A stretch of 48,929 nt of DNA from a virus, in the IMG/VR virus record IMGVR_UViG_3300036785_001048, positions 1 through 48,929 of that record. One strand, written 5' to 3'. Below are positions 1-48,929 of the stretch, piece by piece. Position numbers and translations under genes: made by a program. The number at the start of each line of letters is the position of its first letter. Within the stretch, counting starts at the first letter, position 1. The notes beneath the pieces were generated by a model. That model had not been told where the DNA came from. It saw only the letters and a program-made list of their open reading frames with translations, and ran no database searches.

Positions 1-20
1 ACATCCTGGAGCCGGGGGTA

Positions 21-3000
21 GTGAACTACCGGATGGAACAACCCAAGGAGCCCGAAGGGGAGCTGATCTACCCGAGGGAGTTTGCCCCTATGCAGAGCCG
101 GGAAAAGAGCTTCCCTCCTATGCAGAGGCCAGCGGTCAAAGAGGTCACCCATGCCGGGCTGGCCCTCATGGCGGGCGACACCGGTCGCGTCCTTACCCTC
201 CAGCGGGCTCTAGACGACAAGGACCCGGCAGGTGGCAAGTTTGAGTTCCCGGGCGGGGGCCTGGAGGAAGGCGAGAGCCCGATCGAGGGGGCTATCCGGG
301 AGTGGAAGGAAGAGACGGGCTGCCAACTACCTCCTGGCCAGATTACCCATGATTGGCTTTCCAACGGGATGTACCGGGGTTTCGTGTACGTGGTCCCCGA
401 GGAAAAAGCCTTGGAGATCAACGGTTCTCCCGATGACCGTCAGGTGCTCAACCCTGATGACCCTGACGGTGATTGTCCTGAGGTGGCGCTGTGGATGCAC
501 CCCAAAGACCTAAAGGACCACCCCGCCACTCGCAAAGAGGTCAAGAACGGTACCGACTGGTCGGTGTTCACCAAGGCTCGGAAAAAGACGGCGGCTACCT
601 CAGATGAAGCTGCCATAGCCAACGCTCTGGCTATCCGAGATGAGTACAACAAGAATGCCACTGATTGGGCCGACCATGTCCGGGTACGTGCCGGTCATTT
701 GGAGAACCCCCGGGACGGGAGCCTCAGTTGGCATCATGGCTCCCCGGCTAAGTGGGGCCAAGAGCCCGAAGAGGAAGAATTTGACGACTACGATCGTGAA
801 CCTCCCTCGCAGCACTGGAACACCCATCTCGGTACTCATTGGACCTCGGTCCCTGAAGTAGCCGAACAGTTTGCCAAGGGGAAATACGACAAGACGCGTA
901 CGACTCATGAGGTCAAGGCCGACCCGGGCCAGGTGTACACCGCCAATCTAGGTATCAAAAACCCCAAGGTGTACCGCTCCGAGCACCACATGGACAAGGA
1001 GGCTTACGACCATGCCTGGGAGGGTGAGGACCGCGATTACCCCCATGACCCCGGTCATACTGAGGATTATCCTGATGGTGTCCGGGATAAATATGAGCAC
1101 GACGCGGCACACTGGCTCAGTTCTCATCCTGAGGTCGATGACATAGCTTCAAGTTTCAAGCGCCATCTCCAGTCTCAGGGCCATGATGGGGTAGTTTATG
1201 GTAATGCCGTCGAAGGCCCGCACCTGCACCCCTCGGCCATTACTTTTGATGAAGGCCAGCACCACAATGTCCAGCGGCGGTGGGCCAACCAACCCCGGGA
1301 AGAACAGGGCCGATTGTTTGAGGCCAGGATCGTATCAGCCTATGGTCATATAGCTATGGAAGACCCCGAGTACGGTGGTCACCACCGGCCTATGGAAGGC
1401 CCTCCTCTGCACGATCTGACGGCTGAGGGTGAAGATGGTCAGATGTGGCCTGACGATGTTTATGATCATCCTGAGTGGTACAACTCATCCAGTAGTGAGC
1501 ATTTCCAAGAAGGTGTGCGGGCCATCCATCGGTACCGGGGCAAGCCCGAAGCCATGGCCACCATTTACCGTGCCGCTCCCAAGGGCCTGACCCACATCAA
1601 CCCGGGGGATTGGGTTACTCCGGTAGCCAGCTATGCCCGTCTCCATGGCAGGAAGTCCAAGAGTACTCAGGACTGGCCCATCTACAAAGCTCAGGTCCCG
1701 GCCAAGCATGTCCTCAATGGAGGCATGGAGCCCATGTACGAGTGGGGTTATTCGGGGCCACCGGTCGAGGCCAAGCAACATACCAAGGGTGGCCGTGACG
1801 CCGAATGGCTACGGGGGACCGAGCCCAGCCCCAAGGAAGGGTCAATGAAGCTCCACCTGGCTAGTGACGAGATCGTGGTCCCCCGCAACATCGACACTCT
1901 GCGCGATTCCACTTGTGCCGTGTGCGGGTCGGAAGGCACCATGAACGGGGACCGTTGCACCGTGTGCGGCTATATGGCCACCCCCCAGGCGTTCCAGAGC
2001 CCGGACACCTCCTTGGCCCCCAAGGTGCGCGAGGAGCTGGGGATCGGCAACCCCATGGGGGACGATACCGTAGGAGCCCCGGATTCGGGCCTAGAAGGCC
2101 CTCCAGGGGCCGAAGACGAGCTGGAGGGTATGGGAGAGGGGCCCGAGGGCCTGGAGGGCGAGGAGGGCCTTGAGGGGGGCGGAGACCTGATCTGTGACAA
2201 CTGTGGGGCCACCTTCGACTCCCAGGAGGAAGAAGAAGACCTGTCCGAGCCCTACCTGTCGCCCTCCGCCCGGATTGAGCCCGATGTCTCCGCCCTGGGC
2301 GTCCAGGACGACCTGGAGGTGGCCCGGGACGTGGCCCAGGAGGAGAACCAGGCCGGTACCAATGAGGATGTGGCCTACCAGGAGGGTGACGAATGCCCGG
2401 TGTGCGGGGAGGGCACTCTGGTCCCCAACGAGGAGCCCGAGGGTGAAGAAGAGGGCCTGCCCGGGGAAGAGGGCGAGATGGTAGACGAACAAGGCCCGCC
2501 GGGGGAAGAGGAGCCCGGAGAAGAGGTCGAGGGTGAGCCCCAGGAAGAAGAGCCCGGAGAAGAAGGCCCAGAAGGCGAAGAAGCACCGCCCCAAGCGCAA
2601 GCACCTGACGAAGGGGAAGAAGACCACGAGGACGAAGAAGAAGGAGACGGCCCCCCATTCCGCCGTCGCCAACGGAAGGAGTCAAGTACGATGGCCACCC
2701 AAACCCCCCGGCGCCAAGGTCAGGTCCCCCCGGCCCGCCGCCCTCCCTCGCCTACGCGCCAGGCGACAGCGGCTAACCCCAACCCGGCCGCGGTTGAGCG
2801 CAGGCGCTTGTTCCAGGCCCTGGAGGCGACCGCGGCGGCTATCAACCGCCAGGCCGACCGGCTAGAGGCCCAGGACCGGCTGCTGGCTCAGGTAGGCCAT
2901 TTTGTGCGTCAGGCCCATACCAAGATCTCCGAGCTGAGCGTGCGCAACGAGACCCTGGAGCGCCAGATGGCCCTGGTGGCCAATGCGTCTGGCCTGATGG

Positions 3001-3905
3001 AGCCCTTGGCTACCATTGGGGCTGCCGGTCAGGCCCGGGTGGCCACCCTGTACGGTAAGCGGGCCAACCCGGCCAACCCGGCCCAGCCCGTGCCTGAGCC
3101 TGCTTCGGAGCCTCCCCTGTTCACTTCTCCCGAAGCGGTACAAGCGGCGGGGCGTGACGATGTCACCCAGCTAGGGGCCACGCCGGTATCCGATGTAGCC
3201 GCCGACGCCACTACCGACCTCTCCACTCCCTATGGAGAACTGGCCAATGAGCCGGTGGGGATGAACCGCACCGATGTCACTGCCCCGGTGCAGGGGACCG
3301 AAACGGCTACCCCGCCAGAGATGACGGTCATACCGGTGGACACCCGTATCGGCAACCCTGATGACCCCACGGTGGCTTTCCCCTTTACGGTGGGCCCGGT
3401 AGGGGCGCCGTCCCGGCCCTATCAGGGCCCTTCGGTGGGCAACCCGCCCACTACCGCCGCCCAGCGGCCCGGTGAGCCGGGAGTGGCCGTCCACCCCCAG
3501 GCCCAGGCTCATTACATCGCTTCGGTCAACCTGGCTCGCCTGCGCGCCCAGGTGGGGATCACCAACGAGGAGCCTTTCCAGCTGGGGACCAAGATCGCCG
3601 GTTCTATGACCGACGCCCAGATCAACGCCGAGGCTCAGGGGCTCCAGGCGGTAGCTAGCCGCCAGGCTAACCAGCCTCAGGCCCCGGTGTTCGCCCCTGG
3701 CCTGGCCTTTGAACCGGTCACCTCCATCCCCGATGCCCGGCCCATGGTGCCCCATATGGCCAGTGCCAATGGCAACGGTAGCATCCTGCCCGCCGACCCC
3801 AGCTTCCAGGCTGGTAAGTACGGCCCTGGCCCCGGGTCTGCCATCCAGGCCACCACCATGTTCGCCCCTAGAGAAGACGAGTTTGGCTGGGACTCACCTC
3901 TCTAG
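21..3905 (+). CDS. Mosaic head-module protein: Nudix + ART-like + Cys pairs + scaffold-like C-terminus (5' partial)
   Basis: The reading frame is open to the window edge, so GTG at 21 is only the first start in view and the gene probably begins upstream. A complete Nudix box lies at residues 79-101 (G79, E85, R93-E94, E97-E98, G100), which fits hydrolysis of nucleoside diphosphates linked to another group. Residues ~234-400 look like an ADP-ribosyltransferase fold (HHGSP at 238-242, TSVPEVAEQFA near 280, GHDGVVYGN at 387-395). A second ART-like region at ~480-590 has YRA with R517, GDWVTP, SYA at 537-539 and E574 in EWGY, resembling an R-S-E triad. Cys pairs C632/C635/C646/C649 and C725/C728/C792/C795 suggest zinc ribbons. 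A Glu/Gly/Pro-rich stretch and a probable coiled coil (~920-990) follow. The place before the capsid genes suggests a virion-associated protein. The Nudix call is firm; the ART calls are moderate. Confidence 0.75.
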   Translation: MNYRMEQPKEPEGELIYPREFAPMQSREKSFPPMQRPAVKEVTHAGLALMAGDTGRVLTLQRALDDKDPAGGKFEFPGGGLEEGESPIEGAIREWKEETGCQLPPGQITHDWLSNGMYRGFVYVVPEEKALEINGSPDDRQVLNPDDPDGDCPEVALWMHPKDLKDHPATRKEVKNGTDWSVFTKARKKTAATSDEAAIANALAIRDEYNKNATDWADHVRVRAGHLENPRDGSLSWHHGSPAKWGQEPEEEEFDDYDREPPSQHWNTHLGTHWTSVPEVAEQFAKGKYDKTRTTHEVKADPGQVYTANLGIKNPKVYRSEHHMDKEAYDHAWEGEDRDYPHDPGHTEDYPDGVRDKYEHDAAHWLSSHPEVDDIASSFKRHLQSQGHDGVVYGNAVEGPHLHPSAITFDEGQHHNVQRRWANQPREEQGRLFEARIVSAYGHIAMEDPEYGGHHRPMEGPPLHDLTAEGEDGQMWPDDVYDHPEWYNSSSSEHFQEGVRAIHRYRGKPEAMATIYRAAPKGLTHINPGDWVTPVASYARLHGRKSKSTQDWPIYKAQVPAKHVLNGGMEPMYEWGYSGPPVEAKQHTKGGRDAEWLRGTEPSPKEGSMKLHLASDEIVVPRNIDTLRDSTCAVCGSEGTMNGDRCTVCGYMATPQAFQSPDTSLAPKVREELGIGNPMGDDTVGAPDSGLEGPPGAEDELEGMGEGPEGLEGEEGLEGGGDLICDNCGATFDSQEEEEDLSEPYLSPSARIEPDVSALGVQDDLEVARDVAQEENQAGTNEDVAYQEGDECPVCGEGTLVPNEEPEGEEEGLPGEEGEMVDEQGPPGEEEPGEEVEGEPQEEEPGEEGPEGEEAPPQAQAPDEGEEDHEDEEEGDGPPFRRRQRKESSTMATQTPRRQGQVPPARRPPSPTRQATAANPNPAAVERRRLFQALEATAAAINRQADRLEAQDRLLAQVGHFVRQAHTKISELSVRNETLERQMALVANASGLMEPLATIGAAGQARVATLYGKRANPANPAQPVPEPASEPPLFTSPEAVQAAGRDDVTQLGATPVSDVAADATTDLSTPYGELANEPVGMNRTDVTAPVQGTETATPPEMTVIPVDTRIGNPDDPTVAFPFTVGPVGAPSRPYQGPSVGNPPTTAAQRPGEPGVAVHPQAQAHYIASVNLARLRAQVGITNEEPFQLGTKIAGSMTDAQINAEAQGLQAVASRQANQPQAPVFAPGLAFEPVTSIPDARPMVPHMASANGNGSILPADPSFQAGKYGPGPGSAIQATTMFAPREDEFGWDSPL
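2691..3905 (+). CDS. Possible nested in-frame product: scaffold-like C-terminal third
   Basis: Inside the long mosaic gene an ATG at 2691 is preceded by AAGGAG with a 9-nt spacer. Initiation here would give a 404-residue protein starting MATQTPRRQGQ. It lacks the enzymatic domains and keeps a basic Pro/Arg-rich start, a helical coiled-coil-like stretch and a Pro/Ala/Thr-rich tail ending EDEFGWDSPL. A scaffold encoded as the in-frame 3' part of an upstream head gene is known from lambda C/Nu3. The position two genes before the capsid gene fits. The internal start is inferred from the ribosome binding site and composition only. The alternative is that this is just the C-terminal domain of one long protein. 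Confidence 0.45.
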   Translation: MATQTPRRQGQVPPARRPPSPTRQATAANPNPAAVERRRLFQALEATAAAINRQADRLEAQDRLLAQVGHFVRQAHTKISELSVRNETLERQMALVANASGLMEPLATIGAAGQARVATLYGKRANPANPAQPVPEPASEPPLFTSPEAVQAAGRDDVTQLGATPVSDVAADATTDLSTPYGELANEPVGMNRTDVTAPVQGTETATPPEMTVIPVDTRIGNPDDPTVAFPFTVGPVGAPSRPYQGPSVGNPPTTAAQRPGEPGVAVHPQAQAHYIASVNLARLRAQVGITNEEPFQLGTKIAGSMTDAQINAEAQGLQAVASRQANQPQAPVFAPGLAFEPVTSIPDARPMVPHMASANGNGSILPADPSFQAGKYGPGPGSAIQATTMFAPREDEFGWDSPL

Positions 3906-3922
3906 ATCCTAAAGCCTCCCTG

Positions 3923-3969
3923 GACTACAGCCCTTATCGAAGGAGCACTACTTCGGTGGGGCTGTAGTC
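3923..3969 (+). promoter_or_regulatory. Long two-tier RNA hairpin between head genes
   Basis: GACTACAGCCC (3923-3933) pairs perfectly with GGGCTGTAGTC (3959-3969). Inside, CGAAG (3938-3942) pairs with CTTCG (3951-3955) around an 8-nt loop. An AAGGAG sequence sits partly in the inner loop. No T-run follows, so it is not a typical intrinsic terminator. It may tune the ratio of scaffold to capsid mRNA by processing, stabilisation or partial termination. The remaining bases up to the next gene show nothing else I recognise. Confidence 0.55.
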
Positions 3970-4093
3970 GCGTCCGGGCTCATATTTCCTCTAAGTACGG
4001 CAAAGGCTTTACTGCCATAGGTGCCCGAGGGCCGCACAAGTGTCAGAGCAACCCAGCTAACGGGGGCTCACTGAAAGGAAACGAGGAGCCATC

Positions 4094-4876
4094 GTGCTGC
4101 AAGTACCGGTGAATATCCCATGGATACACCGCCCCCTTCGCCCCAAGTACGCCTTTACCCAGGCGACCCCGAAGGCTGGGTACCTTGACCCCAACTTTGC
4201 CCGGACAACGCCTGTTTGGCCCGGTATGGCTTTTATGCGGACCTCAGGTGTGGGTTATGCCCAGAACCAACCTCTGGACATCAATGTCATCCCCTACACC
4301 AACAACCCCCTCATGGGCCAGCAGTACGTGGCCACCGGGGCGGAATCGAATTATACCCTGATCGCCAACGGGGCCTCTTCGTGGGGTATCCCGGCGGGCC
4401 TGGTGGGCCAGTACATCGGCGGCGACGGTATCGATGAACTGGTCCAGGTAAACCTGAACGCCATCGCCGTGTGGGTCATGGACTCCGACGCCGAGTTTGA
4501 AGTCTTGGCCCCGGTGTTCGACCCCCAGCTGGCGTGGGCCACGGTAGACCCCGGCAACGGCCAAGACGTCCTTATCTACGCCCGGACAAAATCCTTGGTG
4601 GGGGCTAACTATTCGATAGCCGGTAATGGCGGTAACCCGCTCCAGGTCTACGGGCTCCAGGGCCAGTTGATCTTTGCCCCCGGCAACGCCATCGACACGG
4701 CCCCCAATATGACCACCCCCAACTACGCCACCGCCACCATCTCGGTCCAGCCCATAGCCCGGCTCATTTCGGTGAACAGCCCTCAATCCATAACCATCGG
4801 TGGCCTGACGCCTCGCTTCGCGGCGGCGGGTGCCTGGACCGGTGGCGTGGCCAACAGCAACCCAGGTTCCGCCTAA
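4094..4876 (+). CDS. Putative capsid decoration / head protein
   Basis: A 260-residue protein from GTG 4094, with GAGGAG about 7 nt upstream. It is rich in Gly, Ala, Asn, Pro and aliphatic residues, with few Lys and one Met-rich patch. It has no signal peptide or membrane segment and looks like an all-beta structural protein. I do not recognise the family. The role rests on position: in many phages a decoration protein is encoded just before the major capsid protein. The next gene starts 46 nt downstream with its own ribosome binding site. It could instead be a head fibre or another minor head component. Confidence 0.45.
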   Translation: MLQVPVNIPWIHRPLRPKYAFTQATPKAGYLDPNFARTTPVWPGMAFMRTSGVGYAQNQPLDINVIPYTNNPLMGQQYVATGAESNYTLIANGASSWGIPAGLVGQYIGGDGIDELVQVNLNAIAVWVMDSDAEFEVLAPVFDPQLAWATVDPGNGQDVLIYARTKSLVGANYSIAGNGGNPLQVYGLQGQLIFAPGNAIDTAPNMTTPNYATATISVQPIARLISVNSPQSITIGGLTPRFAAAGAWTGGVANSNPGSA

Positions 4877-4922
4877 GTCCTCTGGGCTACAAGACCCAAA
4901 CCAAGAGAAAGGTATTCATCAA

Positions 4923-5951
4923 ATGAACCAACTTGTAGCCACCGGGTCATCGTGGTTAGCACCGAGGGTGGCGCGTAAGTCCGATGACTACGTGAACGAG
5001 ATCATGCGCCGCCGGGGGGTGTCGACGCCGGGCCTGGCCGGGATGGCCGAAGCGGCCAAGAAGACCACCATGACCCATGAGGCCAAGATGCGCCATTTGG
5101 CCTTGGTCTTGCGTGACCAGGTCAACGGCATCCAGCGCCTGGGCGTGGGCATGATCGGCCCCATCCAGTTGATGCTGCGCTATCAGGGCATTACCCGCAA
5201 CGTGCTGATCGAAGACCCGGTGACGCCGGGTACCCCGGTGATGTACGACGTGTGGGATGACCTGGGGCAGGCCTACATCATGTCCGGGGTGGAAGGTGAA
5301 GTCAGGGTCCAGCCCTTTGAGGGCAAGCGCGTGCAGATCCAGTTCTTCAGGATCGCCTCCCGCCCGGCCATCCGTAAGGAGGACTTGTACTACCTGAGGA
5401 TCAATGCGGTAGAGCAGGCCCAGGACCAGACCAAGCAGGCCATCATGATGCAGGAGGACTCCCACCTCCTGGTCGTCATCCAGGCCGCTCAGGTGGACTA
5501 CGCCACCCGCCCCGACCACACGGTGACTCCTAACCACAACGTGATCGAGGCTAGTGGCTATTTCACCCCACAGTCGCTCTACACCGCAGTGGCGCAGACC
5601 GACATGCATATGCTACCCAGTGGCCGGGTGCTGGTAAATCCCATGGACTACCGGGACTTTTTCCGGTGGGACATCAACACCACTGGCTGGGCCTTCAAAG
5701 ATCGAGTTGTCAGCGGTGAACAGGTGGACTCCTTCGGAGAATTTCAATTCCAAAGGTCCATCATGGTACCTCAAGGAAAAATGTGGGTGCTCCCGAACCC
5801 CGACTTCCTGGGTGCTTTCCCGGTGTTGTATTCGCTGGATGTGGAAGAGAACCACCAGATCGAAAGCTTCTGGAAAGGATGGGTTTTCGATGAGATGATA
5901 AGTTACTTCATCGGCAACCCACGCGGTATCTCCTCGGTCACCAAGAGCTAA
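4923..5951 (+). CDS. Major capsid protein (HK97-fold type)
   Basis: A 342-residue protein starting MNQLVATGSSW. ATG 4923 was preferred to the in-frame ATG at 4830, which lies inside the preceding gene; an AGAAAGG precedes 4923. The sequence resembles major capsid proteins of large actinobacterial phages: a charged N-terminal helical arm (VARKSDDYVNEIMRRRG, residues ~15-32), then a mixed alpha/beta body (VTPGTPVMYDVWDDLGQAYI and FRIASRPAIRKEDLYYLR). The C-terminal part (PNPDFLGAFPVLYSLDVEEN, then a Trp-rich end) resembles the A-domain of other capsid proteins. It follows the putative scaffold and decoration genes and ends 20 bp before a strong terminator, as expected for the most expressed late gene. 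Gene order strengthens the call. Confidence 0.8.
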   Translation: MNQLVATGSSWLAPRVARKSDDYVNEIMRRRGVSTPGLAGMAEAAKKTTMTHEAKMRHLALVLRDQVNGIQRLGVGMIGPIQLMLRYQGITRNVLIEDPVTPGTPVMYDVWDDLGQAYIMSGVEGEVRVQPFEGKRVQIQFFRIASRPAIRKEDLYYLRINAVEQAQDQTKQAIMMQEDSHLLVVIQAAQVDYATRPDHTVTPNHNVIEASGYFTPQSLYTAVAQTDMHMLPSGRVLVNPMDYRDFFRWDINTTGWAFKDRVVSGEQVDSFGEFQFQRSIMVPQGKMWVLPNPDFLGAFPVLYSLDVEENHQIESFWKGWVFDEMISYFIGNPRGISSVTKS

Positions 5952-5971
5952 CCTCGGGCATAAGTTAGCGG

Positions 5972-6004
5972 AAAAGGAGGCTCCTTCGGGAGCCTCCTTT
6001 TTTT
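5972..6004 (+). terminator. Intrinsic terminator after the capsid gene
   Basis: AAAAGGAGGCTCC (5972-5984), TTCG tetraloop, GGAGCCTCCTTTT (5989-6001): a 13-bp perfect stem with the T-run continuing to 6004. It closes the head operon and isolates the following cassette. Confidence 0.95.
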
Positions 6005-6175
6005 GTTCAACTTCTCATCCTGCTCTAGTTCCAGGCTGGTGCTCTTAGGCAAGAAACCCTTGTAGTCATTACAGAATTGGCTATGGTCAATGGTCCATTT
6101 GGACTATGGCGGACGACCTATTTGAGGGGTAAGAATGCTAGCTGGCGGGTAACCCAAAATAAGAAAGGGACTTTG
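6005..6175 (+). promoter_or_regulatory. Leader of the peptide cassette; promoter presumed
   Basis: The 171 bp between the capsid terminator and the secreted-peptide gene should hold a promoter, because transcription from upstream is stopped. The best candidate I see is TATGGT (6082-6087) with TTGTAG (6060-6065) at a 16-bp spacing, but the match is weak. No other structure was recognised. Confidence 0.3.
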
Positions 6176-6388
6176 ATGAAGAAGTATGCCATGTCCCTGT
6201 TCGCTTCGACTGTTGCTACTACCGTGGCCATGGTCTGCCTGGTGGCGCCCGCGACCCCGGCCTCGGCCTTTGTACTGTGCCCCCAGGCCCGGTTTTGCCC
6301 GGAGGTCAGCGCTACCTATGCCCCACCTATTTACCCCATTCGGGGTGGGTGTAATTTCTGTGGCCCGCCCATAGTCTTTGCTTCATAA
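6176..6388 (+). CDS. Small secreted cysteine-containing peptide
   Basis: A 70-residue precursor from ATG 6176, chosen over ATG 6077 because AAGAAAGGGA lies just upstream and the protein then begins with a textbook signal peptide: KK, a hydrophobic stretch (residues 8-24) and an ASA site after residue 31. The predicted 39-residue mature form is Pro-rich with four Cys (35, 41, 59, 62) as CxxxxxC and CxxC, so one or two disulfides are possible outside the cell. It is the first gene between two terminators and precedes the leader-peptide pair. I recognise no family. It may be a cell-envelope or extracellular effector. An unmodified secreted bacteriocin or a surface-binding immunity factor are alternatives. 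Confidence 0.65.
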   Translation: MKKYAMSLFASTVATTVAMVCLVAPATPASAFVLCPQARFCPEVSATYAPPIYPIRGGCNFCGPPIVFAS

Positions 6389-6389
6389 G

Positions 6390-6407
6390 CGTGAGCATGC
6401 ACTCACG
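6390..6407 (+). promoter_or_regulatory. Hairpin ahead of precursor gene 1
   Basis: CGTGAG (6390-6395) pairs with CTCACG (6402-6407) around CATGCA. It lies directly upstream of an ideal AAAGGAGGTGA ribosome binding site and may protect or separate the precursor cistron. Confidence 0.4.
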
Positions 6408-6427
6408 GGAAAGGAGGTGAAACATAA

Positions 6428-6616
6428 ATGATTACCAAGGAACTCGCTCTACTCGATGAGGAAGAGGCTACTCTTCTCCCCGCCCGTCAGACCCTCGGTC
6501 TGTTCGATTTCGCCCTCATCAGCGCGTCGAACACGTCGGTAGCCCTGAACAGCGTTACGCTGCTTTCCGCAGCCATCTCCAACGCCGGTCAGACCATCGT
6601 TGTCGTCCAGCACTGA
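6428..6616 (+). CDS. RiPP-like precursor peptide 1 (conserved leader, hydrophobic core)
   Basis: A 62-residue peptide with a near-perfect Shine-Dalgarno (AAAGGAGGTGA). Residues 6-22 read LALLDEEEATLLPARQT and match 15 of 17 positions in the next gene, while the rest does not align. That is the usual split of a RiPP or bacteriocin precursor into recognition leader and variable core. The C-terminal ~40 residues are hydrophobic, rich in Ser, Thr, Asn and Ala, and lack Cys, Lys and Arg. This suggests a membrane-active or self-assembling peptide rather than a Cys-based lanthipeptide. The M50/RRE gene two cistrons downstream would be the natural leader-binding partner. No modifying enzyme is visible nearby. 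The precursor role is inferred from architecture and context. Confidence 0.6.
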   Translation: MITKELALLDEEEATLLPARQTLGLFDFALISASNTSVALNSVTLLSAAISNAGQTIVVVQH

Positions 6617-6651
6617 GGTGCTCTCGGTCCACTAGGGCCCTTCTAGCACCT
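6616..6651 (+). promoter_or_regulatory. Hairpin between the two precursor genes
   Basis: AGGTGCT (6616-6622) pairs with AGCACCT (6645-6651), with a 22-nt apical region, just before the ribosome binding site of precursor 2. Hairpins therefore precede both precursor cistrons. Confidence 0.4.
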
Positions 6652-6666
6652 TGAAGGAGGTGAACC

Positions 6667-6861
6667 GTGGATAATCTCGCCTTACTCGATCAGGAGGAGG
6701 CTAGCCTCCTGCCTGCTCGCCAAACCATGCTGACAATAGTGCTGCCGACGATTGAAGTCGCTAATGTCATAGGGGCAAATTTCGCCATTGCTATCAATGC
6801 CGGGACAATTGCTGCTATGGCAACGGCAACGGCAACGCAGACACTTACTGCCAGTTTGTAA
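6667..6861 (+). CDS. RiPP-like precursor peptide 2 (paralogue of precursor 1)
   Basis: A 64-residue peptide from GTG 6667, with AAGGAGGTGA upstream. Residues 4-20 repeat the leader LALLDQEEASLLPARQT found in precursor 1. At the 15 identical positions 9 codons differ synonymously, so the leader is conserved as protein and is not a recent DNA duplication. The core (residues 21-64) is a long hydrophobic Ile/Ala/Val/Thr stretch ending in Thr/Ala-rich sequence, again without Cys, Lys or Arg, and it does not align with the core of precursor 1. Only 16 bp separate it from the M50 gene, so co-transcription is likely. Alternatives are a pair of two-component pore-forming peptides or holin-like peptides. 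Confidence 0.6.
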   Translation: MDNLALLDQEEASLLPARQTMLTIVLPTIEVANVIGANFAIAINAGTIAAMATATATQTLTASL

Positions 6862-6877
6862 CCACCGGGGGAGCCGC

Positions 6878-8398
6878 ATGCCCCAGTCCGAAGAACTGGT
6901 ACCTCGGTTGGCTGAAGGTGTGCGGCTCCTCGGGGCCTACGATTCGCAGGGTCTTACCAAGCCCAAGTTTATCGCCCAACGGCCCGATGGCCAAGTCGTC
7001 TTGTTGTCGGCGCTGCTGTACATTACGGCGACCTTTCTGGACGGGAGCCCCCTAGACCTCGTTGCCACCCATGTCAGCGAAGCCCAGGAGAGGCCCCTCA
7101 CGTCCATCGAGGTGGCCTATCTGGCCGAAACCAAGCTCATCCCTATGGGCCTGGTGGCGCTGCCCTCCAGTGCCCTTGTAGAGGCCCCTAAGGCTGCCCC
7201 CATCCTGGGCATGGCCGGGAGGGCCTTCCTGCCCGGCAAAGTGGTCCGGGTTTTCGCCTGGGCTTTACGCCCGCTGTTCTGGTGGCCGGTGGTCATCGTG
7301 GTCCTGGTTATGGCCGTCCTGGCCAATGTGTGGGCCTTTACTTCCCAGCCCGTGCTCGGTTCTTTGGGGGTCATGCTCTTACATCCTGCCTATTTGCTGG
7401 GAGCCTTTGGCCTGTTGTTCCTGGCCACCCTGTTCCATGAGCTGGGCCACGCCACCGCTTGTCGTTATGCGGGTGGGCGACCGGGGGCTATCGGGGCCGG
7501 GGTGTACATGTTTTTCCCGGCCTTTTACACCGATGTCACCGATAGTTACCGGCTAAAACGAAGAGCCCGGCTGCGCGTCGACCTGGGTGGGGTGTACTTC
7601 AACACCATCTGGATCGTTGGCGCAGCCATTGCTTACCATTTCAGCCCCTACCCGCCGCTCTTGGTCATCCTGGCCATGTCCAACCTGGTCATTATCCAAC
7701 AGTTATTACCGGTGGTCCGTTTCGACGGCTACTGGGTGTTGTCTGATTTAGTAGGAGTACCGGACCTATTCGCCCGCATCAAACCAGCTTTTCGGTCCAT
7801 CCGGCACCTGAAGCGCCCATCCGACCTGACCTGGAAGGCCACCATCATCGTGACCACCTGGGTGGTCATCATCGTGCCCTTATTGCTGGGCGGGATGGTC
7901 TTGACCATCAAGCGGATGCCCAGCTTTATGGAGCACAACTACACCAGTTTCTTGAGTTACTACCACACGGGCTATACCAGTGCGGTCCACGAGCAGTGGA
8001 GTGCCACTGCTTTGGCCGGGCTCATGATGCTGTTCCTGTGCCTGCCGGTGCTGGGCATAAGCATCATGGTCTATCGCACCGGGCGCACCACCGGGGCCTT
8101 GGTCATCGCCAAGCTGCCCAAGCCCTACCGCCCCGTCCATATGCTGAGGGAGCCGCCCAGTGTAGACGAGGACGAGCCCTATGTGCTCAGCCTCTTACGG
8201 CCATCACACCAGCCCATCCGGTTCACCCGGACGTACATGCCGCCCCGGCCCCTACCCCACAAACCTCGGCCCATAGACCCAAGTTGGCCTGCTATCAACC
8301 GGCGGTACGAGTGGTGGGAAGTGACACCCGACGAAGAGGAACAGTGGAACTGGGACCATAGCCCTGAGTACATGAGGCGGCGACCGCCTAAGAATTAG
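6878..8398 (+). CDS. M50-family membrane metallopeptidase with RRE/PqqD-like N-terminus
   Basis: A 506-residue protein; ATG 6878 is chosen because GGGGGAG precedes it and it follows the precursor stop by 16 bp. Residues ~1-95 (VPRLAEGVRLLG, KPKFIAQRPDGQVV, LSALLYITATFLDG) resemble the PqqD/RRE-like domain that binds RiPP leaders. A transmembrane helix (~130-155) and a second ending in HELGH (187-191) give the site-2-protease zinc site; the third ligand is probably D283 in FDGYW. The FPAFYTDVTDSYRL segment is typical of the putative peptide zinc metalloprotease group. More membrane segments follow, then a soluble Pro-rich tail. It probably binds the shared leader and cleaves or exports-and-cleaves the two peptides. 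The M50 call is firm; the RRE assignment and substrate are inference. Confidence 0.85.
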   Translation: MPQSEELVPRLAEGVRLLGAYDSQGLTKPKFIAQRPDGQVVLLSALLYITATFLDGSPLDLVATHVSEAQERPLTSIEVAYLAETKLIPMGLVALPSSALVEAPKAAPILGMAGRAFLPGKVVRVFAWALRPLFWWPVVIVVLVMAVLANVWAFTSQPVLGSLGVMLLHPAYLLGAFGLLFLATLFHELGHATACRYAGGRPGAIGAGVYMFFPAFYTDVTDSYRLKRRARLRVDLGGVYFNTIWIVGAAIAYHFSPYPPLLVILAMSNLVIIQQLLPVVRFDGYWVLSDLVGVPDLFARIKPAFRSIRHLKRPSDLTWKATIIVTTWVVIIVPLLLGGMVLTIKRMPSFMEHNYTSFLSYYHTGYTSAVHEQWSATALAGLMMLFLCLPVLGISIMVYRTGRTTGALVIAKLPKPYRPVHMLREPPSVDEDEPYVLSLLRPSHQPIRFTRTYMPPRPLPHKPRPIDPSWPAINRRYEWWEVTPDEEEQWNWDHSPEYMRRRPPKN

Positions 8399-8425
8399 CC
8401 GACCTATGACGGTGGGACGGTGCTT

Positions 8426-8467
8426 GGAGGGAGATGGGGTGTGCTCAGCCCATCTCCCTCCTTTTTT
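8426..8467 (+). terminator. Intrinsic terminator closing the peptide cassette
   Basis: GGAGGGAGATGGG (8426-8438) and CCCATCTCCCTCC (8449-8461) form a perfect 13-bp stem with a 10-nt loop, followed by six T. Together with the terminator at 5972 it makes 6005-8467 a self-contained transcription unit. Confidence 0.95.
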
Positions 8468-8497
8468 GTCTCCGGGAATTTTTTCTGCTCAGGTGAC

Positions 8498-8570
8498 TTG
8501 ACAAACCAATTCGTATAACCTCTTGTCAAATGAGCTGGTCCACGAATTTGTCAAATTTGGATGACAAATT
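8498..8570 (+). promoter_or_regulatory. Operator-like array of TTGTCA/TGACAA motifs
   Basis: Four related motifs lie in 73 bp: TTGACAAA (8498-8505), TTGTCAAAT (8523-8531 and 8548-8556) and TGACAAAT (8562-8569). The last two form a perfect inverted repeat, AATTTGTCA (8545-8553) and TGACAAATT (8562-8570), with an 8-bp spacer. The region is AT-rich compared with its surroundings and lies upstream of a putative regulator gene, so autoregulation or partition-type binding is plausible. Confidence 0.5.
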
Positions 8571-8662
8571 AGAAAACCCTGATTTGAGAAAACCCAGAAG
8601 GCCCCTTTTATCACGCGGGGGTAATTGTAGGTCACCCTGAGTGGCGGGGTTGTGGAATAGGT

Positions 8663-8671
8663 TGTGGACAA
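8663..8671 (-). other. DnaA-box-like site
   Basis: TGTGGACAA is the reverse complement of TTGTCCACA, the consensus of high-GC actinobacterial DnaA boxes. A partial copy (TTGTGGAAT) lies just upstream. It sits between the operator-like array and the promoter of the next gene. A single box may only be chance or DnaA-linked regulation. Confidence 0.3.
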
Positions 8672-8674
8672 ACT

Positions 8675-8704
8675 TTGCCGACCTGGACTAAAAGCGGCTA
8701 TCAT
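8675..8704 (+). promoter_or_regulatory. Candidate promoter for the regulator gene at 8764
   Basis: TTGCCG (8675-8680), 18-bp spacer, TATCAT (8699-8704). This gives a leader of about 50 nt carrying AAGGAGG, downstream of the operator-like repeats. Confidence 0.4.
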
Positions 8705-8763
8705 CGGAAGTCCACCCGCAAAACGGCTGGTGGAAGAGAAATCGTTCCATAAGGAGGACGAGA

Positions 8764-9771
8764 TTGGCCTACAAGACTATTGCGGCAGCTGAAATGCTGT
8801 TGCAATCCAATACGAAGGACTTGTGGACGCTTGCCGACGCAGTCCTTGCCGACGTACCCGCGGAAGGGCGGGGAGGTGATCGGAGCAAAGGCCCCGCGCG
8901 TGGCCTTTGGGTCGGGGAGCGCTTAGAAGAGATCGCCACCGACCTAACGGAGCGTGGTGTCACCAAGTTGGACGGGGACCCGTATTCAGCTTCGACATTA
9001 GACCATGCCCGTGACACAGCTATCAATTGGTCGCCCGAGCAGCGTTTATCCGAAGCAGCCTACCGTACCCATCAGGAGGCGGGATCAGCTAAGTCTGAGG
9101 GTGGTAAAGTCCTGCGGGCCTTGTGCCATATAGCCCGAGGGCTGAAGGTCCATCGCCCGGCTGGGGTTGATGTAGCGGCGTGGGAAAAGGCAGTCGAGCA
9201 AGTAATGAGGAAACGTGGCTTGTCTCGCCGCTACTTGGTAGCAGCCAACGACTTGCGCCTGGCTATGGGCCACTTGCCAAATGTCCCTGGTCGGGAGGCA
9301 CCCCCCCAAACCCGTCAAGAGCGCATCGCCATAACCCGCGAAGTCATAACCGACCCGGATGCGGTTACCGAGCTAATGAGCCATAAGCCGACTCGTCGGG
9401 CTGCGGCAGAAGCAATTTCTAATGCGCGTCATCAAGATGCCGAGCACATACGCCAAGTTCACCCGGAGCTGCCCCCCAAGCGGGACATTGACCCCGCTGA
9501 CCGTCCTGTTGGCCCCCGTAATGGTGTGGGTCTGCTCCTGATCTTGGAGAAATTGGGCCTTCACACTGACGAGGCCCGCAAATTGGCTCGTGCCGTCTTA
9601 GAAGGTTATGAAGGCATCAAGGAGCTGATCAGCGACGAGGATCGCGACATCCTCCTGGAGGAAGTGCAGTTGGCGGTCAATGCCTGGCAGATGGTCCATA
9701 CCGGTATCAGCGGTGGTGGAGCTACCGATGAAGCCCTGGAGGAGATCCTTCGTGGTGGCAGACAAGCCTGA
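8764..9771 (+). CDS. Putative DNA-binding regulator
   Basis: A 335-residue soluble protein from TTG 8764, supported by AAGGAGG 6 nt upstream. The N-terminal half (WTLADAVLAD, LEEIATDLTERGV, then YSASTLDHARDTA, then an Arg-rich stretch) recalls actinobacterial helix-turn-helix proteins of the RacO/DUF6192 kind, where an HTH is followed by a helical part. The C-terminal half is charged and helical (LEKLGLHTDEARKLARAVLEGYEGIKEL) and may mediate dimerisation. An array of inverted TTGTCA motifs lies upstream and a hairpin follows the stop. Repression of its own promoter or a partition role are possible. The family match is from memory and the exact function is unknown. Confidence 0.45.
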   Translation: MAYKTIAAAEMLLQSNTKDLWTLADAVLADVPAEGRGGDRSKGPARGLWVGERLEEIATDLTERGVTKLDGDPYSASTLDHARDTAINWSPEQRLSEAAYRTHQEAGSAKSEGGKVLRALCHIARGLKVHRPAGVDVAAWEKAVEQVMRKRGLSRRYLVAANDLRLAMGHLPNVPGREAPPQTRQERIAITREVITDPDAVTELMSHKPTRRAAAEAISNARHQDAEHIRQVHPELPPKRDIDPADRPVGPRNGVGLLLILEKLGLHTDEARKLARAVLEGYEGIKELISDEDRDILLEEVQLAVNAWQMVHTGISGGGATDEALEEILRGGRQA

Positions 9772-9778
9772 CCTTATT

Positions 9779-9803
9779 AGTGCCGGGGTTTGGCCCCGGC
9801 ACT
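9779..9803 (+). terminator. Hairpin after the regulator gene (terminator-like)
   Basis: AGTGCCGGGG (9779-9788), TTTGG loop, CCCCGGCACT (9794-9803): a perfect 10-bp GC-rich stem. It has no real T-run, so termination may be partial. Confidence 0.5.
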
Positions 9804-9842
9804 GTTCCATCCCCAAAACAGAAAGGAAACAGATAACTCACC

Positions 9843-10358
9843 GTGAGTACCAAAATGGATGACCAAGTAATGGCGGTTTTCAATGCTGTTGCTAACAACC
9901 GCTGCGCCACTTATCAGGATATCGCAGACCATTCCGAAATGAACCTGGCCGACGTGAGTAACACTCTGGTGTACCTGCGTAAGCCCGAGAACGCCCTACA
10001 GTTCGGCTTTACCATCCCTCATGTCAAGCGTGGTCGTCCCGGCATAGACTGGAATACCGGCGAGGACATCGACCGTCGTTTCGTGGTTGTCGGCCTCGAT
10101 GGGGCGGTCTTGGAGCCTGAGGACCGCAATCTGGTCCGCCTGGGGTGCTGGGCCACCATGGGCCACACCACCACCATGTGCTACAACGAGAGCCACGCTT
10201 TGTCATTGGCGGCCAAGATGGCCCCTGACCGCCTGACAAAAACGTTGTTCAACCGTGCAGCAAAGACCCTCGATTTCATAGCTGACACTATGGCCGAGGC
10301 TTTAGAGCAGGACAAGGCTCGTCAAAAAGACATTGCCGTCAATGGTGCTACTTCCTGA
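9843..10358 (+). CDS. Putative winged-helix DNA-binding protein
   Basis: A 171-residue protein from GTG 9843; AAAGGA lies about 15 nt upstream and an alternative in-frame ATG is at 9855. Residues ~8-45 (VMAVFNAVANNRCATYQDIADHSE, MNLADVSNTLVYLRK) read as a winged helix-turn-helix, and the following segment contains GRPGIDW and a beta-rich wing. The C-terminal third is an Ala-rich helix. It is likely a small transcriptional regulator working with its upstream neighbour. No ligand-binding domain is evident, and I do not recognise the exact family. Confidence 0.45.
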   Translation: MSTKMDDQVMAVFNAVANNRCATYQDIADHSEMNLADVSNTLVYLRKPENALQFGFTIPHVKRGRPGIDWNTGEDIDRRFVVVGLDGAVLEPEDRNLVRLGCWATMGHTTTMCYNESHALSLAAKMAPDRLTKTLFNRAAKTLDFIADTMAEALEQDKARQKDIAVNGATS

Positions 10359-10397
10359 CCTCTCCTGACCTTATCAGACCCTAAGCCACTTGTACAT

Positions 10398-10427
10398 GTC
10401 AGATCCGTCAGTACTGACGGATCTGAC
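10398..10427. repeat. 30-bp perfect palindrome
   Basis: GTCAGATCCGTCAGT (10398-10412) is followed directly by its exact reverse complement (10413-10427). It lies between the winged-helix gene and the next small gene and carries CCGTCAG/CTGACGG units that recur at 48394-48448. Candidate roles are a repressor operator, a cruciform, or an RNA hairpin with almost no loop. Confidence 0.7.
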
Positions 10428-10452
10428 GGTTTCACCGAATGGAAGGAACCGA

Positions 10453-10854
10453 ATGAGTTACTATTTGACCGAGTGGGGAGGGGCGGCAAACGACAAGTCG
10501 TACAAGTACGCTGGTTCGTTGATCATCACCGGGCCCTTCGACACCCAAGCCGACGCCTGGGACTTCTGCCAGGTCATCAACGACGATGTGTACGGCACCG
10601 AGTTCCATGGCCCCAAGGACTTTGCCGTGCTCCAGGGTCACATTGAGAGCACCAGCGGTACTGAGGACCGTGACCCATTGGGTGGTAGCGGGGGGCTATG
10701 CACTCCTCAGAAGAGGCTTCAGGATGAGTACGATCTGGAGTATTACCCTGGGGGCCCAGATGACATGATGCCGGAACCTCTTACCACCATCGAGCGGTGG
10801 TGGCCTACTTATCGTCAGGACTGGCAGGCAGCACAAGAAGTCCCGACCGCCTAG
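10453..10854 (+). CDS. Hypothetical protein
   Basis: A 133-residue acidic protein. ATG 10453 (MSYYLTEWGG) is preferred over 10390 because GGAAGGA lies 7 nt upstream and the earlier start falls in front of the 30-bp palindrome. It has a compact N-terminal region (SLIITGPFDTQADAWDFCQVIN) with a DTQADAW pattern seen in many small phage proteins, then an acidic Asp/Glu/Pro-rich tail. It has no signal peptide or membrane helix. It lies between two palindromic elements in the non-structural island. I do not recognise the family. Confidence 0.55.
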   Translation: MSYYLTEWGGAANDKSYKYAGSLIITGPFDTQADAWDFCQVINDDVYGTEFHGPKDFAVLQGHIESTSGTEDRDPLGGSGGLCTPQKRLQDEYDLEYYPGGPDDMMPEPLTTIERWWPTYRQDWQAAQEVPTA

Positions 10855-10859
10855 ATTGA

Positions 10860-10892
10860 GTGACAGACTGTCTAAGTTGGACAGTCTGTCAC
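10860..10892. repeat. Inverted repeat, related copy at 48343
   Basis: GTGACAGACTGTC (10860-10872) and GACAGTCTGTCAC (10880-10892) pair perfectly around TAAGTTG. Its central 19 bp (10867-10885) match 16 of 19 bases of the element at 48343-48361, 37 kb away. It follows the stop of the 10453 gene and has no T-run. Confidence 0.65.
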
Positions 10893-10898
10893 AAGGCG

Positions 10899-10929
10899 CT
10901 GACAGATTGTCCTCTCTTTGTGCCATACT
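10899..10929 (+). promoter_or_regulatory. Candidate promoter for the gene at 10962
   Basis: CTGACA (10899-10904), 19-bp spacer, CATACT (10924-10929), followed by a short leader with AAGGAGA before ATG 10962. It sits just after the inverted repeat, which could act as its operator. Confidence 0.35.
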
Positions 10930-10961
10930 GGGTCTCCTAAGTCTAACCAAGGAGAGTAACT

Positions 10962-11396
10962 ATGAAGATGTCCGATATCGAAGTCGGCCAGGAGTATGCT
11001 TGCGGTACCAAAGGGCGTTGGACAACCTATAGGCGCGCCCATGCCCTGGAGCTGGGTCGACACCGGGTCCTAGATGATGAAGAGAGCAAGCCCGTCCCCG
11101 CCGCCCGGGTCAAGTTCGATGATGGCACCATCCAATGGGTGGTCCTCCGGTCAGTCGTCATGCCCTGGTCGGAGTACGAAGCGGCAGTGTCCAATGTGGA
11201 CAGAGCCCTGTATGACCAGATCGTGAACGGCCCCACCCGAAGTGAGCGGGCGCGCTTCGTGGTGAAAGAGCTGGGCGAGGTTGGCTTCGATACCGGGACG
11301 CCTCCTTTTGAGCTGGTGAACGAGTCTTCTTCCATCGGTGGGTTTGTGCGAGTCAAGGTGGAGTTCTTGGAGGATGTCCTCGACGCTTTGACTTAG
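10962..11396 (+). CDS. Hypothetical protein
   Basis: A 144-residue protein from ATG 10962 with AAGGAGA upstream. The N-terminus (MKMSDIEVGQEYACGTKG, then RHRVLDDEESKPVPAARVKFDDGTIQWVV) looks like a small beta-barrel of the kind seen in phage proteins that read VGKEYAxRE. The C-terminal half is helical and charged. It is the last gene of the non-structural island before virion appendage genes. The function is unknown; a nucleic-acid-binding barrel is possible. Confidence 0.55.
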   Translation: MKMSDIEVGQEYACGTKGRWTTYRRAHALELGRHRVLDDEESKPVPAARVKFDDGTIQWVVLRSVVMPWSEYEAAVSNVDRALYDQIVNGPTRSERARFVVKELGEVGFDTGTPPFELVNESSSIGGFVRVKVEFLEDVLDALT

Positions 11397-11445
11397 GGGC
11401 TCAGAGCAGACCAAGAAGCAGTAACGTCTGTCTAAAGGAGCCTCA

Positions 11446-11919
11446 GTGCCGCATTCACTCACAGTCCGCAACCCTCTGCCGACCGGGGTGGTCAGCCTGA
11501 CTATCCCCTCGGTGGAGGGTTTTGGCATACCTGCCCTGCCGGGGCAGACCCTGGTCCTGGACGATATCTCGTTTTCCCGTATCCCGTCGTACTGGTTCGG
11601 GACCGGTAACAGCTTCGGGGCCCCACTCATGATCGACAATGGTGCGATCAACCCCGGTGTCCCGGCCCCGACATTGTCCGGGGTAGCCCCGGTCACCGCC
11701 CCGCACGGGACGGGCACCGCGGTAACTCTCACCGGTACCTTCTTCACGGGTGCTACCCAGGTCTTGTTCAACGGGGTCGCAGCTACTGGTGTATCGGTCA
11801 CCAACTCCACCACCATTGCCTGCACCACCCCGGTAGTGGGCGCGGCCGGTCCTGCCGTCGTCCAGGTCGTCACCCCTGGTGGCGTGGCTACCCTTTCCAG
11901 CGGCTTCTCCTTCACCTAG
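11446..11919 (+). CDS. IPT/TIG-domain virion protein
   Basis: A 157-residue protein from GTG 11446, with AAAGGAG 8 nt upstream. Residues ~75-157 form an IPT/TIG immunoglobulin-like domain (PTLSGVAPVTAPHGTGTAVT, LTGTFFTGATQVLFNG, ending TPGGVATLSSGFSF). Such domains decorate phage heads, tails and fibres and often bind carbohydrate weakly. The N-terminal part may anchor it to the virion. It opens a block of appendage and neck genes and shares its fold with the protein two genes downstream. Confidence 0.7.
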   Translation: MPHSLTVRNPLPTGVVSLTIPSVEGFGIPALPGQTLVLDDISFSRIPSYWFGTGNSFGAPLMIDNGAINPGVPAPTLSGVAPVTAPHGTGTAVTLTGTFFTGATQVLFNGVAATGVSVTNSTTIACTTPVVGAAGPAVVQVVTPGGVATLSSGFSFT

Positions 11920-11961
11920 TATCGGGGCGACCCGCAAGGACAACTAGCTGAGGAGGCGGTC

Positions 11962-12486
11962 ATGCCTGACACCGTACCGGTTGTAAACGAGCGCAAGGAC
12001 TTGGTGTCCTTGGTGCACATGGGCCCTCAGGGGCGGGAAGAGTACATCTGGCAGTCCCACGGGGTGGGTACCGGGGAAGACCTACTGGAGCTGCCGGTGT
12101 ACGTCACCGAGAACCCTAATTTTCGGCGCCAACAGCGCCGGGGGATCTTGCGCGTCCTGTCCCCTGAGGAATTTGCCGCCTGGCAGCGCCCCTCTTACGA
12201 CAACTGGGTGGCGAACCAGGAGGCCGAAACGGCCAAGCTGATGGCTGGTATGGACCGCTCCCCCCAGGAGTACATCCTGCAAAAGGCGTGTATCGCCCCG
12301 GAGGCGGGGAAACCTTGTGCCGCCTTGGTCACGGTCAGGCATACCGAAGAGACCCAGCGCCCGCCGCTGTGTGACCGCCATACCCATCTCCAGAGCTATT
12401 GCGTCCTCACGGTGGACGAGTCCATCGCCCCCGCCCCGGGCCAGTCCAACCTGGTGTGGAAGTTCTTAGGCCAGGCCCCCCGATGA
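11962..12486 (+). CDS. Hypothetical protein with Cys/His cluster
   Basis: A 174-residue protein from ATG 11962 with GAGGAGG upstream. The N-terminal half contains RREEYIWQSHG-like charged sequence and a segment reading ILRVLSPEEFAAWQRP. The C-terminal part holds Cys and His (KACIAPEAGKPC, then LCDRHTHLQ) that could bind zinc. Its stop overlaps the next start (ATGA), so translation is coupled to the second IPT/TIG protein. It is probably a small structural or assembly protein; the family is not recognised. Confidence 0.6.
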   Translation: MPDTVPVVNERKDLVSLVHMGPQGREEYIWQSHGVGTGEDLLELPVYVTENPNFRRQQRRGILRVLSPEEFAAWQRPSYDNWVANQEAETAKLMAGMDRSPQEYILQKACIAPEAGKPCAALVTVRHTEETQRPPLCDRHTHLQSYCVLTVDESIAPAPGQSNLVWKFLGQAPR

Positions 12487-13391
12487 GCGACACCAAGCCT
12501 GTGGAACAACATCACCTTCGCCCCGCTGCCAATCAGCGGGATGTCCCCAGCCCAACCGACGAGGTCCCTGAAGGGTATACGCCCCCCATGACCCATGGGG
12601 GTTTGTACGTGGACCCCAATCATACGCCCCGGTTGGCTGACCGGTTGGGTTCAGTCAGGACCGATGCCCTGGTACATGAGCACTGGCCCCGTGATATTGC
12701 TCCTGTTTTTTACCCGGACCTGCCCAATTCGTTCTGGTTGGATGTCCCCGGTGAGGCGCCTGAGCCCCCTTCGAGCCCGCCTGATATCATCGACCCTCCT
12801 GCGGTAACCTCTTGTGACCCAAACTTCGGTGGTGTGGGCACCGTAGTCACCTTGACCGGTACGAACTTCTTCGACCCTGTAACCGTCCAGTGGACTGATG
12901 GGACCAACACCTACGCCAGTACCTCGGTAACCATAATAAATACCACCGAGGTCACCGCCGATGCCAATGTGGGGTCCAAGAAAAATTCCAGGTGGACCGT
13001 GATAGTCACTACTCTTGTTGGTCAAGCCTCGCTGGACAACGCCTTCCAGTGTGATGGCACCCTGCTTACGGGTTACATTCCGATAGAGCCCTTCCCTGAC
13101 CCCTCAGACGCCCTCCAGGCGCAAGAGGCACCTAACCCCGCGCCCGAGGCCCTCGGAGGCTCTGGAGGCACTACAGACCCCTCTCCTGCTACTACAGAGG
13201 GCCCTACCGAGATCAACATCCAAGCGGACCAGGTCACGGTCCAAGCTGATGAGGTCACTGTCCAAGGTCCCGAAGTCTCCTCCGAGGGCACTACAGAGCC
13301 TTCTGAAGAAGCCGAGCAGGTTGAGATGACCGAGTACGAGATGGACCAGATGTGGGGGATCACCGAACCTGGAGCTGAACCTGAGCCTTAG
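12483..13391 (+). CDS. IPT/TIG-domain protein with acidic, repeat-bearing tail
   Basis: A 302-residue protein. ATG 12483 is chosen because it overlaps the preceding stop as ATGA. Residues ~100-195 form an IPT/TIG domain (PAVTSCDPNFGGVGTVVTLT, GTNFFDPVTVQWTDG). The rest is low complexity: Pro/Glu/Thr-rich with short repeats ADQVTVQ, ADEVTVQ, GPEVSS. Glu-rich C-termini of this type are common in phage appendage proteins. It is likely a head or neck decoration working with the 11446 product and the following collagen-like fibre. Confidence 0.6.
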   Translation: MSDTKPVEQHHLRPAANQRDVPSPTDEVPEGYTPPMTHGGLYVDPNHTPRLADRLGSVRTDALVHEHWPRDIAPVFYPDLPNSFWLDVPGEAPEPPSSPPDIIDPPAVTSCDPNFGGVGTVVTLTGTNFFDPVTVQWTDGTNTYASTSVTIINTTEVTADANVGSKKNSRWTVIVTTLVGQASLDNAFQCDGTLLTGYIPIEPFPDPSDALQAQEAPNPAPEALGGSGGTTDPSPATTEGPTEINIQADQVTVQADEVTVQGPEVSSEGTTEPSEEAEQVEMTEYEMDQMWGITEPGAEPEP

Positions 13392-13420
13392 CCTCACGCC
13401 CTAAGAGGGGAGGAGGCCGG

Positions 13421-14818
13421 ATGGCGTTTACCCAGATCACCCTGGTCCACAGTTTCGAGACAAACGGCGGGTTCTTGACCTCGGTCCTGTCCGAGCCCAT
13501 GACCAATGGGACCCTGACCATCCCCAACGCGCCGCAAAATCATCAGTTGGAAGCCAATGGGGACATGAGCGTTACCCTGGAGGCGACCGACGACCCCGGG
13601 ACGACGACGGAGTCGGGCCAGCCGCCCACCTACAGTCTCTACCTCCAGCTTCCCGGAGCCCCCCAGCAGGTGGTAGTGACGGCGCTGCCTTCGGGGGCGC
13701 CGCTGGGGGTCATCGACTGGGACGAACTGCCCCTGACCGCAGGTGAGATCCCACCTGCCGCTCCCCAGACCATCATGACCCTGGGCGATGTCCTGGTATC
13801 GGGGAACCCGTCCGGGCCTGACAACGTCCTGTACTCGACGTCGACCACCGAGGCTACCTGGGGCACCTTGACCACGGTGGGCATCCAGGAGGAGCTGACC
13901 CCCTCGGCCCCTCTGGGTATCACCCTGGGCGGTACCGGCAATACTACGGGCTCGCCGGTAGGGGCGGCGAGCGGCGACCTGTCCGGGAACTACCCCGGCC
14001 CTCAGGTTACCACTACCCATCTGGCTGCCCCGTTGCCGATAAGCCAGGGAGGCACGGGGACGACCACCGGGGCCATGGCCATGCAAGTGGGGGGCGACCT
14101 GGGTGGGTACTTGCCCGACCCGGCAGTAGTAGCCCTGTCCGGGGTGGGGGTCTTTTTCCCCGCCGCCGCACCCGCTTCGACTACGGGCCAGACCGGTAAC
14201 TGGGCCTTTTCCCAGAACGGCACTATCTATTTCAAGGCCAGTGGGGGCTGGGTACCGTATACCACCTCTGGCCCTCAAGGGTCACAGGGGGCCATCGGGT
14301 CACAGGGGGGTATGGGGCCTCAGGGGCCTCAGGGTGCTCAAGGGGCATCCTCCAGCGTGGCCGGTCCTCAGGGCTCTCAGGGGCCTCAGGGCTCATCTGG
14401 GGCACAGGGCTCAGCGGGGGCTGCCGTCACCGGGCCCCAAGGTGTCCAAGGCGCTCAAGGCGCCCAGGGCGCGGTGGGGGTTCAAGGGGGCCAGGGCGTC
14501 CAGGGCGCTCAGGGGGCTCAGGGCGCGGCGGGGGCGGCGGTTACCGGGCCGCAGGGCGCTCAAGGCTACCAGGGCGTCCCCGGGGCCCAGGGCGTTCAAG
14601 GTACTCAAGGCGTCCAGGGTACTCAAGGCGTACAAGGTGTCCAGGGGCCCGCCGGGGCCGCGGTCACAGGACCGCAAGGGGCGCAGGGTACCCAGGGCGT
14701 CCAGGGCGTCCAGGGGTACCAGGGCGCGGCTATTACCGGATCTCAGGGCCCGCAAGGAGCCCAGGGGTCTCAAGGGGCTTTGGGCTCGCAAGGCCCTCAA
14801 GGGCCGCAGGGGGTTTAG
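13421..14818 (+). CDS. Collagen-like fibre protein
   Basis: A 465-residue protein from ATG 13421 with GGAGG upstream. The N-terminal ~170 residues are probably the virion-attachment domain. Two tail-fibre-type units follow (LGGTGNTTG with GDLSGNYPGPQV, then QGGTGTTTG with GDLGGYLPDPAV), then from ~285 to the C-terminus a Gly-X-Y tract of about 60 triplets with Gln almost always third. Collagen-like tracts in phage proteins form trimeric rods. No folded tip follows the tract, which is unusual because a C-terminal trimerisation domain is common. It may be a head fibre or an adhesin for mucus or surface sugars. Confidence 0.75.
   Translation: MAFTQITLVHSFETNGGFLTSVLSEPMTNGTLTIPNAPQNHQLEANGDMSVTLEATDDPGTTTESGQPPTYSLYLQLPGAPQQVVVTALPSGAPLGVIDWDELPLTAGEIPPAAPQTIMTLGDVLVSGNPSGPDNVLYSTSTTEATWGTLTTVGIQEELTPSAPLGITLGGTGNTTGSPVGAASGDLSGNYPGPQVTTTHLAAPLPISQGGTGTTTGAMAMQVGGDLGGYLPDPAVVALSGVGVFFPAAAPASTTGQTGNWAFSQNGTIYFKASGGWVPYTTSGPQGSQGAIGSQGGMGPQGPQGAQGASSSVAGPQGSQGPQGSSGAQGSAGAAVTGPQGVQGAQGAQGAVGVQGGQGVQGAQGAQGAAGAAVTGPQGAQGYQGVPGAQGVQGTQGVQGTQGVQGVQGPAGAAVTGPQGAQGTQGVQGVQGYQGAAITGSQGPQGAQGSQGALGSQGPQGPQGV
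14272..14815 (+). repeat. Gly-X-Gln collagen-like coding repeat
   Basis: About 60 imperfect 9-bp units (GGN NNN CAG/CAA) encode Gly-X-Gln triplets, broken at intervals by short GAAVTGPQG modules that suggest duplication of larger blocks. The region is prone to expansion and contraction. Confidence 0.8.
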
Positions 14819-14854
14819 GATGTTGGTTATGAGGCTCAAGATTTGGAGGACTAA

Positions 14855-15826
14855 ATGAGCACTGTCCCTCCCGCAACTGTCCCGGCTAACCCACCCATTA
14901 CCCCACCGGCCAGCCTGACCGAGTTTGCTTATGTGCCCCAGGGGACCATGAACCCGGTTGGTATCACCATTAACATAGGCGGGGTGCCTACCGATGCCGA
15001 CACCGGTACCGATGTCACGGTATCGATCTACGCCGTCCCCTACCCGGCTACTACAGCGCAAATAAACGAAGACCTGCCCAACCCGCTATGGACCGGGGTG
15101 GCCACCTGGGCCCAGACAGGGACGTACGAAATAGTCCCGAACGCCGTGGGCGGGGCCCTGGTCCCCGGTTATTACCGCTTTGACTGGAACTTTACTCTAG
15201 GAGGTAAGCCTTACACCACCTACTCGTACATCCAGGTAGGCCCACCTTCCCCGTGCTATGACGCTTTGGCCCCCCCATTTGTGAACGCCGTCGAGAATGT
15301 CTGGCTCAAGTTTGCCGATGTTTATGATTCCGGGTTTGGGGGGCCGTACCTGACCGTCTGGTACAACCAGCACTTTGGCCGGGGCCGGGTGGCCCAGCTC
15401 ATGGAACAATCGGTCTGGCACCTCAACAACATGGCTCAGCCAGCTAGCAATTACAGCATCACCGGGATCGCCCCTATGGGTGGAGGAGCACCTTTGTTCC
15501 CGCTCAATTCCTGGGCTGGCCTGCTCAATACCGCTGCCACCGTTGAGGTACTCAAGCATCTTATGAGGAGTTATGTGGAAGAGCCCATCGTGGTGGGCAA
15601 TGTCAGTGTGCGCCTGGACCGGCGCGACTACATGCAACGCTGGGGCTCCATGCTGGCCGATGAACAGGCTTTGTTGCAAAGTCAATTGTCCGTGTTCAAG
15701 GTCCAGTCGATGTTCAACGGTACGCCCCGGGCTCTCATCCAGGGCGGGGCGTTCGGGTCCTACGGAGTGCCTCGTTATATCGGCTCCATCCCTGCTAGGC
15801 CTCTTTACATGAATAGATGGTTCTAG
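14855..15826 (+). CDS. Putative neck/connector or minor structural protein
   Basis: A 323-residue protein from ATG 14855 with GGAGGA upstream. The N-terminal ~135 residues are beta-rich and resemble an Ig-like or carbohydrate-binding module (GTYEIVPNAVGGALVPGYYRFDW). The C-terminal ~190 residues are mostly helical, with LMEQSVWHLNNMAQP, TVEVLKHLMRSYVEEP and RRDYMQRWGSMLADEQALL, a pattern I associate with head-to-tail adaptor or minor structural proteins of large actinophages. The next gene, an HNH nuclease, overlaps its last 10 nt. Exact position in the virion is inferred. Confidence 0.5.
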   Translation: MSTVPPATVPANPPITPPASLTEFAYVPQGTMNPVGITINIGGVPTDADTGTDVTVSIYAVPYPATTAQINEDLPNPLWTGVATWAQTGTYEIVPNAVGGALVPGYYRFDWNFTLGGKPYTTYSYIQVGPPSPCYDALAPPFVNAVENVWLKFADVYDSGFGGPYLTVWYNQHFGRGRVAQLMEQSVWHLNNMAQPASNYSITGIAPMGGGAPLFPLNSWAGLLNTAATVEVLKHLMRSYVEEPIVVGNVSVRLDRRDYMQRWGSMLADEQALLQSQLSVFKVQSMFNGTPRALIQGGAFGSYGVPRYIGSIPARPLYMNRWF

Positions 15827-16590
15827 AAACCCTGCTGGTAGATGACTTGAACTGTTGGTTTAGGGTCAGTATTCTGGGCCTTATGAGGAATAATAAGTAT
15901 GCCCGGTATTACAGCATGGCAGCTTTGGAGCGCGCTGTTGTCCGATATGAACTCCAAATTGATCGCTCGGGAGGTCCAGAAGCCTGCCATCCTTGGATAG
16001 GTCGGTTCAAACATGATGGTTTGCCTTACGGTCAATTTGCCGATGAGAAGGGACGGACTGTCAGTGCTCACCGTTGGGGCTATAAGCAATTCATAGGCCC
16101 TATTCCTGAAGGTGAAGAAGTCCGACATACTTGTGATAATCCAGGTTGTCAGAACCGAAGGCATTGGCTGCTTGGCATCCCTCAGGACAATATCGATGAC
16201 AGGACAGAACGAGAGCGTCACGCTAGAGGCCATAGGGCTGGGCGTTCTAAATTGACTGAGGATGATGTGCGTCAGATCAGAGAGCTTTTATCAAGTGGTA
16301 TATCTCAAGTAGATATTGCTGCTCAATTTGAGGTAACGGTTCAATCCATTTACTCCATAGCTCATGGTCAGAGTTGGAATTGGTTTGAGAAGGAGAATCA
16401 AGATGGTAGTGGTACTGGCTATGCCATAGGTTCGCGGAATAAGAGTACTGTTCTGACTGAGGATGACGTGCGCGTCATAAAGCGAATGTTGGCCGCAGGG
16501 GAACTCCAAAAGGTTGTGGCAGAGATGTTCGGAGTAGGGAATAACACGATCAGTGCTATTGCTACCGGTAAAACCTGGGGTTGGCTATGA
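15817..16590 (+). CDS. Free-standing HNH homing endonuclease
   Basis: A 257-residue protein with an HNH core around HTCDNPGCQNRRHW (H104, C106, C111, N113, H116), followed by two copies of a DNA-binding repeat (LTEDDVRQIRELLSSG...VDIAAQF and LTEDDVRVIKRMLAAGE...VAEMFG), each with an HTH-like end ending in GxxWxW. This is the usual plan of phage homing nucleases. The start is uncertain: ATG 15817 overlaps the preceding gene and has no ribosome binding site, and ATG 15916 begins nearer the domain. Base composition is clearly more AT-rich than the neighbours, a sign of transfer. It inserts between two neck genes, and its stop overlaps the next start (ATGA). Confidence 0.85.
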   Translation: MVLETLLVDDLNCWFRVSILGLMRNNKYARYYSMAALERAVVRYELQIDRSGGPEACHPWIGRFKHDGLPYGQFADEKGRTVSAHRWGYKQFIGPIPEGEEVRHTCDNPGCQNRRHWLLGIPQDNIDDRTERERHARGHRAGRSKLTEDDVRQIRELLSSGISQVDIAAQFEVTVQSIYSIAHGQSWNWFEKENQDGSGTGYAIGSRNKSTVLTEDDVRVIKRMLAAGELQKVVAEMFGVGNNTISAIATGKTWGWL

Positions 16591-17279
16591 GTTTTGTCTA
16601 CCCGCCTGCGGTCAACCCGGCGATCCGCCAACCCTGGGCGGCGGATGTCCGGGCCTGGGAAGTGGCTAATGAACGGTTCCGGGCCAATGAAGCCTTTTGG
16701 CGTTTCGGAGAACTAGCCGCTCTGGTCTCCATGTGGTCGCTCAAGGATTTCCAGGCGGGCCGGGTCGGTGCCTGCCCGACCTGTAATTTCAATGACAACG
16801 TCATTTCCTCGGTTTATGTCCAGCCTAGTTTTGAGAAATGCCCGACCTGTTTTGGGGTGAAGTACGCCGGGGCTCACGGTGGGGTGAAGAGCTTCTTGAT
16901 CAAACCCACCCTATGGACCTGGGGGGAAGAGAACACCCAGTGGGAACGACGAGGGGAGGTGGAGCGCCAGGAGGGTTCGGTGATCGTCCCCGGCACCAGC
17001 TTTTTGCAAGTGCGTGACTACGTTTTCCGGGGGGACGGGTACCGGTTCCAGGTATTGTCCTGGACAGGCTCTCATCTGGCCAGTGGGCTCTCCTCCAAGG
17101 CCCACACCGCTACGGCGCTGACCTATGTGTGCAACGTGGCCCGGGAAGACCCGGCCTCGTCCCCGGCCTACATTATCCCGCCCGGGACCGAAGTCCTGGA
17201 ACAGGTACTGGACCCGTCCTTCCTGCGCTGGCCCCCGCTGGACGAGGCCCCACCTTTGCTCCAGGGGCCGCAGTACTAA
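16587..17279 (+). CDS. Putative head-closure/neck protein with zinc knuckle
   Basis: A 230-residue protein; ATG 16587 overlaps the nuclease stop. After a helical N-terminus (DVRAWEVANERFRANEAFWRF) come two CxxC pairs (CPTCNF and CPTCFG) about 25 residues apart, probably a structural zinc site. A beta-rich part follows (GTSFLQVRDYVFRGDGYRFQV), and the C-terminus is Pro-rich. Phage neck proteins near the connector often have this size and a beta-barrel core. Placement between the connector candidate and the tail-completion candidate supports a neck role, but the family is not recognised. Confidence 0.5.
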   Translation: MSFVYPPAVNPAIRQPWAADVRAWEVANERFRANEAFWRFGELAALVSMWSLKDFQAGRVGACPTCNFNDNVISSVYVQPSFEKCPTCFGVKYAGAHGGVKSFLIKPTLWTWGEENTQWERRGEVERQEGSVIVPGTSFLQVRDYVFRGDGYRFQVLSWTGSHLASGLSSKAHTATALTYVCNVAREDPASSPAYIIPPGTEVLEQVLDPSFLRWPPLDEAPPLLQGPQY

Positions 17280-17295
17280 TGTCATCGGACTATGC

Positions 17296-17301
17296 CATAA
17301 T
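17296..17301 (+). promoter_or_regulatory. -10 box 6 nt before the start of the 17308 gene
   Basis: CATAAT ends 6 nt before ATG 17308, the spacing expected for a leaderless transcript. GGAGG is present but only 1 nt from the ATG, too close for a normal Shine-Dalgarno. No clear -35 was found. Confidence 0.4.
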
Positions 17302-17307
17302 GGAGGC

Positions 17308-17676
17308 ATGAAGACTTATCGCGGTTACAACGAAGGCGGCGACACATCCTCCTCTCACTTGGTCACTGTCAGCTACGACGTGGTCCCGGGCTGCCCGGTA
17401 CGAGAGCACATGCTGGAGCACCGGGCCCACCACAGCCCGACCGGGTTCAGTTGGGGGTACGGCGGGAGCGGCCCCGCCGACTTGGCCCGCTCCATTCTGT
17501 GGGATTTTCTCAACGCCGAGCCCGCCCCCTGGGTGTACCAGGCGTTCAAGTTCGCCTACGTGGCCCGCTGGCCCCAGGATGGTGGTTGGACTTTGACCGC
17601 GGAGGAGATCAGGCAGTGGCTCCTGGGGGAGGAACACGAGAACCCCAACCGGAGCCCTCTAGCCGAAAGGTTCTAA
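17308..17676 (+). CDS. DUF6166-like protein
   Basis: A 122-residue protein from ATG 17308. It has the pattern of small phage and plasmid proteins of the DUF6166 type: FSWGYGGSGPADLARSILWDF (residues ~48-68), then YQAFKFAYVARWPQDGGWTL and a final TAEEIRQWL. The biochemical role of the family is unknown to me. It sits in the neck module but, with its own -10 box and non-structural look, is probably a moron gene expressed separately from the virion genes. The family assignment is from memory. Confidence 0.6.
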   Translation: MKTYRGYNEGGDTSSSHLVTVSYDVVPGCPVREHMLEHRAHHSPTGFSWGYGGSGPADLARSILWDFLNAEPAPWVYQAFKFAYVARWPQDGGWTLTAEEIRQWLLGEEHENPNRSPLAERF

Positions 17677-17692
17677 AACCAAAGGAGGCTGC

Positions 17693-17899
17693 ATGCAAGT
17701 GCTTAGCCTGCTATCAGACATAGAGCTGGTGCCCAAGGACCCGGCCCCTCTACCTCAGCGGAACCTAGCCCGGCCCATACTGTGCCCGCTGTGCCACTCC
17801 CGCCAGGATGAGTCCCACTACTGTCATGGCTTAGGCCGCTCAGAGGTCATCCTGGGCGTTGGGTACGCCGATAGCGAGATGCGCCTGGTCCAGACCTGA
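17693..17899 (+). CDS. Small Cys-containing hypothetical protein
   Basis: A 68-residue protein from ATG 17693 with AAAGGAGG 6 nt upstream. It has CPLCHSRQDESHYCHG, a possible zinc-binding cluster, in the middle. It is probably co-transcribed with the DUF6166-like gene 16 bp upstream. No family recognised. Confidence 0.5.
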   Translation: MQVLSLLSDIELVPKDPAPLPQRNLARPILCPLCHSRQDESHYCHGLGRSEVILGVGYADSEMRLVQT

Positions 17900-17938
17900 A
17901 CGGGGCTGAGATCGCCTCCTAGGGGCCTTAGAAGGAAT

Positions 17939-18607
17939 GTGGCCCCTAGGAACCCCGACCGGATGGTCTACATAGCTCGTGAGGTGGGGATCGAGGAGGC
18001 TTACGAGACGGCCCTGTTAGCCGTGTTCTATGCCCGGTCTTTGTGCCCCAAGTTGACCGGGATGGGGGCGTCGGGTATCGAGCCCATCTTCGGGGAGGGG
18101 TACTTCGGGTTGACCTGGACCATGCCCTACATCTGGATCCAGAACGCCGGGGCCCGTCCCTTCTTGATGCGGAGCCTGGCCGGTAAGACCATCCCCATGT
18201 GGATAGACGACCCCACTGGTAAAGAGGCCCGGGACAACCCCCATGCCCAGACCCGGGTGACCGAGTCGGGCCGGTCCCAGGTGCTCATTTTCCGTAAGGC
18301 GGCGCCTATTGGGTCAAGGAAGATCGTAAAGCGCCGGGGCCCGGGTGGGGTCATGATCTCGGTGGACGTGCCCCGCTCTTACCCGGGGGCGGCGGGCCGC
18401 ATCGCTAATCGGGAGGCTCCCTCTCCCTGGACTACCCAGGGACGTATAGGGGGCCGGATCGCTCAGGGCAACATCGGTATCCGCTGGTACTTCCCGGGCT
18501 TGTCCCCTCGGCATTTTCTCCAGCAGGGCCTGGAGCAGGCGGCGGCGATGATCGGGGCCCGGGGCCATATCAGCCTGGGTTATGACTGGAGTGCCCCCGC
18601 CACCTAA
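17939..18607 (+). CDS. Putative tail-completion (HK97 gp10-like) protein
   Basis: A 222-residue protein from GTG 17939 with AAGGA upstream. Residues ~15-95 (ARSLCPKLTG, PIFGEGYFGLTW, PYIWIQNAGARPFLMRSLAGK, IPMWIDDPTG) recall tail-completion proteins of large actinophages: a helix, then a beta-sandwich with an aromatic loop. The C-terminal end ends in a helical region (SPRHFLQQGLEQAAAMIG). It lies between the head-closure candidate and the tail-terminator candidate, as expected for the HK97 gp10 position, with an endonuclease gene inserted directly after it. Confidence 0.5.
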   Translation: MAPRNPDRMVYIAREVGIEEAYETALLAVFYARSLCPKLTGMGASGIEPIFGEGYFGLTWTMPYIWIQNAGARPFLMRSLAGKTIPMWIDDPTGKEARDNPHAQTRVTESGRSQVLIFRKAAPIGSRKIVKRRGPGGVMISVDVPRSYPGAAGRIANREAPSPWTTQGRIGGRIAQGNIGIRWYFPGLSPRHFLQQGLEQAAAMIGARGHISLGYDWSAPAT

Positions 18608-18665
18608 GGGCAGGAGGTCGAAGTATGACTGGTCTGCCCATGCCATCTAAGGTACCGTTTTTGGC

Positions 18666-19220
18666 ATGGGTAAGAGTCCATTTTTCTGTACTGCCATGAA
18701 CGGTTCTGTGCCTTGTATCAATCCACTTCTATCCAGAGGGGTTTGTTCTGGGCATTATTGGCGATTGACACAGAAGGGAAGCCTTTTTGAAGAGGTCCCT
18801 CTGCGGTCCATTCAGAAAGACAAGGACAAAGAGAAAGGCGCTCAATGTGGGACTTACGCTGGAGCGGCGGTCCACAAGCGCCAGGCGAAAGCTCTCTGCG
18901 AACCATGTCGTATAGCTGTCGCGGAAAATGCAAGACGACTTTACCGTAAACCTCGTGACGAGATTTTCGACTTGTTATTTGAGGTTCAGGGGAGACGTTG
19001 CGCTATCTGTGGTACGTCCGATCCAGGTAAGCGAGAATGGCACCTTGACCATGATCATAATTGTTGTCGGTCACCCAAAATTTGTCCAGCCTGTGCCAGA
19101 GGAGTGTTGTGTATGGGATGTAATCTTGGGCTCGGGAACTTCAAAGACAATAAGAATGCGCTTCGCAAAGCGATAGCTTATTTAGAGGATCCCCCACGTA
19201 GGAAATTAGTAGGAGGTTAG
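18666..19220 (+). CDS. Recombination endonuclease VII-type (His-Me finger) nuclease
   Basis: A 184-residue protein. The C-terminal half carries the endonuclease VII signature: RRCAICG, then HLDHDH, then RGVLCMGCNLGLGNFKDN, with paired CxxC zinc ligands and the catalytic DHDH histidines, ending in AIAYLED. The N-terminal half has further Cys/His (CSGHYWR, CEPCR) and may bind DNA. In T4 the relative resolves branched DNA; stand-alone copies between genes usually act as homing nucleases. It is more AT-rich than its neighbours, and no ribosome binding site is obvious before ATG 18666. It is the second mobile-type nuclease in the neck region. Confidence 0.85.
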   Translation: MGKSPFFCTAMNGSVPCINPLLSRGVCSGHYWRLTQKGSLFEEVPLRSIQKDKDKEKGAQCGTYAGAAVHKRQAKALCEPCRIAVAENARRLYRKPRDEIFDLLFEVQGRRCAICGTSDPGKREWHLDHDHNCCRSPKICPACARGVLCMGCNLGLGNFKDNKNALRKAIAYLEDPPRRKLVGG

Positions 19221-19257
19221 CGCGGTCTTTCTTGTACAGCTGAAGACGGCCATTACC

Positions 19258-19893
19258 ATGGCCCTGCGCGAAGTTTTTCAAGCTGATTACCCGGTGGCCG
19301 ATTTTCGGAACCTGCCCATTTCCATCGAGTTCCCATATCAAGAGCAAATGTACCCGGGCGTATGGGTGACCTGGGACCCGGTAGGCAATGTCTCTAAGGC
19401 GGGTATCGACAACTACATGTACGGGCCACCCGAGCCCACCAGCGACACCAATAACAACATCTTGTTCCGGTACCGGTTCAGTGGTTATTCCATGTACACC
19501 ATCGGGGCGCTCACCTCCATGCAGCGGGACCGGCTGTACGACGAGCTGACCAGAGTTTTCCTGATGAGCGGGGACCCTAATGTGGAGAGTTTTCGTCAGT
19601 ACGTGGAAGATAACCCCTACATCGCCATGAACATGGACTTCGACAATATCTCCACTCGCGGTATGGCCGAGAACCCGGGGACCCCGTGGGGGACTAACGA
19701 TTTCATTTACGAGGCGACCTTGGCCATTGAAACAGTAGGCGAGTTTATCAGCGACGAGTACTTCACCAGCCTGGTGCCTTTGTCCTCTATCATTACCACC
19801 GGCCAGGGCCTGGAGTTCCAGAGCACTACCAACCTTACGGGCCCGGTCATCGAGACCGACTTCCCGGTCAATATACAAGTTACGCCTCATTGA
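19258..19893 (+). CDS. Putative tail terminator / neck protein
   Basis: A 211-residue protein from ATG 19258. The ribosome binding site is weak (GAAGACGG). It is a mixed alpha/beta protein with a helix-containing central part (TSMQRDRLYDELTRVFLMSG) and a conserved-looking PWGTNDFIYEATLAIETVGEF region, as in tail terminators that cap the tube and meet the neck. The gene just before the sheath is normally the tail terminator in myoviruses. The name rests on gene order and size, not on a recognised motif. Confidence 0.45.
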   Translation: MALREVFQADYPVADFRNLPISIEFPYQEQMYPGVWVTWDPVGNVSKAGIDNYMYGPPEPTSDTNNNILFRYRFSGYSMYTIGALTSMQRDRLYDELTRVFLMSGDPNVESFRQYVEDNPYIAMNMDFDNISTRGMAENPGTPWGTNDFIYEATLAIETVGEFISDEYFTSLVPLSSIITTGQGLEFQSTTNLTGPVIETDFPVNIQVTPH

Positions 19894-19927
19894 GGCCGTA
19901 CCAAGGGATAGCCGAAGGAGGTCCAGT

Positions 19928-21415
19928 TTGACCACTGTTGATTTGAATACGGGTTACTTGGCCCCGGGGGTTTATGTCCAGGCCATCCAGACGCCGACCC
20001 CCACTACAGCCTCTTTGGCCGCGGATATCATCGCCATTGTAGGCCCCGCTAATGGCTGGATTTCCTTTACCGACGCCATGACTTTGTCGGGGACGACGGC
20101 CAAACCGTTGTCCCAACAAGGCATCAACCAGGCCACCATCGTGGTCACCGATACCAATGGTGTGGTCCAGGCCCCCAGTAACTACACCATTGCCCAGACC
20201 GGTACGCCGCCCAATGTCATCACCACCATCAAATTGGCGGCGGGCACCACCATGACCACCACTCAGGTGTACTACATCACGTACTCCTTTACCGACGCCA
20301 ATTATTACACTCCTCAGGTTTTTTATGATCAGCAAACGCTGTTCAATGTGTTTGGGGTCCCCTTTACGGCTGCCGGGGGTGTCGCCTCTCCCATCTCCTT
20401 GGCGGGGATGTTGGCCCTCCAGGGAGCGGCCATGGTGGTCATTATGCCCACCCAGGACACGGGCGGGGTAGCCACCCGGACGGGCCTGTCCAACGCCTAT
20501 GTGCAATTGGAGCCCATCGATGGGGTCGACCTCATCGTCCCTCTTCCGGTAGGCATGATGGGTACGCCTGGCGCCCCCGGGGACATCATGAACGTGGCTG
20601 CTGACCTGGCTGCCCATTGCAGCAAGATGTCGGGGCCGTCGATCTCCTATCCCCGCACCGGCATTGTTGGTTACGAGACCGGGGTCACGGTAGCTCCCGA
20701 CACCTGCGCGGCGTCGGTGAACAACATGAGGATCTTGATGGTGTGGCCTAACTCTTTTGGCTATTACAACGGCGTGGCCAACCAGACCTTTAATGTGGGC
20801 GGCTATTACGCCGCGGCCAAGATGGCTGCCATCCTGGCTTCTCAACCCGTTAGCCAGGGCCTGACCCGCTCGATGATCCCTGGTTTTACCGGTATCCCCA
20901 ATAGCGTCCTGTCCACTATGACCGTGCCCTACAAGAACCAGCTGTCGGCGGCGGGAGTGGCGGTTATCGAACCGGCCCGGGGGACGGGGGCCTTGTGGTG
21001 CCGCCATGGTACCAGCACAGCCCCGGCCAATACCATGACCCGGGAGTTCTCCCTGGTGCGTTGTTCAGACGCCATCTTGGAAGAATTCGTGAATTCATAC
21101 AACAATGCCGGGCTTATCGGGGACCCGATCACCTCCGACTTATTGACCATTATCAGTTCCTTGGGTACCAGTTGCTTGGAATACCTCATGGCCCAGCAAA
21201 TAATCGCCGGGTATACTCCACCTTCGGTTACCCAGAACCCCGGCAACCCTGATGAAGTTGATGTGTCGTTCGGTTACAGCCCCATGTACCCGCTCAACAT
21301 CATCAACGTCACGTATGCCATTACCCAGACCACCGGTACTATTTCCCCCACTACCGGGGCCACTGGTTCGGCTGGTACTTCGGCATACTCAGGCTCCAGC
21401 ATTTCATCCTCGTAA
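19928..21415 (+). CDS. Contractile tail sheath protein
   Basis: A 495-residue protein from TTG 19928, with AAGGAGG 6 nt upstream. It begins with the typical sheath start (YLAPGVYVQAIQTPTPTTAS). The middle has beta-rich insertions, and the last third has the conserved sheath fold (SAAGVAVIEPARG...LWCRHGTSTAP, TREFSLVRCSDAILEEFVNSY, and SPMYPLNIINVTYAI near the end). A short Ser/Thr/Gly-rich tail ends it. It establishes the virus as a myovirus. It is followed 10 bp later by the tube gene, the standard order. Confidence 0.9.
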   Translation: MTTVDLNTGYLAPGVYVQAIQTPTPTTASLAADIIAIVGPANGWISFTDAMTLSGTTAKPLSQQGINQATIVVTDTNGVVQAPSNYTIAQTGTPPNVITTIKLAAGTTMTTTQVYYITYSFTDANYYTPQVFYDQQTLFNVFGVPFTAAGGVASPISLAGMLALQGAAMVVIMPTQDTGGVATRTGLSNAYVQLEPIDGVDLIVPLPVGMMGTPGAPGDIMNVAADLAAHCSKMSGPSISYPRTGIVGYETGVTVAPDTCAASVNNMRILMVWPNSFGYYNGVANQTFNVGGYYAAAKMAAILASQPVSQGLTRSMIPGFTGIPNSVLSTMTVPYKNQLSAAGVAVIEPARGTGALWCRHGTSTAPANTMTREFSLVRCSDAILEEFVNSYNNAGLIGDPITSDLLTIISSLGTSCLEYLMAQQIIAGYTPPSVTQNPGNPDEVDVSFGYSPMYPLNIINVTYAITQTTGTISPTTGATGSAGTSAYSGSSISSS

Positions 21416-21425
21416 GGAGTAGCTC

Positions 21426-22052
21426 GTGCCACAGACCCAATCTCGTATAGTCGGTTCTGGGTTTACCGTCTTTCATTTTGATAGTCAGCCCATTGCTTTC
21501 TTGGACGAGGTCCAAGATTCAGGTCAGGCTCCCATCCGTCAATATGAAGCCGTTACCCCGCTGGGAGATTATTTTCCCCGTGAGTTTGCCTTACCCCGGG
21601 TCAAGGCTGAAGGGACGCTCCAATTTACTATTCGAGAACTGTGGAACAACCCGGTGTGGTGGGCGTTGTCCGGGTTCCTGAATACTTACAACATCATCGA
21701 TGTTTACAATTACCAGGCGTGGCACCCGCAGCCTATTACGGCCAGTACCATCATCAAAAAGCCTTATGGTATCGCGGAGCCTACCAGTGGTTCTACCGCC
21801 AACGCTAAACCCAGAGGTTGGACTTACAACAATGTCAACCTCATCACCATCGATGACCGGGAGATTATCCAGATCGGGGCGCTGACTATGCCCCGCACCA
21901 TTACTGCCGTGTACAGCAACAAGATCTTCTTCCCTGGTCCCAGTTATAATACTGCCACTGACGGCGAACCCGTACCGAAGTACTCTTCCACTAACGGCAA
22001 CCAGCCTGGTCCTACCCCTCAGTTCACGGCCTTGACACGCTCAATCGTATAA
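21426..22052 (+). CDS. Tail tube protein
   Basis: A 208-residue protein from GTG 21426 with AAGGAG upstream. It is beta-rich (FTVFHFDSQPIAFLDEV near residues 13-29, LPRVKAEGTLQFTIRELWN, TMPRTITAVYSNKIFF), consistent with the fold that stacks into the inner tube through which DNA passes. Its place immediately after the sheath and before the tail assembly chaperones is diagnostic in myoviruses. Confidence 0.8.
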   Translation: MPQTQSRIVGSGFTVFHFDSQPIAFLDEVQDSGQAPIRQYEAVTPLGDYFPREFALPRVKAEGTLQFTIRELWNNPVWWALSGFLNTYNIIDVYNYQAWHPQPITASTIIKKPYGIAEPTSGSTANAKPRGWTYNNVNLITIDDREIIQIGALTMPRTITAVYSNKIFFPGPSYNTATDGEPVPKYSSTNGNQPGPTPQFTALTRSIV

Positions 22053-22055
22053 CTC

Positions 22056-22691
22056 ATGCCTTCGTCGGAAGAACTATATGCGGGCCTCATCCCGCCCGGG
22101 GTCGAAATACCGCCCGAAATAGCCGGGACCGGGACGGGCAAGTTTTACGACGCCAACGAGGAAAAGGAAAAGGAATTCACAGCGGCTGCTGGTTCGGCAA
22201 CCGCTGTGCCGGGTACTCAGGTAGAGGCCGACCCCGATGAACCTGATGACTTCGATGAAGATATCGTGGCCAAGTTCGACCCGCGCTGGTTGGACGAAAT
22301 GGAGGGCCTGCTGTTTGTGGGCCGGGTCTCTCACGAGTTCAACTTGGGCGGGCACAAGATAACCATTGCCACCCCTGAAGCCCAGGACTCTTTGCGAGCG
22401 GCCATGCTCATCAAGCAGTACCAGGAAACGGCGGGAGCCTTGCGGGCCTTGACCCTGGCCGCTTTGGCTACTTGCCTGATAAAGGTAGACGGCCATGTCT
22501 TGCCCCGGGGCATCATGGCCGATGGTTCAGACGACATGGAGGCTCGCTTCGTCTGGGTGTCCAAACTGCATACGTCTGTGGTTGATGGCATCTACCGGGA
22601 GTACGAGGAGCTGGAGATCAGGGTCAGCGAGGCTATCGAGTCACTGGGAAAAGGGGGCGTACCCTCCGGGGTACTATCCGTCCCTGGTTAG
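22056..22691 (+). CDS. Tail assembly chaperone (upstream, frame 0)
   Basis: A 211-residue protein from ATG 22056, four bases after the tube stop. It has an acidic N-terminal part (QVEADPDEPDDFDEDIVAKF), then a helical core (DSLRAAMLIKQYQETAGALRALTLAALATC, VSKLHTSVVDGIYREYEELE). It ends shortly after a G GGA AAA heptamer where a fraction of ribosomes should shift -1 into the following frame. This is the lambda G/GT arrangement found before tape measure genes. The chaperone probably coats the tape measure during tail assembly and is absent from the virion. Confidence 0.85.
   Translation: MPSSEELYAGLIPPGVEIPPEIAGTGTGKFYDANEEKEKEFTAAAGSATAVPGTQVEADPDEPDDFDEDIVAKFDPRWLDEMEGLLFVGRVSHEFNLGGHKITIATPEAQDSLRAAMLIKQYQETAGALRALTLAALATCLIKVDGHVLPRGIMADGSDDMEARFVWVSKLHTSVVDGIYREYEELEIRVSEAIESLGKGGVPSGVLSVPG
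22646..22674 (+). promoter_or_regulatory. Programmed -1 frameshift signal
   Basis: The slippery heptamer G GGA AAA occupies 22646-22652 in the correct register (zero-frame codons GGA, AAA). It is followed, after a 6-nt spacer, by a hairpin GTACCC (22659-22664) - TCCG - GGGTAC (22669-22674). The -1 frame entered at 22652 is open to 23122. Confidence 0.85.
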
Positions 22692-23122
22692 TCTTCCTGC
22701 TGAAGCGGGCGGCTAAGCAAGGGATTTTCGCTTCTCGTCACCTGACCTGGTTCCAGGTCAATGCCCTCAATATGTACCTGACGGTGGAGCAGCAGGAAAA
22801 GGCCGAGGAGCGGGAGTGGCAAGTAAAGATGGCCTTCTTGACTTCCGACCCTGACCGGTTTGGCCCTGTCGTCTTCCCCACCAAGGAAAAGGTAGAGGAC
22901 GAAGACGAGATCGTGATCGAAGAGCTGCAACCAGGCGACCTTACAGCAGGTGGCTTCCATCCCGATATCAAGGTCAAGTACAAGAATGTGCCCACCCAAC
23001 AAGAAGTAGAGGAGACTTTGGCCCAGTTCCCTCAAGAACAGGTACTCGGGCTAGAAGATTTCCGAAAGTTTGCCCCGGACGAAAGGCTGGCTAATGGCTC
23101 CGCCCACACCCAACGGAAATAA
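22652..23122 (+). CDS. Tail assembly chaperone, frameshift extension (-1 frame)
   Basis: After the slip, reading continues for 156 codons, joining the first 199 residues of the upstream chaperone to make a ~355-residue fusion. The junction gives RPWLVFLLKRAAKQGIFASR, then TWFQVNALNMYLTVEQQEKAEEREW, with no stop. The frame has no credible start of its own: ATG 22772 lacks a ribosome binding site. The extension is acidic and helical (KVEDEDEIVIEELQPGDLTAG, TQQEVEETLAQFPQEQVLG). In lambda the fused form (gpGT) recruits tail tube subunits. Its end overlaps the tape measure start by 29 nt. Confidence 0.8.
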   Translation, partial: RGRTLRGTIRPWLVFLLKRAAKQGIFASRHLTWFQVNALNMYLTVEQQEKAEEREWQVKMAFLTSDPDRFGPVVFPTKEKVEDEDEIVIEELQPGDLTAGGFHPDIKVKYKNVPTQQEVEETLAQFPQEQVLGLEDFRKFAPDERLANGSAHTQRK

Positions 23123-26100
23123 CGGGCGACGGCGTCGGGGGCGTCGGCCTACCGGCCCTGCGCCCGGTATTGGCCCTAATGACCAGGCGGACTATGCCTT
23201 TGATAATAACCAGTTCGGTGTTCATTCAGCCTGGGACCAAAACCCTGATTCAGGCCCCATAACAGGTCGTCTGAAGTCGATGGGCTTATTGATCGATTAT
23301 GACCGCTGGGGCCAGGTAGCCGAAGAGTCTTATGTGAGAGCCTTCAAAAGGGTCCAACCGGGGGTTCAAGAATCAGTATCAGCCGGGGTGAAAGAAGCTC
23401 AAACCCCCACTGGCCCGGCCCAGCAGGGTAGTGGGCGTCAGGAGATCCCCGAACCGGGACAACCGTCGCGAGGTAGAGGTAGAGGGGCAGGCGATTTCAT
23501 CAAGAGGAGCCTGGTAGGGATCGGAGCGGCATCAGCTGTGAACTGGGCTCTCAACCGGCGCCCGGGTGAGGGCTTGTTGTCGACTCCCGGAGTAGAAGGC
23601 CCTGGGGTCCCAGGAGCCCCAGGAGGCCCTGGAGGGGGCGGAGTACCGTCAGGGGTCCCTGGAGCCCCTCCAGGGCCTCCTGGGGGCCTCCCAGGGGACA
23701 TCCTGGGTGCTGCTGCCGCGGGTGGAGGAGGAGGCGCGGGAGGCACAGGCGGTGGAGGGGGTACAGGTGGAGGGGGTACAGGCGCTGGCGGTACTGGTGG
23801 CGGTGGAGGTACAGGTGGCGGTGGAGGTACAGGTGGAGGCACAGGTGGAGGCGGGGCAAGCGGCGGTGGAACAGGTGGAGGAGGGGGTACTGGTGGTGGA
23901 GGAGGAACAGGCGGAGGAGGTACAGGAGGAACAGGCGGAGGAGGTACAGGAGGAACAGGCGGAGGAGGTACAGGCGGTACTAATTGGTGGAAGTTAGCTG
24001 CTGCCGGTTTGGTGGGCTACAACGCTGGTGGTCTTAGGGGCTCGCTCCAGGAATTAGGACAGGCTCATCCGACTTTGAAGGGTGTGGCGGAGGGTTTTGG
24101 CACTGGTTCAGCTATATTGGGAGGGGCTTTGGCTATCCCTAATGACATTGGCAATTTTATAGCCGGGCAGCGTCAGATGGGGGCCTGGTACCAGAGTATC
24201 CTGGGCGGGAATATTGGCCCGGGTGGCCAGTTCAACCCTATGAGCCCCTGGGCTGCTCAATCGCAGCGGTTGGGGCAGCTTCAGTTTGGCATGTCCCAAT
24301 TGGGTAATCTTTCACCCTCTCAGTCCTTGGCCTTGTGGCAGGGTGTCACCGGGCTCGACATGACAGGGTCAGAACGAGCCAATGCCATGCAGCAGGCCGT
24401 TGACATGTACGACCGGCTCGGGGTCTCTATCCAGAACTCGCTCCAGAACATCACCATTGCCGCTACCAGTGGTAACGAGGGGCTGAACGGCCTGGCCCAG
24501 GCCATCACCAGCGTGACTGAGGCAGCGGTGCAGGGCCAGGTGAACGCCAATGTGGCCCGTGCTAACTTTACCCAGAACTATGCCGCCGCGACAGCGGCTG
24601 GCCTGGGAGGTGTGGGAGGGGCTCAGGTAGCCAGCGGCATCACTAATGCCATGACGGGGTTGGGTAAAGCCATGGCCGGGGTCGATACCACCGGTCTGTA
24701 CTCTACTCAGAACCTGTTGTGGTTAGCCTCCATAGCTGGCCCCGGTGGTACGGCGATGGGCTTTGACCAGTTCCTGGCTCAAGTCCGTAGTGGTAATGGC
24801 AGGCTCTTTACCGATGCCATGCGGAGGCAGTTCGCCCAGACCGGGGTACCCCAAGAGATCGACCCCTATATCACTCAGGGCCTTCGCAATATGGGTATCC
24901 AAAGAAGGGGTAACACAATGCCTGCCCTCAACCAGGACCAACAGCAACAGCTGGTGACCCAGGTATTGAACCAGGATACTCAGAACCCGGCCCTGGGGCT
25001 CCAGCTGGTGCAGGACTTCCAGGCTATGGGCTACACCAACATAGACCTCCCCCATGCCGTGCAGCTGGCCATTGACATGGCCACCGGTCAGTTCAACCCT
25101 AACGGGGCGGGGCCGAACCCGGCTACGTACCGGATCAACCGGGCTCCCAGAGGCCGGGCTCCTGGAGGTTATCTGGGGGGTGGTATTAGTGGTTTGAACT
25201 ATCAACAGTTCACGCGACCCAATAGGCAAGGTGATTATACGGCGGCGGCTCGATGGGGTGTCCAGCAAACCTTGGAGGCGCAGAGGGGTAACCTGGCTGC
25301 GCAGATCCAGGACTTAGCCGGTAACCGATTGAGCCAAGAAGCGCTCAATAATGCCGTCAATCGGCAGATAAATTATTTTGAAAACCCGAATGGCCCGAAC
25401 GCTCAGAACTATCTGGGTGCCGGTGCCAATGCTGCTCAATATCGACCGGGTGGTGCTGTTTACGAATCGTTCAATACCAAGTCCTATGCCCAGCGAGCCT
25501 ATGGCCAGGAGTTCAACGCCAACAAGAACGACCAGAGGAACTGGAGGCAAGCGGCGTCAGCCATCGGGGCTCCTGATCTATGGCAGCAAGGTCTGGACTT
25601 CCTCGGTATTGGAGGCCAGTCCTGGTCTGACCAAGCCAAGTCCTATTACATGCAGAACTTTGTGAAGAAGGGCCAACAGCGCAACAGCATTTTGGAAAGC
25701 ATGCTGAAAGACCCGAACCTGGACACCAAGAACACCGTATATGCCGTCAATACCGGTACGGGTAAACCTACCTATGCCACGCTCAAAGACATCGAGAAAG
25801 ACTACATGCCCTACCTCAAGGCGGGACAGGTAACGGTGCAAACGGGGGCCTACGCGGGTCAGGCCCTGTCCGATATCTACGGGTACCAACAGGGCAATGT
25901 GCCCAAGGGTAGGGACACCAAGTTGTCCACGGCAGAGCGGAACCGTATAAAGAACGAACAGGGAGGCTTGGGGAAGGAAGTTACAAAGGCGGATAAGAAC
26001 ATCGTCTATATCAAGCCGACCCAGTCCCTGCTCAACCTGATGAGCTTCAGCACTACCGCTGGTAGCGGCATTGTCATTGATTCCAATATGGCGCAAGGCC

Positions 26101-26168
26101 AGACCAGCCCGCAATACCCCACCCCGGCTCCCGGGGCCGGTTCGGACATCCCTTCGTTTGGGGGCTGA
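23094..26168 (+). CDS. Tape measure protein
   Basis: A 1024-residue protein; ATG 23094 (MAPPTPNGNNG, with GAAAGG upstream) is chosen over the in-frame 23070. Segments: a basic N-terminus (GRRRRGRRPTG); a Pro/Gly collagen-like stretch (~165-205) and a very long Gly/Thr tract (~209-297); a hydrophobic Ala/Gly segment (GLVGYNAGG); then a long helical region with many Gln/Asn/Ala-rich stretches. Tape measures set tail length and enter the host envelope. The position straight after the frameshifted chaperones is decisive. The ~90-residue polyglycine-threonine tract is unusual for this family. Confidence 0.85.
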   Translation: MAPPTPNGNNGRRRRGRRPTGPAPGIGPNDQADYAFDNNQFGVHSAWDQNPDSGPITGRLKSMGLLIDYDRWGQVAEESYVRAFKRVQPGVQESVSAGVKEAQTPTGPAQQGSGRQEIPEPGQPSRGRGRGAGDFIKRSLVGIGAASAVNWALNRRPGEGLLSTPGVEGPGVPGAPGGPGGGGVPSGVPGAPPGPPGGLPGDILGAAAAGGGGGAGGTGGGGGTGGGGTGAGGTGGGGGTGGGGGTGGGTGGGGASGGGTGGGGGTGGGGGTGGGGTGGTGGGGTGGTGGGGTGGTNWWKLAAAGLVGYNAGGLRGSLQELGQAHPTLKGVAEGFGTGSAILGGALAIPNDIGNFIAGQRQMGAWYQSILGGNIGPGGQFNPMSPWAAQSQRLGQLQFGMSQLGNLSPSQSLALWQGVTGLDMTGSERANAMQQAVDMYDRLGVSIQNSLQNITIAATSGNEGLNGLAQAITSVTEAAVQGQVNANVARANFTQNYAAATAAGLGGVGGAQVASGITNAMTGLGKAMAGVDTTGLYSTQNLLWLASIAGPGGTAMGFDQFLAQVRSGNGRLFTDAMRRQFAQTGVPQEIDPYITQGLRNMGIQRRGNTMPALNQDQQQQLVTQVLNQDTQNPALGLQLVQDFQAMGYTNIDLPHAVQLAIDMATGQFNPNGAGPNPATYRINRAPRGRAPGGYLGGGISGLNYQQFTRPNRQGDYTAAARWGVQQTLEAQRGNLAAQIQDLAGNRLSQEALNNAVNRQINYFENPNGPNAQNYLGAGANAAQYRPGGAVYESFNTKSYAQRAYGQEFNANKNDQRNWRQAASAIGAPDLWQQGLDFLGIGGQSWSDQAKSYYMQNFVKKGQQRNSILESMLKDPNLDTKNTVYAVNTGTGKPTYATLKDIEKDYMPYLKAGQVTVQTGAYAGQALSDIYGYQQGNVPKGRDTKLSTAERNRIKNEQGGLGKEVTKADKNIVYIKPTQSLLNLMSFSTTAGSGIVIDSNMAQGQTSPQYPTPAPGAGSDIPSFGG
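23719..23982 (+). repeat. Gly/Thr-coding low-complexity tandem repeat
   Basis: Imperfect units of GGAGG(A/C/T)GGTACAGG encode runs of GGGGTGGGGG. Near 23925-23980 three close copies of a 21-bp unit (GGAGGAGGTACAGGAGGAACA-like) occur. It lies in the tape measure gene and is a likely site of length variation. Confidence 0.8.
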
Positions 26169-26193
26169 TAATCACCCAGAGAGCCTAAGGTCT

Positions 26194-26844
26194 GTGACTA
26201 GGTCATTCGTAGTGACGGTAGGTACCACTCCGACCCCGTTGGTAGCCCCGGACTGGACCAACCAGACAGCGCCACCTTTCGCCACCCAGACGACCTCCTT
26301 TACGGTTACAGCGCCTATGGCCGGGCCCATGGTGAACCTGGTCCCCTACAATTCGGCTTCTGCCGGGACCGCCACCATCCCTCAGAACCTGACCACCGAT
26401 ATTGGGGCTGACATATTGTTCGGCCAAGTCGGGGTGGGCCCTCTTACGGTGGTGGCTGGTTCGGGGGTAACGGTAACCGGCCCATGCACTCTGACCTATG
26501 GGCCGAACCATGTCCTGATCGCGGTCCAGACGGCGCTCAATGTATGGACGGTTTCGACCTATTCCTGGAACTTGTCCCAGTTCCTGGGCAACCCCAATGC
26601 CCAACCCCTGTTGGTGAGCTATGGCCAGATCACTTTCACCAACCAGAGCGCGGCGGTGGTCACTGTCGATACCAACCCGGCAGTAGTGGCGGGTGGTAGC
26701 GGTGTCCCTCTGTCAGCGGCGGGCACGGCGGGGGCCAGCTATACCAAGTACTACGGCAACGGCCCCGCCGATGTCTGGTACGGAGTGGTGGGTACGGCTA
26801 CGGCTGCGATCTCGGTGGTGACCGGGGCTCCTACCGCAGGCTGA
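26194..26844 (+). CDS. Hypothetical tail/baseplate structural protein
   Basis: A 216-residue protein. GTG 26194 is chosen because earlier in-frame starts lie inside the tape measure gene; TAAGG precedes it. It is rich in Thr, Val, Ala, Gly and Asn, with repeated beta-strand patterns (TTDIGADILFGQVGVGPLTV, ITFTNQSAAVVTVDTNPAVV). It has no membrane or signal sequence and ends one base before the next gene. Likely a beta-sandwich tail component expressed with the lysozyme-bearing protein. Family not recognised. Confidence 0.5.
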   Translation: MTRSFVVTVGTTPTPLVAPDWTNQTAPPFATQTTSFTVTAPMAGPMVNLVPYNSASAGTATIPQNLTTDIGADILFGQVGVGPLTVVAGSGVTVTGPCTLTYGPNHVLIAVQTALNVWTVSTYSWNLSQFLGNPNAQPLLVSYGQITFTNQSAAVVTVDTNPAVVAGGSGVPLSAAGTAGASYTKYYGNGPADVWYGVVGTATAAISVVTGAPTAG

Positions 26845-26845
26845 G

Positions 26846-28141
26846 ATGTCTGTCATTGACCTGTCCTTGCTCAAGGGTGGTCCGGGTGGCACCCTGGGCT
26901 TTGGTGGTAGTGGCCCGGCTACCATAGACGGCTGGCAGTTCCGTATCGACCCCTCCAGTGTGCAGCTCCCGATCCGAGCCAAGGTACAGAAGTACCGTAC
27001 CATCGGAGGTTTTGTCGTCCAGGTGTACGGCACCACCTGGGGTGACCTCACCCTTACCGGTCAGTTCGGGGACGTAGGCCAGGGCGGGGGGTGGCCGGGC
27101 CAGGTTGCCTTTATGAACAAGATGGTCCAGGTGGCGGGCGACCAGGCCATGCAGCGCCAGCCCCAGTTCCCAGGCCAGAACTTCAGCCCCGCTCAACCGT
27201 TCCGGTTCAATTGGCCCTTACTGGGTTGGGACTTCATGTGCTACCTGAAGTCTTATACCTCTGACGACGGGGATTTTGCCGTCCATATGGAGAACACCAA
27301 CATCAACCCGAAGTGGACCCTCACCCTATTCGTGGTCACCGATAACAATGGCAAGATCGGGGAGCTGACCCAGAGCGCTTACCTTCAGCGTTTAGCCCCT
27401 GGGCTCGGGGTTATGTGGGACTCCACCACCGAGCAGTACCAGGGCTATCAGATGGACCAGTACAACGCCCCTTTGACCGGTACCGATCTCCAGACTTACA
27501 TCAACAACCCCGTAAAGGGAGGTTCATCTGACGTGGTATCTCCCGCCACCTCTACTGTCTCGGGACCAACCAGTCCCACTCCTCCTCCCGGCAGTACGGC
27601 TACTGACGCCAGTCATATTACTAGTTCGCTTACTTTTGCCCAGGCTTTTTTGACGGCTATTGGTGCTCACATTACCAATACCAATACCAACCTGGTCCGG
27701 GCCTGGGAGATGTCAGAGGGTATGTGGAACAGCAGTTATCCTGTCCCTAATTACCCCGGAGGAGCGGCGTCCTGGAACGCTATGCACATGAACAACCCGC
27801 TGAACATCGGTGGAGGAACAGCAGGGTCTAGTGGGCAAAAAGGTACTTACACCGCTGGGTCTAAAACTTATCAGGTCACTTATCTGGTGGGTACTATCCC
27901 TGGTGGCGGTTCAACCGGGGTGACGTACTCGTTCAATGGGGACTGGGCCGCGGGACTGGACTCGGTGGTGTACTTCGCCAATTCCAACTTCCCTAATATT
28001 GTCCAGGCTTTGAAAGATAATAGTGAGGCGGAGTTCTGGCAGCACGTAGGTTATTGGAACGACCCCAGCACGGGGGCTCCTGGTTATGTGGCCAGGATGC
28101 AAGGGATCTACGATGGTAAGCAATATGAATCAGGTTATTGA
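26846..28141 (+). CDS. Baseplate/tail-tip protein with C-terminal lysozyme-like domain
   Basis: A 431-residue protein from ATG 26846. Residues ~1-215 are a beta-rich baseplate part (GWQFRIDPSSVQLPIRAKVQ, FGDVGQGGGWPGQVAF). A Ser/Thr/Pro linker follows (~225-255). Residues ~256-431 look like a virion muramidase or glucosaminidase-like domain: RAWEMSEGMW (candidate catalytic E288 or E291), MNNPLNIGGG, then the FNGDWAAGLDSVVYFANSNFP motif and NIVQALKDNSEAEFWQHVG. Such proteins open peptidoglycan locally at DNA entry. Neighbouring genes are baseplate parts, which agrees. The enzyme class is inferred from the motif set; the exact cleavage is not known. Confidence 0.65.
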   Translation: MSVIDLSLLKGGPGGTLGFGGSGPATIDGWQFRIDPSSVQLPIRAKVQKYRTIGGFVVQVYGTTWGDLTLTGQFGDVGQGGGWPGQVAFMNKMVQVAGDQAMQRQPQFPGQNFSPAQPFRFNWPLLGWDFMCYLKSYTSDDGDFAVHMENTNINPKWTLTLFVVTDNNGKIGELTQSAYLQRLAPGLGVMWDSTTEQYQGYQMDQYNAPLTGTDLQTYINNPVKGGSSDVVSPATSTVSGPTSPTPPPGSTATDASHITSSLTFAQAFLTAIGAHITNTNTNLVRAWEMSEGMWNSSYPVPNYPGGAASWNAMHMNNPLNIGGGTAGSSGQKGTYTAGSKTYQVTYLVGTIPGGGSTGVTYSFNGDWAAGLDSVVYFANSNFPNIVQALKDNSEAEFWQHVGYWNDPSTGAPGYVARMQGIYDGKQYESGY

Positions 28142-28153
28142 TGGGAGGCATTT

Positions 28154-28327
28154 ATGCCTGGTGGAGTTGATTGGTTTTCGGACACGACTATCTCATTGCC
28201 CAACCCGCCTCCTGCTGACCCCCAAATCAACTTGGGCGGGTTCTGGTTCACCGCCTTTGGCATTTGTCACAACATCACCGCGTCGGTAGTCGAAGACCTG
28301 TCCAAGCCTTCTCAGACCTCTTACTGA
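28154..28327 (+). CDS. Small tail-region protein
   Basis: A 57-residue protein, MPGGVDWFSDTTISLPNPPP onward, ending KPSQTSY. GGGAGG lies 6 nt before ATG 28154 and it fills the gap between the lysozyme-bearing gene and the next reading frame. It is Pro/Thr/Ser-rich with one Cys. Role unknown. Confidence 0.5.
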   Translation: MPGGVDWFSDTTISLPNPPPADPQINLGGFWFTAFGICHNITASVVEDLSKPSQTSY

Positions 28328-28348
28328 GCTGAGAACGGCTAAGGCGCG

Positions 28349-28654
28349 ATGGCAACTGAGATACCCACGCCTGTTATTGACAATATCGCCGGGATATTAG
28401 ACCAATGGGCCGGGAGCCCGGAATGGCGGGCTTGGCCTTCGATCGCGGCTAAGGACCAATTGACCTCGTACTTGCGGGACGAGATGAATGCCAACGGTCT
28501 GTCCTGGAAAGACGCCAAAGCCGTGATCTTCGGCATGAACAAGGCGCTCGGCCTCATGGAGCATTTCACCGGGCACCCAGACGGGTACCGGTCGGTGGTC
28601 ATGACCACCGACATGCTGAAGGAAAAGGCGGCTGAAACCGCCCTTGAGAACTAA
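28349..28654 (+). CDS. Hypothetical protein
   Basis: A 101-residue, probably helical protein from ATG 28349 with AAGG upstream. It contains WRAWPSIAAKDQLTSYLRDEMNANG and ends in a charged helix (MLKEKAAETALEN). It lies in the tail/baseplate block but has a soluble, non-structural look. No family recognised. Confidence 0.5.
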   Translation: MATEIPTPVIDNIAGILDQWAGSPEWRAWPSIAAKDQLTSYLRDEMNANGLSWKDAKAVIFGMNKALGLMEHFTGHPDGYRSVVMTTDMLKEKAAETALEN

Positions 28655-28660
28655 TGTTTC

Positions 28661-28954
28661 TTGGGCACTCCCGACGAACTAACCCGGCACCTGTCGCGGG
28701 CTCGGGCCAAGAAGCTGCCCATGACGGTACGGGAAATCCTCTACACCCATGACGAGAGCAACCTGGTGGCCGTCATGGTGGATTTTGCCGATGGTACTTC
28801 GGGTGGGTGCCTGATCCCCATCGATATGCTTTCTATGGATAACATCAAGGTTAGCGCCGTAGTCGTGGCCACGGTTTGGGAGATGCTCAATATCCCGGCG
28901 GTTTGGAAGAATAGAAGAGGTAAATCAGACGAGGTGATAAACCTAGATGGCTGA
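28661..28954 (+). CDS. Hypothetical protein
   Basis: A 97-residue protein. The TTG at 28661 is the first start in frame and no ribosome binding site is clear; the in-frame ATG near 28721 is an alternative. The middle (REILYTHDESNLVAVMVDFADG, GCLIPIDML) looks like a small beta-rich domain. It overlaps the next gene by 8 nt, so coupling is likely. No family recognised. Confidence 0.45.
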   Translation: MGTPDELTRHLSRARAKKLPMTVREILYTHDESNLVAVMVDFADGTSGGCLIPIDMLSMDNIKVSAVVVATVWEMLNIPAVWKNRRGKSDEVINLDG

Positions 28955-29687
28955 TGGTATAAACAGCTCCAACCCAGATTGCACCTTGTCGGTTAAGGGG
29001 CTCCCTAACGGTTCCATCAACGTCCCCTTAGCGGCCCTCGATTTTGGCCCTAATGTCGTCGCCACCGAAGACCAGGGCCGGGACAACCGTATCTTTTACC
29101 CCCGGCAAGTCCAGATGGACATGTTCTCTATTTCCGCCATTTTTACCAGGAAGGCAAGACCACCTGGTTCTAAATCTACGGTGGTTACCGCCAATGAGTT
29201 CAGCTTCTGGCTGAGGCGTTATGTCAATTACGTCTGTGCTAATGGGTCTTTGGTGGCTATGGGTGTCCGGGTCCAGGTACCGGCGCGAGGCTTCGATATG
29301 ACCGGGTTCCCGGTGGAGGGGTGGTCTTACGGTATGGCCCCGGTGCAAGTGGCCGATGTGGCCTGGGTGGTCACCGTCAATTTCGATGGGGCTGGGTTTA
29401 CCGGGATGCAAATCTTGCCTCCGTCCTCGGCGTACGCCGGGGCGTCGTACTACGGGGCTCCTGCTGCCCCCGACACCAAAGCCGACCAGCTGATGTTCTA
29501 CCCCTCGTACTATGACCAGACCAACGGTATCAACCCCTATACGGCCAACCCCGCTGACGCTTTGTACGGGTTGCGGACCCCGCCCAAGATGCCCATTACC
29601 AAGCTGTTCCCCACTGATAAGCAAAGTAAGAAGCCGTTTGGGCCACCCGCCGCCGGTTTCCCTGGTTCCCCTGGCTATAAGAAGTAA
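28947..29687 (+). CDS. Putative tail/baseplate structural protein
   Basis: A 246-residue protein from ATG 28947. The beta-rich N-terminal two thirds (CTLSVKGLPNGSINVPLAAL, FYPRQVQMDMFSISAIFT, GFPVEGWSYGMAPVQVADVAW) are followed by an unstructured Pro/Lys tail. The GMAPVQVADVAWVVTVNF segment suggests a tube-like or beta-barrel fold. It is coupled to the next gene by a 1-base overlap. It probably links the tube to the baseplate hub. Name by context only. Confidence 0.5.
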   Translation: MADGINSSNPDCTLSVKGLPNGSINVPLAALDFGPNVVATEDQGRDNRIFYPRQVQMDMFSISAIFTRKARPPGSKSTVVTANEFSFWLRRYVNYVCANGSLVAMGVRVQVPARGFDMTGFPVEGWSYGMAPVQVADVAWVVTVNFDGAGFTGMQILPPSSAYAGASYYGAPAAPDTKADQLMFYPSYYDQTNGINPYTANPADALYGLRTPPKMPITKLFPTDKQSKKPFGPPAAGFPGSPGYKK

Positions 29688-32311
29688 TGGCTGTATTTGC
29701 TTATTCACCAGCGGTGGAAATTTACATCAAGCGCACCGCTGAAGGGCCTAACGGCACCGTCTATGACGTGAGCCCCGACATAGTCAAAGGTCAGTGCATC
29801 CTGCGTGAGAACGCCCCTCACCAGATGACGGTGACACTGATGAACAAGGCCCGACGCTATGACGCTCTCTTCGCCCCTAATGACTTGTTCGCCATTTATT
29901 TGAAGCGGACTCGCCGTCTCCTGGTCATGAGCGGCTACCTGGACTCGGTGCCCTGGTACTCCACCTGGGAGCGCTCGGTCCAGATATTCGGCACCTGTAC
30001 CATGAAGAGGCTCCTGCAAAAGCGTTGGGACCCGGGTACCACGGCGGTCCTGACCCTCTTGGCCAAAGAGGGTAATTCGGTTCAGCAAAAGGCAACAGAT
30101 GGCGGGATGGCGGCTAAGGCTAAGGGGCTTATTACCCAGGTGGGGGGATGGCCTCAGGATACTGTGCATATTGGCGCTTTGCCGACTACTTGGGCGGACA
30201 AGATCGCCACTTTGTATACTGCCGCCGCCCCATTATTGCTGGGTAACGTCCTGTCCAATTTGGGTAGTACTGTCTCCCTTTCAGAGTTGAACAGCCCTAT
30301 GGTGGGCTCTACCTATGTCCCCCAGTCATTACCCAAGGGGTTAACGTCCAAAGACGTCAACTATTTTGCTTTACCGGGCCCTAACAAGGTTGTGCGCGCC
30401 GTCCCCTTTTCGTCCTCGGGTAACCCGATCTGCCCGCCCAAGTACGGCCCGAAGGGTTATTACTGCCAGATGGACTGGGGCTATCTGGCCCCCGGGGGAT
30501 CGAAATTACGGGGACCTATGAGAGCTTGGCTGGCCCGTCAGAAACCGTCTGGCTCGGGGCCGGTCATGGTCTATTGCAACACTACTCAAAAGACCGTATT
30601 GTGCCAGCCGGTGGACGACGGCCCTGGTCGCTATAACGCCTCTGACTATAAGATCGGCCTGTCCAAGGCGGCTCTGGACAAACTGAGCATCACCCAGGAC
30701 ATGATCAATAAGAAGGTGGCGGTCAATGTCGCCTGGTGCGATCAGACCGTCAATAACGACTACTATCCATTGGGTCCTTGGCCGATGTACGAGGAGTTCA
30801 AATCAGTCAAGGGGTCGAAGAGGAAGGTTGCCGTTGGCGTCAAGGCCCCGGTATGGACTGACAACAGCGACAACCAAAGCCCTTACACGGTAAGTGTCGA
30901 ATCAAGTCAACAAGGTCAATCGGCGGCGCAATGGGCACTCAAGTATGTGGGTAAAGCCAATTACGGCACCACTCCTCAAGGTGCCGGTGGTACGGGTCAA
31001 GTTTTGCCCGGGAAATTTGGTCTTTTACCGACCTTTGACTGTTCCGGGTTGTCTTATGCTGCCTGGAAGCAAGCGGGGGTGAACTGGCCGCATTTATCTT
31101 CTGAAGGACAATGGTGGGCTAACGGCAATGATTCCAGTGGCGGGGTCAACCCCAAAATGCAGGTGGTAACCAGCCAGGACCAATTGATCCCGGGTGACTT
31201 GATTTTTTACAACAACCATTTGTCCGGTGATACTCAGCTCGACCCTAATCATGTGGCCATCTATACCGGTACCGACGCCAAGACGGGCGAGAAGATGACG
31301 GTCCAGGCCGCGGGCCACCAAGTAGGTATTATAACTGCACCAGTGAACGCCCCACCAATGACCATTACGGGCATGGGACGACCGGCGGGGTACCCGGGTT
31401 ACAATAAACAAAAATCCAGGACTATCCCGGGCTCCACCACCAAGGCGAACCAAGCGACAAGCCTCATTGGAGGGCTCACCCAGGGTGTGCCCAACAACAC
31501 CAATTTCATCAATTACTGGGAATGGTTCGGGCAAGGCCCCACCCAAGAGGGCTCCCTCCTGACCGGTATCCGGGGCCTGCTCAACGACCAGCCCTTGTTG
31601 CCCTTTATCAATACCGTGCTCAATGCCTCCATGCGCAGTTGGTGCTCGGCCCCCAATGGCGACTTCATTGCCTGGTTCCCTGATTACTTTGGGGCCTATG
31701 GGGCTTCCGCCACCATCAGTATCGCGGATATTGAGCTGATGGACTTTTCAATCAGTTGGTCAGACCAGAACATGGTTACCCATCAATACGTGGCGGCGTC
31801 CTGGGTTACGAATATAATGGGCACCTCTCCCGCCGGGACCCCGACCATAGGCAACCTGGCCACTACCGATGGTATAGTCACCCTGGAGATGGGCTCGGTG
31901 TCCAACAACATCCTCCAGACCGTGCTTAACCTGAAGTCGGGGGATGCTTCGGGCCTGGGTGACCCCCAGGCCATCTTGAACCGCTTCGGGGCTCGCTCCA
32001 ACTTCCAGCAGATCGGTATTCAATTAGGCGACCAGGCCCAGTTTTGGTACGCCCTGTACCTGTTCCAGCTCAACTGGGCCTCCATGTTCACCGCTGACGT
32101 ACCGATCACATTTATGCCTGAATGTTTCCCCGGTATGTTGATGCGCCTGACAGACGGGTTCCAGGCTTATATCAACCAGGTGGTGCACGCTTGGGACTTT
32201 ACTGATGGTGGCCCCGGGTTTACCACCCAGTTGGCCATCATGGCCCCTTCGGACTTCAAGAAGAACACTTTGTTCGGCTTGCCTAAGGGCGGCACTCAGG
32301 CGGTGGTGTGA
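29687..32311 (+). CDS. Baseplate hub protein with NlpC/P60 peptidase domain
   Basis: An 874-residue protein from ATG 29687. The N-terminal ~130 residues (YSPAVEIYIKRTAEGPNGTV, QCILRENAPHQMTVTLMN) resemble the hub domain of gp27/gpD type. Residues ~410-560 are an NlpC/P60 cysteine peptidase: AAQWALKYVGKANYG, FDCSGLSYAAWKQAG with C452, DLIFYNN, and HVAIYTG with H522, then a later His in AAGHQVGI. Such enzymes cut peptide bonds in peptidoglycan. The C-terminal third returns to a hub-like fold (FQLNWASMFTADVPITFMPE). The combination implies envelope penetration by the tail tip. It ends by overlapping the next start. Confidence 0.8.
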   Translation: MAVFAYSPAVEIYIKRTAEGPNGTVYDVSPDIVKGQCILRENAPHQMTVTLMNKARRYDALFAPNDLFAIYLKRTRRLLVMSGYLDSVPWYSTWERSVQIFGTCTMKRLLQKRWDPGTTAVLTLLAKEGNSVQQKATDGGMAAKAKGLITQVGGWPQDTVHIGALPTTWADKIATLYTAAAPLLLGNVLSNLGSTVSLSELNSPMVGSTYVPQSLPKGLTSKDVNYFALPGPNKVVRAVPFSSSGNPICPPKYGPKGYYCQMDWGYLAPGGSKLRGPMRAWLARQKPSGSGPVMVYCNTTQKTVLCQPVDDGPGRYNASDYKIGLSKAALDKLSITQDMINKKVAVNVAWCDQTVNNDYYPLGPWPMYEEFKSVKGSKRKVAVGVKAPVWTDNSDNQSPYTVSVESSQQGQSAAQWALKYVGKANYGTTPQGAGGTGQVLPGKFGLLPTFDCSGLSYAAWKQAGVNWPHLSSEGQWWANGNDSSGGVNPKMQVVTSQDQLIPGDLIFYNNHLSGDTQLDPNHVAIYTGTDAKTGEKMTVQAAGHQVGIITAPVNAPPMTITGMGRPAGYPGYNKQKSRTIPGSTTKANQATSLIGGLTQGVPNNTNFINYWEWFGQGPTQEGSLLTGIRGLLNDQPLLPFINTVLNASMRSWCSAPNGDFIAWFPDYFGAYGASATISIADIELMDFSISWSDQNMVTHQYVAASWVTNIMGTSPAGTPTIGNLATTDGIVTLEMGSVSNNILQTVLNLKSGDASGLGDPQAILNRFGARSNFQQIGIQLGDQAQFWYALYLFQLNWASMFTADVPITFMPECFPGMLMRLTDGFQAYINQVVHAWDFTDGGPGFTTQLAIMAPSDFKKNTLFGLPKGGTQAVV

Positions 32312-32931
32312 TGAAGATCAATGCTACTAATGCCAGAGCTTTCCAAGAGAGCGGCTCGGTTGTTTCCAACATTATCCGCCGCGTCGAGGTCTGGGGCGTG
32401 GACCCGGACTGGAAGAATGACGCCGGGACGGTTAACATCCCCCTCACTATGTGCCGGGACGCTACCGGGTTCCTGTACCAGGTTTTCCAGACTTCGTCTA
32501 TGGGCAATGCCATACCCCAGGTGGGTGAGTGGTGGTTGATCAGCCGGGCGTTAGGCCTGTGGACCTTCCTGTCCCGTCTGGCCGTGCCTACGCCGATTAC
32601 CCAGACCCTTGCCGAGGGTACGCATGCATATCAGATGATGCCCAGCAACCGGTTTGTGTTCGCCTTCCCGAACAGTGGCCAAACTTGTACCATTACCATG
32701 CCTAACCCCATCTCAGGCGTCCAGGGTGACGTCTACGGGGTTCGTAATACCAGTGGTGGTGGCACCAATTATACTGGCACTGTGAACCTTGCCCCCTTCA
32801 ATAACGAACAAATCCATGGCCCTAGCGTCTTTGGGGCTCACAGCGGGGCTATGTTCGTCACCGACAATCATGATTGGTTCTGCCTGGGGGATTCGGTAGC
32901 TTCGGCTGGTACCCAGATCGGTGGGGCTTGA
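32311..32931 (+). CDS. Baseplate-associated protein
   Basis: A 206-residue protein; ATG 32311 shares its A with the preceding stop. The N-terminal ~100 residues (RRVEVWGVDPDWKNDAGTVN, SMGNAIPQVGEWWLISRALG) suggest a small beta-barrel of OB or SH3 type, as in baseplate spike proteins of gpV/gp5 kind. The rest is a beta-rich domain with Thr/Asn repeats (ISGVQGDVYGVRNTSGGGTN). The next gene, a methyltransferase, starts on the last base of its stop. Name by context and fold impression. Confidence 0.45.
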   Translation: MKINATNARAFQESGSVVSNIIRRVEVWGVDPDWKNDAGTVNIPLTMCRDATGFLYQVFQTSSMGNAIPQVGEWWLISRALGLWTFLSRLAVPTPITQTLAEGTHAYQMMPSNRFVFAFPNSGQTCTITMPNPISGVQGDVYGVRNTSGGGTNYTGTVNLAPFNNEQIHGPSVFGAHSGAMFVTDNHDWFCLGDSVASAGTQIGGA

Positions 32932-33818
32932 TGCGCTATGGGAGCCTGTGCAGTGGCGTAGGGGGCCTGGACCTGGCGGTGGAGGCCGTATTCGGGGCCG
33001 AGGTGTCCTGGCACGCCGAAGTGGACAAAGAAGCGGCCAAGGTCTTAGCTAAACACTGGCCCGGAGTACCGAACCTGGGAGATATCACCCAAATAGCTTG
33101 GGAAGATGTGCTCCCGGTAGTCGAGGTAGTCTGTGCTGGCCCACCTTGCCAGCCCACTTCCCGTTCTGGCCCTCGTAAAGGAGAAGCAGATGAACGGTTC
33201 CTTTGGCCAAACATCCTGGACGCCGTGGGAAGACTGCGCCCTGGATGGGTGGTCCTTGAGAACCCCCCTGGGGTCAAGCCCTGGCTCGGGCGAATTATCT
33301 TCTGCTTGGCCCAGCTCGGGTATGTGGGGACCTGGGGCGTTTACAGTGCTGCCGCCGTTGGCGCCTGCCATCGAAGAGAGCGCGTCTTTGCCCTTGCTGC
33401 CCACCCCGGTAGCTCAGGAGTCAAATACTTCTGCGACCTCCTTTCTGGCTCGCAAGAACCGGGATGGCGGGACGAGGGCCCAGGCGACCTCATTACGCGT
33501 CCTGTTGGCTGGGCAGATGCCGGGGGAAGACCTGTCCTGGCCCAGTTCCCGGACGGGACGTCCAAGGACTACGGCCCCGCCCTTCGACGCCACCAGTCCG
33601 TAGTCGGGCGCCCTTGCCCGAAACCCTTGGAGAATGGTTACCTGCGGGGCCGGTTCCTGGAATGGATGATGATGCTGCCTGAGGATTGGACGGTGGAGGC
33701 CACCCTCAGCGCCCAGCGCCGCCTCCTGGGCAACGCTGTGTGCCCTCCTCAGGCCGAAATGGCCCTCTGGGGGCTCCTGGAGCGCCTGATGGGCTTGCTC
33801 GGCTCTAGCGGGCACTGA
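32931..33818 (+). CDS. Orphan DNA cytosine-C5 methyltransferase
   Basis: A 295-residue enzyme from ATG 32931. C5-methyltransferase motifs in order: SLCSGVGGLDLAVE (motif I, AdoMet), a GPPCQPTSRSG block with catalytic C73 (motif IV), ENPPG (motif VI; an N-P variant of ENV), HRRERVF (motif VIII) and LGNAVCPPQAEMAL (motif X). The target-recognition region (~180-250) is short. No restriction endonuclease lies nearby, so it likely protects phage DNA from host restriction or marks it. It is translationally coupled to the preceding baseplate gene, an unusual place for such an enzyme. Confidence 0.85.
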   Translation: MRYGSLCSGVGGLDLAVEAVFGAEVSWHAEVDKEAAKVLAKHWPGVPNLGDITQIAWEDVLPVVEVVCAGPPCQPTSRSGPRKGEADERFLWPNILDAVGRLRPGWVVLENPPGVKPWLGRIIFCLAQLGYVGTWGVYSAAAVGACHRRERVFALAAHPGSSGVKYFCDLLSGSQEPGWRDEGPGDLITRPVGWADAGGRPVLAQFPDGTSKDYGPALRRHQSVVGRPCPKPLENGYLRGRFLEWMMMLPEDWTVEATLSAQRRLLGNAVCPPQAEMALWGLLERLMGLLGSSGH

Positions 33819-33843
33819 GGGGTCTTAGAGCACCTCAAGGAAC

Positions 33844-34269
33844 ATGCAGGGGCTCGCGCTGGTGAACGGCGACCTAGTGGTTGGCCAGTCTGGGTATGTG
33901 ACGGTCTCAGGTACAGCCAAAGTTCTCCAAGATTTGACGATAGCCACCCTGGAGCCCTACGGAAGTGACCCTTACCACCCGGGCTGGGGATCATATATAG
34001 ACACCTATATAGGCCAAAACCCAACCGTGGCCCAGCCCTTGGCCCAGACCGAGGTTGTCCGTTTGGTCAGTAACTATATGACCATACAGCAGTACCAGCA
34101 AAGCACGGCCCTGTCCCAGGGCCAGGTGTCGCCCTTTACCAACGATGACTACGTGGTTGGTCTGGCTTCCCTGAACACTACTCAAGACCTTACCTCCATC
34201 ACCGTGTCGGCCACAGTGCAGGTAGCTTCGGGGTCTACCGTAGGCGTCTCAACCACCGTTGGCGGCTGA
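33844..34269 (+). CDS. Baseplate wedge protein, gp25-like
   Basis: A 141-residue protein from ATG 33844. The pattern LVNGDLVVGQSGYVTVSGTAKVLQDLTIATLEP, with GSDPYHPGWGSYID (residues ~40-56), is typical of gp25-like wedge proteins of contractile tails: a helix-beta core and the conserved SDPxxPxWG loop. The C-terminus is Thr/Val/Ser-rich. Its partner, the Baseplate_J protein, follows 32 bp downstream. The pair forms the core of the baseplate wedge that fires sheath contraction. Confidence 0.75.
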   Translation: MQGLALVNGDLVVGQSGYVTVSGTAKVLQDLTIATLEPYGSDPYHPGWGSYIDTYIGQNPTVAQPLAQTEVVRLVSNYMTIQQYQQSTALSQGQVSPFTNDDYVVGLASLNTTQDLTSITVSATVQVASGSTVGVSTTVGG

Positions 34270-34301
34270 CAAGGCGCTAAGGAGGGAAGGAGGCCCCCCC
34301 T

Positions 34302-36788
34302 TTGTCGTCTATTAGCCCGAGCCAGAGCGATATCGCCAGTCAGATCATCGCCGCCCTCAATGTGGCCGAGCCCGATCTGGACACTTCGGTAGGGACCACT
34401 GTCCGCAAGATGATCGATGCTTTTTCCGATCAATTATCGGGGGCTTATGCCGACAACAATATCTCGGCCTCGGCCAGTGATGTCACCAACCTGACCGGGA
34501 CTGCGCTCGATAATTACGTAGGAAGTTTCGGGATGGCCCGGTTCCCGGCCAAAAGCGCCAGTGGGTTGGTGATCTTTTCCCGGCCCCCGGCGGTAAGCGC
34601 TACCGTCCTGCCTGACATCACCATCCCGGGTGGCACCATCGTGGCCACCACCGATAGTAACCCCATCACTTTTTCGGTCATGTTCAATGCCGTCATGCCT
34701 GGAGCGGACCTGAGCATCAGTGTCCCGGTGGTGGCGGTAGTAGGGGCGAGCGCCAGCAATGTGGCGGCGGGGAACATCTCGGTCATTTCTACCCCGGTCA
34801 CCGGCATCAGCTCGGTGTCCAACCCATTGGCCATGACCGGGGGGGCCGACGCTGAATCAGATGCCGCCCTGATCGCCCGGTTCCAGGCCACCAACTTTAG
34901 AGGTTTTACCGGCACTGTGGCCAACTTAGTCGGTGTATCTCTGGAAAATACCGCCGTGTCCCGGGTGAACCCCATCGGGCCGCGGTCGACCACCATGGTC
35001 CAGGTCCAGATTTCAGGGTCCCCGGGTACCGGTACCACCCAGCCCGTGGAATGGCCCTACATCTACAGCGACAATATGTTCTTTGGGCCCGATATCGGGG
35101 ATGGGCAAATCCTGAACCCGACCAGTCAGTACACCGCCACCATCACCCAGGACGGCGGTACCGGGCTCTACTACATCTCGATCACCGTGGTGGCCCCTAC
35201 GGCAGCCACCGTGGTGGCGGCGGCAGCAGCCAACCTGACCACCCCCATCACCACCTCCAACAACACTTTCCAGTTCGGGAACATTACCTATACGGTGGCC
35301 CCCGGTACGTATACCACGGCGCCCACCTTGATGGCGGCTATGCAGGCCGCTACTTCGCCCACCGGGGCTCTTTCCACGGTTATTACCCTCACCAATAATG
35401 CGGGCATATTCACGGCTACGGCGGTAGCCCTGGGACCAGCTCCTAACGGGCTTGCCTTTACCGAAGGTAGTGGGTTCCTGGCCCTGTCCGGGTTTGCCGT
35501 CAACCAGGCCCTGGCCGGGGGCTCCGGTGCCCCTAACGGTATTTATGAGCTTCAGTACGATTACCAGTCGCCCTGGACGCGTAATTCGGTAGCTAACCAC
35601 ATCCTGAACGATGTGGACATCTGGGTCGATGGCACCGATTACCAGGAAGCGACCGAGACCCTGCCCTTCGGGGTGGGTAGCGGCGCCCCGGCCCCCTCCG
35701 GGACTTTCACTGCGACCACCACCAGTACCTATTACACCAACAACTGGGTACGCTCGGACGGGATCACCCACCCCACCGTGGGGAACTTCTTTATCCCGGT
35801 GAGCTTTACCCCGGTGGCGGCTTTGCCAGCCACCATGTTCGACGGTGTCCATAACGGCCCCATTGGTTACCTGTTCGGGACTCATTACTGGTTGGTGCAC
35901 AATTTAGGGGCTACGGGCTGGAGCCCGCACTCTTTGGGTGGGATCGAATGGTCGGCCTCGGCTCTTTGGGGGGCCACCGGTAACTGGACTATGGCGGTTG
36001 AGTACTACTACAACGGCGTCCCCTCCGAGATCGAGACGGACTTATCGGGCCAGAGCCTGGCCGGGACTCAGAACGTCTGGTGCCACCAGGCCAATGAGAT
36101 GTACCTGAACTTCACTTTGGTAGTGGTCCTGGTCCAGGGCTATACGTACAGCTCGGTGCTGCCCGCGGTAGAAGCAGCTCTGGTCAATGTATGCGGGGGG
36201 ATCACTTTCACCCAGACCCTGGACATATCTGAGATAATTGCTGCCGTCCAGGACGTGAACGGTATCCAGGCGGTACGGATGGCCACCCCGGCCATCAGCA
36301 ATACCTCGTTGGGTGACATGGCCACCTTGGTGGCGGCGGCTTCTAACGGGGCTATCTTGGCCAACTGGACGAGTACCGCGCCGGGGACTCTCTCCTGCAA
36401 CCCCGTCCCACCTAACTGGCCGACTTCGGGAGTGGTGCAGCTCTATTCAGGCACTACCACGCTGACCTGGATGGCCAATGTCTATTATTCGGCTGTTTCA
36501 GGCAATAACCTGACTGGCTGTATTACCATGTCGGGTTCGGGCACCCTGGCTACCGGCAACGTAATTCAGGGCCCTTACAACGTACAACAGGTCACCGCCC
36601 CTATCGAGGTCACCATCAACACCAGTGGGCAAGGGGTCACCGAGCTGGAGATGCCCACCAGCAACATTGTCCAAACCTGGGCACCCAAGACCGACATCAC
36701 CTTCAATGAAGTGAGCTACCCGGTGTTCAACGAGGTATGGCTGATCGTACGGAGCCAGAACACCTTCCGGGCCAACGAGAACGACTGA
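34302..36788 (+). CDS. Baseplate J-like wedge protein
   Basis: An 828-residue protein from TTG 34302, with GGAAGGAGG 7 nt upstream. The N-terminal part matches the Baseplate_J pattern (LDTSVGTTVRKMIDAFSDQL, TGTALDNYVGSFGMAR, then GGADAESDAALIARFQATNF, GTVANLVGVSLENTAVSRV). Several insertions of ~100 residues follow, beta-rich with Thr/Ala-rich patches (~300-500). The C-terminal part is again structural. It joins the gp25-like protein in the wedge. The extra domains make it much longer than P2 gpJ (about 300 residues) and may contact fibres. Confidence 0.75.
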   Translation: MSSISPSQSDIASQIIAALNVAEPDLDTSVGTTVRKMIDAFSDQLSGAYADNNISASASDVTNLTGTALDNYVGSFGMARFPAKSASGLVIFSRPPAVSATVLPDITIPGGTIVATTDSNPITFSVMFNAVMPGADLSISVPVVAVVGASASNVAAGNISVISTPVTGISSVSNPLAMTGGADAESDAALIARFQATNFRGFTGTVANLVGVSLENTAVSRVNPIGPRSTTMVQVQISGSPGTGTTQPVEWPYIYSDNMFFGPDIGDGQILNPTSQYTATITQDGGTGLYYISITVVAPTAATVVAAAAANLTTPITTSNNTFQFGNITYTVAPGTYTTAPTLMAAMQAATSPTGALSTVITLTNNAGIFTATAVALGPAPNGLAFTEGSGFLALSGFAVNQALAGGSGAPNGIYELQYDYQSPWTRNSVANHILNDVDIWVDGTDYQEATETLPFGVGSGAPAPSGTFTATTTSTYYTNNWVRSDGITHPTVGNFFIPVSFTPVAALPATMFDGVHNGPIGYLFGTHYWLVHNLGATGWSPHSLGGIEWSASALWGATGNWTMAVEYYYNGVPSEIETDLSGQSLAGTQNVWCHQANEMYLNFTLVVVLVQGYTYSSVLPAVEAALVNVCGGITFTQTLDISEIIAAVQDVNGIQAVRMATPAISNTSLGDMATLVAAASNGAILANWTSTAPGTLSCNPVPPNWPTSGVVQLYSGTTTLTWMANVYYSAVSGNNLTGCITMSGSGTLATGNVIQGPYNVQQVTAPIEVTINTSGQGVTELEMPTSNIVQTWAPKTDITFNEVSYPVFNEVWLIVRSQNTFRANEND

Positions 36789-36792
36789 CAAG

Positions 36793-39700
36793 ATGAGCGA
36801 CCCGAACTCCCCCATCAGTACTCAGCTCGCTTCTAATGCCCCCGTACCAAACGGGTTGAACGTAGTAACGGCGCCCTTGTTGCCCGACCAGAGCATTTTG
36901 GCCAACATGCTCAATTTTCCGTCTCAGACCTACAAATTGAATTTTGGGTCTTCCATTGTGAAGCTCATGAGTTCGATAATGGGGCCTTCGGGTGGGGGCC
37001 AGCTCCGTCAACGCAGTTTGATGAGCCGGTTGCGGTCTTCAGTTTCTTCGACCTATTACACCGACCTGGACCGAAGCCTGGGGGCGGTGCTTGGTATTTC
37101 CCGGCAATTGGGTGAGAGCCTCCCTTTCAACCCCTATACCACGGCGGCTCCATCGACGGGGTCAGGGTCATGGTTGGCTATGGCCGAAGCTGACGCTACT
37201 TACCGGGACCGCCTGTTCCAAGTATTGCGGGCGGTGAACACTTACGGGCCTACAGCCATAGGTATCAAGCTCATCGCGGAGAGCTTCTTGTTGGCCCCGG
37301 TGGAAGTAACCGAGTATTACCGGGGTAACCCTACATCGAACATTACGGCCAACCCTCCTCTGGCTTATTACGTCACGGTCACCCCTCATGTCACCCCGAC
37401 CCCTCAGCAGCGCTATGGGCTCATGAAGATCCTGAACCGGATCAAGCCCGCTCAGGCCACCATCACTTTGGCCAATGCCCCTGCGACTAGTCCCTATATC
37501 CAGGTGAACATGCGCAATGCCGGGGCTTCATCGTTTTATTGGGAAGTCCAATCGGTTTCTTCCACTCCCTCCATTTATGGGTCGACTGCGGTCCCTCAGT
37601 ATGCCTTTGGGTCGTCCCAGGCGGCGGTATGGACGGTAAACGGTTGGGTTTCGGGGACTTTGTCTTATGCCCAGGACGAGAGTGGGGTCCTGTTGGCCCC
37701 TAGTGATTTTGAGCAGGTCACCTGGGCCGATGGGACGATCACCAATTACAGCGCCGTTTATGCCTTGGCCCCCGCTTCGGAATCGATATTGGGGACTATG
37801 GTGGTGCCCGGTAATTCTCTGGCCAACCCGATAAATTCCGATAATTCGACGGTCTCGGACATCCTCATGTCAGGGGCTTCGATCTCTTCCATTCAAGGCG
37901 CTTCTACCATTACCGCCCAGAACGTCCCCCAGTTCTGGTCGACCCCGGCGCGGGCCTATACCGACCCCACTCAAGAGGTGATCGAGGTCCGGTTCTCGTC
38001 CCCGGTCAATGTCAATGCGGTGTCGTTCCACTTGGCCAATTTCCCCTGTACGGCCATTTTTCAGGTTTATGACACCATCAACCAGGCGTGGCTCAATTAT
38101 TACACCCAGACGATAACCACTTCGGTCCCCAATATCCTGCCTAACCCTACCGATGCTTTGAGGGCGAAGACCCACCCTCAGCACTTTGGCCAAGGTCACT
38201 GGGTCTCGGTGGGGTTCCGGTTCAACCCCATCAGTTTTACCCAGGCCCGGATCATCATGTACCGACCGGGACCGAACGGCCCTACAGGGCCGTTCTCAGC
38301 TACCTCTGGGCTCCCTGCTCTGTACTCGCTGGGAGTGACGGATTTCTCCTTTGACTACGTAGTGGACTCAGCCAGTCAGTTGCCTGATAATGGCACTGTT
38401 TCGCTGGAGACTATCGGGTCATCGACCGATGTAGCCGGGAACACCATCACCTATTCGGTCTACAGTGAGGTACCAGAGATCGACAACGGCACTCTGGACC
38501 AATGGCGTTGTTTCCCCCAGCCGGTGAACAACGCCGTGGTGTGCCTGTACCTGGACACCCGTGATGCCGCTGGCAACCCTCAGGTCATCGACCGGTTCTT
38601 TATCGTCCCCACTCATCTGGGAGTGGGTTGCACGCTCTATTTCTCTATCACTGAGCCGACTACCACAGGGGATATGAGCACCTGCGATTGGATATTGCTG
38701 AACCGCTCGTACATGCTTATGACGGGTTGGATGGTGGTCCCTCCTATCGCCGCCAAATACTGGAAGTTCGAGATGAGCGGGTTGGTGGCCGAGCCCTTAC
38801 AAAACCCCTTCCCGATTACTACCGACATCTTGATGTTCGGCAGCAACGTTATCAACCCGACCACGGGGTCTCCCGGGTACCTAGGGGCACTACCGGCGGG
38901 GGCAGCCACCAACTCTGACCTGGCTGCGGCCCAGCCCACTTTGAGCATACCGGTGGTCAACCCTTCTCCTGCCTCAGGGACCTATTCGGCCTCTGCCGCC
39001 CTGGTGGCGAACGACCCCACTCTGGCCCAAGCGCTTCAGGTCAATTTTGCCAATTACGGTTATATCGACTGGCAACCCTTTGGAGCACCCCCGGCTACCC
39101 TGGGTGGCCCGGACGACTACACCACCACCACCATCGCGTCGGTCAACACGGTAGGGTTCTTCACTGGGTTTTCCTCCATTGTGGCCTACCGCAGCAACCC
39201 CGCCTGTCCCATAGACACGGCCTTGTACTACGAACTTTTTTACGACCAGTACCAGATCGCTTCGGCCAACTGCCAGACGACGGGAGGCATCTATTCGGGA
39301 GCCGGTACCCCGCCCTACCCGAACAACAACCCCCAGGCGGAGCTGTTGGCCACCCCGGCGGTGGTTACTTCCAAGAGCTATATCTCGGCTTCTATGGTGA
39401 CCAAAGTCCAGTTTGCCACTCAGCAGTCCCCGCCCTCTCAGATCGTACCGTTCGATACTTTCCGTAATGGCCGTTACATAACTTCGCCCACCAACACCTA
39501 CACCTGGAACGACCAGAGTGACTGGAACATCGTGGGTATGGGCGACGTTGTGGTCAACTTCAATTCCCAGACCCTCAACCCCGTTGTTAGCCGGGGCGCC
39601 ACCAGCTATACCGGGCCACAGGCCAACGGATTGGTTTCCGGCCCCTTCCAGACTTCTCCGACCGGGTACATCACTTTTGCCGTACGGCTCAACATCCTGT

Positions 39701-42267
39701 CGGTGCCGCCCGGTAACCCGGAGTTCTTTGCCCAGTACCCGATCTATCTCCAGCTATGCCAGTACAACGGGAACGGGACGGCCCCCACCGTCCTGGTGGA
39801 GTGGCCCCTGACGGCCACTATGGCGGGCCAGACCATCGAGGAATATTTCACTTACCAGGTGGGCTCGGCCATCAATGCCTCCACCTTCTTGTGCTTGGCA
39901 GTGGCTCAGCATTCGGGGGCCTATTGCCCTTCTCAGCAGACCGCTTCCTGGGTGGTCCAGGCCGCTAGTGGGTTCGACCCCTCCATGATGTGGGCCTTTT
40001 CCAGCGATAACACTAATTGGGTCAATGCCGGGTCGGTCAATTTCGTCCATAACAATGTCAACGGGGTGGTGTCCATCCCCAACCCCTCCACCAACCTGTA
40101 TTGGCGGGTCACCATCTACCGGCCCGACATGTTCGTCAATGTCATCAAGGTCAGGCCCTGGTACCAGCACACCGACCGGCCCCGGGTGGCCCCGGTGGCG
40201 ACCGGTCCCAATATGAGTTTTTCCGATTCAGACCAGACTATTTGGTCCGATCCCTTCTTTACCACCAAGGGAGGGCCGGTACCGCTGTGGTGGTTTGCTC
40301 GTTACCAGCAGCTCCAGACCAACCTGTTCCCTGAGGGTGTGCCCATCATCACTCGGGGTTCCAAGGTCTACATCCAGACGGTGACCGATACGGTGGGCCC
40401 GGCCCATGACACTGCTACGGTCAGTTCTTACCGGCAGATGTACTCCTTGGTGATGAACAACACTACGGCCAGTGATGTGGCTACCGCCCATGCCACCTAT
40501 TACACCCGTACAAGCGATGCCGTAGGCCCGGCCACTGATATTGCCAGCGCTGTCATCACCACCGTCATTCAATACCAGGACACGTACAACTACACGGGTG
40601 GGGCGCAGACCTTTACCGTGCCTCAGAACATCCAGAACAACATCATTACGGTCACTATCGCGGGTGGTGCCGGGGGAGGGGCTAGCGGCGGTATCGGTGG
40701 GGCGGTCAGCTTTACCTTCCCAGCTACTCCAGGCCAAGTGTTCAACGTCTATGTCGGGGCTCAGGGTGGGGCCTACACCTATAGCTCAGGAGCCGGGTAC
40801 CCCTACGGCTACCACGTAGGTGGGGCTCCCTACGACCTCCTGAACAACAACCTGACCTATGGCCAGGGTGGTAACTGGGGCACCATCGGGTTCGGGGGTG
40901 GTTCATCGGCCCTAACTACCTCTGGTGGCACCCTGATAGGCGAGGCCGGGGGTGGTGGGGGCCAGGGTTGGCTCTATGCCGTGCAGGAGTTCAGTGTTAA
41001 CCAGACTTTCGGTTATACAGGCGGGGTGCAGTCTTGGACGCTACCGGCTATATCGAGCAGTACGATCACTATCGCCGCTACTGGTGGTGGCGGTGGCGGC
41101 GTAGCTAATAGTAGTATTGGTCCCGCTTATGGTGGCGTAGGTGGAGTTGTGCAGGCGGTATTTAGTGCCAGTGCCGGTAATACCCTCACCGTGTACGTAG
41201 GTGGCCAAGGCGCTGGCGGTGGCAATGCTGGCGGGGTCAACAACTATGCACCCTTCGGGTACCACGAAGGTGGGTACCCGAATTATGGCGGGTCCTCAGG
41301 GGGTTCTTCTACCGGTGTCCTGTTGAACGGCACATTGGTAATGGAAGCAGGCGCGGGGGGAGGGTCGGGAGGAGGCGGTCCCGCTAACGCTTATTACGGA
41401 GGAGGGGCCGGGGGTAACCCGAACGGTGCAACAGGTCTTAGCCCCGGTGGCAACGGTGGGGGTGGGGGAACCCAGAGCGCGGGTGGGGCCGGTGCTTACC
41501 CGAACAGTAACCCCACTGGGTACGGGATCGTGGGTGGGGCGGTGGGGTCTGTAAATGGGGGCCTGGCCGGTGGTCCCGACACTCTTCAACCGATAGCGTA
41601 TAGTGGCCCGAATGGTGGAGGTGGGGCCGGTTATGCCGGGGGCGGGGCCGGTGGGTATTACAATACGGCTACCTTCTGCGGTGGCGGTGGGGGCTCATCT
41701 TGGGCCGGTAACGGGGCCAGCAGCATCAGCTATGGCACGGCTGGGTCGGTGACCAGTGGGCAAGTCGTTGTCACTTATATTCAGATGAACGTAAGTTCGC
41801 CTTATTACAACCAGGTGATAGGAGGCGGGGCCGGGGGCAACCCAAGCGGTGCCGCAGGTGCGGGCCAGTCCTTTGGTAGTGCTGCTTCCAATGGTGGTGG
41901 TGGCGCTACTCAGGGTGCTGGTGGGGCCGGGGGTACCTGGCAGAGTACCCAGCCCAGCGGGGGCACTTCGGGCCAGGCTCCTTCCGGTTCGGTCGGAGGT
42001 GCTATAGGTGCTGTCAACGGTGGTCAGGCTTATCCCTATGCCGGTGGTGGGGGTGGGGGCGGCGGTTACGCCGGGGGCGGGGCCGGGTCTTACTCGATCT
42101 ACCATGCCTCTGGGGCTTGGAACACCAACGAATGGTCCGGTGGTGGTGGGGGCTCCTCTTGGGCTGGTAATGGCGCTACCGGTATCAGTTATTCGACCAA
42201 CCCAAACTTTGGTAATGGGACTATCTGGGTCACCTACAAAACATCCGGGGCGCGGCGCTACAGCTGA
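36793..42267 (+). CDS. Giant tail fibre with glycine-rich tip
   Basis: An 1824-residue protein from ATG 36793. The N-terminal ~180 residues contain a helical attachment part (RSLMSRLRSSVSSTYYTDLD, RDRLFQVLRAVNTYGPTAIG) probably docking to the baseplate. The middle (~250-1200) holds beta-sandwich repeats resembling fibre or carbohydrate-binding modules. From ~1260 onward two similar blocks (QTFTVPQNIQNNIITVTIAG and QSWTLPAISSSTITIAATGG) start glycine-rich regions with long GGGG-, YAGGGAG-type runs up to the C-terminus. Polyglycine-helix bundles of this type form the host-binding tip of phage S16 gp38. It is thus a likely receptor-binding protein. The final gene of the virion block, it ends 18 bp before a promoter. 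Confidence 0.7.
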   Translation: MSDPNSPISTQLASNAPVPNGLNVVTAPLLPDQSILANMLNFPSQTYKLNFGSSIVKLMSSIMGPSGGGQLRQRSLMSRLRSSVSSTYYTDLDRSLGAVLGISRQLGESLPFNPYTTAAPSTGSGSWLAMAEADATYRDRLFQVLRAVNTYGPTAIGIKLIAESFLLAPVEVTEYYRGNPTSNITANPPLAYYVTVTPHVTPTPQQRYGLMKILNRIKPAQATITLANAPATSPYIQVNMRNAGASSFYWEVQSVSSTPSIYGSTAVPQYAFGSSQAAVWTVNGWVSGTLSYAQDESGVLLAPSDFEQVTWADGTITNYSAVYALAPASESILGTMVVPGNSLANPINSDNSTVSDILMSGASISSIQGASTITAQNVPQFWSTPARAYTDPTQEVIEVRFSSPVNVNAVSFHLANFPCTAIFQVYDTINQAWLNYYTQTITTSVPNILPNPTDALRAKTHPQHFGQGHWVSVGFRFNPISFTQARIIMYRPGPNGPTGPFSATSGLPALYSLGVTDFSFDYVVDSASQLPDNGTVSLETIGSSTDVAGNTITYSVYSEVPEIDNGTLDQWRCFPQPVNNAVVCLYLDTRDAAGNPQVIDRFFIVPTHLGVGCTLYFSITEPTTTGDMSTCDWILLNRSYMLMTGWMVVPPIAAKYWKFEMSGLVAEPLQNPFPITTDILMFGSNVINPTTGSPGYLGALPAGAATNSDLAAAQPTLSIPVVNPSPASGTYSASAALVANDPTLAQALQVNFANYGYIDWQPFGAPPATLGGPDDYTTTTIASVNTVGFFTGFSSIVAYRSNPACPIDTALYYELFYDQYQIASANCQTTGGIYSGAGTPPYPNNNPQAELLATPAVVTSKSYISASMVTKVQFATQQSPPSQIVPFDTFRNGRYITSPTNTYTWNDQSDWNIVGMGDVVVNFNSQTLNPVVSRGATSYTGPQANGLVSGPFQTSPTGYITFAVRLNILSVPPGNPEFFAQYPIYLQLCQYNGNGTAPTVLVEWPLTATMAGQTIEEYFTYQVGSAINASTFLCLAVAQHSGAYCPSQQTASWVVQAASGFDPSMMWAFSSDNTNWVNAGSVNFVHNNVNGVVSIPNPSTNLYWRVTIYRPDMFVNVIKVRPWYQHTDRPRVAPVATGPNMSFSDSDQTIWSDPFFTTKGGPVPLWWFARYQQLQTNLFPEGVPIITRGSKVYIQTVTDTVGPAHDTATVSSYRQMYSLVMNNTTASDVATAHATYYTRTSDAVGPATDIASAVITTVIQYQDTYNYTGGAQTFTVPQNIQNNIITVTIAGGAGGGASGGIGGAVSFTFPATPGQVFNVYVGAQGGAYTYSSGAGYPYGYHVGGAPYDLLNNNLTYGQGGNWGTIGFGGGSSALTTSGGTLIGEAGGGGGQGWLYAVQEFSVNQTFGYTGGVQSWTLPAISSSTITIAATGGGGGGVANSSIGPAYGGVGGVVQAVFSASAGNTLTVYVGGQGAGGGNAGGVNNYAPFGYHEGGYPNYGGSSGGSSTGVLLNGTLVMEAGAGGGSGGGGPANAYYGGGAGGNPNGATGLSPGGNGGGGGTQSAGGAGAYPNSNPTGYGIVGGAVGSVNGGLAGGPDTLQPIAYSGPNGGGGAGYAGGGAGGYYNTATFCGGGGGSSWAGNGASSISYGTAGSVTSGQVVVTYIQMNVSSPYYNQVIGGGAGGNPSGAAGAGQSFGSAASNGGGGATQGAGGAGGTWQSTQPSGGTSGQAPSGSVGGAIGAVNGGQAYPYAGGGGGGGGYAGGGAGSYSIYHASGAWNTNEWSGGGGGSSWAGNGATGISYSTNPNFGNGTIWVTYKTSGARRYS

Positions 42268-42284
42268 CCCGGTTTGGATATGCC

Positions 42285-42312
42285 TTGAAATGGGGACAGT
42301 TTCATGTACGAT
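42285..42312 (+). promoter_or_regulatory. Promoter of the helicase transcription unit
   Basis: TTGAAA (42285-42290), 16-bp spacer, TACGAT (42307-42312). The start ATG at 42320 lies 7 nt after the -10, so the transcript is probably leaderless. It marks the switch from virion genes to DNA-processing genes. Confidence 0.55.
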
Positions 42313-42319
42313 AATGCAC

Positions 42320-42610
42320 ATGGACATGCGCGAACTGGCCCGAGCGCAAATGGTACTGGCCATCCTGGTCAATGCCCATCACCCCCATATCTGGGCATTT
42401 CAGGTCGCTGACCGGGTGGTACCGGCCCAACTTGAACCTACCGAAGACGGCACCCGCTTCACCAGCCTGGTGAGCCTAACCGAGCCGTGGTGCGGCCAGG
42501 TGGGCCTGCTGATGGACGGCGACCTGGTGTGGACCTTTCCTGAGGTCTATTACCCAGCCGATTGCCGGTTTGCCTTTACGCTCGGCACCAAGTTAGACCC
42601 CGTTGGGTAA
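42320..42610 (+). CDS. Hypothetical protein
   Basis: A 96-residue protein. In-frame ATGs lie at 42314, 42320 and 42326; 42320 is chosen as the leaderless start position relative to the -10 box, since no Shine-Dalgarno is present. Sequence: helical N-terminus (MDMRELARAQMVLAILVNAHHP), then a beta-rich part ending TLGTKLDPVG. It overlaps the SNF2-like helicase start by 8 nt, so the two are probably co-translated. No family recognised. Confidence 0.5.
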   Translation: MDMRELARAQMVLAILVNAHHPHIWAFQVADRVVPAQLEPTEDGTRFTSLVSLTEPWCGQVGLLMDGDLVWTFPEVYYPADCRFAFTLGTKLDPVG

Positions 42611-44204
42611 CGAGCTACTCAAATTCCCGTTTGAACTAAAGCCTTTTCAGCTTGACACGGCTGCCTTGGCCGCTCTGTCGCGGGCTCTCATCCTGGGCGT
42701 CACCACCGGGGGCGGCAAGACGGCCTGCTCCCTGGCTGCCATGGCCCTGTTGTTTGAGGACGACAAGATCGACCACGCCATCATCGAGTGCGAAGTTTCC
42801 AAGCTAATAGAATGGGAAACCGACGTGTCCCGGTTCACCACCCTGGTCCCCGTCCGGTACGAAGGCACTGTGGCCAAGAGGGCCAGGATCAGGGAAAATC
42901 TGCCTAAGGTGCTTGTGGGCGTCTACGAGACGCTGAGAGGCGACCTGGCGGTCAAGGTAGGCTCAGACGGCCCCCGGCCCTCCTACGGGCGTACAGGGGC
43001 CTCTCGGACCAAGGCACGGGCAGCCCGGGTGGCTAACGGGCCGCTGCTGGACGCTCTCCTGGGCAAACGGGTGCTCATCATCCAGGACGAAGGCACGGCC
43101 AAGATGGGGGCTAGCCGTACCAGCTGGATGTACAAGGCCCACGAGCAGGCCCGGCGCGAACTCCTCAAGCATTCCCACGATTATTGGTGCTGGCCCCTGT
43201 CGGCCACGCCCATGGTGCGGGACCCCATGGGCTACTTCAACGTGTGCCGCCTGCTGGACCCGGGCCGGGCTGGGCGGGTGGAGGACTTTACCCGCGATTA
43301 CGTAGCTACCACGGATGCGTACGAAAAGCCCAAAACGTTCAAAAACCTGGACAAATCGGACGAGCCCTGGGTCACCCCCCTGTCCGAGAAGCTGGGGGGC
43401 CTGGTGGTGTACCGGTCCCGGGCGGAGCCTGAAGTAGCCCGGTACTTCCCTACTTTTGTAGCCCAGCCCCCGGGCACCCCGGGCTACACCTTTGTCGACC
43501 CCACCCCCATTGAGCAGGATTTCTACCAGGCCATTTACGCCCAGTACGCCGCTAACCAGGCCGACCAGGACGCTTTGTGGGGGCTGATGCGCCTGGTGGT
43601 GGGCCATCCACTGGCCCTGACCCGCTCCGGGGGGGCCATGGCGGCGGATATTGTGCGTATTGTGGGCCGGGACGGCCTGGCCGCGTTGCCCACCACCAAG
43701 TTGGACGCCTTTGTCAACAAGCTGCGGTCGGTAGGTAGCGACCAGGTCGTCTCCTTCACTTTCTTTGCTCAGGCCATACTGCCCTTAGTCCACGAACGCC
43801 TGGTAGCAGAAGGGTTTTCCGTGGTCTTGAACCACGGTGACCTGACACCTAAGGAGCGCGAGCGGGCGCGGGACGCTTTCAACGCCGGGGACGCCCAGGT
43901 CTACCTCAGCTCCGATGCCGGGGCGCGGGGCATAAACCTCCCCGCCGGTAAGTGGGCCATCGACTACGAGCTGCCCCTGACCGACGAGGTAGCCCGTCAG
44001 CGCCGGTCCCGTATCGATCGACTGGACTCGGCCCATCGGCAGATCTACTTCACCTCCATGGTCACCCGGGGCACGGTGGAGTACGGCATCGCCAAGCTGG
44101 TGGCCAACCGCCAGGAATGGAGCGAGGCCTTAGGCAACGAGGACGGTAGCGGGCTCAGTGCCGCCGCCCGCAAGTACATCCTGGCCAGTTCTAGGCAGCC
44201 ATAG
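42603..44204 (+). CDS. SNF2-like SF2 helicase / DNA translocase
   Basis: A 533-residue protein from TTG 42603, coupled to the upstream small gene. Motifs: Q-like start (LKPFQLDTAALAAL); Walker A GVTTGGGKT with K39; DEGT box at D162-E163 (IIQDEGTAKMG); SATPM (motif III); VVSFTFFAQAI then SSDAGARGINLPAG (motif V); and QRRSRIDRLDS (motif VI), the QxxxRxxR arginine finger. Phage SNF2-like proteins act in replication, recombination or as ATP-driven translocases. No nuclease domain is present. This and the DinG-like enzyme are the two helicases in the window. Confidence 0.8.
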   Translation: MGNELLKFPFELKPFQLDTAALAALSRALILGVTTGGGKTACSLAAMALLFEDDKIDHAIIECEVSKLIEWETDVSRFTTLVPVRYEGTVAKRARIRENLPKVLVGVYETLRGDLAVKVGSDGPRPSYGRTGASRTKARAARVANGPLLDALLGKRVLIIQDEGTAKMGASRTSWMYKAHEQARRELLKHSHDYWCWPLSATPMVRDPMGYFNVCRLLDPGRAGRVEDFTRDYVATTDAYEKPKTFKNLDKSDEPWVTPLSEKLGGLVVYRSRAEPEVARYFPTFVAQPPGTPGYTFVDPTPIEQDFYQAIYAQYAANQADQDALWGLMRLVVGHPLALTRSGGAMAADIVRIVGRDGLAALPTTKLDAFVNKLRSVGSDQVVSFTFFAQAILPLVHERLVAEGFSVVLNHGDLTPKERERARDAFNAGDAQVYLSSDAGARGINLPAGKWAIDYELPLTDEVARQRRSRIDRLDSAHRQIYFTSMVTRGTVEYGIAKLVANRQEWSEALGNEDGSGLSAAARKYILASSRQP

Positions 44205-44247
44205 GCCCTAGAGGGACAGAACCCCCTGAAAAATTTTTGGGGCCGGT

Positions 44248-44285
44248 AAAAGCCCAGGTCACCTTCAAACCTATCCAGGGCTTTT
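44248..44285 (+). terminator. Hairpin after the SNF2-like gene (weak terminator?)
   Basis: AAAAGCCC (44248-44255) and GGGCTTTT (44278-44285) pair over a 22-nt apical region. Another short stem CCCC..GGGG precedes it. A poor T-run follows, so termination is uncertain. Confidence 0.3.
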
Positions 44286-44307
44286 GTGAGTTCTTTGTCA
44301 CCCTGAC

Positions 44308-44337
44308 GTAACACCCTTTACTAGGGGCTGGTAGTAT
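44308..44337 (+). promoter_or_regulatory. Promoter for the DUF7694-like gene
   Basis: GTAACA (44308-44313), 18-bp spacer, TAGTAT (44332-44337). GTG 44345 begins 7 nt after the -10. The same arrangement with ATAACA is seen at 46341-46369. Confidence 0.5.
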
Positions 44338-44344
44338 GGTCCCC

Positions 44345-45022
44345 GTGAACGCCTACCTGTCCTTCAAGAAAGTTAGCCGTACCCCCAACGACATCAAACC
44401 GGTGGCCACGGGCTCCAGCTCTGCCGGGGTCACGTTCGCGGTAGCGGTGACCGAAGGGGACGATGAGCGTCCCGCCCTGTTCCTCAAGATGTTCCCTCCA
44501 GAGGCTCCAGAGGGCGTCCTGCTCCGGGTGGACTTCTCCCGGCTGGTAGATAGCCTGATCGCCGGGGAGGGGGCGCAGAGCGAGCGCTGGGAGCCTCTCA
44601 AGCAAGATGGGGCCAAACCCACCATATGGGGCAACACCTTGGTCAGTGCCGGGGTGTACGACGTCAAGGAGGGCGTCAAGCACATCAGCTACCACCGTAG
44701 GGACCGGGCCCCTGTCCGTGATTGGCGTATAGGCCAGCGCATCAAGAACCAACTGGCGGGCCCGGAGTGGGAGGCAGTAGAGCTGTACCCCGCCGAGTCC
44801 CGGGTGGTCGACACCTCCAATGAGTACCACCTGTTCGCCTTTGACGGGGACCTGCCCTTCGGGTTCAGCTATGAGGAGCGGGGTACCCAGGACCAGATAG
44901 ACGAAACCTGGGAAGGCCCCACCGAAGGCCCCGTACAGCGCGATGACCCTGGGGCGGATGTGTCGTCCTTCCAACCCGTCAACTGGAAGAAGATCTACAC
45001 CAGTCAACGGGTCCCTGAATGA
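44345..45022 (+). CDS. DUF7694-like protein
   Basis: A 225-residue protein. GTG 44345 is preferred: the upstream ATG at 44336 lies inside the predicted -10 box. No Shine-Dalgarno exists, fitting a leaderless start. The region ~115-165 (RIGQRIKNQLAGPEWEAVEL, DTSNEYHLFAFDGDLPFGFS) matches the DUF7694 pattern, a small alpha/beta domain common in phages and actinobacterial plasmids and of unknown role. A variable N-terminal part and an acidic tail (QDQIDETWEGPTEGPVQRDD) surround it. It ends with a 19-bp overlap with the only convergent minus-strand gene. Confidence 0.6.
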   Translation: MNAYLSFKKVSRTPNDIKPVATGSSSAGVTFAVAVTEGDDERPALFLKMFPPEAPEGVLLRVDFSRLVDSLIAGEGAQSERWEPLKQDGAKPTIWGNTLVSAGVYDVKEGVKHISYHRRDRAPVRDWRIGQRIKNQLAGPEWEAVELYPAESRVVDTSNEYHLFAFDGDLPFGFSYEERGTQDQIDETWEGPTEGPVQRDDPGADVSSFQPVNWKKIYTSQRVPE

Positions 45023-45336
45023 TGACTGGTCTTTATCGCCGCCAGCTCTTCGGCGGTCATCTTTCGCTTGGTGACAGGGCCAGACTTGGTGGTGGTAGGC
45101 CGCAGTTCGGTCTTCAGCTGGTTCATTGCTTTGGTCGGATGGTCAGGCCCATGGTAAAACTGCCAGGTACTGCACCGCACACACTGTCGTCGCCATTGGT
45201 CTTCGGTCCCGGGTTTCCTCTCCCACGGGTAGTACATATGCTGAGGCCGACATTCAGGTGGTCGTTGTTTAGTGCTCAACCGGAAGGTGTCCTTGTAAGC
45301 CTCCACAAACTTGTTCTTGGTTTTTCCCTTTTTCAC
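45004..45336 (-). CDS. Minus-strand small basic protein
   Basis: A 110-residue protein from GTG 45336 on the minus strand; GGGAGA is near the start. It is Lys/Arg/Thr-rich with two Cys and a His/Trp-rich middle (CRPQHMYYPWERKPGTEDQW, RRQCVRCSTWQFYHG), suggesting a small zinc-binding or nucleic-acid-binding domain. The composition looks natural, unlike the opposite-strand frame, which is Pro/Leu/Arg-rich with a His/Ser excess. It overlaps the DUF7694-like gene tail to tail. It is the only minus-strand gene I support in the window. Function unknown. Confidence 0.55.
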   Translation of the reverse strand: MKKGKTKNKFVEAYKDTFRLSTKQRPPECRPQHMYYPWERKPGTEDQWRRQCVRCSTWQFYHGPDHPTKAMNQLKTELRPTTTKSGPVTKRKMTAEELAAIKTSHHSGTR

Positions 45337-45364
45337 CCTGTTCTCCCTGTGCCCGCGTCCTTAC

Positions 45365-45444
45365 CTTGTACCCATCGTTTGGGGTTAGGGGGAACGGGTA
45401 CAAGAGCGTCTTATCGCGAAGTCTCTGTAAGGCAGGTCTTGTAC
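45365..45444. promoter_or_regulatory. Alternating stem region in the non-coding segment
   Basis: CTTGTACCC (45365-45373) pairs with GGGTACAAG (45396-45404), and GTACAAGA (45398-45405) can instead pair with TCTTGTAC (45437-45444). The two pairings exclude each other, as in attenuators. The rest of 45337-45640 has further small stems (for example CACGGC/GCCGTG near 45452-45474) but no gene I can support. Confidence 0.45.
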
Positions 45445-45640
45445 TATCCAACACGGCATTATGGTTTAGCCGTGCCACCCTCCAGTGATATCGCACACCA
45501 ACGCGTCGTAAATGATTCCGGGCTCCCTTCCCTACAGGGTCGGAGAGCGGCTCCCGGAGTCATACCCCAGTTTCGATATCGGGTGACCCCTCAGACTTCG
45601 ACAAGACCCGCTTGTGTCATCACGCCTGGCGTGGTATTGT

Positions 45641-45741
45641 CGCTCCCATCCACCTTCTTGGAGAAGGGGATTTGTGGTTGGGTCTTGCTGGACCCTGGTG
45701 AATGGGAGCGAGGTGCCATTTGGTGCCTCGCTTCTTTTTTT
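45641..45741 (+). ncRNA. Structured RNA candidate ending in an intrinsic terminator
   Basis: A 14-bp stem with one mismatch, CGCTCCCATCCACC (45641-45654) with GGTGAATGGGAGCG (45697-45710), encloses two small hairpins: TTCT/AGAA (45655-45665) and GGGTC (45680-45684)/GACCC (45691-45695). A terminator follows: GCGAGGTGCC (45708-45717), ATTT, GGTGCCTCGC (45722-45731), T-run to 45741. A promoter-like pair, TTGTGT (45612-45617) and TATTGT (45635-45640) at 17 bp, precedes it, but its expected start would cut the left arm. It does not fit a tRNA. It could be a small RNA or the 3' part of a longer one. Confidence 0.45.
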
Positions 45742-45841
45742 GGTCGGAGTGTTCCGTTCTCCGGGCCTGGAGCCTACGCTCGGCCCATAGGCCCTGTCAA
45801 GAGATTCCCCTTATCCGTCAACAGTTTTTACCCACCCGGGC

Positions 45842-45862
45842 TTATCCACAGAGATATCCACA
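45842..45862 (+). other. Pair of DnaA-box-like sites
   Basis: TTATCCACA (45842-45850) is the exact DnaA-box consensus, and ATATCCACA (45854-45862) has one mismatch, with 3 bp between. They lie in the non-coding region upstream of the 45914 gene, so they may be part of a replication origin or of DnaA-linked control. Confidence 0.4.
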
Positions 45863-45913
45863 CTGTGAATTGACCCCATAACCGTCATGCCCACCAACTA
45901 CCATAGGAGCACT

Positions 45914-46288
45914 ATGACTGAGCACAAGGTAAACCCCGAGCAGATCAACTACCGTGGCCACATCATCAAGGTAGGCCACCCTGTCCGCATCCTGCCAACC
46001 AAGAAGGGGGGCCGGGATGGCTACGATTCCCTGGTCAAGACCTTCCACGGCACCGTCACCGTGGATGATGACGCCGGTACCCGCAAGACCAGGGTGACCG
46101 GCATCTCGGTGACCGACCCCAACAATGGCGCCACCCGTACCTTTACCCCCGATCGGGTGGTCCCCTACCTGCGTAGCGTCGAGACCAAGGCAGCCGCCCT
46201 GAAGGAGCGCAAGAAGGTGGTCCCCATCACCAAGGCCAAGAAGACCACTACCAAGGCGACGGCCAGCCCCCGCCAGGCCAGCAGCTAA
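45914..46288 (+). CDS. Small basic DNA- or RNA-binding protein
   Basis: A 124-residue protein. ATG 45914 is chosen because AGGAG lies 4 nt upstream; the in-frame ATG at 45887 lacks one. The N-terminal ~90 residues form a beta-rich, KOW-like or SH3-like domain (YRGHIIKVGHPVRILPTKKG, FHGTVTVDDDAG, ISVTDPNNGATRTFTPDRVV). The C-terminal ~30 residues are Lys/Thr/Ala-rich (KKVVPITKAKKTTTKATASP), like histone or HU tails. It probably binds nucleic acid. It is the last gene before a strong terminator. Confidence 0.55.
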   Translation: MTEHKVNPEQINYRGHIIKVGHPVRILPTKKGGRDGYDSLVKTFHGTVTVDDDAGTRKTRVTGISVTDPNNGATRTFTPDRVVPYLRSVETKAAALKERKKVVPITKAKKTTTKATASPRQASS

Positions 46289-46295
46289 ATAGAGT

Positions 46296-46329
46296 GGGGG
46301 AGGGGTCTCGTACTCCTCCCCCGTTTTTT
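46296..46329 (+). terminator. Intrinsic terminator after the basic-protein gene
   Basis: GGGGGAGG (46296-46303) pairs with CCTCCCCC (46315-46322) around an 11-nt loop, followed by T6 (46324-46329). Confidence 0.9.
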
Positions 46330-46340
46330 GTTACCCCGAC

Positions 46341-46369
46341 ATAACAAGGTTCGACGGAAGGTGTATAGT
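46341..46369 (+). promoter_or_regulatory. Promoter of the DinG-like helicase gene
   Basis: ATAACA (46341-46346), 17-bp spacer, TATAGT (46364-46369). ATG 46377 starts 7 nt downstream, so the transcript is likely leaderless. The preceding bases CGACATAACA resemble TGACGTAACA of the 44308 promoter. Confidence 0.6.
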
Positions 46370-46376
46370 AAGGGAC

Positions 46377-48314
46377 ATGAGCACAGTACCCACCAACTTT
46401 GAACAGGCGGAGGCCATGTTGGCCCTGGAGCTACCGGGCTATGCCCCCCGCATCACCCAACAGCGTGCCGCCGCCGCCGTCGAGGCTGCCCTGGCTATCA
46501 GGGAGCACCTCCTGCTCCAGGCCGGTACCGGGACGGGCAAATCCCTGGCCCTCATGATCCCTGCCATCCTGGCCGGGAAACGGGTCATAGTGAGCACGGC
46601 CACCAAGGCCCTACAGCTCCAGTACATCAACAAAGACCTTCCCTTCTTGGCTAAGTACTTGGGGGTCCATATCCCCTACGCCTTGCTCCAGGGGCGCAGC
46701 AACTACTTCTGTAAATGGCGGGCCCAGCTGGTCCTGGTGGAAGAGCCCTTGGTGGCCCGTATGTTGGAGGAAGCCGAAGCCGGTACCGAAGGTTTCAGCG
46801 GGGTCCGTAGCGATTTCAGCTTCGACATCCCCGACGCCCTGTGGTCCAAGGTGTGCAGCGAAGCCGATGATTGCAGCGAGCTGGGGTGCAAGAACCTGAG
46901 AGGGTGCTGGGTCAACCATGCTCGTTCTCTTGCCGCCTTGGCTAAGGTAGTGGTGGTCAACCACGCCCTACTGGCCAGTGACGCCGCCTCTGAGTTCAAC
47001 GCCCTGCTGGGTGAGTACCACGTCCTGGTCTGCGATGAGGTGCACGAGCTGCCCGACTACGCCATTGGCGCTTTTGAGACCTACTTCAGTGAGTTCTCCG
47101 TGAAGACCCTCCAGGCCCGGGTGCACAACTTCATCACCAAGGCTTATGCGGGCATCAGCCTCAAGGCGGTCTCTCAAAGCCTGACCGAGGCCACCGGGTT
47201 GTACTGGCTGGCGCTGACCTCTCAGATGCCCGAGAAGGAAGAGAAACTGCGCATCACCCCCGATGTCATCGTCAAGTCCGAAGACGAGTGGGTGAACCTG
47301 TCGGGCGCCCTGTGGGCCTACGCCAAGGCGGTTGAAGACCTGCCCCTGCCCCTGGATGAAGATGACGCCAAGCGTTACCGGATGTTGAAGAACCGGGCCC
47401 AGAACCTGGCCATCAAGTTTGACGGCCTCATCCGCGACGAGTTCACCACCACGGTGCGCTGGGTGGAATGGGCCACCCATGCCCGGGATGGGCGCAAGTA
47501 CTTGGTGGTCCGGTCCCAGCCCATCGAGGTAGGCCCCTTCCTGCAACAGAGCCTGTTCAAGAACCGAGTGCTGATCGGGGCCTCCGCCACCGTAGCCCCG
47601 GGGGGCAAGTTCGACTTCGTAGCCGGGCGGTTGGGGTTTACCAATGGCGACGGCTACCGGGGCCTGGATGTGGGTACCAACTTCGACTACCCCAATCAGG
47701 CCCTGACCTACATCCCCCAGTTGCCCTCCCCTAGCGGTGCCACTGCCCGGGAGTGGGAGGCAGCCCTGGGTGCCCAGGTCCAAGCCCTGGTCCAGGCCAG
47801 CCGGGGGCGCGCCCTGGTGCTGTTCACCTCCATCCGCCAGATGAACCGGGTCTACAACGAGATCGCTGGTTCCCTGCCCTGGACGGTCTACAAGCAAGGC
47901 GACATGCCCACCCCCCGCCTGGTGGACGCTTTCAAGGCCGACACCCATAGCGTGCTGTTCGCCACCAAGACCTTCTTCACCGGGATCGACATCCAGGGTG
48001 AGGCCCTGTCTTTGGTAGTGCTGGACAAGCTGCCCTTCCCCACTCCCTCTGACCCCGTGGTAGAGGCCACCTGTGAGTTGTACAACCTGCGCTACGGCAA
48101 CCGGGCTGACTTCAACCGGTACATGGTGCCCTTCACTCAGATGGCCCTGGAGCAGGCGTATGGACGCCTCATACGGACCATTAGTGACCGGGGTGTCTTC
48201 GCCTGTCTGGACTCCCGCCTGCTCAAGACCTGGGGCGCCTCCATGGCGGCTAAGCTGCCCCCGGCCCGGCGCACCCAAAGCCTGGATGATGTCCGGGCTT
48301 TCTTCCAGGAATGA
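46377..48314 (+). CDS. DinG/XPD-like iron-sulfur SF2 helicase
   Basis: A 645-residue protein. Walker A AGTGTGKS (residues 49-56, K55); Cys that can hold a 4Fe-4S cluster: C112, then C160, C166, C171 and C177 in KVCSEADDCSELGCKNLRGC (one more Cys than the usual four); a DEVH box at D220-H223 (motif II); GASATVAPGG (motif III); then KTFFTGIDIQGEALS (motif V) and QAYGRLIRTISDRG (motif VI). The layout matches XPD/Rad3-type 5'-3' helicases such as DinG, which unwind R-loops and forks. It likely supports replication or recombination. It has its own leaderless-type promoter and is followed by a group of strong hairpins. Confidence 0.85.
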   Translation: MSTVPTNFEQAEAMLALELPGYAPRITQQRAAAAVEAALAIREHLLLQAGTGTGKSLALMIPAILAGKRVIVSTATKALQLQYINKDLPFLAKYLGVHIPYALLQGRSNYFCKWRAQLVLVEEPLVARMLEEAEAGTEGFSGVRSDFSFDIPDALWSKVCSEADDCSELGCKNLRGCWVNHARSLAALAKVVVVNHALLASDAASEFNALLGEYHVLVCDEVHELPDYAIGAFETYFSEFSVKTLQARVHNFITKAYAGISLKAVSQSLTEATGLYWLALTSQMPEKEEKLRITPDVIVKSEDEWVNLSGALWAYAKAVEDLPLPLDEDDAKRYRMLKNRAQNLAIKFDGLIRDEFTTTVRWVEWATHARDGRKYLVVRSQPIEVGPFLQQSLFKNRVLIGASATVAPGGKFDFVAGRLGFTNGDGYRGLDVGTNFDYPNQALTYIPQLPSPSGATAREWEAALGAQVQALVQASRGRALVLFTSIRQMNRVYNEIAGSLPWTVYKQGDMPTPRLVDAFKADTHSVLFATKTFFTGIDIQGEALSLVVLDKLPFPTPSDPVVEATCELYNLRYGNRADFNRYMVPFTQMALEQAYGRLIRTISDRGVFACLDSRLLKTWGASMAAKLPPARRTQSLDDVRAFFQE

Positions 48315-48478
48315 AACCGACCCCACGCGAGGGGTCGGTTTCACTGTCCAGATTGGACAGTCATTCAAAGGCCCCGCGCGAGGCCTTTGAAACTGACGGT
48401 ACTGACGGGTACTGGGCTGATCGAACAAACACCCGTCAGACCCGTCAGTTTCAAAAGGGCGCGCGAGTGCCCTTTTGA
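48312..48478. repeat. Cluster of five nested hairpins
   Basis: H1: TGAAACCGACCCC (48312-48324) with GGGGTCGGTTTCA (48331-48343), loop ACGCGA. H2: ACTGTCCA (48343-48350) with TGGACAGT (48354-48361). H3: TTCAAAGGCC (48364-48373) with GGCCTTTGAA (48382-48391), loop CCGCGCGA. H4: an imperfect 25-bp repeat (48386-48410 with 48431-48455) built from CTGACGG units. H5: TCAAAAGGGC (48451-48460) with GCCCTTTTGA (48469-48478), loop GCGCGAGT. H4 overlaps the arms of H3 and H5, so they compete. H1, H3 and H5 loops all contain CGCGA. It lies between the helicase stop (inside H1) and the next promoter; terminator, attenuator or protein-binding roles are possible. Confidence 0.7.
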
Positions 48479-48484
48479 TGGTGG

Positions 48485-48514
48485 TTGGTTTTGGTCACTG
48501 GTATGTGGTACCGT
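48485..48514 (+). promoter_or_regulatory. Promoter of the gene at 48521
   Basis: TTGGTT (48485-48490), 18-bp spacer, TACCGT (48509-48514); ATG 48521 follows 6 nt later, again a leaderless layout. It begins 7 nt after the last hairpin. Confidence 0.45.
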
Positions 48515-48520
48515 GATGAC

Positions 48521-48929
48521 ATGAGTGATCCCAAGAAAGATGCCAAGCTGTCCCCCGTATCCGCGGCCATCGCCAAGGGCAAGACCCTGGGTGAAGTCCT
48601 GCTCGGTTACGTCCGTCCTCAGAAGCAGGAAAAGCCTGCCAAGATAGCCCTGGCGGTTGAGCTGACCGATGCCGACCGCGCCGCCATTATCCGCTTTATG
48701 GAAGTCTACGGCGGCGTCTGCCCTCAGGCCCGCTCTACCCTGGAGCCCGCTCAGCTCACCAGCTTGATGGGTGAGCGCCTGGTGCTCGATCAGGTGTTCA
48801 AATTACTGGCCGACCGCAAAGAGGGCATCCGTACCATCGTCTTGAACCACATGGACGTCCAGATGGAGACGGCCAGCTTGGTGGACGAGGAGACCCCCAT
48901 CGACAAGGAGGGCCATTACCTGGTGGCCA
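48521..48929 (+). CDS. Hypothetical protein (3' partial)
   Basis: The first 136 residues of a gene cut by the window end, from ATG 48521 without a Shine-Dalgarno. It begins MSDPKKDAKLSPVSAAIAKG, then a Lys-rich segment (VRPQKQEKPAKIALAVEL) and a helical part (DADRAAIIRFMEVYGG, LMGERLVLDQVFKLLADRKE). One Cys (GVCPQARS). It looks soluble and possibly DNA-binding. The family is not recognised, and the full length is unknown. Confidence 0.5.
   Translation, partial: MSDPKKDAKLSPVSAAIAKGKTLGEVLLGYVRPQKQEKPAKIALAVELTDADRAAIIRFMEVYGGVCPQARSTLEPAQLTSLMGERLVLDQVFKLLADRKEGIRTIVLNHMDVQMETASLVDEETPIDKEGHYLVA

Follow-up and report, generated by a model that had tools for sequence, protein, structure and literature searches.

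Several described systems bear on the locus analysed here, a small cassette in a 48.9 kb stretch of phage DNA (the window, that is, the whole stretch under analysis): (i) daptides; (ii) epipeptides; (iii) pearlins; and (iv) curli-type fibres. In the daptide system, MpaP removes the leader, and daptides encoded by a single cluster cooperate in their action on membranes (PMC10036551). As in the phage cassette, the daptide protease MpaP/DapP (NF041824; PMC10036551) consists of an N-terminal RRE fused to an intramembrane site-2 protease, and daptide loci also encode short paralogous precursors (about two per locus) with hydrophobic cores. Daptide leaders offer a further likeness in an E-L-E motif (ELExMEAP) close to the start, but the phage leader carries LLPxR against the daptide ELExMEAP and, while daptide precursors end in a C-terminal Thr, phage peptides 1 and 2 finish in QH and SL, respectively.

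Regarding epipeptides, YydF permeabilises membranes (PMC7026026), and EpeP is thought to both cut and export (PMC10885120). The yydFGHIJ/epeXEPAB loci (PMC7026026, PMC10885120) resemble the cassette in having a membrane M50 peptidase thought to cut the leader and release the peptide. The phage, in contrast, has paired precursors whose leader is unrelated and whose core is of the beta type, and its window has neither a radical SAM nor an ABC gene. In the pearlin systems, the substrate of the membrane M50 peptidase (TglG/TmoG) is a small peptide that serves as scaffold or precursor (PMC10885120). But while TglG/TmoG remove a single modified C-terminal residue, the phage-type family conserves a whole core of 40 residues.

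Curli-type subunits are built from short beta units with evenly spaced Asn, Gln, Ala and Ser on one face, and have a secreted partner with similar repeats. Both traits have likenesses in the family described below, whose assembly is putative. Nevertheless, curli uses Sec and CsgG, whereas phage-type peptides are one unit each and would follow a leader-guided site-2 protease route; no curlin match was obtained in Pfam.

When scored against curated families, the phage protease reaches 109.4 bits with the NCBIfam daptide_HExxH model (NF041824; cutoff 300) and 45 bits with the LiaK/YydH model (NF058609; cutoff 225). Neither a class III aminotransferase (PF00202) nor a radical SAM protein (PF04055) nor an ABC ATPase was found in the window. 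Since both the cutoffs and the defining enzymes fail, the two labels were rejected: the daptide identity on its score, the missing C-terminal Thr and the missing aminotransferase in the window, and the epipeptide identity on its score and the missing radical SAM epimerase in the window.

The phage and its post-capsid cassette

The window is an IMG/VR virus record that encodes a contractile tail: tail sheath, baseplate and tail fibre genes were recognised with PHROGs, and helicases lie near the right end. The major head protein (4830-5951; phrog_2522, 1e-93) is 51-55% identical to the capsids of Mycobacterium, Gordonia and Rhodococcus phages, and these relatives belong to the Bxz1-like (Ceeclamvirinae), Finchvirus and Stormageddonvirus phages. 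Because the genomes of these relatives measure about 135-155 kb, the window probably corresponds to about one third of a genome. The source virus is an actinobacterial phage with a contractile tail and, by analogy with its cultured relatives, its lifestyle may be lytic.

Behind the capsid gene, between two terminators, lies the cassette, whose features, all on the plus strand, are the following:

5972-6004, plus strand: intrinsic terminator, left border, after the major capsid gene; hairpin followed by 7 T
6176-6388, plus strand: plausible small secreted Cys peptide; signal peptide, then CPQARFC and CNFC (translation)
6428-6616, plus strand: precursor peptide 1 (class A); leader MITKELALLDEEEATLLPARQT; core ..SASNTSVALN...SAAISNAGQTIVVVQH
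6667-6861, plus strand: precursor peptide 2 (class B, GTG start); leader VDNLALLDQEEASLLPARQT; core ..VANVIGANFAIAINAGTI..ATATATQTLTASL
6878-8398, plus strand: RRE-M50 site-2 protease, 506 amino acids; 36-43% identity to actinobacterial homologues
6905-7153, plus strand: predicted RRE (PqqD-like winged-helix) domain, residues ~10-92 (AF2, Foldseek, profile HMM)
7436-7450, plus strand: HELGH zinc-binding motif, residues 187-191; HExGH in 82 of 82 cellular homologues
7718-7732, plus strand: RFDGY motif, residues 281-285; R[FL]DG[YF] in 78 of 82 cellular homologues
8426-8461, plus strand: intrinsic terminator, right border; hairpin followed by 6 T

An earlier reading of the letters alone (hereafter, the sequence-only reading) had placed strong terminators on both sides of the cassette and had called it a moron. 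Folding bears out the two terminators (-25.9 kcal/mol, z -4.8, for 5965-6010; -31.8 kcal/mol, z -5.4, for 8420-8475), each with its T run; a simple consensus scanner detected neither of them. No sigma-70 consensus was found upstream of 6176 in a scan that covers actinobacterial promoters poorly, and PADLOC gave no match. The term moron also fits, as the unit is self-contained and bounded by terminators, and relatives have other genes in the same slot: HyRo has an HNH endonuclease there, Stormageddon a ribonucleotide reductase, Finch small ORFs, and the nearest IMG/VR contigs (L086, L088) unrelated ORFs. The cassette is accessory cargo that occupies this variable post-capsid slot. No RRE-M50 was found in the Bxz1-like, Finchvirus and Stormageddonvirus actinophages, no second viral copy was found in IMG/VR (by protease and peptide) or INPHARED (by protease), and 72 related phage loci gave no precursor peptide match at E<0.01.

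Other observations concern the surroundings. In the close relative L088, an HNH-like and then a TnpB-like transposon ORF (1404-3716; family assigned by eye) follow the capsid gene. Upstream of the capsid gene, the window encodes a protein of 1294 amino acids (21-3905) with PHROGs matches to Nudix hydrolase (43-112) and "ParB C-terminal domain" (409-587); at the same place, cultured relatives have a capsid maturation protease or large hypothetical proteins. Between the cassette and the tail fibre gene at 13421, a run of ORFs (8764-13391) has no PHROGs matches.

The sequence-only reading had counted the Cys peptide as a part of the unit. Its ORF is a plausible secreted one, as judged from the translation, but only position links it to the family: it has no homologue in Pfam/NCBIfam nor among the small ORFs of cellular loci and, having no counterpart in any locus examined, it was rejected as a family member.

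Protease, leaders and their cellular family

The protease most likely starts at the ATG at 6878. Its Pfam M50 score (16.4 bits) is below the 26-bit cutoff; hydrophobic segments surround both HELGH and RFDGY, D283 of the latter is presumed to be the third zinc ligand of site-2 proteases, and 69 of the 81 columns conserved at ≥90% in cellular homologues are retained. Regarding the N-terminus, in which an RRE/PqqD-like domain had been proposed, AF2 modelling of residues 1-125 with 54 relatives gave a b-b-b-a-a-a arrangement with a core pLDDT >95; the alignments used for AF2 exclude plasmid-derived rows. Foldseek against the PDB placed PqqD (5sxy) first and TbiB1 (5v1u, with leader) second, followed at lower ranks by lasso B1 (6jx3), TruD (4bs9) and CteB (5why), all with modest E-values (0.02-0.3). 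The main competitor that is not an RRE, the 680-residue enzyme GdmN, superimposes with an rmsd of 7-10 Å versus 3.1 Å for PqqD, and the top PDB match of the sequence profile is again PqqD (3g2b, E=0.017). The structure check thus agrees with the proposal, the N-terminus being predicted to have a PqqD/RRE-type fold.

The two peptides are paralogues with a common leader, ALLDxEEAxLLPARQT, and a strong Shine-Dalgarno sequence (AAGGAGGTGA) stands ahead of each (ribosome binding sites AAAGGAGGTGAA for peptide 1 and GAAGGAGGTGAAC for peptide 2). Their cores are hydrophobic and nearly devoid of positive charge, and neither Pfam nor NCBIfam holds a curated family for them. An HMM built from 60 cellular peptides, with no phage sequence, finds both among 4942 ORFs (E=1.7e-15 and 3.9e-13, respectively), while the next-best ORF of the window reaches only E=3.1; hence, these peptides, already recognised as a leader-bearing pair in the sequence-only reading, are not chance ORFs. 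The closest cellular counterparts of peptide 1 are of class A, from Kribbella, Sinomonas and Nocardioides (48-57% identity), and those of peptide 2 are of class B, from Nocardioides and Kribbella (43-47%).

Scanning 84,980 species, each represented by a single genome, yielded 446 relatives of the protease; the 80 retained are actinobacterial, with a few Chloroflexi MAGs. The cellular loci were selected by the protease alone, not by the peptide. Peptides were detected with the cell-only HMM (E<1e-3) at 75 of 83 loci, window included, and most of the remaining 8 have a more divergent LPxR peptide. In the reverse direction, the peptide profile was run against 297 Actinomycetota genomes and matched 17, with the protease nearby in 15; as for the exceptions, one genome has the secreted partner (see below) alone nearby and the other match lies at a contig end. 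Leader and M50 gene hence occur together, as was to be checked, strongly in both directions. Furthermore, the peptides are almost confined to the protease locus in four whole genomes, many cellular loci have 2-5 near-copies of the peptide, and every one of the 148 aligned peptides has L17, P18 and R20 of the leader motif LxPxR.

These sequence relationships place the cassette in a family that numbers over 400 loci and is actinobacterial, with some members in Chloroflexi. No description of the leader or the family was found in the open-access literature, which omits most subscription journals, and the cellular system is widespread but apparently unstudied. The sequence-only reading knew of no precursor pair with a dedicated peptidase inside a phage head module; the unit is not specific to the phage, nor a phage invention, but this cellular system captured intact. 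The same reading had seen no modifying enzyme, and this agrees with the cellular loci, where no modification or immunity gene is conserved (no decarboxylase, methyltransferase or ABC family is kept), as well as with the three families missing from the window. For this very reason, its RiPP-like label remains unproven in the strict sense.

In a maximum likelihood tree, the phage protease groups with those of Gandjariella, Kribbella, Sinomonas and Nocardioides (SH-aLRT 97), on a long branch of 1.75 changes per site. The gene order, A-B-protease, is the same in the phage, Kribbella and Nocardioides. Since the unit lines up gene by gene with the Kribbella/Nocardioides-type loci, peptide 1 with class A, peptide 2 with class B and the protease last, it was most likely acquired whole, long ago, and its uptake from an actinobacterium is very probable. 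The GC content of the cassette (57.6% for 6001-8000) is inside the phage range of 56-67% and, in consequence, a long residence in the phage can be proposed.

Some further ORFs were noticed at the cellular loci. A small conserved ORF lies upstream of streptomycete loci, often on the opposite strand (about 35 loci, e.g., L050 1666-1929, minus strand); it matches no known family and is possibly a regulator or an unrelated neighbour. An AfsR/SARP-like regulator ORF, recognised by eye, is found upstream of the Sinomonas locus (L010 1810-2715), with relatives in about 9 loci. Finally, a Streptomyces spiroverticillatus ORF (L063 3428-3745) keeps the leader LLPDREAL in front of a core of His/Pro/Ala repeats, which suggests that cores can be swapped behind one leader.

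Peptide cores and the secreted CxxC protein

Conservation in the core falls on every second residue (entropy 1.01 versus 2.72 bits, permutation p 5e-5). The conserved positions are N35, S/A37, A39, N41 ... S47, A49, S/A51, A53, Q55, I57, I/V59 and Q61, and the even positions are hypervariable. This alternation suggests a beta-strand with one constrained face that may stack. The beta reading rests on the conservation pattern, because AF2 gives the peptide no confident fold: modelling of peptide 1 with 32 relatives yielded a pTM of 0.29 and no PDB match, a result on a lone peptide that neither supports nor refutes assembly.

In most cellular loci (61 of 82), the RRE-M50 is accompanied by a conserved secreted protein that carries NxAxA..CxxC..A..Q repeats, ends in a helical-looking C-terminus and corresponds to no confident Pfam or NCBIfam family. 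Examples are:

L006, 5653-6345: secreted CxxC-repeat protein
L010, 2715-3473: secreted CxxC-repeat protein
L004, 7788-8480: secreted CxxC-repeat protein
L019, 5811-6413: secreted CxxC-repeat protein

The repeat of this protein and the peptide core can be aligned in register, although weakly (hhalign P=5e-4, probability 32%). From the period-2 core and the in-register repeat, we infer an extracellular beta-assembly; that the peptides assemble in this way at the surface is a tentative proposal. Neither the HMM nor the repeat pattern revealed a counterpart of the CxxC protein in the phage window. This does not exclude membership in the family, since the contig is a fragment and 21 of the 82 cellular loci have no such protein either; given the fragmentary contig, absent partner genes may lie elsewhere in the phage genome.

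Processing, release and possible roles

The proposed mechanism has three steps: (i) the N-terminal RRE of the protease would bind the precursor leaders, chiefly through the LxPxR segment, as its fold and the co-conservation suggest; (ii) the intramembrane zinc site (HELGH plus D283) would cut the hydrophobic precursor behind the leader, as expected from knowledge of the protease family, and the protease itself, rather than an ABC exporter, would deliver the core outside, as proposed for EpeP/YydH; and (iii) with no chemical modification, the released cores would be beta-strand peptides with one conserved Asn/Ala/Ser/Gln face, able to associate with each other. In cells, a further probable partner of the cores at the outer surface would be the secreted CxxC-repeat protein. 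For the phage, the most likely effect of the peptides would be a capped or altered surface of the infected cell, superinfection exclusion and interference with the host's own assembly being the leading candidate roles.

The steps of this proposal differ in how firmly they can be held. Leader-guided processing by the M50 protease is highly likely, and processing and release as a whole, leaving aside the biological role, can be considered probable. That a modifying enzyme is not needed is somewhat less secure, though still fairly likely. Superinfection exclusion, in turn, is a rather doubtful role. The most complete version of the model is more doubtful still: RRE-guided intramembrane proteolysis would export pairs of unmodified beta-peptides which polymerise extracellularly, curli-like, on a secreted CxxC-repeat template, as an assembly route of actinobacteria, the phage having taken the peptide-plus-protease half of the system in order to remodel or cap the cell surface.

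The sequence-only reading had suggested membrane-active peptides as a possible product, and two cooperating antimicrobial peptides of the epipeptide or daptide type could indeed kill competitors or depolarise the infected host. The relationship of the protease to the daptide MpaP and the epipeptide YydH/LiaK models, the hydrophobic phage cores, the cooperation of daptides on membranes (PMC10036551) and the permeabilisation caused by YydF (PMC7026026) point in that direction. Nevertheless, the window has no epimerase, aminotransferase or immunity ABC gene, the cellular loci conserve neither a modification nor an immunity gene, and the cores, with almost no positive charge, show a strict alternation and an Asn/Gln conservation that are ill-suited to an amphipathic or transmembrane helix. 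They look like alternating beta-strand peptides and not like typical membrane-active helices, which makes this explanation unlikely.

A role as pheromone-like signals for the host population or co-infecting phages is harder still to defend. Small, paired and probably released peptides with hypervariable even core positions would suit such a function, and AfsR/SARP-like regulator ORFs, recognised by eye, adjoin some cellular loci (that of Sinomonas, for instance). But no conserved receptor gene lies beside the peptides, many loci carry 2-5 near-copies, and the N/A/Q face kept across phyla argues for a structure rather than for a receptor-specific sequence; as a consequence, signalling seems improbable. 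It is very improbable, in turn, that the cassette is passive host DNA or the product of a mis-assembled contig, without use to the phage. A single phage record has it, and the downstream ORFs tested, up to about 13.4 kb, are orphans; however, one contig holds the phage capsid gene upstream and the tail genes downstream, the GC content is that of the phage, and the three ORFs are intact, with their invariant residues kept, despite the long branch of the protease.

To our knowledge, RRE-peptidase fusions have been studied until now as the final step of RiPP pathways with modifying enzymes. In the family described here, hundreds of actinobacterial loci combine such a fusion with nothing but precursors and, in most cases, a single secreted partner. 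This suggests that an RRE can recognise leaders for the sole purpose of processing and export. The cassette is, in addition, a new sort of cargo for Bxz1-like actinophages, and the phage copy, which comprises just two peptides and one protease, represents the system in its smallest natural form; with its three genes, well-defined leader motif and well-defined active site, it is a handy unit for tests.
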